This document shows, piece by piece, positions 1 to 64,000 of a stretch of 64,000 nt of DNA (position 1 is the stretch's first letter; each line of letters opens with the position of its first letter). The stretch is from contig CP107049.1 of the NCBI GenBank assembly GCA_025736915.1, positions 1,550,001 through 1,614,000 of the forward strand. The letters run 5' to 3'. Both the position numbers and the translations under genes were made by a program. Under the pieces are notes generated by a model. It was not told where the DNA came from. It saw nothing but the letters and a program-made list of their open reading frames with translations, and did no database searches. This DNA comes from Acinetobacter nosocomialis. Lineage in GTDB: Bacteria > Pseudomonadota > Gammaproteobacteria > Pseudomonadales > Moraxellaceae.

Positions 1-579
1 TTAAAAGCCGAACTATTCCTTAAATGGAAAAGCAGTGAGCTTAAAGAACAGATTGAGCAATATGCAGATGCATTGGTTCAATCAAACCTTATTCAGCAAG
101 ATGACGAAGGCAACTTGATTAGCTCTGCTCCAAATACTGAAGAGCACAATCAACTTGTAGTATTAGCAACACCTGTTAAGCAAAGTCTTGAACGTTATTA
201 CATGACTTTAGCTTTAATCACTCAACGTGGTTCAGGCAATATTTCAGCAAAACAAGTTGAAGAGTTAAGTCATTTATTAGGACAGCGCTTGTCTGTTCTT
301 TATGAATTTAATTCTCCTGAGTTCTTTGACAAAGCACTATTCCAAAGCTTTATTAAAGTTTTAACTCAGCAAAATTACATTCGCACAAATGACCAAGGCC
401 AAATCGAGTTTGATGATAATTTCCGTCAAATGGCAGCAGGCGCACAGTTAGTACTTGATGAAGTAACGTTACAGATGTTGCAACACATCACAACCTTTAC
501 TGATGAAGAGTTAAAAGAAGCTCTTGAAGCAATGGCATCTCAACAAGCGAAACGTCGTTTAAAACGTAAAAAAGCTTAG
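1..579 (+). CDS. plsB: Glycerol-3-phosphate acyltransferase, C-terminal part (5' truncated)
   Basis: The open frame is already running at base 1, so this is the last 192 codons of a longer gene whose catalytic part lies outside the window. The segment GQRLSVL followed by SPEFFDKALF matches my memory of the PlsB C-terminus (E. coli has a near-identical stretch), and the protein ends in a basic KRRLKRKKA tail. PlsB is the inner-membrane enzyme that acylates sn-glycerol-3-phosphate at position 1, the first step of phospholipid synthesis. A strong terminator follows, so it is the end of its transcript. The family call is secure; nothing can be said about the active site. Confidence 0.88.
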   Translation, partial: LKAELFLKWKSSELKEQIEQYADALVQSNLIQQDDEGNLISSAPNTEEHNQLVVLATPVKQSLERYYMTLALITQRGSGNISAKQVEELSHLLGQRLSVLYEFNSPEFFDKALFQSFIKVLTQQNYIRTNDQGQIEFDDNFRQMAAGAQLVLDEVTLQMLQHITTFTDEELKEALEAMASQQAKRRLKRKKA

Positions 580-594
580 AATTTTACTCAAAAT

Positions 595-618
595 AAAAGG
601 CAACTTGGGTTGCCTTTT
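595..618. terminator. Bidirectional Rho-independent terminator
   Basis: A 10-bp perfect stem (AAAAGGCAAC with its complement) closes a 4-base loop and is flanked by A and T runs on both sides. It sits between the converging plsB and the gene ending at 622, so it can serve both. Confidence 0.85.
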
Positions 619-621
619 ATT

Positions 622-1635
622 TTATCTACGCATTGAACATTCGAAGTAACGTGGATCATCAATACAACGTAAGCGCTTCATCAATTCAACAAAGTAAGCA
701 TCATAATATCCAGAGCGAACATATTGATTGCGTATTTTGGCCACCATAATGTCATAGCTCTGCTTTTCGTAAAAAGAAACATCTACCCAATAATAGGCAG
801 GTAAATGGTTTTCCCACTGTATCGCTCGATTCGTTAATAATTGGCTATTTTGCACAAACCAAGCTCGAATTTTTCGGCCAAAATTGGCAGGATAAGCTTG
901 AGGTTTAATAATTAGATTTACCCCGAAATAAGCCAGTGGAAAGTTAATCACCTGAGTGTCTGGTCCAAAATCTTTCTGTAAGTTATAAGGTAAAAGCCCA
1001 TAAATCGGTGCAGGCATAATATCGATTTTGTTTTGCTGAAATTGTGCAATCGCATTGGATAAATCGACATAGACTGGCTGCGCCCCTACACTTCTCACCA
1101 AAGCCTGTTGGGGCGGATTATTGGCTAACACCCCGACCCGTTGACCTCTAAGCTGTGCCACTTTCGATATTTTTTTGTTTTTCATGACCATATAGGCAGT
1201 TCCTACCGGAATCATACCAACTACTTCATAGTCTTGATTAATTAGTTTTTTCTCAATCGTCGGGTGATTTAAAAGCTGTAATAAATTTCGGGCGGTTCGG
1301 TTATTAGGTATAAGACCAATACCCGAACTGCTCCCCATAAAATGATTGTATTGATACGTATTAAAGTTACTGGCTGCTAGACCCGAACATTTTCCCTCAT
1401 CAAAAGCTTGTATAGCTTGCTGCTCTTTTTGATAACTGACGACCTTGAACTTGACTTGATATTGCTGAGCATATAATCGGATGTCATTTAAACGACGCGT
1501 TATATCCCCTTGGGTACCCATAGGATCATATGTGCACCACAACTGATCCTCGGCCCAACTCGCAACAGACATTGCACTCAAAATAAGAGCTAAACAAAAT
1601 TTCTTTACTTTCAACATTTTTATCTTTATCGGCAA
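622..1635 (-). CDS. PhnD-like periplasmic substrate-binding protein
   Basis: A secreted protein with an n-region MLKVKK, a hydrophobic core and a likely signal peptidase site after SWA. The body resembles periplasmic binding proteins of the PhnD/SsuA type: a phosphonate-like start to the mature chain (DQLWCTYDPMG) and the internal segment VAQLRGQRVGVLANNPPQ, typical of the hinge region. No ABC permease or ATPase lies beside it, so it is an orphan and its ligand is unknown. The start is ambiguous: a TTG at 1635 has an AGAGG motif about 8 bases upstream, while the ATG at 1617 begins a cleaner signal peptide. I keep the longer frame. Mature cysteines suggest periplasmic disulfides. Confidence 0.6.
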   Translation of the reverse strand: MPIKIKMLKVKKFCLALILSAMSVASWAEDQLWCTYDPMGTQGDITRRLNDIRLYAQQYQVKFKVVSYQKEQQAIQAFDEGKCSGLAASNFNTYQYNHFMGSSSGIGLIPNNRTARNLLQLLNHPTIEKKLINQDYEVVGMIPVGTAYMVMKNKKISKVAQLRGQRVGVLANNPPQQALVRSVGAQPVYVDLSNAIAQFQQNKIDIMPAPIYGLLPYNLQKDFGPDTQVINFPLAYFGVNLIIKPQAYPANFGRKIRAWFVQNSQLLTNRAIQWENHLPAYYWVDVSFYEKQSYDIMVAKIRNQYVRSGYYDAYFVELMKRLRCIDDPRYFECSMRR

Positions 1636-1675
1636 TTTATTTGCCTCTTCAGGTATTTCTATTGTTATTTAAAGT

Positions 1676-2503
1676 TTAGTCTAAATTTTGATTTGTACCA
1701 TGAGCATTTAAACATAATAAATAGTCATTAAAGCAAATCGGGTGCTCCAGCTGAAAACCTGTTTCAAATAAATATTTCGCATATATTTTTTTACCTGAAA
1801 CATGAGCTGAATCTAAGGTGAGTAGCGGTAAGTCTAATTGGCTTTGAAACCAAAGAATGACTTCATGTAGAGGCACAGGGGCATTATTGGCAACAAGATA
1901 GCTCTTATGCGGTTTTTCATAATCGGCTAAAAATACTAAAAATCTTGCTAAATCATCAATATGAATACGATTACTATAGTGAATATTTGGATAAGTCTGT
2001 GTGTTTTCAGCCATTCGTTTTAATCGATCGACCGAAGCACCATAGATACCTGTAGGACGCACAATCACGCATTGAGCTGGAAAATATTTCTGCCATAGCA
2101 ATTCCATATTATGAAGGATATGCCCTTGAGCATCATTCGGATGAATCTGGCTATCATCATCAATCGTTTCACCAGAATTTTCACCATATATCCGCGTAGA
2201 TGACACGACAATCAATCTTTTGACTGGATGAGCTTTTAAAGCCTGACGAATAGGTTCAATACTGTCCACATAAGTATGTTGATAACCTTGAACTGTACTA
2301 TCGTCCGGAGAAAGTAAAATATAAACTACATCTACAGGCGCAATTTCACTTAAATCGAGCGTAAAAATATCCTGTACAAGGTGTGTCCCGTAAGGATCTG
2401 TTTTTTCACTGCGGCTGATTGTGGTAATTTGATGTCCTGTCTCAAATAGTTGTTTAGCAACACGCTGAGATGTTTTACCATAACCGATAAATAATATATG
2501 CAT
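1676..2503 (-). CDS. NAD(P)-binding epimerase/dehydratase-like protein (SDR superfamily)
   Basis: The N-terminus MHILFIGYGKTSQRVAKQLF is a glycine-rich Rossmann dinucleotide site. VVSSTRIYGE, about residue 97, provides the Ser and Tyr of the extended SDR core, and IVRPTGIYG, near residue 146, is typical of atypical extended SDRs such as E. coli YeeZ. At 275 residues it has normal length. The substrate is unknown. The start codon lies only 20 bases from the divergent recG start, so the two promoters must lie inside each other's transcribed regions or be very compact. Assignment to the superfamily is firm; a metabolic role is not. Confidence 0.7.
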   Translation of the reverse strand: MHILFIGYGKTSQRVAKQLFETGHQITTISRSEKTDPYGTHLVQDIFTLDLSEIAPVDVVYILLSPDDSTVQGYQHTYVDSIEPIRQALKAHPVKRLIVVSSTRIYGENSGETIDDDSQIHPNDAQGHILHNMELLWQKYFPAQCVIVRPTGIYGASVDRLKRMAENTQTYPNIHYSNRIHIDDLARFLVFLADYEKPHKSYLVANNAPVPLHEVILWFQSQLDLPLLTLDSAHVSGKKIYAKYLFETGFQLEHPICFNDYLLCLNAHGTNQNLD

Positions 2504-2523
2504 AGAAAACTCGTTGAGGGGAC

Positions 2524-4569
2524 ATGACTTCAGTCCATCAGTTACAAGGCGTTGGATCGGCTTCAGCAGCCCTACTCGAAAAACTAAATATTTTTACCAC
2601 AGATGATTTACTGTTTCATCTGCCCCGTGATTATGAAGATCGCAGTACCATTATTCCTATGAATCAATTGGTGGTTGGTCGTAGTTATTTACTCGAGGGT
2701 GAAGTCAAATCTGTTGATTTCCCTCCAGGTAAACGTAAATCTATGGCTGCATTAATACAAGATGAATTTGGTAAGGTGACTTTACGTTTTTATCATATTT
2801 ATAAAAACTTAACCGACAAAATAAAACCTGGTAACCGTTTACGTATTTTTGGTGAAGTTCGCGTAGGTGCACGAGGGCTTGAGCTTTATCATCCAGAAAT
2901 TCAGCTCATTAATGAACATACACCACTGCCAAAAACGCAGCTCACAGCAATTTACCCGAGTACTGATGGATTAACACAACCTAAATTACGCGAATATGTT
3001 AAACAAGCTTTGAAGCATCATAGTGATGCTCTACCCGAGTTACTCCCTAAGCAATATACAAATGGGTATGCTCTCAAAGAAGCTTTACATTACATTCATG
3101 AGCCACCTGTCGATGCCAATATGCTCCAATTGGCCCAAGGATCTCACCCTGCACAGCAGCGACTTATTTTTGAAGAACTGGTCGCACATCAAATTAGTCT
3201 TCTCACCCGACGTGCTTATATTCGTCAAATTGCCTCGCCCACTTTCCCAAGCAGCAAAGTACTTGCGAAAAAACTGTTAGAAGCTCTACCCTTTCGAATG
3301 ACCAATGCACAAAAGCGTGTATCAAAAGAAATTTTAAGCGACTTAAAACAACACCAGCCTATGCTGCGTTTGGTACAAGGTGACGTAGGTGCAGGGAAAA
3401 CTTTAGTTGCGGCAGTTGCAGCATGTCATGCATTAGAAGCAGATTGGCAAGTTGCATTAATGGCACCTACCGAAATTTTGGCAGAGCAGCATTATTTAAA
3501 TTTTAAACGTTGGTTTGAACCTTTGGGCATTACGGTCGCTTGGTTATCTGGCAAACAAAAAGGTAAAGCGCGAGCACAAGCTGAACAACAAATTAAAGAA
3601 GGTCATGCCGAACTGATTGTAGGTACTCATGCCTTATTTCAAGATAATGTTGGGTTTGCAAAGTTAGGACTTGTGATTATCGATGAGCAACATCGCTTTG
3701 GGGTAGATCAACGGTTAGCCTTACGTAATAAAGGCGCTGAACAACTAACTCCACATCAATTGGTCATGACTGCAACGCCAATTCCTAGAACATTAGCGAT
3801 GAGCGCTTATGGCGATTTAGACACATCCATTATTGATGAATTACCACCAGGTCGTACACCAATTCAGACAGTGACTATTCCGCTAGATCGTCGTGAAGAA
3901 GTGCTAAATCGAATTGCTACAAACTGCCGAGAAGGCAAACAAGCTTACTGGGTATGTACTCTGGTTGAACAGTCCGAAACTTTAGATGCTCAAGCCGCGG
4001 AAGCCACCTATCAAGAAATGAGAGAGCGCTTTCCTGAACTTAATATTGGTTTAGTTCATGGCAAAATGAAAGCTGATGAAAAGCAATCTGTCATGCAAGC
4101 ATTTAAAAATAACGAACTACAACTCTTGATTGCCACAACTGTCATTGAGGTTGGGGTAGATGTACCCAACGCTTCGATTATGGTTATTGAAAATGCTGAG
4201 CGTTTAGGCCTTTCACAGCTACACCAATTACGTGGTCGTGTCGGACGAGGTGCAAAGGCTAGTTTTTGTGTTCTTCTTTATAAACCACCACTTTCACAAA
4301 ATGGGCAAGAAAGATTATCAATTTTAAGAGAAAGTAATGATGGCTTTGTGATTGCAGAAAAAGACCTTGAACTAAGAGGACCAGGTGAATTATTAGGAAC
4401 AAAACAAACAGGTGATATGGGCTTTAGAGTGGCGCGATTAGAACGAGATGACCATTTACTGAGTCAAGCGCATTATGTTGCACAACAAGTTCTAAAAAAC
4501 TATCCAGAGCAAGCTGATGCCCTCCTGAAGCGCTGGCTTCCTGAAGCACCACGATATGCTTATGTTTAA
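2524..4569 (+). CDS. recG: ATP-dependent DNA helicase RecG
   Basis: RecG remodels stalled replication forks and branch-migrates Holliday junctions. The 681-residue length is normal. An N-terminal wedge/OB domain (about residues 1-230) precedes two helicase lobes. Walker A reads GDVGAGKT near residue 287, the Walker B box is DEQH near residue 388, followed by MTATPIPRTLAM. Motif VI is QLRGRVGRG, and the family C-terminal signature ELRGPGELLGTKQTG is intact. The ATG has a GAGGGG ribosome site 3 bases upstream. The last 14 bases overlap comF, implying translational coupling. Confidence 0.95.
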   Translation: MTSVHQLQGVGSASAALLEKLNIFTTDDLLFHLPRDYEDRSTIIPMNQLVVGRSYLLEGEVKSVDFPPGKRKSMAALIQDEFGKVTLRFYHIYKNLTDKIKPGNRLRIFGEVRVGARGLELYHPEIQLINEHTPLPKTQLTAIYPSTDGLTQPKLREYVKQALKHHSDALPELLPKQYTNGYALKEALHYIHEPPVDANMLQLAQGSHPAQQRLIFEELVAHQISLLTRRAYIRQIASPTFPSSKVLAKKLLEALPFRMTNAQKRVSKEILSDLKQHQPMLRLVQGDVGAGKTLVAAVAACHALEADWQVALMAPTEILAEQHYLNFKRWFEPLGITVAWLSGKQKGKARAQAEQQIKEGHAELIVGTHALFQDNVGFAKLGLVIIDEQHRFGVDQRLALRNKGAEQLTPHQLVMTATPIPRTLAMSAYGDLDTSIIDELPPGRTPIQTVTIPLDRREEVLNRIATNCREGKQAYWVCTLVEQSETLDAQAAEATYQEMRERFPELNIGLVHGKMKADEKQSVMQAFKNNELQLLIATTVIEVGVDVPNASIMVIENAERLGLSQLHQLRGRVGRGAKASFCVLLYKPPLSQNGQERLSILRESNDGFVIAEKDLELRGPGELLGTKQTGDMGFRVARLERDDHLLSQAHYVAQQVLKNYPEQADALLKRWLPEAPRYAYV

Positions 4570-5197
4570 GTTGTTCAACCCTCAATATCTGTTTCAGTTA
4601 TTGTCCCCTTGCCTGTTATGTGAAATAGGAACACGGGGCAAATACTCTCTTTGTAAAGAATGTTGGGAACAACTACCGTGGCTTAAGCAGACAGTTCAGC
4701 GTAATGATCTATCTGTTCTTGTGGCCTGTCATTATACCTATCCAATTAACCGCATAATTCAGCAGTTTAAATATGAACAAAAATTACATTACCAAACCTT
4801 ACTTGCTGAAGTTTTGCAGCAGATAAAATTTCCTAAAGTACAGGCCATAGTACCGATGCCTATTTCTAAACAACGTTTAACGGAACGTGGTTTTAATCAA
4901 TCCTTATTACTTGCCAAACTTCTAAGCAAGCAATTAAGAATACCCGTTTGGCAGCCTGTACAGCGCCTAAATGAGCGCTCTCAAAAAGGGTTATCTCGAC
5001 TTGAAAGATTTAAAAATATTGAACAGCAATTTGTTGCGATAACTCAAGAAAAACGACGCTACCGTCGTGTGTTGATTATTGATGATGTAATCACAACAGG
5101 AAGTTCAATTTCCGCTTTAAGTCAGGCACTCAAACAGCTAGGTTGCACCTCTATTTATGCAAGCTGCCTAGCTGCTGCCTCATCTACATCGTATTAA
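4556..5197 (+). CDS. comF: ComF family phosphoribosyltransferase-like competence protein
   Basis: A four-cysteine zinc-binding motif (CLLC, then CKEC about 17 residues later) opens the protein. The PRPP-binding loop LIIDDVITTGSS, about residues 172-184, marks a type I phosphoribosyltransferase fold. This is the ComF/GntX architecture and usual length (213 residues). Members are required for natural transformation in several bacteria, probably for handling incoming single-stranded DNA, and Acinetobacter is naturally competent. The reaction is not known. It overlaps the end of recG by 14 bases, so co-expression with a branch-migration helicase is expected. Confidence 0.85.
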   Translation: MLMFKLFNPQYLFQLLSPCLLCEIGTRGKYSLCKECWEQLPWLKQTVQRNDLSVLVACHYTYPINRIIQQFKYEQKLHYQTLLAEVLQQIKFPKVQAIVPMPISKQRLTERGFNQSLLLAKLLSKQLRIPVWQPVQRLNERSQKGLSRLERFKNIEQQFVAITQEKRRYRRVLIIDDVITTGSSISALSQALKQLGCTSIYASCLAAASSTSY

Positions 5198-5202
5198 AAT
5201 AA

Positions 5203-5601
5203 TCAAACTGTAGATAAGTTTTGCTCACACCATGGAATTACAATTTCTTTAGTTAATGGCGCAAGTTTGGTCTCGGAATCATTAAATTTCACCCACTTCA
5301 TTTCAGCAATTTCAGCTGCAATTTGTGGAGATTGTTTTAATCGAACCAAATATAAATGGCTAATCAGCGTATGGTCCGGTTCATTAGCAGCTGCTGTCTC
5401 AAAACGCCCTATAAACTGTTCTATTACACACGGGCTGCCTATTTCTTCCAAAATTTCACGTTGTATGGCTGTTTCTGGAGCCTCATTCGGCTCCAGCTTA
5501 CCGCCTACTTGCATAAAAGCTTGTGTATTACGCTTTCTAACAAGCAATAATTCATTGTGTTCATTTAAGATCACCGCAGCGGCGACCGTAATTATTTTCA
5601 C
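5203..5601 (-). CDS. Nudix hydrolase (MutT-like)
   Basis: A 132-residue single Nudix domain. The Nudix box runs from Gly34/Gly35 through Glu40 to REILEEIG (residues 48-55), matching GX5EX7REUXEEXGU with all metal-binding glutamates. Such enzymes hydrolyse nucleoside diphosphates linked to another moiety, for example oxidised nucleotides. The substrate cannot be read from sequence. It lies convergent with comF (5-base gap) and directly downstream of the LOG gene on the same strand with a 14-base gap, so the two probably form an operon. Confidence 0.82.
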   Translation of the reverse strand: MKIITVAAAVILNEHNELLLVRKRNTQAFMQVGGKLEPNEAPETAIQREILEEIGSPCVIEQFIGRFETAAANEPDHTLISHLYLVRLKQSPQIAAEIAEMKWVKFNDSETKLAPLTKEIVIPWCEQNLSTV

Positions 5602-5615
5602 CTATTTAACCTCGT

Positions 5616-6197
5616 TTATGGTTGAACGTCTGCATTAGCCCATTTTGGAGCTGGTGGTTGATATTGTTCAAATTGTTGAAGAATATCCTCGATTTTATCC
5701 GATGCGATCAATTTATCAGCGAATCGCGCTTGGCTAAAACCTTTATCTACAGTTCCTTGAACCATTTTAAGCAAATCTTCATAAAAGCCCGCTACATTTA
5801 GAAAAGCACACGGCTTTTGATGAATACCTAATTGCGCCCACGTCCATTGTTCAAAGATTTCTTCCAATGTACCTGCACCACCTGGTAAAGCAATAAAACC
5901 GTCCGACAGATCTGCCATTTTGGTCTTACGCTCATGCATATTCTCGACGACATATAATCTTGTCAGTCCGGGATGAGCTAACTCGCGATCGACTAAAGCA
6001 CGAGGAATGACGCCAATGACCCGCCCACCGGCTTGCAAAGCACTATCAGCGACAACGCCCATTAAACCTGAACGGCCACCGCCATAAACGAGAGTTTTAC
6101 CTTGTTTGGCAATAGTTTGACCGGTTAATTGAGCAATTTGTTGAAAGATTGGGTCTGAACCTAGAGATGAACCACAGAAAATGCAAATTGAATTCAT
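5616..6197 (-). CDS. LOG family protein (Rossmann-fold nucleotide phosphoribohydrolase)
   Basis: The N-terminus ICIFCGSSLGSDP and the motif PGGAGTLEEIFE near residue 104 are diagnostic of the LOG/TIGR00730 family. Proven members cleave nucleoside 5'-monophosphates, in plants cytokinin ribosides, to the free base and ribose 5-phosphate. Length (193 residues) is typical. In bacteria the physiological role is usually unclear. It is followed by the Nudix gene after 14 bases, a pairing compatible with nucleotide clean-up, although that is inference. Confidence 0.85.
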   Translation of the reverse strand: MNSICIFCGSSLGSDPIFQQIAQLTGQTIAKQGKTLVYGGGRSGLMGVVADSALQAGGRVIGVIPRALVDRELAHPGLTRLYVVENMHERKTKMADLSDGFIALPGGAGTLEEIFEQWTWAQLGIHQKPCAFLNVAGFYEDLLKMVQGTVDKGFSQARFADKLIASDKIEDILQQFEQYQPPAPKWANADVQP

Positions 6198-6354
6198 AGT
6201 ATAAAAACCGTTTTATTGAACTGTCATGCTGACAAACTAGACTATCGACAGAGTTTTTTTTTGCAAAATAGCGTATTGGCAAGTGTTTTTCGGCAAATCC
6301 TTGTCTAAAATACACCCATCGATTTCCATCAGACTGCGTGAGGAAAAAAGACAC

Positions 6355-7368
6355 ATGCTTGAAGCCTTTTATGCCACAGAACGCGGAAGTCTGGAAGATG
6401 CCACCATCAACGGTGGATTTGATCTACATCCCGAATTAGTATGGCTTGATCTAATTGCACCCTCTCAAGAAGAACAACAATGGGTCTTAGATGCCTACGA
6501 TCAGAACTTACCTACACTAAAATCGCTAGAAGACATTTCATCTTCTGCTCGATTCTACCGTGATGATGACGGTATTTTGCATATCAGCACCTATTTTTTA
6601 ACGAAAAATAAAAATTATCAGGTCGATGGTGATGCTGAAGAGTCATCGCATATGCTTGCCATGGTGCAAACCGTAGCATTCATTTTACACAAAGATCGCT
6701 TATTTACTTTGCGTGGTGAAAAGCTCGTTGCCTTTCGTGCGTTTCGTGCCCGAGCTCGCCGTAATGACTATGAAATGGACTATAAAGATCCAACTTGGAT
6801 TTTATTAGGCCTGCTTGAAGCAAAGCTGGATGAGCTTGCAGATATCTTAGAAGATATCCACAAGGATCTAGAAAAATACTCTACTGAGGTTCTTAACAAC
6901 CATCAACGTGAGAAAATTTTAGACCTTGATGACATGATTACCCGCTTGGCGCAACAAGAAGACATGCTTGGAAAAGCACAACTTTGTTTAATTGATTTAC
7001 GACGTGTCTTAACGTTTTTATCTCGTCCACGTGCCTTAGGCAGTCATATCTATGATGCCGATATTCGAGAGCTCAGTGAAGACGTCCGCTCGCTTGTAGA
7101 ACATGATGCGTTCTTATTCCAAAAAGTACGATTCTTACTTGATACAACGTCTGGGTTCATTAACACCGAACAAAACGATACGATTCGTCGATTCTCGATC
7201 TTACCAAGTATGTTAGCGCCACCGATGCTCATCGCAAGTATCTATGGTATGAACACTGAAGTATTGCCTTTTGCTCATGGTAAAAGTAGTTTTATCGCTG
7301 TCTTATTAATTATTGCTGGCTTTTTTATTGGCCCTATCATTTACTTCCGCTGGAAAAAATGGATTTAA
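6355..7368 (+). CDS. corA: Magnesium/cobalt transporter CorA
   Basis: A CorA-type divalent cation channel of 337 residues. A long cytoplasmic alpha/beta and helical domain is followed by two C-terminal membrane helices, with the pore motif GMN at about residue 298 in YGMNTE and a basic end (RWKKWI). I chose the ATG at 6355 rather than the upstream in-frame start at 6283 because GAGGAAAAAAG precedes it at good spacing and the protein then begins like CorA. It stands alone between divergent and convergent neighbours and ends in a palindromic terminator. Confidence 0.92.
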   Translation: MLEAFYATERGSLEDATINGGFDLHPELVWLDLIAPSQEEQQWVLDAYDQNLPTLKSLEDISSSARFYRDDDGILHISTYFLTKNKNYQVDGDAEESSHMLAMVQTVAFILHKDRLFTLRGEKLVAFRAFRARARRNDYEMDYKDPTWILLGLLEAKLDELADILEDIHKDLEKYSTEVLNNHQREKILDLDDMITRLAQQEDMLGKAQLCLIDLRRVLTFLSRPRALGSHIYDADIRELSEDVRSLVEHDAFLFQKVRFLLDTTSGFINTEQNDTIRRFSILPSMLAPPMLIASIYGMNTEVLPFAHGKSSFIAVLLIIAGFFIGPIIYFRWKKWI

Positions 7369-7398
7369 AGTCTGCACTTACAATCTATTAATTTCTAT

Positions 7399-7430
7399 AA
7401 AAAAAGCACCTAAATTTAGGTGCTTTTTTT
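7399..7430. terminator. Bidirectional terminator between corA and mlaB
   Basis: A 32-base perfect palindrome, AAAAAAAGCACCTAAA and its exact complement, with T runs in both directions. It separates the converging corA and mla transcripts. Confidence 0.88.
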
Positions 7431-7442
7431 ATTTTTGCATAA

Positions 7443-7730
7443 TCAGACCAAATGTAGATCTTCTTGCAAATGGCAAGCTTGAATGATTTTCAGCATCTTC
7501 TCTGGAACATTTTTAAAATTTAATCCAGACTTCTGTGGAGTCTGACGTAACCATTGAACTAACACAGCCAATGCTAACGTATTACCATGCTCAAGCTGTT
7601 TTAAATCAACAATTAGAGGAAAGCTTGTTTGCTTCTTAATAATTGCCAATCCAGCTTGGTATTGTTGTTCAGCATTTTCAAAATCGATTTTGCCTGAAAC
7701 AACTAACTCTTGGTTAAGATACTGAACCAC
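7443..7730 (-). CDS. mlaB: STAS-domain protein MlaB of the phospholipid transporter
   Basis: A 95-residue STAS domain protein, the last gene of the mla operon, 11 bases after mlaC. In the Mla system MlaB binds the ATPase MlaF in the cytoplasm and stabilises the MlaFEDB complex. The segment FPLIVDLKQLEHGNTLALAVLVQWLR corresponds to the STAS strand-loop-helix. The start is GTG, with AGGTG a few bases upstream. Sequence alone would only say STAS; position makes the assignment. Confidence 0.85.
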   Translation of the reverse strand: MVQYLNQELVVSGKIDFENAEQQYQAGLAIIKKQTSFPLIVDLKQLEHGNTLALAVLVQWLRQTPQKSGLNFKNVPEKMLKIIQACHLQEDLHLV

Positions 7731-7741
7731 TCTTCACCTAC

Positions 7742-8383
7742 TTATTTTTGTTTGTTCTGATTAACAGCAGCATCTGCATCAGGTTGGAATGTAGCAATTG
7801 CTTTATTTAAATCGCCACCATTACGCTTAACAGTTGCAGCAAACTGGTTGCGGAACTGTAAACCTAAATCAATACCAGAAACATTGATGTTACGGATTTT
7901 CCACTGCGAACCTTTGTCAGCCAACTGGAACGACACAGGAATTTTGTCGCCATTGTGGTTGAAGTCTAAAGTCACAACAGGGTTTTTACCTGCAGTCGCT
8001 TTATAAGGACGCATGGTGTAAGTTTGGTTTGTATACTTAGCAAATGCACTACCGTAATTCTCAATTAATGTATTACGGAAGTTTGTTTCAAACTGAGCAC
8101 GCTGTGCAGCTGTACTATACTGATTTGTCGCATAAGTACCCATCACAATACGAGTGAACGCTTGCGAGTCAACATACGGATCTAAGTTCTGACGTATGAT
8201 TGATTTAACCAAAGCAGGGTTGTTTTGTAACTTGGCATGATCTGTTTTTAAACGAGCAATCAAACCATCAGCAACACGCTTAATAAAATCAGGTGGTGCT
8301 TCTGAAGGTGCAGCAAAAGCTGTACCTGCAATCATAGTAGACAAAATACTTGCTGTCAGGGTTTGTTTAAACAACGTATTCAC
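7742..8383 (-). CDS. mlaC: Periplasmic phospholipid-binding protein MlaC
   Basis: MlaC is the soluble periplasmic shuttle that carries phospholipid between the outer-membrane MlaA complex and MlaFEDB. A signal peptide ends at AFA, and the mature protein contains the Ttg2D/MlaC-type segments QAFTRIVMGTYA and IRNINVSGIDLGLQFRNQF. I place the start at the GTG at 8383 because GGAG lies 9 bases upstream; an in-frame TTG at 8401 would include that ribosome site in the coding region. The protein is then 213 residues. It lies 26 bases after mlaD. Confidence 0.9.
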   Translation of the reverse strand: MNTLFKQTLTASILSTMIAGTAFAAPSEAPPDFIKRVADGLIARLKTDHAKLQNNPALVKSIIRQNLDPYVDSQAFTRIVMGTYATNQYSTAAQRAQFETNFRNTLIENYGSAFAKYTNQTYTMRPYKATAGKNPVVTLDFNHNGDKIPVSFQLADKGSQWKIRNINVSGIDLGLQFRNQFAATVKRNGGDLNKAIATFQPDADAAVNQNKQK

Positions 8384-8409
8384 CTGGAACCACTCCTTCA
8401 AATAATCTC

Positions 8410-9093
8410 TTACTCAACAAATGACGGCTGTGCGCTGCTGTCAGTACTTGCAGGAGCTTTTTCTTCTGCTGAGGATGATGAACCAGCGGCAACTTTACCT
8501 GCGCCACCACCAGTAATAAATTTACTAATTAAATCTTCTAAATCCATCGTTCCTTGGGTGTTAGAAATTGTATCGCCACGTTTAAGGTAGTTAAGACCAC
8601 CACCTGGTACGATTTTTAAATATTTCTCACCCAACAAACCATTGGTTGCAACCATTATATAAGCATCTTCATCAATACTGGTGATGGATGACATGTTACT
8701 GATCAGTTGCTGTTCCATTGTTTTTTGTTGCGCTGGAGTCGCTTGCGTATAATCAGAACTATAACGTAATTCGTCTAAAGCATTTTTTTGAACTTCTTTT
8801 AACTGCTGAGCATTAAAACTTGTCAGTTTTCCATCAAGGTCAAAAGTTACTGTAGCTAAACGCGTAACTGGATCAAGCGTAATTGAATCAACACGACCAA
8901 TTGTTACACCGCTCATCGTTACTTTAGCACGTGGTTTAAGTCCGTTAACGTTATCAAACTGAGCTTTCATGGTGTAACCTTCGCTCAAGTTTGTACCTAC
9001 CAAACCACTTACTTTCATTGCTAAAAAGAATAAAGCGATACCGAAGATAATGACAAAGATACCTACGGCCAGCTCACTAGTACGTGATTTCAT
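8410..9093 (-). CDS. mlaD: MCE-domain protein MlaD
   Basis: One N-terminal membrane helix (about residues 8-28) anchors a periplasmic MCE domain (VNGLKPRAKVTMSGVTIGRVDSITLD). MlaD hexamers form the lipid channel above the MlaE permease. The 227-residue length exceeds that of the E. coli protein: the MCE domain carries an insertion rich in charged residues around 90-125, and the C-terminal tail is Ser/Ala/Glu-rich. Longer MlaD proteins are normal in Acinetobacter as far as I recall. Start overlaps the mlaE stop by one base. Confidence 0.92.
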   Translation of the reverse strand: MKSRTSELAVGIFVIIFGIALFFLAMKVSGLVGTNLSEGYTMKAQFDNVNGLKPRAKVTMSGVTIGRVDSITLDPVTRLATVTFDLDGKLTSFNAQQLKEVQKNALDELRYSSDYTQATPAQQKTMEQQLISNMSSITSIDEDAYIMVATNGLLGEKYLKIVPGGGLNYLKRGDTISNTQGTMDLEDLISKFITGGGAGKVAAGSSSSAEEKAPASTDSSAQPSFVE

Positions 9094-9869
9094 TAAATCC
9101 CTCCGAACATGACCGCAGTCAACACGAAATCAAAACCTAAAACACATAATGAAGAATATACAACCGTCCGGGTCATTGCCGTTGCAATACCTTCAGGTGT
9201 TGGATCACATGCATACCCTTGGAAAACTGCAATCCATGTACAAAGTAAAGCAAATACAATGCTCTTAATGATGCCATTTACGACATCATGGCCAAATTGA
9301 ACATTATTTTGCATACCACTCCAGAAGGAGCCTTCATCAACGCCAAGAAAGTCAACGCCAACCATTTTGCCGCCAACGATACCAATCGCAGCAAAGATAA
9401 CAGTTAACATTGGCAAACTGACTATGCCAGCCCAAAGACGTGGTGATACGATTTGCTTTAAAGGGTCAACACCAATCATTTCCATACTGGCAAGCTGTTC
9501 ACTTTGTTTCATTGAACCAATTTCAGCAGTTAATGCAGAACCTGCTCGTCCAGCGAAGAGTAAAGCAGCAACAACTGGTGCAAGCTCACGCAGTAGGGTT
9601 AAAGACACCATCGTGCCTAGCATTGATTCACTACCCACATTGACCAATATTGAGTAGCCTTGCAATCCGAGTACCAGACCAATAAATAAACCTGATACCG
9701 TAATAATAAGTAAAGACATTACCCCTACACGATGCATTTGATAGACGAAACGTCCAAAACCGCCCGATGAAGGTAATGAAAAAATAATCTGTAAGAGCAT
9801 CAGTGCCGCAACACCAATCCCTCGAATCCGCTCAATAACGAGTCTACCTAACCAGGCAATCGTATTCAT
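9093..9869 (-). CDS. mlaE: Phospholipid ABC transporter permease MlaE
   Basis: A 258-residue polytopic permease with the MlaE/YrbE signatures GLVLGLQGYSILVNVGSE and LLFAGRAGSALTAEIGSMK. It spans the inner membrane five or six times and links MlaD to MlaF. Its start overlaps the end of mlaF by four bases (ATGA type), so translation is coupled. All family landmarks are intact. Confidence 0.93.
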   Translation of the reverse strand: MNTIAWLGRLVIERIRGIGVAALMLLQIIFSLPSSGGFGRFVYQMHRVGVMSLLIITVSGLFIGLVLGLQGYSILVNVGSESMLGTMVSLTLLRELAPVVAALLFAGRAGSALTAEIGSMKQSEQLASMEMIGVDPLKQIVSPRLWAGIVSLPMLTVIFAAIGIVGGKMVGVDFLGVDEGSFWSGMQNNVQFGHDVVNGIIKSIVFALLCTWIAVFQGYACDPTPEGIATAMTRTVVYSSLCVLGFDFVLTAVMFGGI

Positions 9870-10684
9870 GGACGAACCTCGTTATCTAAATAAGCTTGAT
9901 GGCTAAACTGGTATTCAACTGGACCTTCTGCCGAGCCGGTTAAGAACTGTTTTACAAATGGCGAAGCATATTTTTGCAATTCTTCTGGCGTTCCTTCCCC
10001 TTGAATTTTCCCTTCTGCCACAACATAAATGTAATCGGCAATAGATAGGGTTTCAGGAACATCATGCGAGACAATAATGGTGGTTAAATCCAAAGCTTCT
10101 CGCAATGAACGTATGAGACGCGTTAAAACCCCTTTTACAATCGGGTCCTGCCCTGCAAAAGGTTCGTCATACATAATTAAATCTGGATCAAGTGCGATTG
10201 CACGAGCCAAAGCAACTCGTCGATTCATACCGCCTGATAGCTCAGTAGGCATAAGCTGTTCTGTTCCACGCAGGCCAACAGACTCAAGCTTTAAAGCGAC
10301 CAGTTCAGCAATCAGATTTTCAGAAAGCTTCGTATGCGCACGGATTGGAAAAGCGACATTTTCATAAACCGACATATCGGTAAATAAAGCGCCACTTTGG
10401 AAGAGCATTCCCATACGCGCACGAGCGGCGAACAATTCCTGACGTGACATTTGAGCAATATCTTTACCATCAAGCAAAACCTCACCCTGATCAGGAACAA
10501 GTTGTCCACCAATCAAACGTAATAAAGTCGTTTTACCTGTACCAGATGGTCCCATAATGGCCGTAATCTGACCGCGACGTATATTTAAACTAATATTGTC
10601 ATAAATGACGCGTTCCCCTCGATTAAAACTCAAATTTTTCACTTCAATGAGTGACTGAGTCGAGAGAGGAGTTTTATTATTCAT
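9866..10684 (-). CDS. mlaF: Phospholipid ABC transporter ATP-binding protein MlaF
   Basis: The ATPase of the Mla complex, which keeps the outer membrane lipid-asymmetric. Walker A is GPSGTGKTT (about residues 45-53), the signature LSGGMNRRVALARA follows near residue 160, and Walker B is DLIMYDEPF. The C-terminus includes the family segment after VVAEGKIQGEGTPEEL. The ATG at 10684 is preferred: AGGA lies about 12 bases upstream of it, but directly abuts the alternative ATG at 10696. It is the first gene of the operon mlaF-E-D-C-B. Confidence 0.93.
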   Translation of the reverse strand: MNNKTPLSTQSLIEVKNLSFNRGERVIYDNISLNIRRGQITAIMGPSGTGKTTLLRLIGGQLVPDQGEVLLDGKDIAQMSRQELFAARARMGMLFQSGALFTDMSVYENVAFPIRAHTKLSENLIAELVALKLESVGLRGTEQLMPTELSGGMNRRVALARAIALDPDLIMYDEPFAGQDPIVKGVLTRLIRSLREALDLTTIIVSHDVPETLSIADYIYVVAEGKIQGEGTPEELQKYASPFVKQFLTGSAEGPVEYQFSHQAYLDNEVRP

Positions 10685-10810
10685 AATGGCAATCATTCCT
10701 GCACTTTTATGCCCGCATACTATAACACTGAATTTTGGGAATCTTGTTGTAATTTTGACAAAAGCAAAGACAACTAAACGTATAAATATAGGTTAGTTTT
10801 TGAAGGGAAT

Positions 10811-10981
10811 TTACTGATTGAGCACTTGGAACTGATCTACAAAATGGCCTGTTAGCAAAGCATAGGCAAAGTAAATCCCATTGCACAAAGCGAGTACAAT
10901 AAAAAGATATGGCAAACCATGTTGAAGTAATAATTTACTCAACCATGTCAAAGATGCCCTTTTTCGATTACTTTTACGCAT
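10811..10981 (-). CDS. Small single-pass membrane protein, 56 residues
   Basis: A short frame upstream of mlaF on the same strand encodes MRKSNRKRASL at its start, then a hydrophobic segment LPYLFIVLALCNGIYFAYALL (about residues 23-43), then a short polar end. A basic N-terminus before one membrane helix is a coherent small-protein design and suggests a cytoplasmic N-terminus. No convincing ribosome site precedes the ATG, and no family is recognised. It ends 126 bases before mlaF, so it may be transcribed into the mla operon. It could still be a chance frame. Confidence 0.5.
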   Translation of the reverse strand: MRKSNRKRASLTWLSKLLLQHGLPYLFIVLALCNGIYFAYALLTGHFVDQFQVLNQ

Positions 10982-11040
10982 TATTACAATTAAATTTGAA
11001 CTGCTTCACACTTTATTATTTTATAGCAAAACTGAAAAAT

Positions 11041-11074
11041 AAAAAAGGCCAGTTTATTAACTGGCCTTTTTTTT
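11041..11074. terminator. Terminator of the DEAD-box helicase gene
   Basis: Arms AAAAAAGGCCAGTT and its complement close a 4-base loop, with T runs on both sides. It lies 15 bases beyond the helicase stop codon (minus strand). Confidence 0.88.
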
Positions 11075-11088
11075 AATCTTTTTAAAGA

Positions 11089-11830
11089 TTAACGGTCGAA
11101 TTTACGACGTGGTTTGTCATCAAAACTGCGACGTGGGCGATCTTCACCACCGAAGCTACGTTTTGGACGATCTTCACCACCAAACGATGGACGTTCACCA
11201 CGTGGTTTATCATCAAAGCTACGACGTGGCTTATCGCTGAAACCGCCTTCACGACGTGGACGATCTGAGTTGAACTCACGACGTGGACGATCTTCGCCAC
11301 CAAATGACGGACGCTCACCACGTGGCTTGTCATCAAAACTACGACGTGGACGATCTTCACCACCGAAGCTACGTTTTGGACGATCACCAAAACCGCTTTC
11401 ACGACGTGGTTTATAATCTACACGGTTACCACGGTTATCATCATTCGAGTCAAAACGCGGTTTATCATTGAAACCACCTTCACGACGCGGACGGTCTGAG
11501 TTGAACTCACGACGTGGACGATCTTCAAAACCGCCTTCGCGACGTGGACGGTCTTCAAAACCACCTTCACGACGTGGACGATCTGAATTAAACTCACGAC
11601 GCGGACGATCTTCGCCACCAAATGGACGATCACCACGTGGCTTGTCATCAAAGCTACGACGTGGACGGTCATCACGACCACCTTCACGACGTTTGAAGTT
11701 GCTTTCGCCTTCGAAACGACGACCACCGCCAAAACCGCCACCACGACGACCATCACGGCCACCGCCGTTGCCGCCACGACCACGACCACCACCATCACGA
11801 CCTGAACGAGCAGGAGGTGGAGATGGCTCT
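11089..11830 (-). repeat. In-gene tandem/interspersed repeats encoding the helicase RG tail
   Basis: Degenerate units recur many times, for example the nucleotide core CACGACGTGGACGATCTTC and variants. They encode DRPRR separated by EFNS, EGGF, SFGGE or SFDDKPRG. Some longer blocks are nearly identical over tens of bases. Units are not evenly spaced, which fits protein low-complexity expansion by slippage or recombination, not a DNA array. Confidence 0.85.
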
Positions 11831-12984
11831 AAGCCTTCAATTTCAGAAACGCTTAAACGAGCTTCTAAGTATTCTTCAAGTGCACGAATCTTACCGCGTT
11901 CACGATAAGTCGCTAGAGTAATCGCTTGACCTGTACGACCAGCACGACCTGTACGACCAATACGGTGTACGTAGTCTTCGTGCTTCATCGGAAGACCAAA
12001 GTTAATTACGTGAGAAATAGTCGGTACGTCAAGACCACGAGCAGCAACGTCAGTTGCAACTAAGATCTTCGCACGACCTTCACGGATACTACGTAAACGA
12101 CGGTTACGAACCGTTTGTGGCATCGCACCGTGAAGTGCAACAACTGAATGACCTGCTTCTGCAAGTTCTTCAGCCAACATATCAGTGTCTTCTTGAGTGC
12201 TTGCAAAAACTACAGCTTGATCTAAGTTTTCATCACTTAACCAATGAGTAAGTAATTTTTTCTTGTGCTCAAAGCCATCAGTCCAATGCAATGTTTGCGT
12301 AATATCTGTATTGGTTGAATGACCAGTTTCAATTGCGATACGCATTGGATCTTTCATCATGCATGCTGCAAGACGAATAATACGATCAGCAAATGTTGCA
12401 GAGAACATTAATGTTTGTTTACGGTTAGCCGCTAATTCGCTAATTGCTTCTAAGTCTTCAGAGAAGCCTAGGTCAAGCATACGGTCCGCTTCATCAACGA
12501 TTAAAGCATCTACTTGGTCTAATTTAATTTGACGACGGTTTACCAAGTCAAGTAAACGACCCGGTGTTGCAACAACAACTTGCGCGCCTTTTAACTGTTG
12601 AATTTGTTTAGCAAATGGCATACCACCCATAATTGCAGCAATACGAACACCTTTCATGTGACGTACAAATGCAATTGCATCTTGGCTTACTTGTTGAGCT
12701 AATTCACGAGTAGGAGAAATAACCAAAATATTTGGTTGAGTTACTGCTTTCATGCGTTCTTTGAACGGAACGAAAGTTTCTTGACCAGCCAAGTTATTTA
12801 ATGTCGGCAATAAGAAAGCTGCAGTTTTACCAGAACCAGTCTGGCTAGAAACTAAAAGGTCTTTACCTTCTAAAGCTGCAGGAATAGATTGTTCTTGCAC
12901 AGGAGTCGGGGTAGTAAAACCTAAACCTTCAAGCGCTTGTTGTAAGGTTTCATGCAAAGAAAATTCGGCAAAAGTTTTGCTCAT
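11089..12984 (-). CDS. DEAD-box ATP-dependent RNA helicase with RG-rich repetitive tail
   Basis: A 631-residue RNA helicase. The core shows the Q motif (TPTPVQEQSIP), motif I SSQTGSGKT (residues 46-54), PTRELA, DEAD near residue 165, SAT, and motif VI HRIGRTGRAGR. After about residue 400 it becomes a glycine-rich stretch and then some 200 residues of repeats built on DRPRR, EGGF, SFGGEDRPRR and SFDDKPRG. Such basic, disordered tails bind RNA and target helicases to ribosome assembly or RNA decay. The overall design is RhlE/DeaD-like; I do not assign a symbol. The ATG at 12984 is chosen because the upstream residues are not helicase-like and AGGGTG precedes it. Confidence 0.92.
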   Translation of the reverse strand: MSKTFAEFSLHETLQQALEGLGFTTPTPVQEQSIPAALEGKDLLVSSQTGSGKTAAFLLPTLNNLAGQETFVPFKERMKAVTQPNILVISPTRELAQQVSQDAIAFVRHMKGVRIAAIMGGMPFAKQIQQLKGAQVVVATPGRLLDLVNRRQIKLDQVDALIVDEADRMLDLGFSEDLEAISELAANRKQTLMFSATFADRIIRLAACMMKDPMRIAIETGHSTNTDITQTLHWTDGFEHKKKLLTHWLSDENLDQAVVFASTQEDTDMLAEELAEAGHSVVALHGAMPQTVRNRRLRSIREGRAKILVATDVAARGLDVPTISHVINFGLPMKHEDYVHRIGRTGRAGRTGQAITLATYRERGKIRALEEYLEARLSVSEIEGLEPSPPPARSGRDGGGRGRGGNGGGRDGRRGGGFGGGRRFEGESNFKRREGGRDDRPRRSFDDKPRGDRPFGGEDRPRREFNSDRPRREGGFEDRPRREGGFEDRPRREFNSDRPRREGGFNDKPRFDSNDDNRGNRVDYKPRRESGFGDRPKRSFGGEDRPRRSFDDKPRGERPSFGGEDRPRREFNSDRPRREGGFSDKPRRSFDDKPRGERPSFGGEDRPKRSFGGEDRPRRSFDDKPRRKFDR

Positions 12985-13249
12985 AGAGAGTTTCACCCTA
13001 ATGGGTGCTCCATTTTTAATAAGTACAAAATAGACATCGGCACAAAGCGGCAAAGCAAAATTAGCTGAACCTTATTATTCAGCGGCAATCCGAGTAACGA
13101 CGATGTGGATTAAACGCACGCTTGATTACGGCCGAACCTGAAGAATCGCTGAGCGATCGGGGCGCAAGAAATGGTCCTCTCTATGGACAGCGTGCGCTTA
13201 CAATGAATAGAACAGAATGTTCAGGTAATGAACGGAAATTTAAGTGCGT
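12985..13249 (-). promoter_or_regulatory. Long structured 5' leader of the DEAD-box helicase gene
   Basis: About 265 bases lie between a good promoter and the helicase ATG with no plausible upstream gene. The leader holds pairing elements. CGCACGCT (13115-13122) is complementary to AGCGTGCG (13189-13196), enclosing hairpins ATCGC-TGA-GCGAT (13145-13157) and GTCC/GGAC (13174-13188), a three-way-junction-like fold. DEAD-box cold-shock helicases often have long regulated leaders. Function here is inference. Confidence 0.5.
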
Positions 13250-13255
13250 GGGCGG

Positions 13256-13283
13256 ATTATAGCAGAAAGAATTTAAAAGTCAT
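13256..13283 (-). promoter_or_regulatory. Probable sigma-70 promoter of the helicase gene
   Basis: On the minus strand a perfect -10 TATAAT (13256-13261) is preceded by ATGACT (13278-13283) with a 16-base spacer. This places the start near 13249. Confidence 0.55.
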
Positions 13284-13344
13284 GTGTTTTAATCGACTTT
13301 CTCGTTATTTCTATTATTATTTGTATTTTACCGATCATTAAAAA

Positions 13345-13370
13345 GTTAAAACCCTCTATAAAAAGAGGGT
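13345..13370 (-). terminator. Terminator downstream of suhB
   Basis: The 7-bp stem ACCCTCT/AGAGGGT (13351-13357 with 13364-13370) is followed on the minus strand by a short T run. It lies 24 bases past the suhB stop. Confidence 0.65.
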
Positions 13371-13394
13371 CTTAACAGAGAAACTATTTCTAAA

Positions 13395-14225
13395 TTATTT
13401 TGCAGCTTTGTCCCAAGCAGGAACAACAGTTTGCATTAATGGCTTTAACATTTTAAGTGAACATGCGATCACTTGACCATTTTCAAGTGAATCATTGCCA
13501 CCACGAGCATCAACAACTACACCGCCCGCTTCTTTAATAATAAGCTCACCAGCAGCGATGTCCCATGGTTTTAAACCAAGTTCAAAGAAACCATCGAAAC
13601 GACCAGCAGCAACATAAGCTAAGTCTAGAGCAGCTGAACCTCCACGACGGATTTGAGCGCCCGCTTGAGTCACTGCTAATAATGATGCGAAATGTTGTTC
13701 TGCATAAGATACGATCTCACCAGCACGTTTAGCACGGTAAGGATGGCCTACTGCCAAGAATGTATTTTCTAAGCTATCTTTTACATTTACACGAATACGG
13801 CGTTGGTTCATAACCGCACCGCGACCGCGACTTGCAGAGAACAATTCGTCACGCACTGGGTCGTAAATTACGCCGTGCTGAGTAACGCCTTTATGTTGAA
13901 CTGCAATAGAAATACAGAAATGAGGGAAACCATTAATAAAGTTTTGCGTGCCATCAAGCGGGTCAATGACCCAGCACCAGTCTGCATCGTGGCCTTTGCC
14001 TTCTTGCATACCAAACTCTTCACCTAAGAAGCTATGGTTTTTATAACTTTTACGTAATGTATCAATCGTTAATTGTTCTAAATAACGATCTACACGTGTT
14101 ACCGGGCCATCAATGCCTTTCTCTTCAACTTGCAAATCGAGTTTATGACGATTTTGATGCGCTTTTAAAAGCTCTTGACCAACTGTTTGAGCCGCACGCG
14201 CAGCCATAACCACCATAGGTTCCAT
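13395..14225 (-). CDS. suhB: Inositol-1-monophosphatase family protein SuhB
   Basis: A 276-residue Mg-dependent phosphatase of the inositol monophosphatase family. The metal-site motifs are complete: GEEFG, WVIDPLDGTQNFINGFPHF and, near residue 205, WDIAAGELIIKEAGG. The N-terminus MEPMVVMAARAAQ matches E. coli SuhB, which also acts with the NusA/rRNA antitermination machinery. I start at the ATG at 14225, with GGGTG upstream, rather than the in-frame start at 14276, which adds a non-homologous extension. It lies alone between dxs and the helicase gene on the same strand. Confidence 0.9.
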   Translation of the reverse strand: MEPMVVMAARAAQTVGQELLKAHQNRHKLDLQVEEKGIDGPVTRVDRYLEQLTIDTLRKSYKNHSFLGEEFGMQEGKGHDADWCWVIDPLDGTQNFINGFPHFCISIAVQHKGVTQHGVIYDPVRDELFSASRGRGAVMNQRRIRVNVKDSLENTFLAVGHPYRAKRAGEIVSYAEQHFASLLAVTQAGAQIRRGGSAALDLAYVAAGRFDGFFELGLKPWDIAAGELIIKEAGGVVVDARGGNDSLENGQVIACSLKMLKPLMQTVVPAWDKAAK

Positions 14226-14346
14226 TGAACACCCACTACAATACAAATTTGAAGATTTTGACAAAGAATAATGCATAAAAGCGCATACATTTTAGCAAAT
14301 GAATGCGCTTTATGGGAAAAAATGTTTCAAAAATTTTATTAAAGGC

Positions 14347-16251
14347 TTAAACCACCTGATTTTGCTTAAGCCAAGCTCTCTCAATTGAGTTCAAAATACC
14401 TTTAGCATCTAGACCACAATCTTGCAGCATTTGATTATGCGAAGCCTGATGGAGGAATGAGTCTGGCAAACCTAAGTTAATGATAGGTTTCACAATTTGC
14501 TCTTGTGCCATAAACTCATTCACCGCACTACCTGCACCACCCATAATCGCGTGTTCTTCAACTGTTACGAACAAATGAGTATGTTCAGCCAAGTCTCGAA
14601 TCATTTGTTCATCAAGCGGTTTTACAAAGCGCATATTTACGACACGCACACCGACCTCATGTTTTTGTGCAAGTTGCTCAGCAGCTTCTATAGAAACCAT
14701 GACACGGCTACCAAATGCTAGAACTGTAATTTGCTCATCACTATTTGGTTTAATTTCTGCAACGATTTCAGCTTTACCTAATTCAAGAACAGTCATTTCT
14801 TTTTGAATTTCGACACCCACACCAGCACCACGTGGATAACGTACTGCGGCAGGGCCATTATAGGCATAAGCTGTATGAAGCATTTGACGACATTCATTTT
14901 CGTCTTTTGGCGCCATAATCACCATATTCGGCACAGTACGCATATAGGCATAGTCATATGCACCTGCGTGTGTTGGGCCATCTTCACCCACTAAACCAGC
15001 ACGGTCAATCCCGAAAGTTACATCAAGATTTTGTAATGCAACATCATGAATAAGTTGATCGTAACCACGCTGCAAGAATGTCGAATAAATTGCAACAACA
15101 GGTTTTAGCCCTTCACATGCCATACCAGCTGCAAGTGTTACAGCATGCTGCTCTGCAATGGCGACATCAAAGAAACGTTGTGGGAATTGCTTGGCAAACT
15201 TAACCATGCCCGAGCCTTCACACATGGCAGGCGTGATCGCAAGCAAACGCTCATCTTGAGCAGCTTCGTCACATAACCACTCACCAAAGACATCGGAATA
15301 CTTTGGTGGTGTTTTCCCACCTGAAGCAGCATTAATTTTACCAATCGCGTGGTAAGTAATTGGGTCAGCTTCCGCTGGAGCAAAGCCTTTGCCTTTTTTA
15401 GTATAAACGTGAACTAAACGTGGGCCTTTACGTTTTTTAAGCGCATTGAACACTTGAACCAACTGAGTGACGTCGTGCCCATCAAATGGTCCAAAATAAT
15501 CAAAACCAATTGCTTTAAATAGATTATCTGCTGCATCGGTTGCTGATTGGTGTAACCGAGAGTTATAGGTCCATTTTGGATGTGGCTGAATATAAGCCTC
15601 ACCATGTTCATCTACATTGACTAAATGACCTTTTTCCCAAATTGCAGCTAAATGCTTAGCAAAGCCACCAGTACTGCAAGAAATTGACATGTCATTGTCA
15701 TTAAGTACAACAATCAAGTCAGCATCATGTGCGACAGCATCGTTCATGGCTTCAAAAGCCATGCCTGCAGTCATTGCACCATCACCCACAATACAAACAA
15801 CTTCACATGGATCATTTTGATAGCGGCGTGCAAGTGACATACCCAAGCCAGCTGAAATAGCTGTTGATGAATGCCCTACCCCAAAGGTATCAAAAACCGA
15901 TTCTTCTCTAGCAGGGAAAGCTGCTAAACCATTTTTTGAACGGATAGTTGTAATTTGTTCACGGCGACCAGTCAGGATTTTATGTGGATATGCTTGATGT
16001 CCCACATCCCAAACTAAACGGTCATTTGGTGTATTAAAGCAATAATGCAGCGCAACCGTCAGCTCAACCACGCCGAGGTTAGCACCGAAATGGCCACCAC
16101 TCTGGCCTGCTGCATATAAAATATATTGACGCAACTCATCAGCCACTTGAACCAGTTGGCTATGCTCGAGCTGACGTAATTGTTGAGGATGATCAATTGC
16201 ATCTAACAATGGCGTAACAGGGCGTTGAGTTGGAATTTCGGTATACAACAT
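14347..16251 (-). CDS. dxs: 1-deoxy-D-xylulose-5-phosphate synthase
   Basis: Dxs condenses pyruvate and glyceraldehyde 3-phosphate, the first step of the MEP isoprenoid pathway, using thiamine diphosphate. The ThDP motif begins [17 protein letters not shown] near residue 155 and ends with NDNDMSIS. The transketolase pyrimidine domain has [15 protein letters not shown], and the C-terminal domain carries [13 protein letters not shown]. Length (634 residues) is standard. The ATG at 16251 is preferred over the TTG at 16260; AAAGG lies about 12 bases upstream. It is divergent from ribA. Confidence 0.95.
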
Positions 16252-16555
16252 ATGTGGCAAAGCCTTTATAAGCCTGGCAAATCCTAAGCTGGGTCAAAAT
16301 GGGTCGATCATACAATCGAATGAAGTCACCTTCAATCAGCCACATTTGCGAACGAGGTCATGCAAAGCATGTCTCTCATACAGTATGGGTATGGTTGGCA
16401 GATTATCCTGAATAATCTGACTATTTATCAACTATTATCGTCTTCTTTATACAAAAAAGAAAACCTTAGTGTGCAAAATGATTATGACAATTCGACCAAT
16501 CTCCCAGCATTACGCTATACTTTAAACCGTTTTCGGTTAAAAGATGAGTTAATCT
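16252..16555. other. dxs-ribA divergent intergenic region
   Basis: This 304-base gap carries no gene. It contains the perfect inverted repeat CAGATTA-N7-TAATCTG (16399-16419) and a possible ribA promoter: TTCGAC at 16491-16496 and TATACT at 16516-16521, with a long 19-base spacer. A smaller hairpin, TGAAG/CTTCA, lies near 16321-16334. No known riboswitch was recognised. Confidence 0.4.
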
Positions 16556-17158
16556 GTGCCTATAGAGTTCATTGCAACATCAAAACTCCCGACCGCTTTT
16601 GGTGAATTCAATATTTCTGTGTTTCAAGATCCAGCAACAGGTGAAGAACATGTGGCACTTTCTAAAGGGTTAGAAAATCCGCCAACAGGCCCTGTTTTAG
16701 TCCGTGTACATTCTGAATGTTTAACAGGTGATGCTTTTGCGTCATTGAAATGTGATTGTGGCCCACAATTGCAAGCGACTCAAAAACTCATCAATGAAGC
16801 AGGACAAGGCGTAATTTTATATTTACGCCAAGAAGGTCGTGGAATTGGTTTAACCAATAAAATTCGTGCTTATGCCCTACAAGATCAGGGACACGATACA
16901 GTAGATGCCAATTTACTACTGAATTTACCTGCCGATGCACGTCGTTACGACATGTGTAGCATTATGCTCGACCACTTAAAAGTAAAAGAAGTGAAGTTAA
17001 TTACCAATAATCCTTTGAAAATTCAGGCACTCAAAGATCAAGGTATTAATGTTGTAGACCGTGTACCGTTAACCGTAGGTCGTAATCCTTTTAATGAACA
17101 ATATTTAAAAACCAAACGTGAAAGAATGGATCACCTTTATCAAAAAGATGATTTTTGA
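16556..17158 (+). CDS. ribA: GTP cyclohydrolase II
   Basis: RibA opens the GTP ring in the first committed step of riboflavin synthesis. The zinc cysteines are present in [18 protein letters not shown], and the catalytic region includes [22 protein letters not shown]. The C-terminus carries [17 protein letters not shown], typical of the family. At 200 residues it is a stand-alone RibA without a RibB domain. Translation starts at GTG (16556), giving the expected [14 protein letters not shown]-terminus. It ends at a terminator before hemF. Confidence 0.94.
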
Positions 17159-17185
17159 TTTCAAGTCTATAGTTTAAAAACAACG

Positions 17186-18236
<1,051 letters not shown>

Positions 18237-18248
18237 TTTTTTTGTTTT

Positions 18249-18297
18249 GGGGATTCTTTGGCTTCCACCCTAAAGAATCTCCTTTTTTATTTTTCAA
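18249..18297 (+). terminator. hemF terminator
   Basis: GGGATTCTTT pairs imperfectly with AAAGAATCTCC around a 15-base loop and is followed by TTTTTTATTTTT. Confidence 0.7.
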
Positions 18298-18420
18298 CTT
18301 TTCTGACACCCTCCTAATATTTTTTCTTGTGCCAATTTGACTTATAGTGAGGCCTGCTGAATATTCAGTATAGGATAGGCTTTATCTGCTTTACGCCATT
18401 TTAAAATTTTGGATACAAGA

Positions 18421-19209
18421 ATGACCAAACAGTTTGCAGTAATTGGCAACCCGATCGAACAATCACGCTCTCCTGAATTGCATCATGCTTTCGCTCAAAA
18501 AACAGGTGTTGATCTAAACTATCAAAAACGACTGGCCCCTCTCGACGGTTTTGAATCGAGCATGCGCAGTTTCTTTGCAGAGGGCGGAAGTGGTATGAAC
18601 GTTACCGTTCCGTTTAAAGAGCAAGCTTTTGCTTTATGTGATGTGTTAACCGAGCGTGCCCAAATTGCTAAAGCTGTAAATACGTTATGGGTGGAAAATG
18701 GCAAATTGCATGGTGACAATACTGACGGTCAAGGCTTAGTTGCCGCAATTCAAGCATTAGAGTGGAATCTTGAGAATACAACTATTTTAATTTTAGGGGC
18801 TGGTGGTGCAACTCGTGGTGTTATTTATCCACTGGTACAAGCTGGCGCTAAAAAAATCGTTATTGCAAATCGAACTCTGGCTCGTGCAGAGCAACTTGTA
18901 GATGACTTAAAAACAGCAGTTCCGCAAGCTCAACTACAAGCAATTTCCCTAAATGACTTAGAAGGGAATTTTGATATTGTAATTAATGCGACTTCTGCAA
19001 GCCTTTCAGGCGATGCTTTACAGTTACCTGAAAAATTACAATTCAAACATGCTTATGAGATGGCTTATGGCAAACCTTCTAATTTCCTAGATCAAGCGAA
19101 ACAACGCAATGTGCCTTATGCAGAAGGTTTTGGCATGTTAGTAGGCCAAGCGATTGAAGCTTTTTATATCTGGAATGGTGTAAGACCAGACTTAAAAGAT
19201 TTCTTATAA
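18421..19209 (+). CDS. aroE: Shikimate dehydrogenase (NADP+)
   Basis: AroE reduces 3-dehydroshikimate in the aromatic amino acid pathway. The substrate motif NPIEQSRSPELHHAFA and the catalytic region GMNVTVPFKEQA with Lys are at the N-terminus. The NADP fold begins ILGAGGATRGVIYPL near residue 128. The C-terminus carries GFGMLVGQAIEAFYIWNG. The 262-residue length is standard. I start at the ATG at 18421, since the upstream in-frame codons (from 18409) are not conserved. Confidence 0.95.
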   Translation: MTKQFAVIGNPIEQSRSPELHHAFAQKTGVDLNYQKRLAPLDGFESSMRSFFAEGGSGMNVTVPFKEQAFALCDVLTERAQIAKAVNTLWVENGKLHGDNTDGQGLVAAIQALEWNLENTTILILGAGGATRGVIYPLVQAGAKKIVIANRTLARAEQLVDDLKTAVPQAQLQAISLNDLEGNFDIVINATSASLSGDALQLPEKLQFKHAYEMAYGKPSNFLDQAKQRNVPYAEGFGMLVGQAIEAFYIWNGVRPDLKDFL

Positions 19210-19211
19210 AC

Positions 19212-19247
19212 AAAAAAAGAACCTACTTAAAGTAGGTTCTTTTTTTA
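19212..19247. terminator. Bidirectional terminator between aroE and the 782-residue lipoprotein gene
   Basis: A near-perfect palindrome, AAAAAAAGAACCTACTT and its complement, lies between the converging genes with T runs each way. Confidence 0.87.
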
Positions 19248-19256
19248 TCTCATTTA

Positions 19257-21605
19257 CTATTTTTTAGCAGCGACCATTTGCTTATAAACATCTCGGAAAA
19301 TTTCATAATCAATAAATTCATTATGTTCAGGTTTTAACTTCTGAATTGTTTTTTCCGTAAGCTGTTGTTTACGAGCGGCCACATAAACGTTCCCTAAAAT
19401 ATCAGCCGTTTCTGATAACAAATGTTTTTCTTCAGCAGAAACACCGTTTTGTTTTTCAAACTCTAACTGATACTGTTTTGAGAAAAGTTGGGCAGGCTGT
19501 TTATATTGCTTCTGTAGTTTCTGCCAAGCTTCACGCCCTGCTTTACCTTGCATGGTCTCTATTACAATATGATCTACGGCACGACCTAACTCATGGTCAA
19601 ACTGTTCATCTTGCTCAAGATGATGCTTTTTCTGTAAAGCTGTAATGCGTTCTAAGGCTTTTCCTTGAGGATTATAGGCATCTTCTTCCGAGAACCAGTA
19701 AGCATAAACCTCAGCAATTTCTTGTAGCTGCTGAACAGAGTAATACTTAATATATGACGGTTTTTCAGCAGTCAATTTGGCAATAAATACTGCTTTATAA
19801 GTTTTGTCATAGGCATGCGTTGCGTCATAGGTTTTATCTGCAAGTACAGCCAGATTTGCATCTAGATCTTGTACGTCACTATGCGTGCCCACAGGATGCT
19901 CTAACACATCACCTTGACCGAGTTTGTCACCAAAGCCTTTAATAAAGTTTTCTAGCATAGAACCTTTACTTGCTTCAGCTACAGATTTAGCTTGTTTAAG
20001 CTGCTGCTGATCAATTGAGGTCGCTTTACCATAGTTTAAAATTTGCATATCAGCTTTAATATTGAAGCTATGTTTAAACTCGGCTGGCGTATAAGCAACA
20101 TCATAAGCCATGTTTACTGCACGGCCTTTGGCATCTAAAGCCACATCAATCGTGATTGGATTTCTTTGCTTCGGTAAAGCTTGCTCAATCTCAGCTTTAT
20201 GTTTTAACCATAAAGCTTTGAATGCTTCATCATTGATAAACTGATTTTGGTTATAAGCTTCAAACGTTTGTTTTAAAGCGTCTCGGCGAGAATTAGTTTG
20301 AACTTTTTCAGCACTTGCAGCGCTCTGGTCTAGCACGTCAATGCCATAAACTTGGCAATAATTAAGATCGCCTAAAGCAACAGGTTTCTTCAGTGTTTTT
20401 AATTCAATACATTGATCTTCAGTGAGGGTTACAACATCTTCAGCTTGTGCATCTTGTACACCATCTGCAGCAGCTTCTTCACTGGCATCTTCGTCTTCAG
20501 AAGCCGATGCATCTGCAGCTTCAGGAGCTTGCGCCGCCGCACTTAAATTATCTTCACCTTCATCATCGGATGAAAGAGCACCATCAAAGTGTGCGTTGAT
20601 TAAACTATATAGTTCCTGACTTACAGCAGCGGCATCATCCGAAGAAACTTTTTGTTCTTCTTTATCAGCAGCTCCTTTTTTCGCTTCAGCAGCAGCAAGC
20701 TCATTGGCTACCTTTTCTGCCATCTTTTCGTTGTCGAAACCTAAAACACTTTTTTGAAGGTACTTATCATTGACCTGACCATACAACTCAACTTCTAAAA
20801 GTAATTCTTCAATCGTAGTTTTTAAACGAATTTTATCAACAGCCCCAGCCTTACGATCTGTATCTGTCAGAGATACGCGTTGTAAGTTTTGCGGGTCAGC
20901 CAAACGATAAGAGACCGCACTAGATGATTTAACATATTCAATAAACTTCTTCATATCGACATTTTTAAAGAAGTCTTTGTACTTTGAAAAATCAATATAA
21001 GCTAAATTGTTTTGATTTTCTTTATTGACTAAATACGGCATCAAACCGAAGTAATTTACGTAAAACTTATAATTTTCTAAATCAAGCACCATTGGCAATT
21101 TTGCCTGAACCAATAGCGTTGGTTTTTCATATCTGGCAGTTAGGTTAAATGAACCCATTTTTTGACGATAATGAATTGAGCCATCATAGCTAAACTGAAG
21201 ATCATTTAATAAATTAATTAATACGGCATTTACTTTTTCAGAACGTGCTGATGAGGTAAGCCCCAAATCACCTTGTTCATTTGCAATAGCTGCATATAAA
21301 GTCTGTTTCTGCGCTTTACTTAAGCTAACTTTTTGCTCACGTAGATACTGATCAACTTTCTTTTGTAATTCAGCATCAAGCTTAGGCGTATTTTCAGCTT
21401 TTGAGTTTTGCTTTATTTGTGATGGATCAACCGTAATTTTAAAGTTTCCGCGATAATCGTAACTTGGATATTCATACATCGCGTTAACGCTTTGAATAGC
21501 TTTTTGCTCTAAATTCGCAGATGCCACTTGTGGTCGCACACTGTGTTGCGCACATGCCGTCAAGCCCAAACTAAATAAACATAAACTGAGATATTTTAAA
21601 TGCAT
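19257..21605 (-). CDS. Large uncharacterised lipoprotein with acidic linker, 782 residues
   Basis: The N-terminus MHLKYLSLCLFSLGLTAC has a lipobox (LTAC, Cys18), so the protein is an envelope lipoprotein. A helical, charged N-terminal part (about 20-300) is followed by a run of Asp, Glu, Ala and Ser between roughly 330 and 400 that looks disordered. A C-terminal part then has many Lys/Gln-rich helices. I recognise no family. The N-terminal region has repeated beta-strand-like phrases, such as YEYPSYDYRGNFKITVDPS, suggesting a folded domain. It stands alone with its own terminator. Confidence 0.8.
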   Translation of the reverse strand: MHLKYLSLCLFSLGLTACAQHSVRPQVASANLEQKAIQSVNAMYEYPSYDYRGNFKITVDPSQIKQNSKAENTPKLDAELQKKVDQYLREQKVSLSKAQKQTLYAAIANEQGDLGLTSSARSEKVNAVLINLLNDLQFSYDGSIHYRQKMGSFNLTARYEKPTLLVQAKLPMVLDLENYKFYVNYFGLMPYLVNKENQNNLAYIDFSKYKDFFKNVDMKKFIEYVKSSSAVSYRLADPQNLQRVSLTDTDRKAGAVDKIRLKTTIEELLLEVELYGQVNDKYLQKSVLGFDNEKMAEKVANELAAAEAKKGAADKEEQKVSSDDAAAVSQELYSLINAHFDGALSSDDEGEDNLSAAAQAPEAADASASEDEDASEEAAADGVQDAQAEDVVTLTEDQCIELKTLKKPVALGDLNYCQVYGIDVLDQSAASAEKVQTNSRRDALKQTFEAYNQNQFINDEAFKALWLKHKAEIEQALPKQRNPITIDVALDAKGRAVNMAYDVAYTPAEFKHSFNIKADMQILNYGKATSIDQQQLKQAKSVAEASKGSMLENFIKGFGDKLGQGDVLEHPVGTHSDVQDLDANLAVLADKTYDATHAYDKTYKAVFIAKLTAEKPSYIKYYSVQQLQEIAEVYAYWFSEEDAYNPQGKALERITALQKKHHLEQDEQFDHELGRAVDHIVIETMQGKAGREAWQKLQKQYKQPAQLFSKQYQLEFEKQNGVSAEEKHLLSETADILGNVYVAARKQQLTEKTIQKLKPEHNEFIDYEIFRDVYKQMVAAKK

Positions 21606-21861
21606 AACCTTTTTTAAAACCTTATCGCTTTATCTTTTCAGCAAAACTTGCTAAAAATAAAAAATTAGTTGTTTTTTCACATAAAAGTATAAGACCTGAC
21701 TTTATCAGAAAATATAATTTCCAGTGTATTTATTTTCGACAAAATTCGCTTTTCTGACATTCTTTTCGGGTGTGATTAACATTGTATTTTTATCATGCGA
21801 GTGAATAATCAAATCATCGATTGAGATAATCCCACAATGATTCAAAATTAGGATTAAAGCC

Positions 21862-23685
21862 ATGCCAGCATATAAAGCTCCCTTACACGATATCCGCTTC
21901 TTAATGAATGAAGTACTAGACTACCCTGCTCACTATAAAACTTTATCAAATGGTGAAAGCGCAGATCCAGATACTGTAGATATGATTCTTGAAGGTGCGG
22001 CCGATTATTGTGAAAACGTACTGTCACCACTTAACCAATCTGGCGATGAAGAAGGTTGCCATTTTGACAACGGCGAAGTAAAAACGCCAAAAGGTTTTAA
22101 AGAAGCTTATGACCAGTTCGTAATGGGTGGCTGGCAAGGGCTTTCTTATCCTGAAGAATTTGGTGGTCAAGGCCTGCCAATGTCTTTAAACCTGATCAAA
22201 TCAGAGATGATGGGTACTGCAAACTGGTCATTTACCATGTACCCAGGTTTAAGTTCAGGTTGTATGAACACTATTTTGCAATTCGGTACAGATGAGCAAA
22301 AACAAACATATATGCCTAAGCTTGTTGAAGGTACATGGAGCGGCACAATGTGCTTAACCGAACCTCAATGTGGTACAGACTTAGGTCAGGTAAAAACTAA
22401 AGCTGAACCTCAAGCAGATGGTACTTACAAAATCACGGGTACAAAAATCTTTATTTCTGCCGGTGAACACGATTTAACTGAAAACATTATTCACATCGTG
22501 CTTGCGCGTCTTCCAGATGCACCAGCGGGTACACGTGGTATTTCTTTGTTTATCGTACCTAAATTTATGCCTACAGCTGATGGCGGTGTGGGTGAACGTA
22601 ATACGGTAACTTGTGGTTCAATCGAACACAAAATGGGTATTCGTGCTTCTGCAACTGCTGTACTCAACTTTGACAATGCAACAGGTTATCTGATTGGTGA
22701 AGTAAACAAAGGTTTACATGCAATGTTTACCTTCATGAACACAGCGCGTATCGGCACTGCGGTTCAAGGTATTGCACATGCTGAGTTATCTTTCCAAGGT
22801 GCTCTACCATATGCCAAAGACCGTATGTCTATGCGTGCGCTTTCTGGTAAGAAAGATCCAGATAAAGTTGCTGATGCAATCATTCACCATGCAGACGTAC
22901 GCCGTATGCTTTTAACTCAAAAAGCAATCGCTGAAGGCGGTCGTGCAATGATTTACTACGCTGCGCAAATCGCTGATAAAATGACAGATGCATTAACACG
23001 CGGTGATCAAGCTGCTTTTGAAGACTACGATGACAAACTTGGTTTCTATACACCGATCTTAAAAGGTTTCTTAACTGAACTTGGTTTAGAAGCTGCTAAC
23101 CACGGTATGCAAGTTTATGGCGGCCATGGTTATATTAAAGAATGGGGTATGGAGCAAATCGCACGTGATGCACGTATTGCGACCTTATACGAAGGAACAA
23201 CTGGCGTTCAAGCACTCGACTTAATTGGTCGTAAAGTGTTGTTAAGTTCAAAAGGTAAAGTAGTACGTGAATATACTGCTGAAATCTTAAAATTCTGTGC
23301 TGCTCACGCACGTAATAAATACTTACGCCGTTTTGCTTGGGACTTAACCAAGCTTTGTGCGCAGTGGAATACGTTAACAGTTCGTATCATGCTTGCTGCA
23401 CGTAAAGACCGCGACATCGTATCTTCTGCTTCTGTAGATTTCTTGATGTTCTCAGGCTATGTCATGATGGCTTATTTCTGGGCTCAACAAGCTGTGGTTG
23501 CTTCTGAAAAATTAGAAGCAGGTAACGGCCAAGAAACTCCTGAATTCTATAAAGCAAAAATTAAAGTTGCTGATTTTTACTTCGACCGTTTATTGCCACG
23601 TGCACAAGGTCATGCAGAATCAATGGTGACTACGTCTCGTACACTTACTTCATTACCAGTTGAACACTTTAGCTTCGACTACTAA
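21862..23685 (+). CDS. Acyl-CoA dehydrogenase with C-terminal extension (DmdC/AcdA-like)
   Basis: A 607-residue FAD enzyme. The N-terminal and middle acyl-CoA dehydrogenase domains include MCLTEPQCGTDLGQVKTKA and KIFISAGEHDL. The C-terminal catalytic segment GGHGYIKEWGMEQIARDARIATLYEGTTGVQA follows, with the probable base Glu near 443. About 130 extra helical residues follow, as in the long DmdC-type subfamily. These oxidise acyl-CoA thioesters, passing electrons to ETF. Substrate chain length cannot be told. It is monocistronic with its own terminator. Confidence 0.88.
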   Translation: MPAYKAPLHDIRFLMNEVLDYPAHYKTLSNGESADPDTVDMILEGAADYCENVLSPLNQSGDEEGCHFDNGEVKTPKGFKEAYDQFVMGGWQGLSYPEEFGGQGLPMSLNLIKSEMMGTANWSFTMYPGLSSGCMNTILQFGTDEQKQTYMPKLVEGTWSGTMCLTEPQCGTDLGQVKTKAEPQADGTYKITGTKIFISAGEHDLTENIIHIVLARLPDAPAGTRGISLFIVPKFMPTADGGVGERNTVTCGSIEHKMGIRASATAVLNFDNATGYLIGEVNKGLHAMFTFMNTARIGTAVQGIAHAELSFQGALPYAKDRMSMRALSGKKDPDKVADAIIHHADVRRMLLTQKAIAEGGRAMIYYAAQIADKMTDALTRGDQAAFEDYDDKLGFYTPILKGFLTELGLEAANHGMQVYGGHGYIKEWGMEQIARDARIATLYEGTTGVQALDLIGRKVLLSSKGKVVREYTAEILKFCAAHARNKYLRRFAWDLTKLCAQWNTLTVRIMLAARKDRDIVSSASVDFLMFSGYVMMAYFWAQQAVVASEKLEAGNGQETPEFYKAKIKVADFYFDRLLPRAQGHAESMVTTSRTLTSLPVEHFSFDY

Positions 23686-23706
23686 TAATAAGTAAGTATT
23701 AAAATC

Positions 23707-23738
23707 AAAAGAGCGCAATATAAATTGCGCTCTTTTTT
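23707..23738. terminator. Terminator after the acyl-CoA dehydrogenase gene
   Basis: The stem AAAAGAGCGCAAT/ATTGCGCTCTTTT is flanked by T runs and lies between converging genes. Confidence 0.87.
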
Positions 23739-23756
23739 ATTGAATTAAAATTAACT

Positions 23757-24377
23757 TTATTCTTTATTAAGCACATAGGCTTTTGTGGGAACAAAATAGT
23801 TTTGTTCTAGAAATTCACGATTTTTACCATAATCGCTGTAGAACAACTTCTCCAAATTTACGATTAATTTTTGTTTTGAAATAATATTAAAATAAAAATT
23901 AACATCTGATGTTGGACATTGAATCTTTAACTCATGAGCATCAGAATCAACTTTCCACGTCAAAGAAGGACATAATTGATTAATGGCTGCACTTTTTGCA
24001 CCGTCTTTATTACTAATTCGGCCAAAATGAATAACATTCCAATACGCAGTACCATCAGGTAATAAATTTAAAATATATTCTGCTTCACCTGTTTCACAAT
24101 CGGCAAAATTATCTTCACACGAAATACGAGTATGGTAGCGACCCGCATATTGTTGATCTGTTTCAGATAATTTTGACGTCTTATCTTGCACACCATCAGG
24201 CAAGAAAGTTCGTCCCGCGGCATCATCCAAAGTTTTAACCACAGTAGTACTTTTAACTAAACTATCTTCATGTTTAGAGGTCGTTGCTACCGCTGAGTGA
24301 TCCTTAGAATCGGCATGATTTGCATCACAGGCACTCAATCCTATACATAAAATGGCAGCCAAACCCAAATGTTTCAT
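23757..24377 (-). CDS. Uncharacterised lipoprotein, 206 residues
   Basis: Starting at the ATG at 24377, the protein opens MKHLGLAAILCIGLSAC, a lipoprotein signal with lipobox LSAC. The mature domain has the pattern YAGRYHTRISCEDNFADCETGEAEYILNLLPDGTAYWN. This faintly recalls the Cys-containing start of NlpE-like beta-barrels, but I would not assign that family. The in-frame alternative start at 24413 would bury the signal peptide. It is a single gene converging on the acyl-CoA dehydrogenase. Confidence 0.72.
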   Translation of the reverse strand: MKHLGLAAILCIGLSACDANHADSKDHSAVATTSKHEDSLVKSTTVVKTLDDAAGRTFLPDGVQDKTSKLSETDQQYAGRYHTRISCEDNFADCETGEAEYILNLLPDGTAYWNVIHFGRISNKDGAKSAAINQLCPSLTWKVDSDAHELKIQCPTSDVNFYFNIISKQKLIVNLEKLFYSDYGKNREFLEQNYFVPTKAYVLNKE

Positions 24378-24656
24378 TAAAAGACCAGACGACTTCAAAG
24401 ATATATACATCATTTACATACAACAGCAATGCTACAGTTCAAACTAGGATTCAAGAACGATCTCATCACTGCTACAAACACTTTCAGCCCCGAAAGAGTG
24501 CATTTTAGTTGATGTTGCTTTCATTCATTTAAACCATTTACATATTTTAACTATTTTTAGTTTTACCGGACTTTAATTTGCTAATTTTGACGCCATATTT
24601 CTACTAACCAAGGGAAATAAATATCCCTTGTCATTTATATATTTGAGGAGAACTAC

Positions 24657-24911
24657 ATGACCAATTCTGGTTTATATCGCTCGAACCGACAAAGCATGAT
24701 CGCCGGTGTAATGGGCGGTATTGCTGAACGTTTTGGTTGGAACGCAAATTTATTACGCATTATTTTCGTATTGGTTTCGGTAATGAGTGCGGCTTTCCCA
24801 GGGATTTTAGTCTACTTGGTTTTATGGTTAGTCATTCCTAAAAGACAGCCTGAACAAGTACAAGGTTATCAACAACCTGTTCGTACTGTACGAGAAGAAC
24901 AAATACATTAA
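24657..24911 (+). CDS. PspC-domain membrane protein
   Basis: An 84-residue stand-alone PspC domain: LYRSNRQSMIAGVMGGIAERFG leads into a membrane segment (about residues 30-58) that ends LWLVIPKR. In enterobacteria PspC works with PspB as a membrane-stress sensor. There are no pspA or pspB genes nearby, so a role in envelope stress is inference from the domain only. A good ribosome site (GAGGAG) lies 7 bases upstream. Confidence 0.85.
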   Translation: MTNSGLYRSNRQSMIAGVMGGIAERFGWNANLLRIIFVLVSVMSAAFPGILVYLVLWLVIPKRQPEQVQGYQQPVRTVREEQIH

Positions 24912-24932
24912 ATAACTTAGTTTATTTTGGTC

Positions 24933-24970
24933 GCTACGGTTGCATCCCCTAATCAACCGTAGCTTTTTTT
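24933..24970 (+). terminator. Terminator after the pspC-like gene
   Basis: The 10-bp stem GCTACGGTTG/CAACCGTAGC has an 11-base loop and is followed by seven Ts. Confidence 0.88.
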
Positions 24971-24980
24971 ATTTTAAAAA

Positions 24981-26081
24981 TTATAGTTTTCGATTTAACT
25001 GTTGCTGTAAAGCCGCGATCATATCTGCACGACTAATCATTCCTATAAGCTTACGATCTTCAACCACAGGAATGTAGTTAAACGACTTTTCAACAAAGTA
25101 TGGCACTAAATCTTGAATAGGTTGAGTTGGTAGTACAGTAACCACTCGACGACTCATGATCTGCTTTACATAATGCTGCCAAGAGTTTCTTGGATCAGCT
25201 GCCCTTTTAAACCATTCTACGACTTCATATAACGCTAAAGTTCCCACCAAATGGTTTTCTGCATTGACCACAGGTAAACTCATGAGATTCTGCTGTTTAA
25301 ACTTATCTAATGCCTGATGAATATCATCATCTTCATGTAGTTTAATCACATCACGGCTCATAATATCCTGACAGATATATTGGTTCACCATACGTTCATT
25401 AGCGTGCTCTTGCGCTTCTAAAATAATTTTTTCTAAATCGTACTGGCTAATATCTAACAGTTCAGTGTGATGCTCTAATGCATACTCAATATCTTTCGGT
25501 TGAATCGACACTTTCTGAGTTGGCGTTGGATCCTTACTTCGCTCATTTAAATGTGCGGTAACTGGATAATGTCGCCCAATCAATCGATTAAAGAAAATAG
25601 CGAAACCGAGTAGAAGCAAAGAGTTGAGTAAAACTGGATAAAAAACGAAATAAAAACCTAATTTATGAATGGCAGCGCCGCCCAACACAGCCGTAATCGC
25701 AACTGCTCCACTCGGCGGGTGTAAAGAGTCAGTGGTCATCATTAAAAAGATGGCAAACCCAACAGCCACACTAAAAGCTGTAGTTAAATCAGGAATCCAC
25801 TGCGCACAAGCAACCCCAATAATGCCTGCTAAAGTATTACCAACAATCACGTTCCATGGTTGAGCCAATGGACTGGCTGATACTGCAAATAAAAGAACAG
25901 ATGAGGCCCCCATAGGCGCGATGTACCAAGCATTAATTCCGCCCAGAACATACCAACTAATTAAGGAGGAAATGGCTAAGCCACATAGTGCTCCAATACC
26001 GCAAAGTAATCGTTCTTTTAAAGGCAAAACCTTAAAATTTGGTTTTAAAATCTGTAACCATTCTCGCTGTATAACACTCAC
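24981..26081 (-). CDS. HPP family membrane protein with tandem CBS domains
   Basis: The first half carries about four or five membrane helices with HPP-family landmarks, including the namesake HPP in DSLHPPSGAVAITAVLGG and MGASSVLLFAVSASPLAQPWNVI. The second half holds two CBS domains (about residues 235-290 and 305-360): ICQDIMSRDVIKL and VKQIMSRRVVTV start them. HPP proteins are implicated in nitrite transport in plants and cyanobacteria; CBS pairs bind adenosyl ligands and gate transporters. I start at GTG 26081 because AAGG lies 6 bases upstream; the longer frame begins at TTG 26120. Confidence 0.83.
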   Translation of the reverse strand: MSVIQREWLQILKPNFKVLPLKERLLCGIGALCGLAISSLISWYVLGGINAWYIAPMGASSVLLFAVSASPLAQPWNVIVGNTLAGIIGVACAQWIPDLTTAFSVAVGFAIFLMMTTDSLHPPSGAVAITAVLGGAAIHKLGFYFVFYPVLLNSLLLLGFAIFFNRLIGRHYPVTAHLNERSKDPTPTQKVSIQPKDIEYALEHHTELLDISQYDLEKIILEAQEHANERMVNQYICQDIMSRDVIKLHEDDDIHQALDKFKQQNLMSLPVVNAENHLVGTLALYEVVEWFKRAADPRNSWQHYVKQIMSRRVVTVLPTQPIQDLVPYFVEKSFNYIPVVEDRKLIGMISRADMIAALQQQLNRKL

Positions 26082-26212
26082 AGTACACCTTAGGGGATAT
26101 GCCGTTTTTATAACGGGCAAAAGTATACGCCCAAAGCCATATAAAGTGTATTTAAATTATATCTTTTAATGTTCAGAGAATTTGCTGAAGTTATTCTTAC
26201 TATTTTAAAGTT

Positions 26213-27010
26213 TTAATATTCAATTAGTTTTTCATTCAAATAGCGCCAGTACCGTTTCGGCAAATACTGCACGTGGAGTTTGATATTCTGACGTTCTATA
26301 ATATTTACACTCTTAAAATAATCTTTCCAAAGCTGATCATACAAAACTTCCTGCTCATCTAACTCAAGCTGAAAACTTTGACTCATGCCATTTTTTAAAT
26401 TACGGTCAACCTCAGAAGCTTCGAGTGAAACTTCATGTATTTCACGTAAATCATAAAAAATTCCAAACTTACGTTGCTCATCATAAATCAGCCAACGCTG
26501 ATCTTGATAACGCCGTTTAAAATGCGGCTGGATAAGCGGTAAAACATTAAAATCAGGCCGCACCAAACTTAAAAAAAGCTTATCTTTAATTTTCTTAAAC
26601 CGAATAAAAGCCTCCATCCGATGCTTCTCTCGCCCGACCTTTTTCGTCCACTGAGCAATCGCTAAAACACTTGGATTTGAATAATCTTTTTCTATGGAAA
26701 CATGGCTAGTAAACACATAAATACAGTAATTAAATAAATGCTGATAGGCATCTAAAGATTCAGATAAATAAGCAAAATAAAATTGTTTCAACGAAGAAGA
26801 TGAAAGCTTTTTTTGTAGCGCAGCCCAAACACGTTCAGCATGTTGCTCATTATTTGCAACCTCAATTTTATCGGTAAATAAACCATGTTGAGCTGCATCA
26901 TTCACACAGAGCCTGACCTGTAATTCTTTAAATTGAAATGCACGAAAAACACAGCTCAGCAGCCCAACCATTGAACCATCAAAATAATAAGCAACTTCCT
27001 CATTAAACAT
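26213..27010 (-). CDS. TIGR03915-type DNA repair partner protein
   Basis: A 265-residue protein beginning MFNEEVAYYFDGSMVGLLSCVFRAF, the pattern I recall for the TIGR03915/DUF4130 family, which is always found beside the TIGR03916 radical SAM protein. It has the conserved RFKKIKDKLFLSLVRPDFNVLPLI and YQDQRWLIYDEQRKFGIFYDL segments. The biochemical role is unknown; DNA metabolism or repair is inferred from the partner. The gene starts 2 bases after the radical SAM stop, so they are one operon. Confidence 0.82.
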   Translation of the reverse strand: MFNEEVAYYFDGSMVGLLSCVFRAFQFKELQVRLCVNDAAQHGLFTDKIEVANNEQHAERVWAALQKKLSSSSLKQFYFAYLSESLDAYQHLFNYCIYVFTSHVSIEKDYSNPSVLAIAQWTKKVGREKHRMEAFIRFKKIKDKLFLSLVRPDFNVLPLIQPHFKRRYQDQRWLIYDEQRKFGIFYDLREIHEVSLEASEVDRNLKNGMSQSFQLELDEQEVLYDQLWKDYFKSVNIIERQNIKLHVQYLPKRYWRYLNEKLIEY

Positions 27011-27012
27011 GG

Positions 27013-28275
27013 CTAGAAACCGAGGCTTAATTGTGGCGAGAGTTGCTGCACATATTTCGAAGATCCCTGCGTTAAAATCTGCTGTCGAATATAGCCAGAA
27101 GATAGTTCCTTTTGGAATTTTGGACTGTCTTCACAGCGAATAAAGAATTTTGCACGCTGATAGGCCACGCCTAGTTTTTTAAGTAAATCGATATGAATTT
27201 TTCCAAAACGGCGAGCCTGCACAATTTTCTTGGCTGATTTCACACCAATGCCCGGTACACGCAAAATCATTTGATAATCTGCACGGTTTAAATCTACCGG
27301 AAACTGTTCGGGATGCCTTAAAGCCCAGCTTAATTTCGGGTCAACATCAAGATCTAAGTTAGGGTGTTTTTCATTGACGATTTCATTGACTTCAAAACCG
27401 TAAAAACGCATCAGCCAGTCACTTTGATAGAGACGATTTTCACGAAGCAACGGCGGCGCAGAACCCACTGCTGGCAAGTAGTTATTTTCAGTATTAATTG
27501 GGATATAACCCGAAAAATAGACGCGTTTGAGTTTAAATTCTTTGTAATGCTTGTCTGCCATAAACAAGACATCTTGGTCTGACTCTTGATGTGCTCCCAC
27601 TACCATTTGAGTGGTTTGCCCTGCTGGTACATATTTCGGTACATGCTTAATGATTTGTCGCTCATCTTTAAGCTGAATGAGCCTGTCACGTACTAGTCCT
27701 AAATCTTTTTGTACTTCCTGATGTGATTTTTCTGGCGCAAAAGTTTTTAGTCCAATTTCGGTCGGCATCTCTAAATTAATACTCATACGGTCAGCATATA
27801 AACCTGCTTCATGAATCAGTTCAGGCGATGCTCCCGGAATCGTTTTTAGATGAATATAGCCATTAAAGTTTTCTTCAAGACGTAACTTTTTAACCACTTG
27901 AAGCATACGCTCCATCGTATGATCGGCCGATTTAAATATGCCGGAGCTTAAAAATAAACCTTCAATATAATTACGGCGGTAAAAATTAATAGTTAAGTCT
28001 ACAACCTCTTGCACTGTAAATGCTGCACGTTGGACGTCATTAGAGCGACGTGAAACACAATAGGCGCAGTCAAAAATACAAACATTACTAAATAGAATTT
28101 TTAAGAGAGATACACAGCGGCCATCTTCGGTATAGCTATGGCAAATTCCTGAATGACTGGCATCCCCTAGACCTTTATCTTTGTTATTACGGTCACTGCC
28201 ACTTGATGAACAAGACACATCATATTTAGCAGCATCAGCAAGAATCTGTAGTTTTTCCCGAATGCGATCAGACAT
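27013..28275 (-). CDS. Putative DNA modification/repair radical SAM protein (TIGR03916-type)
   Basis: The iron-sulfur motif CIFDCAYC gives Cys66, Cys70 and Cys73, the CX3CX2C of radical SAM enzymes. A C-terminal helix-hairpin-helix, VPGIGVKSAKKIVQARR (about residues 337-354), is a DNA-binding element. Length (420 residues) and order match the TIGR03916 family, distantly reminiscent of spore photoproduct lyase. The reaction is not established. It is the first gene of a two-gene operon with the 27010-26213 partner. Confidence 0.88.
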   Translation of the reverse strand: MSDRIREKLQILADAAKYDVSCSSSGSDRNNKDKGLGDASHSGICHSYTEDGRCVSLLKILFSNVCIFDCAYCVSRRSNDVQRAAFTVQEVVDLTINFYRRNYIEGLFLSSGIFKSADHTMERMLQVVKKLRLEENFNGYIHLKTIPGASPELIHEAGLYADRMSINLEMPTEIGLKTFAPEKSHQEVQKDLGLVRDRLIQLKDERQIIKHVPKYVPAGQTTQMVVGAHQESDQDVLFMADKHYKEFKLKRVYFSGYIPINTENNYLPAVGSAPPLLRENRLYQSDWLMRFYGFEVNEIVNEKHPNLDLDVDPKLSWALRHPEQFPVDLNRADYQMILRVPGIGVKSAKKIVQARRFGKIHIDLLKKLGVAYQRAKFFIRCEDSPKFQKELSSGYIRQQILTQGSSKYVQQLSPQLSLGF

Positions 28276-28384
28276 ATCAAACGACTCATTTGTGACATCG
28301 TTTAAAAAATATCATTTCGCATTCTTAAATTTAATCTAGTAAAGTACGCTCAGCGTCATGAGATGACGTTTAAAATGAACCAGC

Positions 28385-28801
28385 TTAATTAACGTATTCT
28401 TCAAGCTGCTTTACACGCTTTTCATACTCTTGCATTGGGCAATATGAATACATCGGTGAGCCAATGTATGAACCTGCATTATTACACTCCTGATCTACAT
28501 AGGCTTTCCAAAGTCGCTGAGATTTTAAAATATCTTGGTAACGTTCTGGCTGTTTGTATTCTTCGCTTTGTGCATGAATTTGATCAATGAGAGCAACAAT
28601 TTTTTCTTCATAAGTCTTTTTAGCTTGTTCAGAACAACTATACACGACCATATTATTAATACTTTCAAGCTTCATTTCTTTAATGGTCTGGTCTACACAT
28701 TGATTGTATTCATCTTGCTCATCAGTTTCGGTTTGCGCGTAAAGCCATGGACTACAGAAAAGGCTGGATAAAACAATAAGTTTGCAGCAAAATTTCAACA
28801 T
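28385..28801 (-). CDS. LprI-like (DUF1311) secreted protein
   Basis: The 138-residue product has a signal peptide ending at LYA. The mature chain carries cysteines in a pattern typical of lysozyme-inhibitor LprI N-terminal domains: CVDQTIKEM, SCSEQAKKTYEEK, then QRLWKAYVDQECNNAGSYIGSPMYSYC. LprI of Mycobacterium inhibits lysozyme, but the domain is widespread and most members are uncharacterised, so the function is open. It lies divergent from the small membrane-protein gene at 28831. Confidence 0.72.
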   Translation of the reverse strand: MLKFCCKLIVLSSLFCSPWLYAQTETDEQDEYNQCVDQTIKEMKLESINNMVVYSCSEQAKKTYEEKIVALIDQIHAQSEEYKQPERYQDILKSQRLWKAYVDQECNNAGSYIGSPMYSYCPMQEYEKRVKQLEEYVN

Positions 28802-28830
28802 AACTTCTTCTCAGTTCTATAATTTTTAAT

Positions 28831-29256
28831 ATGCTTCAATATAACAAAAAAATGATTATTCACGCACTTGCGCTTGCACCCATACCATTGCTGAGTTTAT
28901 CTGCCTTAGGGGTCATAATATTAAATGCTGAGTTCAACCTTTATTCGATTGGAGTTATTTTTCTAGCCCACTTCTTATTTTATTTACTTTTTTATGGCCT
29001 TCTGGTTATTCCCTTTGCATATATCATTTCCTATTTTCTTGCTCGTAAAAATCGTTTAAATCTGATGAGTATTTTCATCAGCGCAACTGCGATATGGATT
29101 TTGATTAGCCCGATTGCACGTTTGTTTTTTGTCGGGTCATTCCCGTCTCCTTGGTGGAATATTTATAAGATTTACAGTTTTTATCTCATGATTTTATTTA
29201 CCGGCTTTTGCTACTGGTTAAGCTTGAAATGGCTAAGCCGAAAACAAATAGGCTAA
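28831..29256 (+). CDS. Uncharacterised inner-membrane protein, 141 residues
   Basis: Four predicted membrane helices: residues about 10-30, 38-66, 84-104 and 112-132. Basic residues (ARKNRLN, LSRKQIG) lie in cytoplasmic loops or ends. No recognised motif. It ends 89 bases before glyQ on the same strand, and I see no terminator in that gap, so read-through is possible. Family unknown. Confidence 0.65.
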   Translation: MLQYNKKMIIHALALAPIPLLSLSALGVIILNAEFNLYSIGVIFLAHFLFYLLFYGLLVIPFAYIISYFLARKNRLNLMSIFISATAIWILISPIARLFFVGSFPSPWWNIYKIYSFYLMILFTGFCYWLSLKWLSRKQIG

Positions 29257-29345
29257 TCGCGTATTCATTTGATTAAGCCTTTGCCACTCTCCTACAAAAT
29301 CCTTATACTTAGGGGCAATTTTTCTCATAAATTCGTGGATGCTAC

Positions 29346-30323
29346 ATGAGTCGCGCCATCTCGCATATTGATACATTTCAGGGCTTAATTCTTGCCCTAC
29401 AAAACTACTGGGCCGAACAAGGCTGCGTCGTATTACAACCTTACGACATGGAAATGGGCGCTGGAACATTCCACACCGCAACATTCTTACGTGCTTTAGG
29501 GCCTGAGACTTGGAACGCGGCATACGTTCAACCTTCACGTCGTCCAAAAGATGGCCGTTATGGTGAAAACCCGAACCGTTTGCAACACTACTACCAGTTC
29601 CAAGTGGTACTTAAGCCAAATCCAGACAACATCCAACAGCTTTATCTCGATTCTTTAAAAGCAATCGGGATTGATACACTTACTCACGACATCCGTTTCG
29701 TAGAAGACAACTGGGAATCTCCAACTCTTGGTGCTTGGGGCTTAGGTTGGGAAGTTTGGCTTAACGGTATGGAAGTAACTCAGTTCACTTACTTCCAACA
29801 AGTCGGTGGTGTTGAATGTTACCCAGTAACAGGTGAAATCACTTACGGTTTAGAACGTCTTGCGATGTACCTTCAAGGTGTTGACTCGGTTTATGACCTA
29901 GTTTGGACCAAAGGCCAATTCGGTACCGTGACTTACGGTGACGTATTCCATCAAAATGAAGTTGAGCAATCGACTTATAACTTTGAATACGCTCCAGTTG
30001 AAAAATTATTTGAACTGTTTGATTTTTACGAGTCAGAAGCAAACCGTTTAATTGAAGCAAAACTTTCTCTTCCTGCTTATGAGCAAGTGGTTAAAGCGTC
30101 TCATACCTTTAACTTACTTGATGCACGTGGCGCAATTTCTGTGACTGAGCGTCAACGTTACATTTTACGTGTACGTACTTTGGCGCGTGCTATTGCACAA
30201 AGTTATGTACAAGCACGTGCAGAGCTTGGCTTCCCAATGGCAGAACCACACTTACGTGATGAAGTATTGGCACAGCTAAAAGCACAAGCTGAAAGTGAAG
30301 CAGCAAAGGCGGAGAAAAACTAA
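29346..30323 (+). CDS. glyQ: Glycine--tRNA ligase alpha subunit
   Basis: The catalytic subunit of the tetrameric (alpha2beta2) bacterial glycyl-tRNA synthetase. The start [22 protein letters not shown] and the class II motifs [33 protein letters not shown] are unmistakable. [23 protein letters not shown] is motif 3. Length is 325 residues. The stop overlaps the glyS start (TAATG), so the subunits are made in equal amounts. Confidence 0.97.
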
Positions 30324-32392
30324 TGAGCAAACATACTGTTTTATTCGAACTTGGCTGTGAAGAGCTTCCACCAAAAAGCTTAAAAACGTTACGTGATGCA
30401 CTACAAGCAGAAACGGTAAAAGGCTTAAATGAAGCTGGTTTAAACTTCGCATCTGTTGAAGCTTATGCTGCTCCACGTCGTTTAGCCCTTAAAATTGTAG
30501 ATGTAGATGCTGCACAAGCTGATACACAAAAACGTTTTGACGGCCCTGCTGTTCAAGCAGCTTACGATGCAGAAGGCAAACCAACTAAAGCACTTGAAGG
30601 CTTTATGCGTGGTCAAGGCATTACAGTTGATCAGCTTTCTACTTTCCAAGCAGGTAAAGTTGAAAAAGTTTGCTATCTAAAAGATGTAAAAGGTCAAAGC
30701 CTTGACGCTTTACTTCCACAGATTTTACAAACTGCATTAGACAATTTACCAATTGCTAAGCGTATGCGTTCTGCTGCAAGCCGTACCGAGTTTGTACGTC
30801 CAGTGAAATGGGTTCTTTTACTCAAAGACGACCAAATTGTTGACGCAACTATTCAAGATCATAAAGCTGGCAATGTGACTTATGGTCACCGCTTCCATGC
30901 ACCTGAAGCAGTGACTTTAGCGCATGCAAATGATTACTTAGCTGCCTTAGAAAAAGCTTACGTTGTTGCGAACTTTGAAAAGCGTCAAGCAACTATTCAA
31001 GAACAAGTGAAAAAGTTAGCTGATGAAGTGAACGCAACTGCGATTGTTCCAGCTGACTTACTTGATGAAGTAACAAGCCTCGTTGAATGGCCTGTAGCTT
31101 TACGTGCAACTTTTGAAGAACGCTACTTAGCTGTTCCTCAAGAAGCTCTTATTACGACAATGCAAGACAACCAGAAGTATTTCTGTTTGATCAATGCAGA
31201 AGGTAAATTACAGCCTTACTTCATTACTGTTTCAAATATTGAGTCTAAAGACCCGACTCAAATTATTGAAGGTAACGAAAAGGTTGTACGTCCTCGTTTG
31301 TCTGATGCTGAGTTCTTCTTCTTACAAGATCAAAAACAACCGCTTGCATCTCGTAAAGAAAAACTAGCAAACATGGTATTCCAAGCACAACTTGGTACGC
31401 TTTGGGACAAATCAACACGTATTGCAAAACTTGCTGTTGCATTATCATCAATCACTGGTGCAAACCCAGCAGATGCTGAAAAAGCTGCATTACTTGCTAA
31501 ATGTGACTTAACCTCTGAGCTTGTTGGTGAATTCCCAGAACTTCAAGGTATTGCGGGTACTTACTACGCGCGTATTGAAGGTGAAAACACTGAAGTTTCT
31601 GAAGCTTTAGGTGAGCAATATTTACCAAAATTTGCGGGTGATGTTTTACCTAAAACCAAAACAGGTACAACCATTGCCCTTGCTGACCGTTTAGATACCC
31701 TAGTTGGTATTTTCGGTATTGGACAAGCGCCAACGGGTTCTAAAGACCCATTTGCTCTTCGTCGTTCAGCAATTGGTATCTTACGTTTAATCATTGAAAA
31801 TGAGCTAGACGTAACAATTGAAGAGTTAGTTAATCTTGCACTTCAGGGTTATGGCGACATCGTTAAAGACCACGACAAAACTCGCGCTGATGCCGTTGCA
31901 TTCTTGGAAGGTCGTTACCGTGCTAAGTACGAAGACCAAGGCGTTGCCGTTGATGTGCTTCAAGCAGTTCAAGCACTTGCACCAAAATCTCCACTTGATT
32001 TTGACAAGCGTGTAAATGCTGTTAACCACTTCCGCACATTACCTGAAGCTGCTGCACTTGCTGCTGCAAACAAACGTGTTGCCAATATTCTTGCAAAAGA
32101 AGCAGCCCCAGAAGGTTCTGTAGTTGAAGCGAACTTGGTTGAAGATGCTGAAAAAGCATTATTTGCTGAGCTTCAAGCAGTGACTCCTGCGGTTGAACCA
32201 TTACTTGCAGCAAAAGACTACACGGCTGCCCTTTCTAAGCTTGCGGCACTTCGCGCGCCGATTGATGCATTCTTTGATGGCGTAATGGTAATGGCAGATG
32301 ATGCTGACCTGAAGGCAAACCGTTTACGTTTATTGGCTCAGTTGCGTAACTTGTTTACTGCTGTGGCTGATGTGAGTGTGTTGCAAGGCTAA
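30323..32392 (+). CDS. glyS: Glycine--tRNA ligase beta subunit
   Basis: The 689-residue beta subunit that recognises and binds tRNA-Gly. It begins [17 protein letters not shown] and has the typical [10 protein letters not shown] segment; the HD-like region and the C-terminal anticodon-binding domain ([17 protein letters not shown]) are intact. It directly overlaps glyQ. Its last 155 bases are duplicated 738 bases downstream as a decayed copy (see the pseudogene entry). Confidence 0.97.
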
Positions 32393-32418
32393 GCCTTAAT
32401 TGGTTGTAAATTAATGAG

Positions 32419-32446
32419 AACCCCTCTATAAATTAGTGGGGTTTTT
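32419..32446 (+). terminator. glyQS terminator
   Basis: The stem AACCCC/GGGGTT (arms 32419-32424 and 32437-32442) is followed by a T run. Confidence 0.75.
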
Positions 32447-32477
32447 TAATATTAAGAATAAATCAGCAGTTATCATA

Positions 32478-32951
32478 ATGAATACCACTTCAATTAAAAA
32501 GTTTTACCGTATAGATGCTTACCTTGTTCTTTGCCACATCCTTTTGATGGCATTCGGTTATGGTCTATGGAAGCTATATCCTCATATAAAGACCAAACCA
32601 GATATGAGCGGCCTGTTCTTTATGATTATCTCTATTCTAGGCGGTTTCGCAGGGCTGATTATGCTCGCTATAACTTTGCCTCGTTTAGATCGTTCTGTTC
32701 ATAATTTATCAGTGAACAAATTTATTTTGGCTCTGCTGTATTGGGTTTCTAGTAGCATTATTTTCGTACTATTTGGCATCAGTAAATTCTTCTTCAATAA
32801 TCCGCTAGTTTTGCTGGTTTTTGTTTTGGTTTTTTTCAGCAGTGTTTATCTTTCGGTGATTCGCCTTGCAGATATGCGTCAAAAAGACTGGTTGATCTTA
32901 AGCGGAATTTTTGGAGCTATTGTGCTGTTCTTCTTTTTGCCAGAGCTTTAG
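32478..32951 (+). CDS. Uncharacterised four-helix membrane protein, 157 residues
   Basis: Hydrophobic segments lie near residues 12-32, 42-65, 78-100 and 105-125, with a final segment near 140-155. It starts at the ATG at 32478 ([18 protein letters not shown]); the longer frame from 32436 would overlap the glyS terminator. Ile/Phe-rich composition resembles DUF805-type small proteins, but I do not assign a family. The gene sits between glyS and a decayed copy of the glyS 3' end, so it was probably brought in by the event that made that duplication. Confidence 0.65.
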
Positions 32952-32975
32952 AAAATGGTTTAAGTAAAGATGCTG

Positions 32976-33130
32976 AGCTTGCAGCACTTCGCCCACCGAT
33001 TGATGCATTCTTTGATGGTGTAATGGTAATGGCAGATGATGCTGACCTGAAGGCAAACCGTTTACGTTTATTAGTTTAGTTACGTAACTTGTTTACTGCT
33101 GTGGCTGATGTGAGTGTGTTGCAAGGCTAA
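32976..33130 (+). pseudogene. Decayed copy of the glyS 3' end
   Basis: These 155 bases align without gaps to the last 155 bases of glyS (32238-32392), offset 738 bases, with 8 differences by eye. One difference converts CAG to the stop TAG at 33077-33079. The frame further upstream reads [20 protein letters not shown], so similarity may continue faintly. No start codon or ribosome site precedes it; it is a remnant without expected product. Confidence 0.92.
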
Positions 33131-33143
33131 TTAGCTCATTATT

Positions 33144-33178
33144 AATAAAGGGATCTTCTATAGATCCCTTTATTTTTT
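33144..33178. terminator. Terminator after the glyS remnant
   Basis: AATAAAGGGATCT pairs with the complementary arm ending at 33174, followed by TTTTT. It lies between converging genes. Confidence 0.82.
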
Positions 33179-33181
33179 ACG

Positions 33182-33466
33182 TTAAACAAATTCTTTAATT
33201 TCTTCTAAACTTTTCGATGGCTCAAACCACATAAAATCATAATCAGCTATATCATGAATATAAAACGGATCATTTTTCATGATTTCTTCAGCTTCTTGAA
33301 TCGAAGAGCTTAGAACTAAAATCACCCCACCCACTCTATTTTCTCGGCGCCCTGAGGCCAGAAATTTCTTCTGCTCATAGTAATGATCTAAAAAAGCAAT
33401 ATGCTCTTTGAGTACAGCATCAACTTCGGCTAATGGTTTTTTATAGGTTAAGGTAACAACAATCAT
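33182..33466 (-). CDS. YciI family protein
   Basis: A 94-residue protein with the YciI-like ferredoxin fold. It begins MIVVTLTYKKPLAEVDAVLKEHIAFLDHYYE (conserved His22), contains the FLASGRREN turn, GGVILVLSSS, and the conserved Asp in NDPFYIHDIADYDF. These proteins are small enzymes or dehalogenase-like fragments of unknown specificity. It lies downstream of the EamA gene on the same strand with a 67-base gap. Confidence 0.8.
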   Translation of the reverse strand: MIVVTLTYKKPLAEVDAVLKEHIAFLDHYYEQKKFLASGRRENRVGGVILVLSSSIQEAEEIMKNDPFYIHDIADYDFMWFEPSKSLEEIKEFV

Positions 33467-33533
33467 CTCATTCTCTTAAAGCAAATAGCGCATGACTTAG
33501 CATTAATCTACAGATAGTTTAATGATCTATAGA

Positions 33534-34436
33534 TTATTCGATAGTACGCCTATTCCCCCAATTCATCCACACCAAACTCCCCACAATAATCACTCCACCC
33601 AGCAGCACCATCATTGATGGTTTTTCATTTAAGAAAAGTACCGCCAAACTCATCGCGACAATCGGCGAACAATATAAAAAATTCGATGCAATCGTTAACG
33701 GCATATTTTTAAGTACATAGCCCCAAAGTACATATGCCATTGCACTTGGAAAAATACCCAATAAGACAACCGACATATTGGCTTGCCAAGTGGCATGTAA
33801 AATTTCACTAGGCAAATGGGCACTATAAAATAGTAAAGGAATGGTCCCGAACCAGATGATGTAACACATCATGCTCAAGGCATCATAATTTAAAGCAAAT
33901 TTCTTATATAAATTAAAATAAAGTCCCCATGCAATTGCAGCTAAAACAATTAATAAACTATAAGGGCTCGGTACACCAAAACCATGATCTCCACTAACCA
34001 CCAACACGGCGCCGCAAAGACCGAGCAAAATACATAACCATTGTTTGAAACTAATTTTTTCCTTAAAAAGCAAAGCTGAAATAATAAAAGTAAATAACGG
34101 AATAGATTGACTCAAAATACTAGATGCGACTGCACTTACATATTGCTGCCCTGTATTTATAAGCAAATGATGCAGAGTTACAGAGAAAAAACCTAATACA
34201 GCAAGTGCAGGGACATCTTTCCACTTTAAAGGTTGAATGCCTTTTTTCATGACCAAAAGCAGTAAAAAAAACGATGCAATCAAAAAGCGGAGCAAGGCAA
34301 TATGCTGTGGTGTATATGAATGCAAAGCACTATGTACACCAATAGGTGAATAGCCCCAACAAAAGACAGTCACAGCAATACATAAATAGAGCTTAAATGC
34401 GGGAGGCTGGGTTTCGGCAGCAAGAGAAATTGCCAT
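33534..34436 (-). CDS. EamA/DMT family inner-membrane transporter
   Basis: A 300-residue protein with two five-helix EamA repeats (about residues 15-145 and 160-295), typical of drug/metabolite exporters. The first begins AVTVFCWGYSPIGVHSALHSYTP and includes YVSAVASSILSQSIPLFTFIISALLFKEKI. The second includes LGIFPSAMAYVLWGYVLKNMP. The substrate is unknown. It is divergent from a LysR regulator gene, an arrangement in which the regulator often controls the transporter. Confidence 0.85.
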   Translation of the reverse strand: MAISLAAETQPPAFKLYLCIAVTVFCWGYSPIGVHSALHSYTPQHIALLRFLIASFFLLLLVMKKGIQPLKWKDVPALAVLGFFSVTLHHLLINTGQQYVSAVASSILSQSIPLFTFIISALLFKEKISFKQWLCILLGLCGAVLVVSGDHGFGVPSPYSLLIVLAAIAWGLYFNLYKKFALNYDALSMMCYIIWFGTIPLLFYSAHLPSEILHATWQANMSVVLLGIFPSAMAYVLWGYVLKNMPLTIASNFLYCSPIVAMSLAVLFLNEKPSMMVLLGGVIIVGSLVWMNWGNRRTIE

Positions 34437-34544
34437 GTTAAATCTGCACTAGTGAAATGGAACACTTTCATCATATGCGCATGGATAGTTGAATAAAATT
34501 AACTTATATTGAGTCAAATATTCATTAAAAGTGAATGATAAAAC

Positions 34545-35411
34545 ATGGATATCGCACAGTTAAAAATGTTTCAGACCGTGGTTGAATGCGGCACCATGGC
34601 TAAGGCATCAATGCAACTACATTGTGTACCCTCCAATATCACAACGCGTATTAAACAACTTGAAGAAGAACTAGGGGCACCGCTGTTTTATCGTGAAGGA
34701 AAAAGCTTAAAGCTCACGCCATCTGGAGAAATCTTCCTTAATTATTGCCATAAAATTTTAGCACTCTGTGACGAAGCCAAGCGAAGTATTCACCCTAATG
34801 CACCGCCCTCTGGCCCATTAAAAATTGGAGCTATTGAATCGTCTGCCACAACTCGCCTACCCAATTTACTTGCGAAATATCATCAACGTTATCCAGAAGT
34901 TTCCATTCAAATTATTACTGGCACATGGAAACAGCTATTAGTCGATATTTCTCAGCACAAACTTGATGGTGCAATTGTCGCGGGCAATATCGAGTTTCCT
35001 ATGCTGAATAAACTCAGTATTTATCAAGAAGACATGGTCCTAATTGCGTCCCACTCTTTGGGTGAAATTCATTGCCAAGAAGATCTGATTGGTAAAGAAA
35101 TTTTTATGTGGACTGAAGGCTGCCCTTACCGTGCAGCTCTCGAAGATTGGCTTAAACTCAAGAATATTTCGCTTCCCATCACTAGCATTACCAGTTATGC
35201 CACCATTATTGGTTGCGTCAGTGCGGGTTCTGGTGTGGCTTTAGTCCCTAAAAGTATTTATGAACAATATAAAAATTTAGCGCATATTCAGAGTTATAAG
35301 TTTGAACATCTTGCCTTTATGCAAAATCACTTTTTCTGGCATAAAAATGTGAGCAACCACAAAGCAAGAGATACATTTATAGAGTTAATTAAGTCCGAAT
35401 TTTATTTATGA
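34545..35411 (+). CDS. LysR family transcriptional regulator
   Basis: The N-terminal winged helix, MDIAQLKMFQTVVECGTMAKASMQLHCVPSNITTRIKQLEEELG, is the LysR DNA-binding domain, with the hinge LPLF-type sequence read as APLFYREGKSLKLTPSG. The rest (residues about 90-288) is the effector-binding fold. Length is standard at 288. It probably regulates the divergent EamA exporter and itself from the 108-base intergenic region (inference). The inducer is unknown. Confidence 0.9.
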   Translation: MDIAQLKMFQTVVECGTMAKASMQLHCVPSNITTRIKQLEEELGAPLFYREGKSLKLTPSGEIFLNYCHKILALCDEAKRSIHPNAPPSGPLKIGAIESSATTRLPNLLAKYHQRYPEVSIQIITGTWKQLLVDISQHKLDGAIVAGNIEFPMLNKLSIYQEDMVLIASHSLGEIHCQEDLIGKEIFMWTEGCPYRAALEDWLKLKNISLPITSITSYATIIGCVSAGSGVALVPKSIYEQYKNLAHIQSYKFEHLAFMQNHFFWHKNVSNHKARDTFIELIKSEFYL

Positions 35412-35557
35412 ATATTGGGAATAGTAAGTCTATTGCTATTAAATGATGAATTCTCGTAATCAAATCGTATGGGTTTTATCTCATGGCTGCACAAGGTTTA
35501 TTTTTAACAGTAAGATCAACACTTCAACTTTTAAAGTAATTGGGGAGATTGGTCCAA

Positions 35558-35977
35558 ATGAAAACCTTACAAGTGTTATGCGTTGCAAGCTCTATATTGG
35601 CTTCATCAACCCTTTTTGCTGAAACAACACAGCCTCAACAAGTAAGTGAAGCAACATCTAAAACTCAACCTTATGGCGATAACCCAAGTTTAGGACGTGT
35701 CCTGCTATATAAAACAGGAAAAGGCATACAAAATTTAGGAGACTCTATTCAAGGTGCTTCAGAAAAAACCTCGAATAAAATTAGCGAAAAATGGAAAAAC
35801 ACCAAAGAATTTACAGCTGAAAAAGCTGAAGTCGTTCAACAAAAAGCAGATACAGCAAAAGTCTTTACTGAACAGAAAATAGAGCAAGCCAAACAAAATA
35901 TTACCAGTAGTCGAAATGGTGAGAATATACCAATAGAACAAGGTGAGTTAAGCAAATCTAGCACGACGACCAATTAA
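35558..35977 (+). CDS. Small secreted charged helical protein, 139 residues
   Basis: A signal peptide (MKTLQVLCVASSILASSTLFA) precedes a hydrophilic mature region. The middle, from about residue 60, is a highly charged helix rich in Lys, Glu, Ala and Gln, including KEFTAEKAEVVQQKADTAK. The same phrase KEFTAEK recurs in the 38862 protein, so these are relatives of a LEA-like or coiled-coil type. GGGGAG 9 bases upstream supports this start. Function unknown; a desiccation/stress role is only a guess from the composition. Confidence 0.72.
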   Translation: MKTLQVLCVASSILASSTLFAETTQPQQVSEATSKTQPYGDNPSLGRVLLYKTGKGIQNLGDSIQGASEKTSNKISEKWKNTKEFTAEKAEVVQQKADTAKVFTEQKIEQAKQNITSSRNGENIPIEQGELSKSSTTTN

Positions 35978-35991
35978 AATTGGGCTTGAGG

Positions 35992-36014
35992 AGCGCGATC
36001 ATTTCGCGCTTTTC
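35992..36014 (+). terminator. Terminator after the 35558 gene
   Basis: AGCGCGA/TCGCGCT (7 bp) with a 5-base loop is followed by a short T run. Confidence 0.75.
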
Positions 36015-36073
36015 AAAAAAAATATACTTTAAAAAGAAAGTTCACCAAATACAAAGAGCTAGGAACCTGCCTT

Positions 36074-36505
36074 ATGAATAGTCAAAAACTTCTCTTTTCA
36101 ACACTATGTTGTGTAGCATTAACTGCGTGTGCGACCACCAAATCTGTTTCTTCTTATTCTCAGGCACAAGTTTTAGAACAAGATACGAATATTGAAGCTT
36201 ATCCAACCACCACTGGCAATGTCGCCAAACTTATTAAACACGATAAACAAGCTTGCATGATTGAATTTACAGGTTATTTAGGTGGCGGCCAAGTGACTGA
36301 GCACTGGATTTTTAACAATAAAGGCCTGATTTCAGCTCAATCATTTACAGAACAATATCCAGATTCTTCCGGCATATTAAGTCAAGCCACCAACTCGACA
36401 ACAAAAAGCTCAACCACGTTTAATATTCAAGATCCAGCAATTCAAAATAATTTTAAAAAGCTCCAGAGCAATTTTAATAAAACCAATTTAGAAAAATGTG
36501 ATTAA
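36074..36505 (+). CDS. Small lipoprotein, 143 residues
   Basis: The lipobox LTAC in MNSQKLLFSTLCCVALTAC marks a lipoprotein. The mature part includes KHDKQACMIEFTGYLGGGQVTEHWIFNNKGL and ends in a Ser/Thr-rich then polar segment. No family recognised. It converges on the subtilase gene. Confidence 0.7.
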   Translation: MNSQKLLFSTLCCVALTACATTKSVSSYSQAQVLEQDTNIEAYPTTTGNVAKLIKHDKQACMIEFTGYLGGGQVTEHWIFNNKGLISAQSFTEQYPDSSGILSQATNSTTKSSTTFNIQDPAIQNNFKKLQSNFNKTNLEKCD

Positions 36506-36512
36506 AAATTTT

Positions 36513-36552
36513 CCAAAAAAAACTCGTTGCAGAAGTAATCTTTTGCAACGAG
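36513..36552 (-). terminator. Subtilase operon terminator
   Basis: CTCGTTGCA (36523-36531) pairs with TGCAACGAG (36544-36552). On the minus strand a run of Ts follows. It ends the subtilase operon. Confidence 0.82.
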
Positions 36553-36604
36553 CCATAGCCATTTTAAATTTCTTGGACCTAATAAAAAATTATAAATATG
36601 CTAT

Positions 36605-37936
36605 TTAGTTAACGGTTAAACCATTGGTTGCCGCCAGTAAATCAATACGTGGGAAAACTAAGCCCGTTCTTGAGTCAGTAATAGGTTTACCAGTGGTTTT
36701 TAAACGGTTAATGGTCTGATCGATAGTTTCAGTTGGTGTAACACTGTTTGCTCTTAATAACGCAATCGCACCTGCCACATGTGGTGTCGCTTGAGAAGTA
36801 CCTCCCATGGTATAGCCACCCGCAGTAATCATTGCCCCTGGTGCCAATAAAGTCACAAGGCTGCCCCCATTACTAAAGCATGCCACCTTGTCCGCTGCCG
36901 TGGTTGGGTCAGAACATTTCACTGGGTTCCCCCATGACACACCACCAATATTACTGTCATATACAGCACCTACTCTTACCGCTCCAGCAACACAAGCAGG
37001 TGAAGAAATACCATCAGGGAATGCATCGTTACCAGTTGCGACTACTGGCACTACTCCAACAGCTCGCGCATTTGCAAATGCTGTTCCATAACTACTATTA
37101 CTACATTCAGATTTGTATTTAACGCCAGGAACACCAAGGCTCAAATTTATCGCTTTAATATTGTATGTTTTAGCGTTATTTACTGCCCAGTTAATGCCCG
37201 CAATGATATCACTATCATAGGCTGAACCTGATCGAAAAACGTCTATTCCAATAATTTTTGTTTTGGTAGCAACTTTAGACACAATCGCTGAAACATTACT
37301 ACCGTGACCATTATCGTCAAGTGAGCCATCATCTGGAGCACTATCAAATGAATAAACGACACGACATGTACTTGAAGGTGTATTCACCGCCGTACAGCCA
37401 AAATCCGAATGTAAATAATTTACCCCTGTATCCAGCACAGCAACACTAGAACCGGTTCCATTAAAACCTTTAGTATTGGCCTGAGGCTGATTAATTAAAG
37501 GCAGACTTTCCATCGTCGTAGGCTGATTGATTCGGTTTGGATATACGGCCTTAACGTTCGGATCGTTAAGTAAATCAACTAAAGCTTCTCTATTACTAAT
37601 TCGATAAAAAGCTAAAGGCAAATTATTGTAGTCCCGAAGTACTTGTACCCCTACACCACGATTAAACCTCGATTGTATATTCTTTTTATTTACAGCAATA
37701 TAACTTCGCCGCTCCAAACCTGAAGCTACACTTTCCGAAGGGATATTGTATTCAACGATAAGGTCATTAGAATCATTGGTGACCAAGGCATCTAAATCAA
37801 TTTTACCCTGAAATACTTTTTGTTTTGCTGCCTGATTTAACTGCTGTTTAGCACCTTTAGAGTCCAAAGGAAGAGCAGATGCAGTTGTACTTAAGATCGT
37901 ACATAGACCTAATAGAAATAACGTTTTACTTTGCAT
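36605..37936 (-). CDS. Secreted subtilisin-like serine protease (S8 family)
   Basis: A 443-residue preproprotease. After a signal peptide (MQSKTLFLLGLCTILSTTASA) comes a propeptide-like region (about 25-140), then the peptidase domain. The triad is Asp169 in VAVLDTGVNYLHSD, His211 in DNGHGSNVSAIV and Ser381 in GGTSQATPHVAGA. Asn303 in ATGND serves the oxyanion hole. Five or six cysteines in the catalytic domain suggest disulfides. The ATG at 37936 has GGAG upstream. The gene starts 35 bases after a small membrane-protein gene, so they form an operon. Substrate unknown. Confidence 0.9.
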   Translation of the reverse strand: MQSKTLFLLGLCTILSTTASALPLDSKGAKQQLNQAAKQKVFQGKIDLDALVTNDSNDLIVEYNIPSESVASGLERRSYIAVNKKNIQSRFNRGVGVQVLRDYNNLPLAFYRISNREALVDLLNDPNVKAVYPNRINQPTTMESLPLINQPQANTKGFNGTGSSVAVLDTGVNYLHSDFGCTAVNTPSSTCRVVYSFDSAPDDGSLDDNGHGSNVSAIVSKVATKTKIIGIDVFRSGSAYDSDIIAGINWAVNNAKTYNIKAINLSLGVPGVKYKSECSNSSYGTAFANARAVGVVPVVATGNDAFPDGISSPACVAGAVRVGAVYDSNIGGVSWGNPVKCSDPTTAADKVACFSNGGSLVTLLAPGAMITAGGYTMGGTSQATPHVAGAIALLRANSVTPTETIDQTINRLKTTGKPITDSRTGLVFPRIDLLAATNGLTVN

Positions 37937-37971
37937 TATTTTTCTCCGTAGTCTTTCGACTAACAATTTAC

Positions 37972-38283
37972 TTATTTCGCTTTTATTTCATTTGCTGGAT
38001 CTTTTTCTGGATCAATCGGTTGAATAGAAAGATCACTTTTTGTGTCATAGAAAGGAACAGTATCTGCTGATACTGGGCTGGGTTGAGTTGAATTTAAAGA
38101 TACGTTTTTAGGTTGAGTAGGCTCCTTAAGTTTAGAAAGTAAAGATGAAGTGTCTGGTTGTGATGAATTCGGCTTATGTAAAGCAGAATTGAACACCTCA
38201 GATGCACCGCTTGTTGGCTTAAAATAAAGAACAACGGCGACTAAGCCGACCAATATGAAAAGGGAAGCAATAATTTTCATCAT
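37972..38283 (-). CDS. Membrane-tethered partner of the subtilase, 103 residues
   Basis: One N-terminal membrane anchor (IIASLFILVGLVAVVLYF, residues about 4-21) precedes an 80-residue polar, Ser/Pro/Lys-rich tail with no recognised domain. It is immediately upstream of the S8 protease gene. The tail looks disordered and could be a substrate, tether or inhibitor of the protease (inference). No other family is seen. Confidence 0.65.
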   Translation of the reverse strand: MMKIIASLFILVGLVAVVLYFKPTSGASEVFNSALHKPNSSQPDTSSLLSKLKEPTQPKNVSLNSTQPSPVSADTVPFYDTKSDLSIQPIDPEKDPANEIKAK

Positions 38284-38861
38284 TTAAGATCTCTGTTTTT
38301 TTGTTTATAGACATCTATATTTATTTTTGATTATTCGAAATAAGGCGCTATTTCTTTAGATATATTTCATGTGAAATTTCTATTTCTTGAAATATATAAA
38401 CATGAGAAAAGCTAAAACACCTTTTCCCGAATAAGCAAAAATACAGTTCTGCCCTGTACGTTTATATTTCTGGCAGAAGATGGTTCAAAAAAGCGCCAAA
38501 AAGCACCCTATTCTCATAATAAGCAATAACTATGCCGTTAACTCCAATAAAAAATGAAAAAAGAATCATCTTTAGAGATATAGAAAAATGGTTATGTTGA
38601 ATGCTTTTAATTGTTTTTATTTCAGAGAACAAAAAGAGAGAAAATATTTTGCTGGTTTTAAATCATAAAATATCGATATCTATTTCACTTTATTATTAAT
38701 ATTTTTCTTTCTCCACAATTTCTCCCTTATGTGTTTATTGACTGTAATGCTGTTGTAACGTTTTGATGAAGGTGATTCCCAAGCGAATCAAGATTTGACT
38801 ATGATGCGATTGCGTTTATGAAATACCTCACTAAAGGGTATATTCTTTGAAGGATATCGCA
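38284..38861. other. Intergenic region with several inverted repeats
   Basis: No gene seen in 578 bases. Inverted repeats include TATATTTCA/TGAAATATA (38361-38369 and 38388-38396), TTCTGCC/GGCAGAA (38447-38453 and 38472-38478) and TGATTC/GAATCA (38772-38789). The last lies just upstream of a promoter-like pair for the 38862 gene. These could be operators or terminators. Confidence 0.4.
38795..38822 (+). promoter_or_regulatory. Possible promoter for the 38862 gene
   Basis: TTGACT (38795-38800) and TATGAA (38817-38822) lie 16 bases apart on the plus strand. The gene's ATG is about 40 bases downstream. Confidence 0.4.
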
Positions 38862-39596
38862 ATGAAAATGATGAAAACAGCTATCGTGACTGCAAGTGTT
38901 CTTGCTTCTGCCTCTATTTTTGCACAAAGTGCGGGCGTTAATGCAGGTGCCTCTGCCCAAGTTAATGTACAACCAGGTGGACTTGTTAGTGGCGTAGCCA
39001 ATACAGTCAAAAATACTGCTCACACTGTAGGCCATACTGCAAAACATGCTGGTCATGTAGCGGCTGACACTACAGTTAAAGCAACTAAAAAAACAACAGG
39101 TAAAGTGACTGAACTTTCTTCTGATGCTGTAACAGGCACTAAACATTTTGCTACCGAAGCAGCAACAGGAACAAAAAATTTAGCGACTAAAGCCGCAACG
39201 GGTACTAAAAACTTAGCAGTTGAAGCTAAAGCTGATACAAAAGCACATCTTGATGCAGTAAAAACTAAAGTTGCAGAAAAACAGGCCGACCAAAAAGAAT
39301 TTACTGCTGAAAAACAAGCTGATGCTCAAGCACGTGTAGATGCGGTTAAAGCCCGCGTAGCTCAAAACCAAGCAGAGCAAAAAGAATTTGTTGCTGGCAC
39401 TAAAGCAGATGCTCAAGCACAATTAAATGCAGCTCAACCAGCTCATGCAGTTAACGCTCAAACAGGTGTAAACGTTGGTGTTAATGTTGCACCAGTTGGA
39501 ATTAGTGCAAATGCAAACGTAAATGCAGGGGCTCAAGGTTCTACACAAAAAACTGAAAAGAAATCTTTCGTTAAAGGTCTTCTCGGTACTAACTAA
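38862..39596 (+). CDS. Secreted Ala/Lys-rich repetitive helical protein, 244 residues
   Basis: A signal peptide (ending ASIFA) precedes a low-complexity protein. Repeats include ATGTKNLATKAATGTKNL (twice) and the paired KADTKAHLDAVKTKVAEKQADQKEF / KQADAQARVDAVKARVAQNQAEQKEF, giving an 11-residue-like helical periodicity reminiscent of LEA proteins. The C-terminal third is Asn/Val-rich. AAGGA 7 bases upstream supports the ATG at 38862 rather than the in-frame TTG at 38847. It is paralogous in style to the 35558 protein. Function unknown. Confidence 0.75.
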   Translation: MKMMKTAIVTASVLASASIFAQSAGVNAGASAQVNVQPGGLVSGVANTVKNTAHTVGHTAKHAGHVAADTTVKATKKTTGKVTELSSDAVTGTKHFATEAATGTKNLATKAATGTKNLAVEAKADTKAHLDAVKTKVAEKQADQKEFTAEKQADAQARVDAVKARVAQNQAEQKEFVAGTKADAQAQLNAAQPAHAVNAQTGVNVGVNVAPVGISANANVNAGAQGSTQKTEKKSFVKGLLGTN

Positions 39597-39606
39597 TCAG
39601 TTATAA

Positions 39607-39639
39607 ATAAAAAAGGGCAATTTATTGCCCTTTTTTATT
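39607..39639. terminator. Bidirectional terminator before astE
   Basis: AAAAGGGCAA and its complement flank a 4-base loop with T runs on both sides, between the convergent 38862 and astE genes. Confidence 0.85.
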
Positions 39640-39653
39640 GATCTAAAAGTTAT

Positions 39654-40628
39654 TTAGCGTGTTTCAGTTAAAACCAAGCCTGCACGTAAACCGATCTTCA
39701 CATTTGGGTTTGGAAATAAAATCCAGACCTGCTCTTGCTCAACTACATAATTACCCGAAGGTTGCATCGCAATGATTTCACCTTGGGTAAATGTCGAAAA
39801 GTTCGGAGCCTCAGCCGATAAGTTCATTTGGAAATCCTCATCTTTTTTAATTAAAGAGTCAGATACCTGAAACACTCGAATTTTCGATTTATGCCGCATC
39901 GGTAAAGCTTGTTCAGAAACCACATGACGCATGACTTCATCAATTGCAGCAAACTGGCTCAAGTCATTTTGTCCAAATGGCAAGGCTTTACCCAACTCCA
40001 AGGTGGCACTCGCAGCTTTAAAGCTCTCACTGGTAAAATGTGTGAAGGTTTTACCTGCAGCGCGGTGATAAACCAAAGCATCTAAATCAGCAGCATCAAG
40101 ACTTGCTATCAAATCAGCATCGTAGTCATGGGTTTGATAAGGCAATAAAGCAAAGGTTGGTAATAATGAAGCCCGAATTGCCGTATGCAAATCATAGTGA
40201 TAGCGCTTAGCATCACTCGCACTTTCCTGAAAGAAAGTGGCAACTGCGTGTTCCAAAACCTCAGCTCGCTTAGATTCCTCAGTCACGGGTAGAGTTTTAT
40301 ATCCACCACAAAACATTCGGTTTACATCATCATGCACATAACGCTTACCTTGACGCATTGCATAAGGGTTACCCAACACAAGCATCAACCTTACAGCAAG
40401 GTTTAAACGTCCAGCAAATAAATCGGTGCAAAGTTGAGACAACAACTCAATTGGTGCTGTTTCATTACCATGTACCCCAGCTGACAGTACGACAGCTTTG
40501 TCGTACTGTGCATGTGGCGTACATTCAAGAAGTCCTTCACCTAGCCAACGCCAAGAAAAGTTTTCTTGCTTTCCTTCGCGAGTTGTAGGCTGCTCACCCT
40601 GTAAGGTTAATGCTAGAAAATCTTGCAT
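39654..40628 (-). CDS. astE: Succinylglutamate desuccinylase
   Basis: AstE hydrolyses N-succinylglutamate to succinate and glutamate, the last AST pathway step. It is a zinc carboxypeptidase-like enzyme: [18 protein letters not shown] holds the HxxE zinc motif, and [10 protein letters not shown] provides the third ligand. Length 324 is standard. It follows astB after 12 bases and ends the operon before a terminator. Confidence 0.93.
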
Positions 40629-40640
40629 GTCACCTCCTCA

Positions 40641-41984
40641 TTATTTTTGGAAAGGATAAACCGAACCCAAACCTAAAATTTTGGTGAGTTCATCAAGTGC
40701 CATACGGCTTTCCATAAGTAGGTGCGGATCTGCTAAATCTTCTTGCGCTAAACGATCACGATAATGTTTATCAACCCATTGATTGAGCGTTCCAAACAAT
40801 TGATCGTTCATTAATACTTTTGGATTTACAGCATTTAATTCAGTTTCGTTCAAAGCCACACGTAAACGCAAACATGCTGGTCCACCACCATTACGCATAC
40901 TTTCACGCAGGTCATACACCTGAATTGCATCAATTGGTGTGCCCATTTGAATCATATCGTTCAAATAGCTCCACACTGCAGCATTTTGGCGAGACTCTTC
41001 CGGTACAACGATGGTCATACCACCATCAGGACGAGTCAAAATCTGACTATTAAACAAATAAGTTGCTACGGCATCATCAACAGTAACGCGGTTTTCAGGT
41101 ACTTCAATCGAAATAAAATCTTCACCAATGCTTGCCATTTTTTGACGAATTTCAGCAAAAGCTTGATCTTGATTTAAGAAAGCATGTTGATGGTGGAATA
41201 AAACCTGTTGGTTACTTACCGCGATCACATCATTATGGAAAACGCCCTGATCAATTACATCCGGATTTTGCTGAACAAAAACAGTGTGTGCATCATCTAA
41301 ACGGTGTAAACGTGCAATTGCTTCACTTGCTTCACGCGTCTGACGTGCTGGATAACGCTTTGGTCCCGGTAAGCCATTATTTAAATGTTGTTGACCATAA
41401 ACAAATACTTGAACACCACGCTTGGCATAATCACCACCTAAACGATTATGATTTGCTGCACCTTCGTCACCAAATAAAGCCACTTGTGGTAAAGCTTCAT
41501 GGTGTACAAAGTGACGTTCATTTTTAAAGATAGCTTGTAAAACTTGGCTCGTTGTTTCAGCTTCAATTGAACGGTGAAACTTATTGTTCAGGTTCGCTGC
41601 TGTAAAATGCACGCGCTCATCTTGGCTATCTGCCGAAGGTGAAACTGTTGCCGCATTTGCAGTCCACATTGGAGAAGCTGAACTTAAAGATGACAATAGC
41701 TCTGGTGAATAACGCATTGCTTGAGCAACAACGCTAATGTCATCTCCAGTAAAACCTAAACGGCGTAACATTGGAACATGGGGACGTTCATGCGGAGCAA
41801 GTACACCTTGTTTCATTCCCATATCAGCCAAGGCTTTCATTTTCAATAAGCCTTGTTTCGCTGCTAATTTTGGATTCGAGGTGTTATTACGGTTTTTGGT
41901 TGATGCTTCATTACCAAAAGACAAACCCGCATAGTGATGTGTTGGTCCCACTAAACCATCGAAATTTACTTCATATCCTTTCAT
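40641..41984 (-). CDS. astB: N-succinylarginine dihydrolase
   Basis: AstB converts N2-succinylarginine to succinylornithine, CO2 and two NH3. The family opening [21 protein letters not shown] and the segment [13 protein letters not shown] (read here as [16 protein letters not shown]) with the catalytic Cys are present. Length 447 is standard. It lies 17 bases after astD in the astCADBE order. Confidence 0.94.
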
Positions 41985-42001
41985 TTTTTCTTTCCCTAGT
42001 G

Positions 42002-44502
<2,501 letters not shown>

Positions 44503-44520
44503 GGCTAGCTTTCCTTTTTT

Positions 44521-45735
44521 TTATTTAGCCAACTTTGCCAAAGCTCTTTTTAAACGAGCAATTCCTTCATCAATATCTTGTTCAGGAATAATCAGAGAAG
44601 GAGTAAAACGAACCACATTTGGTCCTGCAATTAAAGCGAGTAGTCCTTCTTCGCCGGCCCAAGTCGTAATATCTTTTGCTTTACCAGCATATTCAGCTTT
44701 TAATACGCAACCAATCAATAAACCTTGACCACGAATTTCATCAAAAACTTGATATTCAGCATTTAAAGTATTTAATGCATCAAGGAAATATTGATGACGG
44801 TGTTTTACACCTTCAAGCACTTCTGGCGTATTAATAAACTCAAATACTGCGCCAGCAACAGCACTTGCCAACGGGTTACCACCATAAGTTGTACCGTGTG
44901 TACCCACTGAAAAATGCGGAGCAAATTTATCAGTTGTTAACATTGCACCGACTGGGAAACCACCGCCTAATGCTTTTGCGGTGGTAAGAATATCCGGAGT
45001 AACACCTGAGTTCATGTAAGCATAAAGTGAACCTGTACGGCCTACACCAGTTTGTACTTCATCAAAAATAAGTAAGGCACCGAACTCATCACACAGTGCA
45101 CGTAAACCTTTTAAAAATTCGATATCAGCAGGAATAACGCCGCCTTCGCCTTGGATCGGTTCAACAATTACGGCACAGGTTTGTTCATTAATGACTGCTT
45201 TGGCAGCTTCTAAATCATTATAAGCAACATGGCTAATGCCGTTTGGAAGTGGTGCAAAGTCTTGTGAATATTTTGGCTGACCACCAGCTGAAACGGTAAA
45301 TAAAGTACGGCCGTGGAAAGCATTATTAAATGCCACGATGCCACTTTTACCCGCCACACCGCTGTCGAGTCCAACTTTACGAGCAAGCTTTAATGCTGCT
45401 TCATTCGCTTCTGCACCTGAGTTACAGAAGAATACTTTATCTGCAAATGTATTTTCAGTGAGTTGTTTAGCAAGGCGTAGAACAGGTTCATTGGTATAAC
45501 CGTTACCTACATGCCAAAGTTTTGTTGCTTGTTCTGTTAATGCATTTACTGCCACTGGATGCGCATGACCTAATGCGTTTACTGCAATCCCGCCTGCAAA
45601 ATCGATATATTCTTTATTTTCTTGATCCCAAATACGTGAACCTTCACCACGTACCGGAATGAAATTTGCCGGTGCAAAAACTGGAACCATCCAGTCATTA
45701 AAGTTGCTTCGAGTTACAGAAATTGGCTGTTCCAT
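44521..45735 (-). CDS. astC: Succinylornithine aminotransferase (AstC/ArgD class)
   Basis: A PLP-dependent class III aminotransferase of 404 residues. The PLP lysine lies in [20 protein letters not shown] near residue 253, and the [12 protein letters not shown] segment precedes it. By sequence ArgD and AstC are hard to tell apart; position at the head of astCADBE makes AstC the better name. It may also serve in arginine synthesis. Confidence 0.92.
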
Positions 45736-45795
45736 GCTTACCTCAGTATCTATTTAATTTATTTAATCTGTCTTACTGTCTTTTATTTAATTTAT

Positions 45796-45862
45796 TTAGA
45801 AAAAGGGACTGAGAAAATAACTCTATAACATCCTTTATATTTGCTCAGCCCACTTTTTCTAA
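45796..45862 (-). repeat. Imperfect inverted repeat between gdh and astC
   Basis: TTAGAAAAAGGGACTGAG (45796-45813) faces CTCAGCCCACTTTTTCTAA (45844-45862) across about 30 bases. On the minus-strand transcript this would form a long stem after the gdh stop. It could terminate, attenuate or process the gdh-ast transcript. Confidence 0.6.
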
Positions 45863-45879
45863 AAGGTAATTTCCTCAGA

Positions 45880-47154
45880 TTAGCCTGGGAAAATACCGCG
45901 TTCTTTACGAGCTTTTAAGATACGCTCACATGCCAAGATGTAAGCTGCTGTACGTAAAGTACAAGCATTGCTGTTTGCTGTATTCCAAACGTCATGCATA
46001 GCTTGAACCATCAACTTGTCTAAACGCTCGTTGATTTCTTCTTCGGTCCAGAAGTAGCTCGCCATGTCTTGAACCCATTCGAAGTAACTTACAGTTACAC
46101 CGCCGGCGTTACATACCACGTCAGGAACCACAACAATGCCACGCTCAACTAAAATATCTTCAGCTTTAGGATAAGTCGGGCCGTTCGCGCCTTCTAAAAT
46201 CAACTTAGCTTTAATTTTTTCAGCACGTTCAACTGTGATTTGACCTTCTAACGCAGCAGGAATAATGATGTCTACATCTGCAGTCCAGAAATCTTCATCA
46301 GCAATTGCTTGCGCGCCAGCGAAACCACCAACACCACCTTGGTTTGCATTTACGTGTTCACGTAATGCAACAAGATCAATACCGTCAGCATTGAAAATTG
46401 TGCCAGTGTGATCTTGAACGTGAGTGATTTTTGCTTTTGATTCAACAAACAAGAAAGCAGCTTCACTACCTACGTTACCAAAACCTTGAACAGCGATTTT
46501 CGCGCCTTCAATTGGTAAATTGATTTTTGCAGCTACTTCGCGACCTGTAACGAATACACCGCGACCAGTCGCTTTAACACGACCTAAAGAGCCACCTAAG
46601 TGAACTGGCTTACCAGTTACAACACCAGTTACTGTATAACCTTGGCTTGTAGAGTAAGTATCCATCATCCAACCCATGATATTGGCATTTGTACCAACGT
46701 CTGGAGCTGGGATATCTTTTTGAGGCCCGATAATGTGACCGATTTCAGTCGTATAACGGCGAGTTAAACGTTCTAATTCGCGATTTGAAAGTTTACGTGG
46801 GTCAACACGGATACCACCTTTTGCACCGCCAAATGGCAAGTTCAAAACAGCAGTTTTAATTGTCATCCATGCAGATAACGCCATCACTTCATTTAAATCA
46901 ACGTTTGGATGGTAACGTACACCACCTTTACCAGGACCACGAGACAAGTTGTGTTGTACACGGTAGCCTTCAAAGTGCTGAATAGAACCGTCATCCATTA
47001 CGATTGGCACGTCAACAATAAGCGCACGCTTTGGACGTTTTAAAGTGTCGATAAACTCAGCTAAGTGGTCTAAGTACGGAGCAACACGGTCAATTTGTGC
47101 CAAGTAAGTTTGCCATGCATCGCTATGTTCGTTTACGTATGAAAGATCTGACAT
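45880..47154 (-). CDS. gdhA: Glutamate dehydrogenase (NAD-type, Glu/Leu/Phe/Val dehydrogenase family)
   Basis: A 424-residue hexameric-type dehydrogenase. The substrate motif [21 protein letters not shown] contains the catalytic Lys near 112, and the NAD fold carries [17 protein letters not shown]. It converts glutamate to 2-oxoglutarate and ammonia. Its place directly upstream of astC fits a catabolic role, disposing of glutamate from arginine. The NAD preference is inferred from subfamily and context, and the symbol is therefore loose. Confidence 0.9.
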
Positions 47155-48177
47155 CTTTTTTCCTATTTACCTATACAGACTCAGATGTGATAAATCCGCA
47201 GTCTTTATTATTCAGCAACCAAAACCTTGCAATAACAATGTTTTGATTTATTTATAAAATCTTCAGCCCTTTTAAAGCTTTAGACCCTTTAAATTCCATC
47301 TTGTGATATCAAAAGTACGATTTACTTTTATATATCGATATCTTTTACAATCTTTCTTTTGCCTCATCTGCTGTTTATAAAAACGTCTTTATAAAAGCAA
47401 AAGTCCACCGCAACCAACTCAAACAAGCCGATTGGAAATAAGTACAAAAGAGGTGATATAACCGTTTGGGAGTTAAAAAGAACTAGGGTTCATAAAACGA
47501 AAAAACCATAAGTCCATAAAATTATTTTTGACTAATCGATAGATCCCTCCATTAGTCTTTTTAAATAAAAATTGTTCACTAATACTGCAAGCTTCACATC
47601 ACTACTCAAGCTGGTTAATCATGCTTTCATATAGACATAAAATCTTTAAGTAAATATAGCACAGCGCAAGGTAATTTAGAACATTTTAAAATAAACAAGC
47701 AGAGAAAAAATAATCAATTTTCTCTAAATTTTATAATAAAAAAGTAACTGAGCCTAAAAAAACCTTAAGCCATAATAATTTTATTTTATGGAAATTAAAA
47801 AAATATTAAAAATAAAAATGGTTAAAAAATTACCATTTAATAACAACAACTTAATTAACAAAAAATTTCAAAAAACCTTAGAAAAATTTAGAAAATTTCA
47901 TAATATTTTTTTTGTGCGGTCCAATTTAAAACAAAAATAAAAATATAAAAAACTCCTTACTATTAAATAATCATGTTAAACATGTACTTATTTAAAAACT
48001 TATAATAATTAGCTATTAATACCATTCCGACAAATGGTTAATTTATGAATCATTATTTGATTTAATTATTAAAATAAAAAAAACATTTTTAAAAAAAATA
48101 TATAACACCCCTCTCCCAAGCTTAATTTATCACCATAAAAAAAGGCCCCATAAGGGACCTTCAATCAACAAAATTAG
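47155..48177. other. 1-kb AT-rich non-coding gap between gdh and the permease gene
   Basis: No credible gene on either strand. Very AT-rich, with many A/T runs between 47650 and 48110. The stem GACTAAT (47530-47536)/ATTAGTC (47551-47557) followed by TTTTT looks like a weak plus-strand terminator, and a small RNA upstream of it is possible. The gdh promoter and leader must lie in the part next to 47155. Confidence 0.4.
48137..48161 (-). terminator. Permease gene terminator
   Basis: AAGGCCCC (48142-48149) pairs with GGGACCTT (48154-48161) with one mismatch. A T run follows on the minus strand. Confidence 0.72.
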
Positions 48178-49623
48178 CTAAGAAATGGCTTTGTTCGGAG
48201 CAATTTCTTTCTTACGATAAAAAACAAAATAGCTCACATAGCACAGCAAGATAAAAATAATGCAGCAGATAAAGCCAACCTGCATAGATGGATCAAACAC
48301 CATACTGACACAGGTAACAATACAAAATAGACCACCTACAATTGGAGTAAGAGGAAAAAGTGGTGCAGCAAAACGTAAGTCTTTTGCCGTTTTACCTGCT
48401 CTATACCATTGTCGACGGAAATTAAATTGTGAAACACAAATTGCGATCCAAACCACCACCATTGTAAAAGCAGCAACACCCAACAAATTTTTGAAAATTG
48501 TTTCTGGGGCAAATTGTTCTGAAAGTAACCCGGGAATAGCACCAAACATGGTCACAATAATGGCAACAATAGGTGTTCCTGATGGTGTGAGTTTAGCGAA
48601 AATTTTAGGTAATTGATTTTTTGCTGAAAGCGACCACATCATACGTGAGGCAGCAAACAAGCCAGAGTTAGCAGCAGAAAGTAGAGCCGTAATAATTACG
48701 AAACGGATAATATCTTCTGCATACGGAATACCAATATAGTTAAATACCGTCACAAATGGACTACTGCTCACATCATTTGCATTAAGACCTGCAAGGTGGA
48801 ATGGTAGCAAAGAGCAAATAACAACAATGGTTCCTACAAAAAATATAAGTAAACGCCAAATTGCTGCATTAATTGCTTTAGGAACAGTCTTCGCTGGCTC
48901 CTCTGCTTCACCTGCAGCCACACCAATAAGCTCAGTACCAGAGAAGGCAAAATTCACAATAAGCATGGTTGTAAAAATTGGAAATAACCCGTGCGGGAAC
49001 CAACCCTGAGCCGTTAAATTACTAAACAATGGTGCTGTTTCATGCCCGTGATAAGGAATAAAACCAAAAATTGCCAATAACCCCAAAGTAATAAAGACAA
49101 TAATTGTTATAACTTTAATCAGCGCAAGCCAGAACTCAGATTCAGCAAATAAACGTGTTGAACTAATATTGAGGAAAAAGACAAGCCCACCAAAAAACAG
49201 AGTCCATGTCCAAACAGAAGTAGTAGGAAACCATTCCTTAACTAGTAAAGCTGCAGCAGTAAATTCAGTTCCTAAAGTGGCAGTCCAAGTTAGCCAATAT
49301 AGCCAGGTGATCATATAACCTGTGCCTGGACCAATATAACGTCGTGCGTATTCACCAAAAGAGCCTGACTCAGGCACATGAACCGCTAGCTCACCAAGAC
49401 AGAGCATAACGGTGTAGGCAATCAAACCGCCCAAGAAATAAGAGATAATTGCGCCAATTGGGCCTGCTTGAGAAATTACGTCGCCAGACCCTAAAAAAAG
49501 ACCTGTACCTATGGCACCGCCAAGGGAGATCATCACCAAATGTCGAGTACTCATTGCTCGTTTCAAAGGTGCAGAACTTCCATGTTGCGATGCATCATTA
49601 TTCCGATAATTTAATGATTGCAT
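48178..49623 (-). CDS. Amino acid permease (LysP-like, APC superfamily)
   Basis: A 481-residue protein with about 12 membrane helices. The first helix has the APC signature MISLGGAIGTGLFLGSGDVISQAGP. Helix 6 has FAFSGTELIGVAAGEAEEPAKTVPKAI, closely recalling LysP and AroP of the amino acid transporter family. Proximity to gdh and the arginine succinyltransferase operon suggests arginine, lysine or glutamate uptake, but specificity is inference. Transcribed alone, with AT-rich flanks on both sides. Confidence 0.88.
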   Translation of the reverse strand: MQSLNYRNNDASQHGSSAPLKRAMSTRHLVMISLGGAIGTGLFLGSGDVISQAGPIGAIISYFLGGLIAYTVMLCLGELAVHVPESGSFGEYARRYIGPGTGYMITWLYWLTWTATLGTEFTAAALLVKEWFPTTSVWTWTLFFGGLVFFLNISSTRLFAESEFWLALIKVITIIVFITLGLLAIFGFIPYHGHETAPLFSNLTAQGWFPHGLFPIFTTMLIVNFAFSGTELIGVAAGEAEEPAKTVPKAINAAIWRLLIFFVGTIVVICSLLPFHLAGLNANDVSSSPFVTVFNYIGIPYAEDIIRFVIITALLSAANSGLFAASRMMWSLSAKNQLPKIFAKLTPSGTPIVAIIVTMFGAIPGLLSEQFAPETIFKNLLGVAAFTMVVVWIAICVSQFNFRRQWYRAGKTAKDLRFAAPLFPLTPIVGGLFCIVTCVSMVFDPSMQVGFICCIIFILLCYVSYFVFYRKKEIAPNKAIS

Positions 49624-50035
49624 ATAAAAAACTGTAACGACAATTTAGTAAAAAATCATTTTAGGAGAAAAAAATAAATATGCAATTATCTTTGAATAGT
49701 GAAGCTATTTTAAGCACACCTTCCCACCTCAAATAAAATATCAATGAAAAACAGCAGTTTGATAATTATAAAAGTATTAATTGTATTTTAATTAACCCCA
49801 TACTATTTCTTTAATTTATATAAAAATAAAAACCATTATTTTTTAAATATAATAATTTTTCACTTAATTTATCATGACTACTTTTAACCCTATCTTTATT
49901 TGAAAATTAATCACACTATTTATTTAAATAATGACTTTTAATTTCATATACAAATAAATTAATAAAAAAATATTTTTTGAGCAAAAAATAAAGCCCAAAT
50001 TTGAAGATTTGGGCTTTATTTAATCAATAAGGTAA
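49624..50035. other. AT-rich intergenic region upstream of the permease gene
   Basis: No gene is visible in 412 bases. It must hold the permease promoter. It also contains the terminator 49987-50020 of the gene on its right. Confidence 0.4.
49987..50020. terminator. Terminator after the 50036 gene
   Basis: AATAAAGCCCAAAT and its exact complement flank a 6-base loop. A/T runs continue on the minus side. Confidence 0.82.
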
Positions 50036-51313
50036 TTAATAACTGGTCAGTACAAATTGTTGCGATGGTTGAACTGAACCTTCAATGTAGTCACAAACGC
50101 CTTGTTCATCACAATCTAAATTGAATTGCTTGTAGCTCAATGCAAAAAAATCAGAATATTGTTTAATGACAAATGGACTCATATCTGAGCTTAATGCATC
50201 ACCTTGTTTAAATAATTTAATAATTTTTCGGTCATTCATACCTAACAAATAAATTTCATTATTTAATTCAATGTGTGCAACTCCGGTCTGCTCTGCCACA
50301 ATCGGAATCAGATACGATGTATTTGCGAGCAACACATCTACAGCATAGCTTTCAAGCTTTAGATTAATTAAATTGAATACTAAGACTGTACCAGAATGAG
50401 TCTGCAAGCCTTTGTTAGAGCTTACAACTTGCTGGCTGTACTGAATTTTAATTCCAAGTTTTTGGAAGTCTTGTTCAGTCGCCTGCTTTGTTTTTACAAG
50501 ACTACGTGTAATCGCTTGCTTGAGCGGGTTATCTAAATAACGCTCATCCAATTGAAAATCATTTTGACGTAAAATTTTCAATAACATGCTGTCATGGTAT
50601 GTCAGCACATTCGCAAGTACATTACGGTAATAGAATTTACTTTGTTTTTTAATTTTACGAACATGTTGATAAAAATACGTTTCATCAAATTCATGTTCAA
50701 TAAAATCATGTAAAAGACTTGAACTTGCCAATACAGATAAAGCTTCATGTCCTGTAAAAGGCAAATGAACCGTATATAAACTTGGCAATATTTCTTTTAT
50801 TTTTAAGTAATGTTCACGATCGACGGCAAAGTAAGGGTCATAAACAATAATATATTCACGACTTGCATCTATATCTTGCAGCTGAATTTGCATGTCTTTA
50901 TTTGCGACAGCATCAAAGAATTCAGCATAACGTCGGTCTTCAACTTGTTCAGGGTCAATTGAATATTGAGGTACAAATGCAACGATTCGATTCATATTTA
51001 AAAGATTCGAATATTTGATTGCTGCATAGCCACCCATTGAGCCGCCATAACCTACAATATTTTTAAAACGCTGAATAATAGGCAAAATGGCTTTAGCCAT
51101 TTCAACCATACTGGCTTTTGGGAACCATGATTTTTGTTTTGGCATAATCCCAATAACATTGTATTGGTACTTTATTAGAGACTTTTCAGCATTGATAGAT
51201 AAGCCACTCGCTCGGGTAATCAAATCGCCAAAAGAGAGAACTAATGTATTAGAATCGCCTTGTAAAAAAATGGCTCTAATGTGTTCGTCTTCAAAAATAA
51301 TTTGCTTATCCAT
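50036..51313 (-). CDS. Alpha/beta-hydrolase-fold protein with uncharacterised C-terminal half
   Basis: The first ~230 residues have a serine-hydrolase nucleophile elbow, GYGGSMGGYAAIKYSN (Ser92), plus a later Asp (YDPYFAVDREH) and a His (LPFTGHEAL), so a Ser-Asp-His triad is plausible. The rest (about 240-425) is unrelated to hydrolases I know. No signal peptide is seen at the chosen ATG at 51313; the longer frame from 51382 includes a cysteine-rich piece unlikely to be real. Possibly a depolymerase or glycan-linked enzyme, but I would not name it. Confidence 0.68.
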   Translation of the reverse strand: MDKQIIFEDEHIRAIFLQGDSNTLVLSFGDLITRASGLSINAEKSLIKYQYNVIGIMPKQKSWFPKASMVEMAKAILPIIQRFKNIVGYGGSMGGYAAIKYSNLLNMNRIVAFVPQYSIDPEQVEDRRYAEFFDAVANKDMQIQLQDIDASREYIIVYDPYFAVDREHYLKIKEILPSLYTVHLPFTGHEALSVLASSSLLHDFIEHEFDETYFYQHVRKIKKQSKFYYRNVLANVLTYHDSMLLKILRQNDFQLDERYLDNPLKQAITRSLVKTKQATEQDFQKLGIKIQYSQQVVSSNKGLQTHSGTVLVFNLINLKLESYAVDVLLANTSYLIPIVAEQTGVAHIELNNEIYLLGMNDRKIIKLFKQGDALSSDMSPFVIKQYSDFFALSYKQFNLDCDEQGVCDYIEGSVQPSQQFVLTSY

Positions 51314-51440
51314 GCTCACACCGAAAGAAAATTTACTCCCACATACATAGTCAAAAATGAAACAAAATAGGTGTTTTGCCAATTTATGATTGCGGAGTAT
51401 CTTATTTTATAGATGCCAGTCAGATTAAAAAGCGCAAAAT

Positions 51441-52235
51441 ATGACACAATCCTTACATCCTGCCGCTCAAAAAGGCTTCAGCTCAGCTGCTGAGCTTTAT
51501 CAGCAAGTTAGGCCGAATTATCCCGTAGAAATAGTCAGTTGGCTACAAGAACGTCTCCAAATACATGAAAATTCTACTGTTATTGATCTTGGCTCAGGTA
51601 CTGGCAAATTCTTACCCTACTTAAAACAAACCCATGCCAATATTCTTGCAGTAGAGCCAATTGGCGAGATGTTACAACAGCTTCAGCAGGCCTATACTGA
51701 CATTAAAACTTTACAGGCGTTTAGCCACGCTATTCCGGTAAACGATCAACAAATTGATGCGGTCATTTGCGCTCAATCTTTCCATTGGTTTGACAACATG
51801 GAAACACTGACTGAAATCCATAGAGTATTAAAACCACAAGGACATTTGGGACTCGTTTGGAACCAACGTGATGAACGTACAGACTGGGTAAAGGCCTTAG
51901 CAGATTTTTTATTACCACTTGAAGGTGATACACCACGTTACCATAGTGAAAAATGGAAAAAGGTTTTTGAAAACCAAAATCTATTTACTTTTGATAGCGT
52001 AGAAACTTTTTCGCAATCACAGCATGGTACTGTCGAACAAGTGGTGAGTAAAAGATTACTCTCTACAAGTTTTATTGCAGCAATGACCGAAAAAGATCAA
52101 TTACAGCTCAAAGCTCAGTTTGAAAAAATTGTTTATGATTTTACAGGGCTAGGCCCACAAGATCAGATTGATTTTCCATATGTCACATATGCATATCACT
52201 TTCAGAAAAGTACGTCGTCAAATCATAGAGAATAG
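51441..52235 (+). CDS. Class I SAM-dependent methyltransferase
   Basis: SAM-binding motif I, VIDLGSGTGKFLPYL, lies at about residues 45-59, followed by acidic VEPIGEMLQQL and motif IV DAVICAQSFHWF. Methyltransferase of the UbiE/TAM1 (Methyltransf_11) type, 264 residues. Substrate unknown. The lipoprotein gene at 52251 starts 15 bases after its stop, so these two may be co-transcribed. Confidence 0.85.
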   Translation: MTQSLHPAAQKGFSSAAELYQQVRPNYPVEIVSWLQERLQIHENSTVIDLGSGTGKFLPYLKQTHANILAVEPIGEMLQQLQQAYTDIKTLQAFSHAIPVNDQQIDAVICAQSFHWFDNMETLTEIHRVLKPQGHLGLVWNQRDERTDWVKALADFLLPLEGDTPRYHSEKWKKVFENQNLFTFDSVETFSQSQHGTVEQVVSKRLLSTSFIAAMTEKDQLQLKAQFEKIVYDFTGLGPQDQIDFPYVTYAYHFQKSTSSNHRE

Positions 52236-52250
52236 GTTCGGTTGAAAGCT

Positions 52251-52784
52251 ATGTTTAAAAAAACGCCTCATATCATCTTAATGTCTTTGCTCAGCTCTAG
52301 CCTATTATTGACTGCTTGTAAAAAAGCAGATGAGCCAGCAAAGACCGAACAACATCAGACAAATTCATCTACCGATCAGGTGATCGAAAAGCTCAATGAA
52401 AGGCCTGTTAAAAAGTTCGCGGCCACTGCTGACGATGCGCATGACATTGCTTTATTGGAAGACTATGACCGTCGCTTTACTGAAATGAGTGATGAAATGG
52501 AAACTGAGCTAGAAAAAATGCATGAGGCAGGTACGCTCACCACAGAATTTGAACAAAAACGTACGCTTGATAATGTGCGCTCAGCATTGACCATGTTAAA
52601 AGACCTCGACTTAAAAACTGAACAAGGTCATTATATTCAAGGCTTGCTTTATCAATATTGGGAAAACCAAGAAAAACACATCAATGATAAACAAGCCAAT
52701 AAAGATGAACAGGTCAATCAACTTGCTGACTACTTACAAGCACAAAACCAGTTGAAATACTGGAAAGCCTCACAGCAGCATTAA
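52251..52784 (+). CDS. Small lipoprotein, 177 residues
   Basis: MFKKTPHIILMSLLSSSLLLTAC is a lipoprotein signal with lipobox LTAC. The mature part is highly charged and helical (for example ALLEDYDRRFTEMSDEMETELEKM) with no recognised domain. I use the ATG at 52251; an in-frame TTG at 52242 is less likely. It ends at a terminator. Confidence 0.75.
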   Translation: MFKKTPHIILMSLLSSSLLLTACKKADEPAKTEQHQTNSSTDQVIEKLNERPVKKFAATADDAHDIALLEDYDRRFTEMSDEMETELEKMHEAGTLTTEFEQKRTLDNVRSALTMLKDLDLKTEQGHYIQGLLYQYWENQEKHINDKQANKDEQVNQLADYLQAQNQLKYWKASQQH

Positions 52785-52799
52785 TTTTATAGCGTGCAA

Positions 52800-52830
52800 T
52801 AAAAAGCCTTCTGATTGAGAAGGCTTTTTA
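52800..52830 (+). terminator. Terminator between the 52251 and 53405 genes
   Basis: AAAAAGCCTTCT and AGAAGGCTTTTT flank a short loop. It lies between converging genes and can serve both. Confidence 0.85.
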
Positions 52831-52832
52831 AT

Positions 52833-53405
52833 TTATATATTTTGTTTTTCAACCCAATGAATCGATTGAACACGGAATAACTCACAAGCACCATCACCTG
52901 TATCATTTGAAGTTAAAGATGATCGCCAAACTAAATTTTTGTCTTTAATTTCGACCAATTCACCTTTGAGATAAACCAAGTCACCGCGTTTAACTTGTTT
53001 GATTTGCTGAGCAATCTGAGGACTAGCTGGAATGATGTGCATATTAGATACCATCTGCATTGCTTGGTCAGCAGGTACTGGAAGTTTATTCATTTTCCAG
53101 TTCAAATAGCGGTCATACTGTTTAACTGAAATGGTACGAGCAATATCTGGTTGAGCAAACAGCCCCCAGCTTACCGCATAATCAATCGGTGAAAACTTAG
53201 CTTGTTCATCATTTTTATAAATTTTTGAACCTAAAATTCTAAAATTGCCTTGGAATGGCTGTAATACAGAAATCGATTGATCTTTTTCAATCGGTAACAA
53301 ACCATTTGCAATATTATATTCACCAGAAGTAGATGCCGTCGAAGCAAAAGCTGAGCTGATACATAAAGAGGCCAATAAGCCTATCATTACATGTTGTTTT
53401 TTCAT
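52833..53405 (-). CDS. Secreted uncharacterised protein, 190 residues
   Basis: A signal peptide ends at AFA. The mature protein contains IDYAVSWGLFAQPDIARTISVKQYDRYLNWK and near the end LVYLKGELVEIKD then SSLTSNDTGDGACELFRVQ. I recall this pattern (a Trp-rich box, a MHIIPA-type box and a TGDGACE box) from proteins of unknown function in many proteobacteria. GAGG precedes the ATG at 53405. No catalytic motif is evident. Confidence 0.7.
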   Translation of the reverse strand: MKKQHVMIGLLASLCISSAFASTASTSGEYNIANGLLPIEKDQSISVLQPFQGNFRILGSKIYKNDEQAKFSPIDYAVSWGLFAQPDIARTISVKQYDRYLNWKMNKLPVPADQAMQMVSNMHIIPASPQIAQQIKQVKRGDLVYLKGELVEIKDKNLVWRSSLTSNDTGDGACELFRVQSIHWVEKQNI

Positions 53406-53544
53406 CGCTTTATACCTCAAATATTGCTAGATCAAATGCAGTAGATCTCTAATTTATGGTAGCTCTAAGCGATGAAAAAAATATCGGAATTTAGTAACAA
53501 TACAGATCAATTTCGTCTATTTTTGTGCCTAATTAAATAGATTG

Positions 53545-54012
53545 TTAATCTTCAAAATCAATTCTTAACGTTTCAAAACGAACCTTTCCTTCTTTTATTG
53601 CTTGAGCAATTGCCTGCTGCCCTTTGGTTAAACGCGCTCCCCCACTTTTGATATCAAGCAAAATAATCTGAATATCCTCGGCAGTCCCGTCCCCATCTCT
53701 AAAATCGGTATAGCCATCAAAAATAACGTAATCAACCGGATCACCCAAGAACTTGGCATCACTCGGCAAGTATTGAAACTCAGGTAAAATCGGCGCGAAT
53801 TGCTCTGCCATTTTACCTTTTAATACGGCGCGGCTTGTATTCACACTCCGTTTTTGTGCCTGCGCTAATGCCTGTTGATGCTCAAGCTCTAACTCCGCAA
53901 TATATTGCTCGTATTCAGCCTTGATTCGACCATTACGGGTATTTGATAAAATGAGTGTAGTGATAATAATACCAATACCAGCACCTATAAGCATGGCCAG
54001 CCATACGGACAT
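53545..54012 (-). CDS. Membrane-anchored Holliday-junction resolvase-like nuclease (Endonuc_Holl type)
   Basis: An N-terminal membrane helix (about 5-24) is followed by a coiled-coil stretch and a restriction-endonuclease-like domain. SRAVLKGKMAEQFAPILPEFQY precedes LGDPVDYVIFDGYTDF and IILLDIKSGGARLTKGQQAIAQAI, giving the Asp and the Asp-x-Lys of the nuclease core. The family is described as distantly related to archaeal Holliday junction resolvases. No activity is proven for these. Divergent from a ParA gene at 54173. Confidence 0.78.
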   Translation of the reverse strand: MSVWLAMLIGAGIGIIITTLILSNTRNGRIKAEYEQYIAELELEHQQALAQAQKRSVNTSRAVLKGKMAEQFAPILPEFQYLPSDAKFLGDPVDYVIFDGYTDFRDGDGTAEDIQIILLDIKSGGARLTKGQQAIAQAIKEGKVRFETLRIDFED

Positions 54013-54172
54013 AAATTTTCCTTAACAAATACATATCATCGCGATAGATGAGCAATCATATCTAAAATTACGGAGTAGCTTAAACTTTTGTCAAAGGTGG
54101 TCATCTACTTCTTATAAAAAGATGCTAAGGTATAAAACATAAACACATGTGCTGCTGAAAATAATTGGATTT

Positions 54173-54817
54173 ATGAAAACGATACTTATTGCAAATCAAA
54201 AGGGCGGATGCGGAAAAACCATGACAGCCATTACGTTGGCAACAGCTTTGGCACAAAAAGGATATAAAGTAGCATTAGCAGACTCTGATAACCAAAAATC
54301 TTCTTTACAATGGTTAAAGCAACGTCCAGAAAGCGTAGCTGCGATTCAAAGCCTAGATTGGCGTCACGAAAAATCGATTGGTGATGCGCCTAAAAATTTA
54401 GATTATCTAATTATTGATGCACCGGGCGCTCTTTCGGGTGATCATGCTGAACAATTGGTTAGCGAAGCTCATGCCATTATTACACCACTTCAGCCTTCAT
54501 TTTTTGATATCGATAGTACACGTCGTTTTCTCAAGCATTTGCAAGACATTAAGCGTATTCGCAAAGGTAAAGTACAAATTTTACTGCTTGCAAATCGGGT
54601 TAAACCAAACAGCGCTAGTTCAAAAGATATTCAGCAATTTTTTGAAAAAATCGAACATGAACCGATTGCATGGATTGCAGAGCGTAGTGCTTATGGCAGC
54701 CTAGCAATGCAAGGTTTGAGTGTATTTGATAAACCACAAAAAAACTTTATTGCAATTCAAAGCCAGTGGCAGCCGCTTTTAAATAAACTGATTGAAGATA
54801 AATCTGAGTGGTTCTAA
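54173..54817 (+). CDS. Orphan ParA family ATPase
   Basis: The deviant Walker A KGGCGKT (near residue 11) follows a 5-residue beta strand (ILIAN). Switch II is YLIIDAPGAL. At 214 residues it is a small ParA/MinD-like ATPase. No ParB or centromere sites lie next to it, so it is likely a localisation ATPase for a protein cargo rather than a plasmid partition protein (inference). I start at the ATG at 54173, not the upstream in-frame start at 54149. Confidence 0.85.
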   Translation: MKTILIANQKGGCGKTMTAITLATALAQKGYKVALADSDNQKSSLQWLKQRPESVAAIQSLDWRHEKSIGDAPKNLDYLIIDAPGALSGDHAEQLVSEAHAIITPLQPSFFDIDSTRRFLKHLQDIKRIRKGKVQILLLANRVKPNSASSKDIQQFFEKIEHEPIAWIAERSAYGSLAMQGLSVFDKPQKNFIAIQSQWQPLLNKLIEDKSEWF

Positions 54818-54941
54818 AAATAACTTTTTATTTTTGTTGAGCAGGAATGTGTGCATTAGCATTTCTGCCTAAAATTTGCCTCAGGTCATTTTTCAGTTAA
54901 TATGGCCTCACCCTATTTAAAAAATTAGAGAATTTTTGTTC

Positions 54942-56060
54942 GTGCATCAATACGCTCCTACTTTACAGCGCGTTTTATTGTTTGGGCTGTTTTTTATCCT
55001 GATGTTTTTAGGATTTAACATCCTGAAGTACTTTATTGTACCTGTAGTTTGGGCTGCCATTATTGCCTACATGACTTGGCCTATTTATTTAAGAATCCAG
55101 CGTTTTTTTGGAGAAAATCGTAATAATTTAAATGCTACAGTCATGATTAGCTTAGTCATTTTAGTTGTTGGTGTTCCCCTGATATGCGCTATTTTTATTT
55201 TGCAACATGAAGGCCGCAATCTCTATCTTGATTTACAGCGCCAAGTTTTTTCTGGTCATTTAAGTGTTCCTGATTTCATTAGAAATCTTCCTTTTATCGG
55301 TAAAGAAATAACTAGAACACTAAATGATATAAACACCGACCCTAACAGCACGATTCAGAGTATTGCAGCTTGGGTACAAAGCCATTTAAGTTATGGGCGA
55401 GTGTTACTCAATGAAATTAGTAAAAATATCGTTAAACTTGGTTTTGCAATTTTAACGCTTTTCTTCTTTTATCGTGATGGTCACAACATCTTAACTCAAG
55501 TAAGTAAAGCCTTAGAAATGGTGATTGGCCTACGTATTCACCATTATCTAGATACGATTTCAGAAACAACGCGTGCCGTTGTCTATGGTGTTGGCTTAAC
55601 TGCAATTGCTCAAGCAGTCCTTGCTGGATTAAGTTATTTCGTAGCAGGTGTACCTAATCCGATGGTACTCACGATTGCGACGTTCTTATTAGCACTCATT
55701 CCTTTCGGCACCCCAGTCTCCTATTTAGGCGTTGGTCTATGGTTGTTCTCTCAAGGACAAACCATGGAAGCCATTGGCGTAGTTTTATGGGGTGTTCTGA
55801 TTGTGAGTAGTTCAGATAACGTGATTCGTCCTCTTGTGATTTCTGGTGCGACCCAAATTCCGTTTTTACTCATTATGTTTGGTGTGTTGGGTGGTATTGC
55901 GAGTTTTGGTTTAGTTGGTTTATTTATTGGCCCTGTTATTTTAGCTGTTTTATTAGCGATTTGGCGTGAATGGCTTCATGAAACAATTGATCCTGAACCA
56001 ATGCCAAAAACAACTATGATCTACGATTCGGATGATGATTTACCACCATCTAAAAATTAA
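54942..56060 (+). CDS. AI-2E/PerM family membrane transporter
   Basis: About eight membrane helices over 372 residues, with the PerM family signatures YGVGLTAIAQAVLAGLSYFVAGVPNP and LALIPFGTPVSYLGVGLWLF. The C-terminal cluster GPVILAVLLAIWREWLHE is typical too. Members export or exchange diverse solutes (autoinducer-2, Na+/H+ or others); the substrate is unknown. The start is ambiguous: GTG at 54942 has AGAG 11 bases upstream, and TTG at 54936 is the alternative. No operon partner is evident. Confidence 0.85.
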   Translation: MHQYAPTLQRVLLFGLFFILMFLGFNILKYFIVPVVWAAIIAYMTWPIYLRIQRFFGENRNNLNATVMISLVILVVGVPLICAIFILQHEGRNLYLDLQRQVFSGHLSVPDFIRNLPFIGKEITRTLNDINTDPNSTIQSIAAWVQSHLSYGRVLLNEISKNIVKLGFAILTLFFFYRDGHNILTQVSKALEMVIGLRIHHYLDTISETTRAVVYGVGLTAIAQAVLAGLSYFVAGVPNPMVLTIATFLLALIPFGTPVSYLGVGLWLFSQGQTMEAIGVVLWGVLIVSSSDNVIRPLVISGATQIPFLLIMFGVLGGIASFGLVGLFIGPVILAVLLAIWREWLHETIDPEPMPKTTMIYDSDDDLPPSKN

Positions 56061-56176
56061 GCCAATGATTTAAAAATGTTTCAGGATACAAAGTGACTAT
56101 TTAAATTAACTTGTAGGGTTTACACGCCTTTGCTTGAATAAAAAAATCAGATTTATATCTATAAGGACATCTAATA

Positions 56177-56752
56177 ATGCCAATATTAAATAAAATGAGT
56201 GCAGTATGTGCACTAACAGCTTTATTAACAGTTGGTTGTAGTACGGTAAGCAAAACAGTATCTGATACGACTCATGCATTAACAACAATGCATACCAAAA
56301 AAGTAGTCGATGTAAATGAAGTCACAGCTAATGGGATTGGTAAAAAAATCGGGACAATTAGCTTTCAAGACAGTGATAAAGGCTTGATTATTACCCCTGC
56401 TTTAGCAGATTTACCAAGCGGCACTCGCGGTTTCCATATTCATGAAAATGCATCGTGCGACCCTGCTGTTAAAGATGGAAAACCAGGTGCTGCTTTAGCT
56501 GCGGGTAGTCACTATAACCCTAATCAAGCGCCACATCATGGTACGCCAACTACAGGACACTTAGGCGACTTACCCGCATTAGTCGTTGATAATAATGGTG
56601 TAGCTACCACCGCTGTTATTGCGCCACGTTTAAAACTTGCGGACATTCAAGGTCGTGCAATTATGATCCATGCTGGTGGGGACAACTATTCAGATTCTCC
56701 TCTACCTTTAGGCGGTGGTGGAGCACGAATTGCCTGTGGCGTAATTCAATAA
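56177..56752 (+). CDS. sodC: Copper/zinc superoxide dismutase, lipoprotein type
   Basis: A 191-residue protein with lipobox TVGC (Cys21), so probably membrane-attached in the periplasm. The copper ligands (His87, His89, bridging His112, His165) are within RGFHIHENASCDP, SHYNPNQAPHHG and AIMIHAGGDNYSDSP. Zn ligands include a His in the same region and Asp131 in GHLGDLP. Cys94 and Cys187 would form the conserved disulfide. AAGGA lies 9 bases before the ATG. SodC removes periplasmic superoxide. Gene stands alone. Confidence 0.94.
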   Translation: MPILNKMSAVCALTALLTVGCSTVSKTVSDTTHALTTMHTKKVVDVNEVTANGIGKKIGTISFQDSDKGLIITPALADLPSGTRGFHIHENASCDPAVKDGKPGAALAAGSHYNPNQAPHHGTPTTGHLGDLPALVVDNNGVATTAVIAPRLKLADIQGRAIMIHAGGDNYSDSPLPLGGGGARIACGVIQ

Positions 56753-56766
56753 TTTGTCATCTTTTT

Positions 56767-56810
56767 AAATTGTGGGTATCTAAAAAGATATCCACAATTT
56801 TGCTATTTTA
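56767..56810 (+). terminator. sodC terminator
   Basis: AAATTGTGGGTATCT pairs with the near-complement AGATATCCACAATTT (one G.U) across a 5-base loop; T-rich sequence follows. Confidence 0.78.
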
Positions 56811-56948
56811 TTAAGCAGTTTAGATCACTTAATTATTATAAAATCTTAAAAAATTAACTGACTTTTTTAGACAAAACGCATAATATTTTTCAAGTAATAA
56901 AAAATTAAATACCCCTTATCACGTATCCTCTCATTTAGAAAAAAAGCC

Positions 56949-59099
56949 GTGAATTATCTGACTCAACTATTCAATCGTTTTAAAGCGAATTCAATTTTAA
57001 TTTACTGTCTGCAAATTTTAATTGTACTTACAGGCACAACCTTAGGCTTACTAGAGTTAGGTCATAACGAGCTCATCGTTCCTGTGACATTAGGTGCGAT
57101 TGCCGCTGCACTTACCGATTTTGATGATCGCTTAAGCCTTCGATTACGTAACCTGCTCTATGTCTGCATACTCTTTTTTACTGTCAGCACTATTCTTGGT
57201 TTTTTAGCACCGTATAAACTTTTATTTATTTTATATCTTTCAATTTCAAGTGCTTGTTTCATTTTATTGGGAGCCTTAGGCCAGCGCTACGCCACCATTT
57301 CTTTTGGTACGATTTTACTCTCGATTTACAGCATGTTTGGTTTAGGAGAATATGCTCACTGGTACCAACAGCCTACTTATTTTGTCTATGGCGCACTGTG
57401 GTATGGTCTAACTTCTATTTTATTTTTTCTTTTAAAACCAACTCTTCCTTTACAAGATAAGCTTTCGCAAATTTTTGAAGAAATATCTGCCTTACTTCAA
57501 GCTAAAGCACGCTTGTTCGATCCAGACAATAAAGAAAATGTTGAACAGCTTTTATTTGAATTATCACTCCAAAATACGCAAGTCGCACAAAGTCTTAACC
57601 AAATACGCAGCTCTCTGCTTACTCGCCTTAAAGCATCACGAGTGAGTAATAAAAGTATTTACTGGTTAAACCTGTACTTTTTTGCTCGCGATATACATGA
57701 GCAGGCCACCTCTAATTATCTACACTATGAACATATTCAACAAAATTTTAGCCGTAGCGATCTCATTTTTCGTTTTCAGAAAAATCTGCGTTTACAAGCC
57801 CAAGCTTGCCATGATTTAGCCCAATGTATTTTGCATAACCAGCAATATCAACCTTCTCAAGAAGGGCAAATCGTTTTAAACCATCTGGAAAGTTCTTTAA
57901 AAGACTGGATACAACAACATCCTCAAAATTTTGAAGTTAAAAATTTAAAGCTGATTTTTAATAATCTAAAAGGCATGCATGAACAATTTGAACAACTTCA
58001 ATATGCTCAACCGTTTAATGAAACGTTAAGTCAAAACAAGCAAGACCACCTCAATTTACTTGATGATGATATTCAAGATTTTTCAGATCTTGTTTTAAAA
58101 ATTCGCCAGCAACTGACACCACAATCGGCCCTGTTTAGACATGCAATACGAATTGCAGTCGTGTTCGCCGCAGGTTACGTCATTTCATTATTACCTTTTG
58201 CCCAACACGGTTACTGGATTTTGCTCACCAGTTTATTTGTTTGCCAAATTACTTACTTTGCAACGAAAAGCCGTTTAAAACTCAGAACAATTGGAACCCT
58301 ACTTGGCGTTTTATTGGGTATTCCCATTCTGTATTTTGTTCCAAGCATTGAAGGTCAGCTCATCCTCACCATTATTTGTGGGGTTAGCTTTTTCTACTTG
58401 CGCCAGAAAAAATACGCCTTGGCAACGCTGATGGCAACCTTAATGGTATTACTTATTTTCAACTTAAAAGGCGCAGGTTTCAGTATTATTTTACCTCGCC
58501 TAATCGACACCTTATTAGGCTGCTTTATTGCATGGCTTGCTGTTAATTTTATATGGCCAGACTGGAACTTTCGTAATATTCCAAACAATATTAAAAAAAG
58601 TAGCCAAGCCACACTGGATTATTTCAATGTAATTGTTGAGCAATATCAGCATGGTAAAAATCAGGACATTGAATATCGCAGAATTCGCCGCGCTGCACAT
58701 AACGCACAAATTGAACTGTCGAATATGATTTCGAGCTTAAGTGCTGAGCCCAATCCCAAACCAGAGCTGATTCATTATGCCTTTCGTTATCTAGTTTATA
58801 GTCATAGCCAGTTGAGTTATGTCGCAGCATTAGGTAGCCAAAGACAAAAAATTGAGGATCCACAAGTATTACAGCTCTTACTGGATTGTCAGCAAATCCT
58901 TAACCAAAGTTTATTTGAACAAGCTTCTGTTGATTTTAATTTTCTTGAGCAAACTTTGAAGCAAATACAAAGCCTAACAACTCATGAGCACTTTTCAGAA
59001 AGCTACACTCTTGTTTTAAAACAAATGAGCTTACTATTAGAAATCTTGCCTGAACTCTTAACCTTAAAAGGTAAACTTTTAGAACAAGAGATTAAGTAA
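56949..59099 (+). CDS. yccS: FUSC family inner-membrane protein YccS
   Basis: A 716-residue protein whose sequence follows E. coli YccS closely: VTLGAIAAALTDFDDRLSLRLRNL near residue 40, ILLGALGQRYATISFGTILL near 100, EHW-type HWYQQPTYFVYGALWY. Six N-terminal helices, a long cytoplasmic helical domain with SLLTRLKASRVSN and DIHEQATSNYLHYE, then a second helix group. Function is not clearly known for YccS; FUSC members are probable exporters. Start is GTG at 56949. Terminates against craA. Confidence 0.88.
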   Translation: MNYLTQLFNRFKANSILIYCLQILIVLTGTTLGLLELGHNELIVPVTLGAIAAALTDFDDRLSLRLRNLLYVCILFFTVSTILGFLAPYKLLFILYLSISSACFILLGALGQRYATISFGTILLSIYSMFGLGEYAHWYQQPTYFVYGALWYGLTSILFFLLKPTLPLQDKLSQIFEEISALLQAKARLFDPDNKENVEQLLFELSLQNTQVAQSLNQIRSSLLTRLKASRVSNKSIYWLNLYFFARDIHEQATSNYLHYEHIQQNFSRSDLIFRFQKNLRLQAQACHDLAQCILHNQQYQPSQEGQIVLNHLESSLKDWIQQHPQNFEVKNLKLIFNNLKGMHEQFEQLQYAQPFNETLSQNKQDHLNLLDDDIQDFSDLVLKIRQQLTPQSALFRHAIRIAVVFAAGYVISLLPFAQHGYWILLTSLFVCQITYFATKSRLKLRTIGTLLGVLLGIPILYFVPSIEGQLILTIICGVSFFYLRQKKYALATLMATLMVLLIFNLKGAGFSIILPRLIDTLLGCFIAWLAVNFIWPDWNFRNIPNNIKKSSQATLDYFNVIVEQYQHGKNQDIEYRRIRRAAHNAQIELSNMISSLSAEPNPKPELIHYAFRYLVYSHSQLSYVAALGSQRQKIEDPQVLQLLLDCQQILNQSLFEQASVDFNFLEQTLKQIQSLTTHEHFSESYTLVLKQMSLLLEILPELLTLKGKLLEQEIK

Positions 59100-59103
59100 A
59101 ATA

Positions 59104-59138
59104 AAAAAATACCGGAATATAAATTCCGGTATTTTTTT
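59104..59138. terminator. Terminator between yccS and craA-like gene
   Basis: AAAATACCGGAAT and ATTCCGGTATTTT flank a short loop, with A/T runs on each side, between convergent genes. Confidence 0.86.
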
Positions 59139-60366
59139 AATGTAAGTCTTGGGCAACTCTTTCCTGCATTTCTCGTTTTAAAGCTAAACGTGGTTGAGTG
59201 AACCACAAGGCAATAAATACAAAAGCAGATAAAACAAAAGCCCATAAATGAAATTGAGTATAGAGATAACGCACCAACTCAATCATTGCAAAAAAGCTTG
59301 TCATCAATAACATTGAAACAGCAGCAGCCACAGTTCCTTTCGATACTTCAGATGACATCAGTGCAAAGCGGTATAAGACTGAGAAACTAATTCCTTCACC
59401 AAAGCAAATGAGTGTCATACCCGTAAGCAAACAAGGAATTAAATAGGTTTGCCAGACAACACCTAATATTAAAATGAGTGTACCAGTGAGCATAATTGGT
59501 AAACCAATCAGGACTGTTTTACCTAAAGCCAAACGGTCAATAATTTTAATTAAGACAATATTGCCTACAATCAAACCTAGAAATACTGGAAATTGAGCTA
59601 AGCCATATTGCACACTGGTTAGTTTGAGTTCATCGACCAAAATAATGGGCGATAACGCAATCCAAAGCATAAGCGGCATACCTACAAGCGGTAAGGCTAG
59701 CGTTAAACCAAGGAATTGCCGATTGCTAAATACTTTTTTAAAATCATCAAAAAGATAGCTAAAAGGTTGTTTAGTTACACTCACCTTCTGACTAGGCATT
59801 TGTTTCTTTAAGCCAAACCAACTCAGCAATGCAAGTAAAGCAATTGCCACAAAGCCCCAGTGCCAAGACACATAATCAATTAAAAATGCGCCAAGTACAG
59901 GTCCGAGCAAGGGTGCAAGCAATGAGATATTTGCCATAAGTGCCATGACTTTAATAGCATCACGCTCGGCAAAATTTTCTTGAATTGCCGCATATCCCAC
60001 TGCTGAAATTACACTTAACCCAATACCTTGTAAAAAACGTAATGTCAGAAAGTATTCAATTTGCCTCGTTAATAAAATTAAAAAGCAACACAAGGCAAAA
60101 AATAAAACACCAGTTAAAAGAACTTTCTTACGACCTAATCGATCTGATAAAGGCCCAAGTAACCATGCAACAGATGCACCACCTAATAAATAAAATGACA
60201 TTGAAGATGGTGCCCAAGTTGCACTCACACCAAAATCTTCAGTAATTGCCAACATGGCTGGCTGAATCAGGTCATTACCAATATAAACCGCAAATTCAAA
60301 TAGCACTAAAGCTAAAGGAAACATCAACGTTGTACGGTTCAACGCTGTCGTTTGAATATTATTCAT
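59137..60366 (-). CDS. craA: MdfA/CraA-type multidrug MFS exporter
   Basis: A 409-residue, 12-helix major facilitator homologous to E. coli MdfA. The intramembrane pair corresponding to MdfA Glu26 and Asp34 is Glu24 and Asp32 in FEFAVYIGNDLIQPAML. Motif A appears as GPLSDRLGRKKVLLTG, and motif C as LLAPLLGPVLGAF. From memory it is nearly identical to CraA, an A. baumannii efflux pump linked to chloramphenicol resistance, but a BLAST is needed. Upstream lies a 27-base palindrome (60407-60433). Confidence 0.85.
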   Translation of the reverse strand: MNNIQTTALNRTTLMFPLALVLFEFAVYIGNDLIQPAMLAITEDFGVSATWAPSSMSFYLLGGASVAWLLGPLSDRLGRKKVLLTGVLFFALCCFLILLTRQIEYFLTLRFLQGIGLSVISAVGYAAIQENFAERDAIKVMALMANISLLAPLLGPVLGAFLIDYVSWHWGFVAIALLALLSWFGLKKQMPSQKVSVTKQPFSYLFDDFKKVFSNRQFLGLTLALPLVGMPLMLWIALSPIILVDELKLTSVQYGLAQFPVFLGLIVGNIVLIKIIDRLALGKTVLIGLPIMLTGTLILILGVVWQTYLIPCLLTGMTLICFGEGISFSVLYRFALMSSEVSKGTVAAAVSMLLMTSFFAMIELVRYLYTQFHLWAFVLSAFVFIALWFTQPRLALKREMQERVAQDLH

Positions 60367-60735
60367 GAGTTGTACACTTCAAAATAGCGGCCAAAATGTC
60401 TCAACAACTACATATTGAAATAAATAATGTAGTCATGACGATGACAGTATGGTCAGTCAATCTTTAGTTAAGTTGTTATATGCCGTGAGAGTGCATGTTT
60501 AGAATGTGAAACACCGTATTCACAAGGTGTCTAAGACAAGAAAAAATGTATGACGTGAGATTTGGTAATTTTTACCATTTGGCTTAATTGCCAGATGACA
60601 CAATATCACTTTTTAAATTGATCAGCAATCGGACAGTTTCATCCATTTAAAATTCTATATTTTGCTTAGCATCAACTCATTTTTATATTGTGAATAACCT
60701 TGAAGTTATCCACATATTCAATAATGATTCAGGCT
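60367..60735. other. Intergenic region upstream of craA-like gene
   Basis: No gene in 369 bases. The inverted repeat ACTACAT-N13-ATGTAGT (60407-60433), 41 bases before the pump start codon, is a possible operator. Confidence 0.45.
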
Positions 60736-61101
60736 TTAAGGGCAAGGATTAACTTGAAAGTCTGTTGTTTCCTGCCCTTTTGTACATTGATAGCTTTGCT
60801 TTTTATTTACGATTTTCCAAATGGTTTGATCACGTTTTAATAAATATTCGGTACGTGTTTTTGATATCGCATCTTCACTAGGCACAGTTTGTAAAATAGT
60901 TACTTGTGCATTAGAGGCATCATCCAAAGCATTCATTTGTTGTGAAATACTTAAATTACTCGCATTATTTAAAAGGTTTGGTTGATCAATCAAAACTGCT
61001 TGTATCGGACTATTGGCTTGGGGTGTAGGCGGGTTTGTATTCGGTGTACATGCGCTCAGAATCAACAAATTACACATCATGAGTAAACCAATTTTTTTCA
61101 T
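60736..61101 (-). CDS. Small lipoprotein, paralogue A (121 residues)
   Basis: The lipoprotein signal ends in lipobox LSAC (MKKIGLLMMCNLLILSAC). A conserved C-terminal block, RTEYLLKRDQTIWKIVNKKQ then SYQCTKGQETTDFQ, also occurs in the 62653-62285 lipoprotein, so the two are paralogues of one uncharacterised family. The pair flanks the mdaB-ygiN-type operon. I start at the ATG at 61101. Two mature cysteines near the C-terminus probably form a disulfide. Function unknown. Confidence 0.75.
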   Translation of the reverse strand: MKKIGLLMMCNLLILSACTPNTNPPTPQANSPIQAVLIDQPNLLNNASNLSISQQMNALDDASNAQVTILQTVPSEDAISKTRTEYLLKRDQTIWKIVNKKQSYQCTKGQETTDFQVNPCP

Positions 61102-61322
61102 ACTCAACTCCGCCACAACTTCACTTTGATGCTAAAGACTAGAAACAATTTTTTCCGTTCAACTTTGTAAAGTATTTATCTTTAAAGTGAGAAAGAAACT
61201 GATGCATCAAACTCATATTAGTGACTTTTAATCAATAATATTTTTCCAATTACTGCATTTTTCTCTAAGAGTAAGTTCACTAAAGTATGCATCAATTTAG
61301 GAATTTAATTAGAGTAACTCTC

Positions 61323-61910
61323 ATGAGCAATATTTTAGTGATTAATGGCGCCAAACAATTTGCCCATTCAAATGGTGAATTAAATGACACACTCACGGCA
61401 TTGGCAACCGACCATCTCACTGAACTGGGCCATGAAGTTCAAGTGACTCGTGCAGATAGTGACTACAATGCAGAAGCCGAAGTAGAAAAATTCTTATGGG
61501 CCGATGTCGTGATTTATCAAATGCCAGGTTGGTGGATGGGTGCACCTTGGACTGTGAAAAAATATATTGATGATGTATTTACGACAGGTCATGGTTCACT
61601 TTATGCAAACGATGGCCGTAGCCGCTCTGATGCTTCAAAAAAATATGGTTCAGGTGGTTTAATTCATGACAAAAAATATATGTTGTCACTTACATGGAAT
61701 GCACCGATGGAAGCATTTGATGATGCAGATCAGTTCTTCCACGGCGTGGGCGTAGACGGTGTTTATTTACCATTTCATAAAGCCAATCAGTTCTTAGGCA
61801 TGAGCACGCTTCCAACTTTTATTGTGAACGACGTGATTAAAATGCCTAACGTTGATAGTTATGTTGAAGAATATAAAGCACACTTAAATACTGTATTTGC
61901 AGCAGCTTAA
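61323..61910 (+). CDS. mdaB: NADPH:quinone oxidoreductase, MdaB family
   Basis: A 195-residue flavodoxin-like quinone reductase. The family N-terminus ILVINGAKQFAHSNGELNDTLT and the mid-region VVIYQMPGWWMGAPWTVKKYIDDVFTTGHG match MdaB (modulator of drug activity B). It reduces quinones by two electrons with FAD and NADPH, avoiding radicals. It precedes a YgiN-like monooxygenase gene after 14 bases, the same order as in E. coli. I start at the ATG at 61323. Confidence 0.9.
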   Translation: MSNILVINGAKQFAHSNGELNDTLTALATDHLTELGHEVQVTRADSDYNAEAEVEKFLWADVVIYQMPGWWMGAPWTVKKYIDDVFTTGHGSLYANDGRSRSDASKKYGSGGLIHDKKYMLSLTWNAPMEAFDDADQFFHGVGVDGVYLPFHKANQFLGMSTLPTFIVNDVIKMPNVDSYVEEYKAHLNTVFAAA

Positions 61911-61924
61911 TCAGGAGAAAAACC

Positions 61925-62239
61925 ATGCTTACCATTATTGCGGAAATTCGTACTCAATCGGGTGGGCAGCATCGCCAGAACGTATTGGATGCATTTCAAA
62001 AAATCATTCCAACTGTTTTAGCAGAAGATGGTTGCCATGGTTATGAACCTTTAGTTGACCACAAATCAAATGCGAGCTTCCAGACTCAAGAGCCTGACAC
62101 GATTGTCATGCTAGAAAAATGGGAAAGTGTGGCTCATCTTGAAGCTCATTTAGCTACACCGCATATGCAAGCACATCTTGCAGCAGTTAAAGACGATGTC
62201 GTTGATGTCAAAATTAAAATTTTAGAAAGTGGCGTATAA
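61925..62239 (+). CDS. ygiN: YgiN-like quinol monooxygenase (ABM domain)
   Basis: A 104-residue antibiotic-biosynthesis-monooxygenase domain. It begins MLTIIAEIRTQSGGQHRQNVLDAF, with the conserved CHGYEPLVDH and MLEKWESVAHLEAHLATPHMQ segments. E. coli YgiN oxidises menadiol back to menadione, completing a cycle with MdaB; the pairing here suggests the same. GGAGA precedes the ATG. Confidence 0.87.
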   Translation: MLTIIAEIRTQSGGQHRQNVLDAFQKIIPTVLAEDGCHGYEPLVDHKSNASFQTQEPDTIVMLEKWESVAHLEAHLATPHMQAHLAAVKDDVVDVKIKILESGV

Positions 62240-62249
62240 TTTAACGCAT

Positions 62250-62284
62250 TAAAAAAGACGATATATTTATCGTCTTTTTTATTT
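62250..62284. terminator. Terminator between ygiN-like gene and lipoprotein B
   Basis: AAAAAAGACGATA and TATCGTCTTTTTT flank a 3-to-4-base loop, with T runs on both strands. Confidence 0.85.
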
Positions 62285-62653
62285 TTAAGAGCAAAGTTGG
62301 GTTTGAAAACCTCTAGAGCCTTTTCCTCTCGCGCATTGATAGCTCTTTTGCTTATTTTGCAATTGCCACTTTTCATCAACCAGCTTAAATGAATATTCTG
62401 TTCGGATTGCAGAAACAGAATCATCCATTAAACCGGTTTGTATAACGGTAATACGGGAAACTGTTGGAGATTCTACCCGGTTAAATACTTGCTGAACTGA
62501 GGTATTATTGTGCTCTTTTACGATCTCAGGTTGAGCTTTAAGTACTTGTTGCATCGGGGTTTCGGAGCCCACAAAAGGAATTAATTTACTGGTCGTCGCA
62601 CACCCAGTGAAAAGTCCAGCACAGAGCGCTGAAATTAAAAATAAACGTTGCAT
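62285..62653 (-). CDS. Small lipoprotein, paralogue B (122 residues)
   Basis: Opens MQRLFLISALCAGLFTGC, lipobox FTGC. The C-terminal block AIRTEYSFKLVDEKWQLQNKQ then SYQCARGKGSRGFQ aligns with the 61101 lipoprotein. Both end in Cys-x-end (CP, CS), so a disulfide with the earlier Cys is likely. Start at the ATG at 62653. Function unknown. Confidence 0.75.
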   Translation of the reverse strand: MQRLFLISALCAGLFTGCATTSKLIPFVGSETPMQQVLKAQPEIVKEHNNTSVQQVFNRVESPTVSRITVIQTGLMDDSVSAIRTEYSFKLVDEKWQLQNKQKSYQCARGKGSRGFQTQLCS

Positions 62654-62906
62654 TTTTATCACCAAAAACAAAAGGCATAGCTTTATGATGCTATGCCTTG
62701 CTCGGTTACTCTGTAGAAACTATGTAGTTCTACAAAATAGATCTATTTAAAGATCAAATAATTTACCTGTTTGTTGGGTCATTGGTATATATTGCTTTTT
62801 GCTCGTTGTCTTTTACCCTTGATTAATCATATTCTGACGGGTTGGAAAGCTTATAAACAATAATTCAATCCAAAGCCACCCATAAGATAAGTGGCTTCAT
62901 CAAATT

Positions 62907-64000
62907 TTATCCAAACTTAGGTAAATCAACAGGTTCAATATTATTAAGTTCTACAATATTAGGATTAATTTCAAACTTCAACCAGCCTTTTTTCATCCAC
63001 AGCTCAACTTTTTCTTTACCTAAAATATGCAATAGGTTTGCCAATAAATCAAATTTTGCAGTTTCATTAAAGTAAAATACTATCACATTAATCCATCCTT
63101 CACTGTTTAGATCAAATATTTCATTAATATAATCTTTATCAGATGAATCTAACGAGTGTCCCCAAATTAATATATTAATCACTTCTCTACGACCTAAAGT
63201 ATTTTTGTATTTATCAATCTTTTTTCCAACTATTGATTCTTCGTTTAGAAATCTATAATCCGTATTCTTTAGTAACTTTTGATGATACTTCGTAAAGCCA
63301 TAAGCTTTAATATTTTTCAAAGCCTCAAGTCGTAAGTCTGAAATACCCAAAACTATATTCTGCTTTTCACCAATACGACCATGTAAAAACTCTAAAGATT
63401 GTTCAGACTCATAAAACTTAAGATAAGTATCTGTATAATTAAACGAATATATATTTTCAATATCTCCAAGAACTAAACTATTAAAATTATTTATTGGATA
63501 TAGACTACCTACTATCTTTATTAAGTAATTATTAAATACACAAATAAATTCATTCAATGAAATATTTAAAAAATAAATATACTTTTCAATAGAAAATCCA
63601 TATTCTGGCTTGTCTTCTACTTTCAACCATTTATTATTAATATATCCAATCACTTTATCTCTCAAACCAATAACAGCCATTCCTCCTATATTCTTTGAAT
63701 AAGATACGCCATAGTTTTTATTCTTTCTAAGTAAAAGAAGTTTTTCTAGCTTTTTAAAATCCAGATTAGATATATTATTATCTTTATTAGAGTCGTTAGA
63801 ATCCTCTAATGAATATAAAGAGATGTCCAATTTACCAAAATCTTTAAATTTAATTTCTAATTTCTCTGTAAACTTAACCACTTCATTGAGAGCTTCTTCA
63901 ATTTTTTGTTCAAAATCAATCCATGTTTTTACCTCTCTAACATGATCAGAAAAATATTGATACCAAGCATTTTCCTTTAACTGCTTTTTTAAATCTTCAA
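62907..64000 (-). CDS. AbiH-like phage abortive-infection protein (5' end beyond window)
   Basis: The frame stays open to the right edge: residues upstream of the apparent start at 63881 include WYQYFSDHVREVKTW and DFEQKIEEALNEV, so the gene begins outside. The pattern W-x-DFE, then SFNYTDTYLKFYE, LEFLHGRIGE, NIVLGISD and the late IWGHSLDSSDKDYINEIFDL is what I recall for the AbiH family. Such proteins abort phage infection, mechanism unknown. Lys/Asn/Ile-rich coding (very AT-rich) contrasts with the neighbours and suggests horizontal gain. It has no partner visible here. Confidence 0.72.
   Translation of the reverse strand, partial: EDLKKQLKENAWYQYFSDHVREVKTWIDFEQKIEEALNEVVKFTEKLEIKFKDFGKLDISLYSLEDSNDSNKDNNISNLDFKKLEKLLLLRKNKNYGVSYSKNIGGMAVIGLRDKVIGYINNKWLKVEDKPEYGFSIEKYIYFLNISLNEFICVFNNYLIKIVGSLYPINNFNSLVLGDIENIYSFNYTDTYLKFYESEQSLEFLHGRIGEKQNIVLGISDLRLEALKNIKAYGFTKYHQKLLKNTDYRFLNEESIVGKKIDKYKNTLGRREVINILIWGHSLDSSDKDYINEIFDLNSEGWINVIVFYFNETAKFDLLANLLHILGKEKVELWMKKGWLKFEINPNIVELNNIEPVDLPKFG

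Follow-up and report, generated by a model that had tools for sequence, protein, structure and literature searches.

The window, by which we mean the whole 64,000-nt stretch of Acinetobacter nosocomialis DNA analyzed here, contains an intact gene for the glycyl-tRNA synthetase beta subunit, glyS, whose 3′ end recurs downstream of the gene (Table 1). A repeat search returned the two copies as a 158-nt pair (32235-32392 and 32973-33130) with 94% identity, and comparison of the two column by column gave nine differences over the 158 nt. As a first-pass annotation of this DNA had described, the last 155 bases of glyS are repeated 738 bases further on with eight differences and an internal stop, which we located as a TAG in the glyS frame at 33077-33079. 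The sequence and the list of open reading frames also bear out what that annotation had placed between the copies, namely the glyS terminator hairpin and a single ORF, a membrane-protein gene that we refer to as MP. The annotation had further read the frame upstream of the strict repeat as weakly glyS-like, which is doubtful. In the window, a tblastn match does run on for ~43 nt to the left of the repeat, but in A. lactucae it stops at the repeat edge, and the bases that separate the MP stop codon from the repeat did not align convincingly to glyS.

Table 1. Features of the glyS region, in coordinates of the window
Feature	Coordinates	Strand	Basis
glyS, glycyl-tRNA synthetase beta subunit, intact	30323..32392	+	ORF of 689 aa; Pfam tRNA_synt_2f (2.2e-201) and DALR_1
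glyS 3′ end, upstream copy (in use; read as islet-borne)	32235..32392	+	Repeat
Segment with glyS terminator (hairpin ~32419-32447) and MP leader, read as islet-borne	32393..32477	+	Read off the sequence
MP, predicted membrane protein, 157 aa, no known family	32478..32951	+	ORF, ATG start
Joint from MP to the glyS-end copy, read as islet-borne	32952..32981	+	Alignment; islets of A. lactucae and A. tandoii have it with small differences
Downstream copy of the glyS 3′ end, read as the displaced native end; pseudogene fragment	32973..33130	+	Repeat; native-like from ~32982
Native post-glyS spacer with terminator-like hairpin (33144-33174)	33131..33181	+	Spacers of relatives; terminator scan
YciI-domain protein, right-hand neighbor of the empty site	33182..33466	-	Pfam YCII (4.1e-12)
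EamA-family transporter, neighbor after YciI	33534..34436	-	Pfam EamA (9.5e-47)

When the window was compared with itself by BLAST, the glyS-end repeat was the strongest direct repeat of at least 60 nt, and all other listed repeats fall within two repetitive ORFs, indicating that the glyS-end repeat is not a product of chance. The strongest of these other repeats stem from a 654-aa ORF on the minus strand (11089-13053), to which we give the label DEAD-box helicase-like and which has a long arginine-rich repeat tail. A 249-aa ORF at 38847-39596, exported-looking, contains an internal 87-nt tandem repeat of ~2.4 units. No Rfam family matched positions 29000-35000 of the window.

The sequences that follow the two glyS ends were compared with the corresponding region of relatives. 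In 5 of 17 close species (genomes G067, G015, G060, G150, and G090), the only glyS end is followed directly by a spacer that is 90-94% identical to the one behind the downstream copy in the window (33131..33181). The next gene is the YciI gene in four of these five species, as in the window; G067 is without YciI and has EamA at this place. Three of the four A. baumannii records examined (VB958, X4-300, and DETAB-P16) are likewise empty, with the same arrangement and one glyS end, and A. baumannii 2021CK-01407 has a gene for an AbiLi-like ATPase (3.6e-53) and a second gene at the site. Empty and occupied alleles are thus both present among these few A. baumannii strains (four records). As the spacer of the downstream copy follows the sole glyS end in 5 of 17 close species, we read that copy as the native glyS end, displaced but still in place.

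The upstream copy keeps other company. The 70 nt after its stop codon are identical in A. lactucae (NRRL B-41902, genome G044) and A. tandoii (DSM 14970, genome G159), and the 85-nt segment 32393..32477 has a counterpart of 100% identity at the A. lactucae locus and one of 97.6% at that of A. tandoii. Behind the downstream copy, therefore, stands the flank of the empty site, the flank of the upstream copy goes with the islet, and the insert as a whole is enclosed by a long direct repeat that is present in a single copy at empty sites. Base differences between the two ends of the window, tried as a donor test, were not decisive and did not sort donor from native. The glyS ends of the A. baumannii complex are ~90-97% like those of the window, so that base differences alone cannot mark a foreign end here and the flanks carry the argument. 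The collections used yielded no further strain of the species to which the window belongs.

Over the stretch between the glyS stop codon and the last base of MP, identity with the window is 98.9% for A. lactucae and 95.2% for A. tandoii; the glyS bodies of these two species are 95% and 82% like that of the window, respectively. All three loci share the joint behind MP, a few bases aside, and beyond it the glyS-end copies differ. The downstream copy of the window is native-like from ~32982 and ends in the empty-site spacer. The A. lactucae copy is decayed and is followed by a terminator of the type seen behind the intact glyS of genome G007, and the A. tandoii copy takes on its own clade's type close to the stop codon. 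Such variety on the right, with three make-ups sharing one left joint, is difficult to account for other than by recombination inside the glyS-end copy, and these alignments support movement of the islet between Acinetobacter species. In both A. lactucae and genome G066, the displaced end carries the G007 terminator type and has further cargo behind it. The presence of this terminator type behind displaced ends suggests that islets can stack.

We surveyed the glyS regions of 138 genomes which, together with the window's own, gave 139 loci from 175 genomes of the genus; G173, whose region was retrieved in two pieces, and 35 others (7 without a match, 10 listed but passed over, and 18 matched but unlisted) were left out. 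ORFs were counted in 137 of the 139 loci, the other two ending 103 and 240 nt behind glyS with no ORF, and 134 of the 137 reach a conserved gene. In 125 of these 134 loci, an ORF of at least 100 aa lies before the first conserved gene, and these ORFs belong to 97 families. Without EamA and LysR, which are usual neighbors in part of the genus, cargo was found in 120 of 134 loci and comprised 95 families, 60 of them present in one genome only, and some of the ORFs may not be genes. For comparison, a neighboring pair of conserved genes was occupied in 15 of 125 loci, with 13 families. Other neighboring pairs were occupied in 22 of 77 loci (11 families), 7 of 105 (2 families), 1 of 96 (1 family), and 39 of 76 (5 families), and one further pair was occupied in 96 of 96 loci with 4 families because a conserved gene always lies between its members. 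The interval behind glyS measures 240 nt or less in seven loci. A transposase cluster, labeled here as IS30-type, occurs in four loci and lies inside the interval in three of them. The site thus holds different whole-gene cassettes beside the same conserved genes, as hotspots and minimal mobile elements do.

A second glyS end was detected within 9 kb behind glyS in 10 of the 139 genomes (the view being shorter in seven loci that are cut by a contig end), with the weakest matches in G066, G059, and G063; none was detected in the remaining 129 loci. Several occupied loci have a right edge without a glyS end and with a terminator instead (the right edge of G066, one A. baumannii strain, and c27-type loci), and so cargo does not always come with a leftover copy. 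Further hits returned by the glyS query in G067, G106, G032, and, in one instance, G044 were rejected, as each is a 24-nt match to bases 1-24 of the query that lies elsewhere in the genome.

In A. tandoii, the donor end can be recognized directly from the sequence. The body of its glyS is ~92% identical to its nearest relatives and ~80% identical to the A. baumannii complex, whereas the last ~270 nt are 93-99% identical to three species of the complex and 74-90% identical to three species of its own clade. The replaced tract ends within glyS, ~270-315 nt before the end of the gene. The C-terminal peptide, VADVSVLQG, is of the complex type, shared by 21 of 139 genomes, and the downstream copy is of the VADISVLQH type, the glyS ending found in 76 of 139 genomes. 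Because the end of this glyS is complex-like and its body is not, a donor end has replaced the native one in A. tandoii. The two repeat copies of this locus accordingly do not come from one target: the upstream end is complex-like and the downstream end is of its own clade. A comparison of body against tail identified A. tandoii as the strongest glyS chimera among the 139 genomes and returned other pairs with much higher identity in the tail than in the body, for example G131 and G054 (body 82.7%, tail 95.3%). Homologous recombination in the flanking core gene is thus evident both in the A. tandoii chimera and in these further pairs. The first-pass annotation had held that strains with no islet and one glyS end, together with a donor-like match for one of the two ends, would speak for an insertion; the former are the 5 of 17 close species and the three A. 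baumannii records described above, and the latter is seen outright in A. tandoii glyS.

Taken together, we consider it very probable that the window contains one allele of a variable cargo site, and that its islet entered by recombination that replaced the glyS end and left the old end behind. This is in essence what the first-pass annotation had proposed, namely an islet inserted through glyS with a donor end replacing the native one and the old end decaying, and both the flanks and A. tandoii support it. The donor would have been DNA of another Acinetobacter, consisting of a glyS 3′ end, its terminator, MP, and then an older, broken glyS end, and the recipient chromosome would have carried one glyS end followed by the YciI gene. 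A left crossover within glyS would leave the gene whole and give it the donor's end. A right crossover joining the broken glyS end of the donor (~32973-32981) to the native end of the recipient would turn the latter into the downstream copy, which would thereby lose its reading frame.

The most likely mode of exchange is homologous recombination without an integrase, probably after DNA uptake. The first event would presumably have combined homologous recombination at one edge with an illegitimate joint at the other. Homology-facilitated illegitimate recombination, reportedly described in Acinetobacter by de Vries and Wackernagel in 2002, would make such a first joint, with glyS homology on one side and a chance joint on the other, and may have done so at glyS. 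On the right-hand side, an islet could then be bounded either by a chance joint that left a glyS-end scar or by recombination in a scar that the incoming DNA already carried. The second route would need only glyS homology, and the downstream copy may serve as a right-hand homology arm that aids later transfers. The DNA itself may have entered by natural transformation. We found a comEC-family DNA-uptake gene in the genome of the window, and natural transformation is a known trait of Acinetobacter, one that extends to joints formed with one-sided homology, going by titles cited in PMC8116780.

The close similarity of the two copies admits another history, in which the islet came once, long ago, with a decayed end like that of A. 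lactucae, and the downstream copy of the window was later overwritten by the intact glyS end of the same chromosome. Under gene conversion of this kind, one would expect what is seen in part: the copies are 94% alike in the window versus 86% in A. lactucae, and the downstream copy shows rare or unique states at six of the nine sites of difference, a pattern that decay following a conversion would also produce. At -147, however, the downstream copy agrees with the common state of the complex and the state of the upstream copy is unique, and at -111 and -48 the states of both copies are common, so that the downstream copy is not simply a decayed upstream copy. Its flank, moreover, is that of the empty site, which conversion within the repeat would not supply. 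We regard this history as unlikely, while later gene conversion could still account for part of the 94% identity.

Restoring the 3′ end of a gene and leaving a repeat of it behind is typical of integrase-driven elements. All second copies either reach the stop codon or come within ~21 nt of it, which would fit an island that inserted at the glyS end, restored it, and left an attachment repeat, its integrase having been lost or having acted from elsewhere. The left ends of the second copies nevertheless vary from -158 to -63 relative to the gene end and do not mark a fixed crossover point, though decay may have shortened some of them, and the boundary of the replaced tract in A. tandoii does not coincide with the left end of any second copy. 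In none of the 10 second-end genomes did profile searches find a tyrosine recombinase on the glyS contig within ~98 kb of the gene, or a resolvase anywhere on this contig, within the limits set by draft contig ends; the view is most limited in G059, whose glyS begins no more than 4 kb from the end of its contig. Several of these genomes have no tyrosine recombinase anywhere on the glyS contig. No integrase was seen in a phmmer scan of all 139 loci, the sole search covering the other 129 and a weak one that missed distant integrases in its own control. Thus no integrase was found beside the presumed attachment site. Phage records contained no lone glyS end, and the two that matched hold whole glyQ-glyS regions. 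The involvement of an integrase is unlikely, and we consider an integrase-driven island at the glyS end highly improbable.

The alternative named by the first-pass annotation was a local duplication followed by decay. On this view, the glyS end would have been duplicated in tandem in this lineage together with the sequence around it, and MP would have arrived or evolved between the copies. While such a history yields two copies 738 nt apart, one of them decayed, it can hardly be right: the flanks of the copies differ and each occurs alone in other species (the spacer at empty sites and the terminator in A. lactucae and A. tandoii), the same MP joint recurs in three species, a cross-species match that duplication does not explain, and the A. 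tandoii chimera, with ends from different clades, already contradicts it.

We also scanned the cargo of the site for anti-phage genes. By cluster membership, 26 of 137 genomes have strong matches to known or candidate anti-phage systems, a count that derives from scans of cluster representatives covering part of the 95-97 families. It includes G164, where the contig ends within a Gabija locus, and G048, where another ORF interrupts a Pycsar pair, and it leaves out weaker matches (the c68 and c81 ATPases and single matches near 1e-6 to 1e-3). Systems behind glyS comprise retron I-A with PtuA/PtuB-like partners (reverse transcriptase, 2.9e-136), Pycsar (PycC, 2.9e-93), Gabija (GajA, 4e-208), and Avs4 (bit score 2233). 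Also among the cargo are the SLATT partner of a reverse-transcriptase system, RT UG17, OLD, and the families PDC-M43, PDC-M63, PDC-M18, PDC-S11, PDC-S66, PDC-S29, PDC-S31, and PDC-S60. The PDC families of the defense library are ones that we take to be candidates only. Cargo at the site therefore matches known or candidate defense families. Examples of whole systems under the PADLOC models for Avs4, Gabija, and retron I-A are L131:5026-9795, L070:2799-5515, and L059:8826-12047.

At the thresholds used, 31 of the 60 scanned cargo proteins, MP included, had no match in the defense library (4, 5 with MP, 6, 4, 6, and 6 in the successive sets of 10). Some recurrent cargo families of 278-430 aa are without a PADLOC match (L098:8987-9949, L120:8954-9901, L092:2662-3948, L117:2784-3617, and L147:2913-4121). 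Four of these five are also without a Pfam match, and the one in L117 has a weak match to OST-HTH. We consider such recurrent families candidates for defense genes of kinds not yet known, and the glyS site is a practical place to seek them.

MP itself had no match in PADLOC, and hence none to a defense family, and nothing above the cut-off in Pfam; weak matches below it, to EMC6_arch (0.023) and DUF6442 (0.17), were discarded. The gene gave dS and dN of 0.142 and 0.031 against A. tandoii and of 0.619 and 0.086 against G103, with dN/dS in the range 0.14-0.28, and from this substitution pattern it looks like a working gene. Relatives of MP at E ≤ 0.001 are present in 19 of the 175 genus genomes, and 17 of the 19 have them at the glyS site; some are distant, with 22% identity in G174 and 30% in G112. 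Among genomes of named species, MP was found at 11 loci, all in Acinetobacter, and it was found neither in IMG/VR viral contigs nor in plasmid records. The named-species and IMG/VR scans relied on two short peptide patterns that may miss relatives, and the former did miss some. An AlphaFold2 model built from a 14-sequence alignment has five long helices and a mean pLDDT of 62.6, which is too poor for a fold search.

Judging from the company it keeps among the cargo of the site, our best guess, and a doubtful one, is that MP is a membrane defense protein. We also put forward, tentatively and as an idea that may well prove wrong, that the glyS 3′ end acts as a self-renewing landing pad, with each islet bringing its own glyS end and perhaps leaving the old one behind. 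The pair of ends would then make a cassette that can enter any Acinetobacter by homology to a single gene and stack by order of arrival, and MP, found almost only here, would be a new one-gene membrane defense that spreads in this way.

Sites of this kind are known. Oliveira et al. (2017, PMC5635113) described hotspots without mobile elements that are driven by recombination in the flanking core genes and are more common in transformable species. As presented there, these hotspots resemble the glyS site: the cargo next to a core gene varies and includes defense genes, an integrase is lacking, and recombination takes place in the core gene itself. Their model uses two flanking core genes as arms, whereas at glyS a broken copy of the same gene's end seems to be the second arm, and old ends persist at glyS as scars. 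The minimal mobile elements of Neisseria are whole-gene cassettes between two conserved genes that are exchanged by homologous recombination (Snyder et al. 2007 and Saunders and Snyder 2002, as summarized in PMC3082526). The two are alike in their differing whole-gene cassettes and homologous incorporation; by that summary, however, minimal mobile elements are exchanged between strains, whereas the glyS exchange appears to run mainly across species of the genus and involves end replacement and stacking. Insertion with a long target duplication has been proposed for restriction-modification genes of Helicobacter pylori (Nobusato et al. 2000, via PMC4978471), and there, as at the glyS site, a long direct repeat encloses a defense gene unit. 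In that model both repeats would derive from one target, while those at glyS need not, given that A. tandoii has one foreign and one native end.

Our literature search found no paper on the glyS cargo site. The main text of PMC12421847 does not name glyS, and PMC10846281 names it once, for a point mutation; Yi et al. (2025), which by its title concerns Acinetobacter defense hotspots, may already list the site. The glyS site and its end-replacement scars with stacking may be new. On our preferred reading, the legible scars would show how small anti-phage systems are swapped without an integrase, the donor end replacing the end of an essential gene and the cargo riding behind it, and they would record the order of arrival and make the route of exchange testable.

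Several database records with a glyS region appear to be misfiled. Two 240-kb records labeled Acinetobacter phage MD-2021a (L217, CAKLQF020000004.1, and L222, CAKLQH020000003.1) hold glyQ, glyS, and housekeeping neighbors and look like mislabeled bacterial contigs, and both have two genes at the same relative positions as in A. baumannii 2021CK-01407. Three records of 3.7-4.1 Mb filed as A. baumannii plasmids (L214, NZ_CP104448.1; L215, NZ_CP064203.1; and L216, NZ_CP077849.1) contain glyS and are probably chromosomes.
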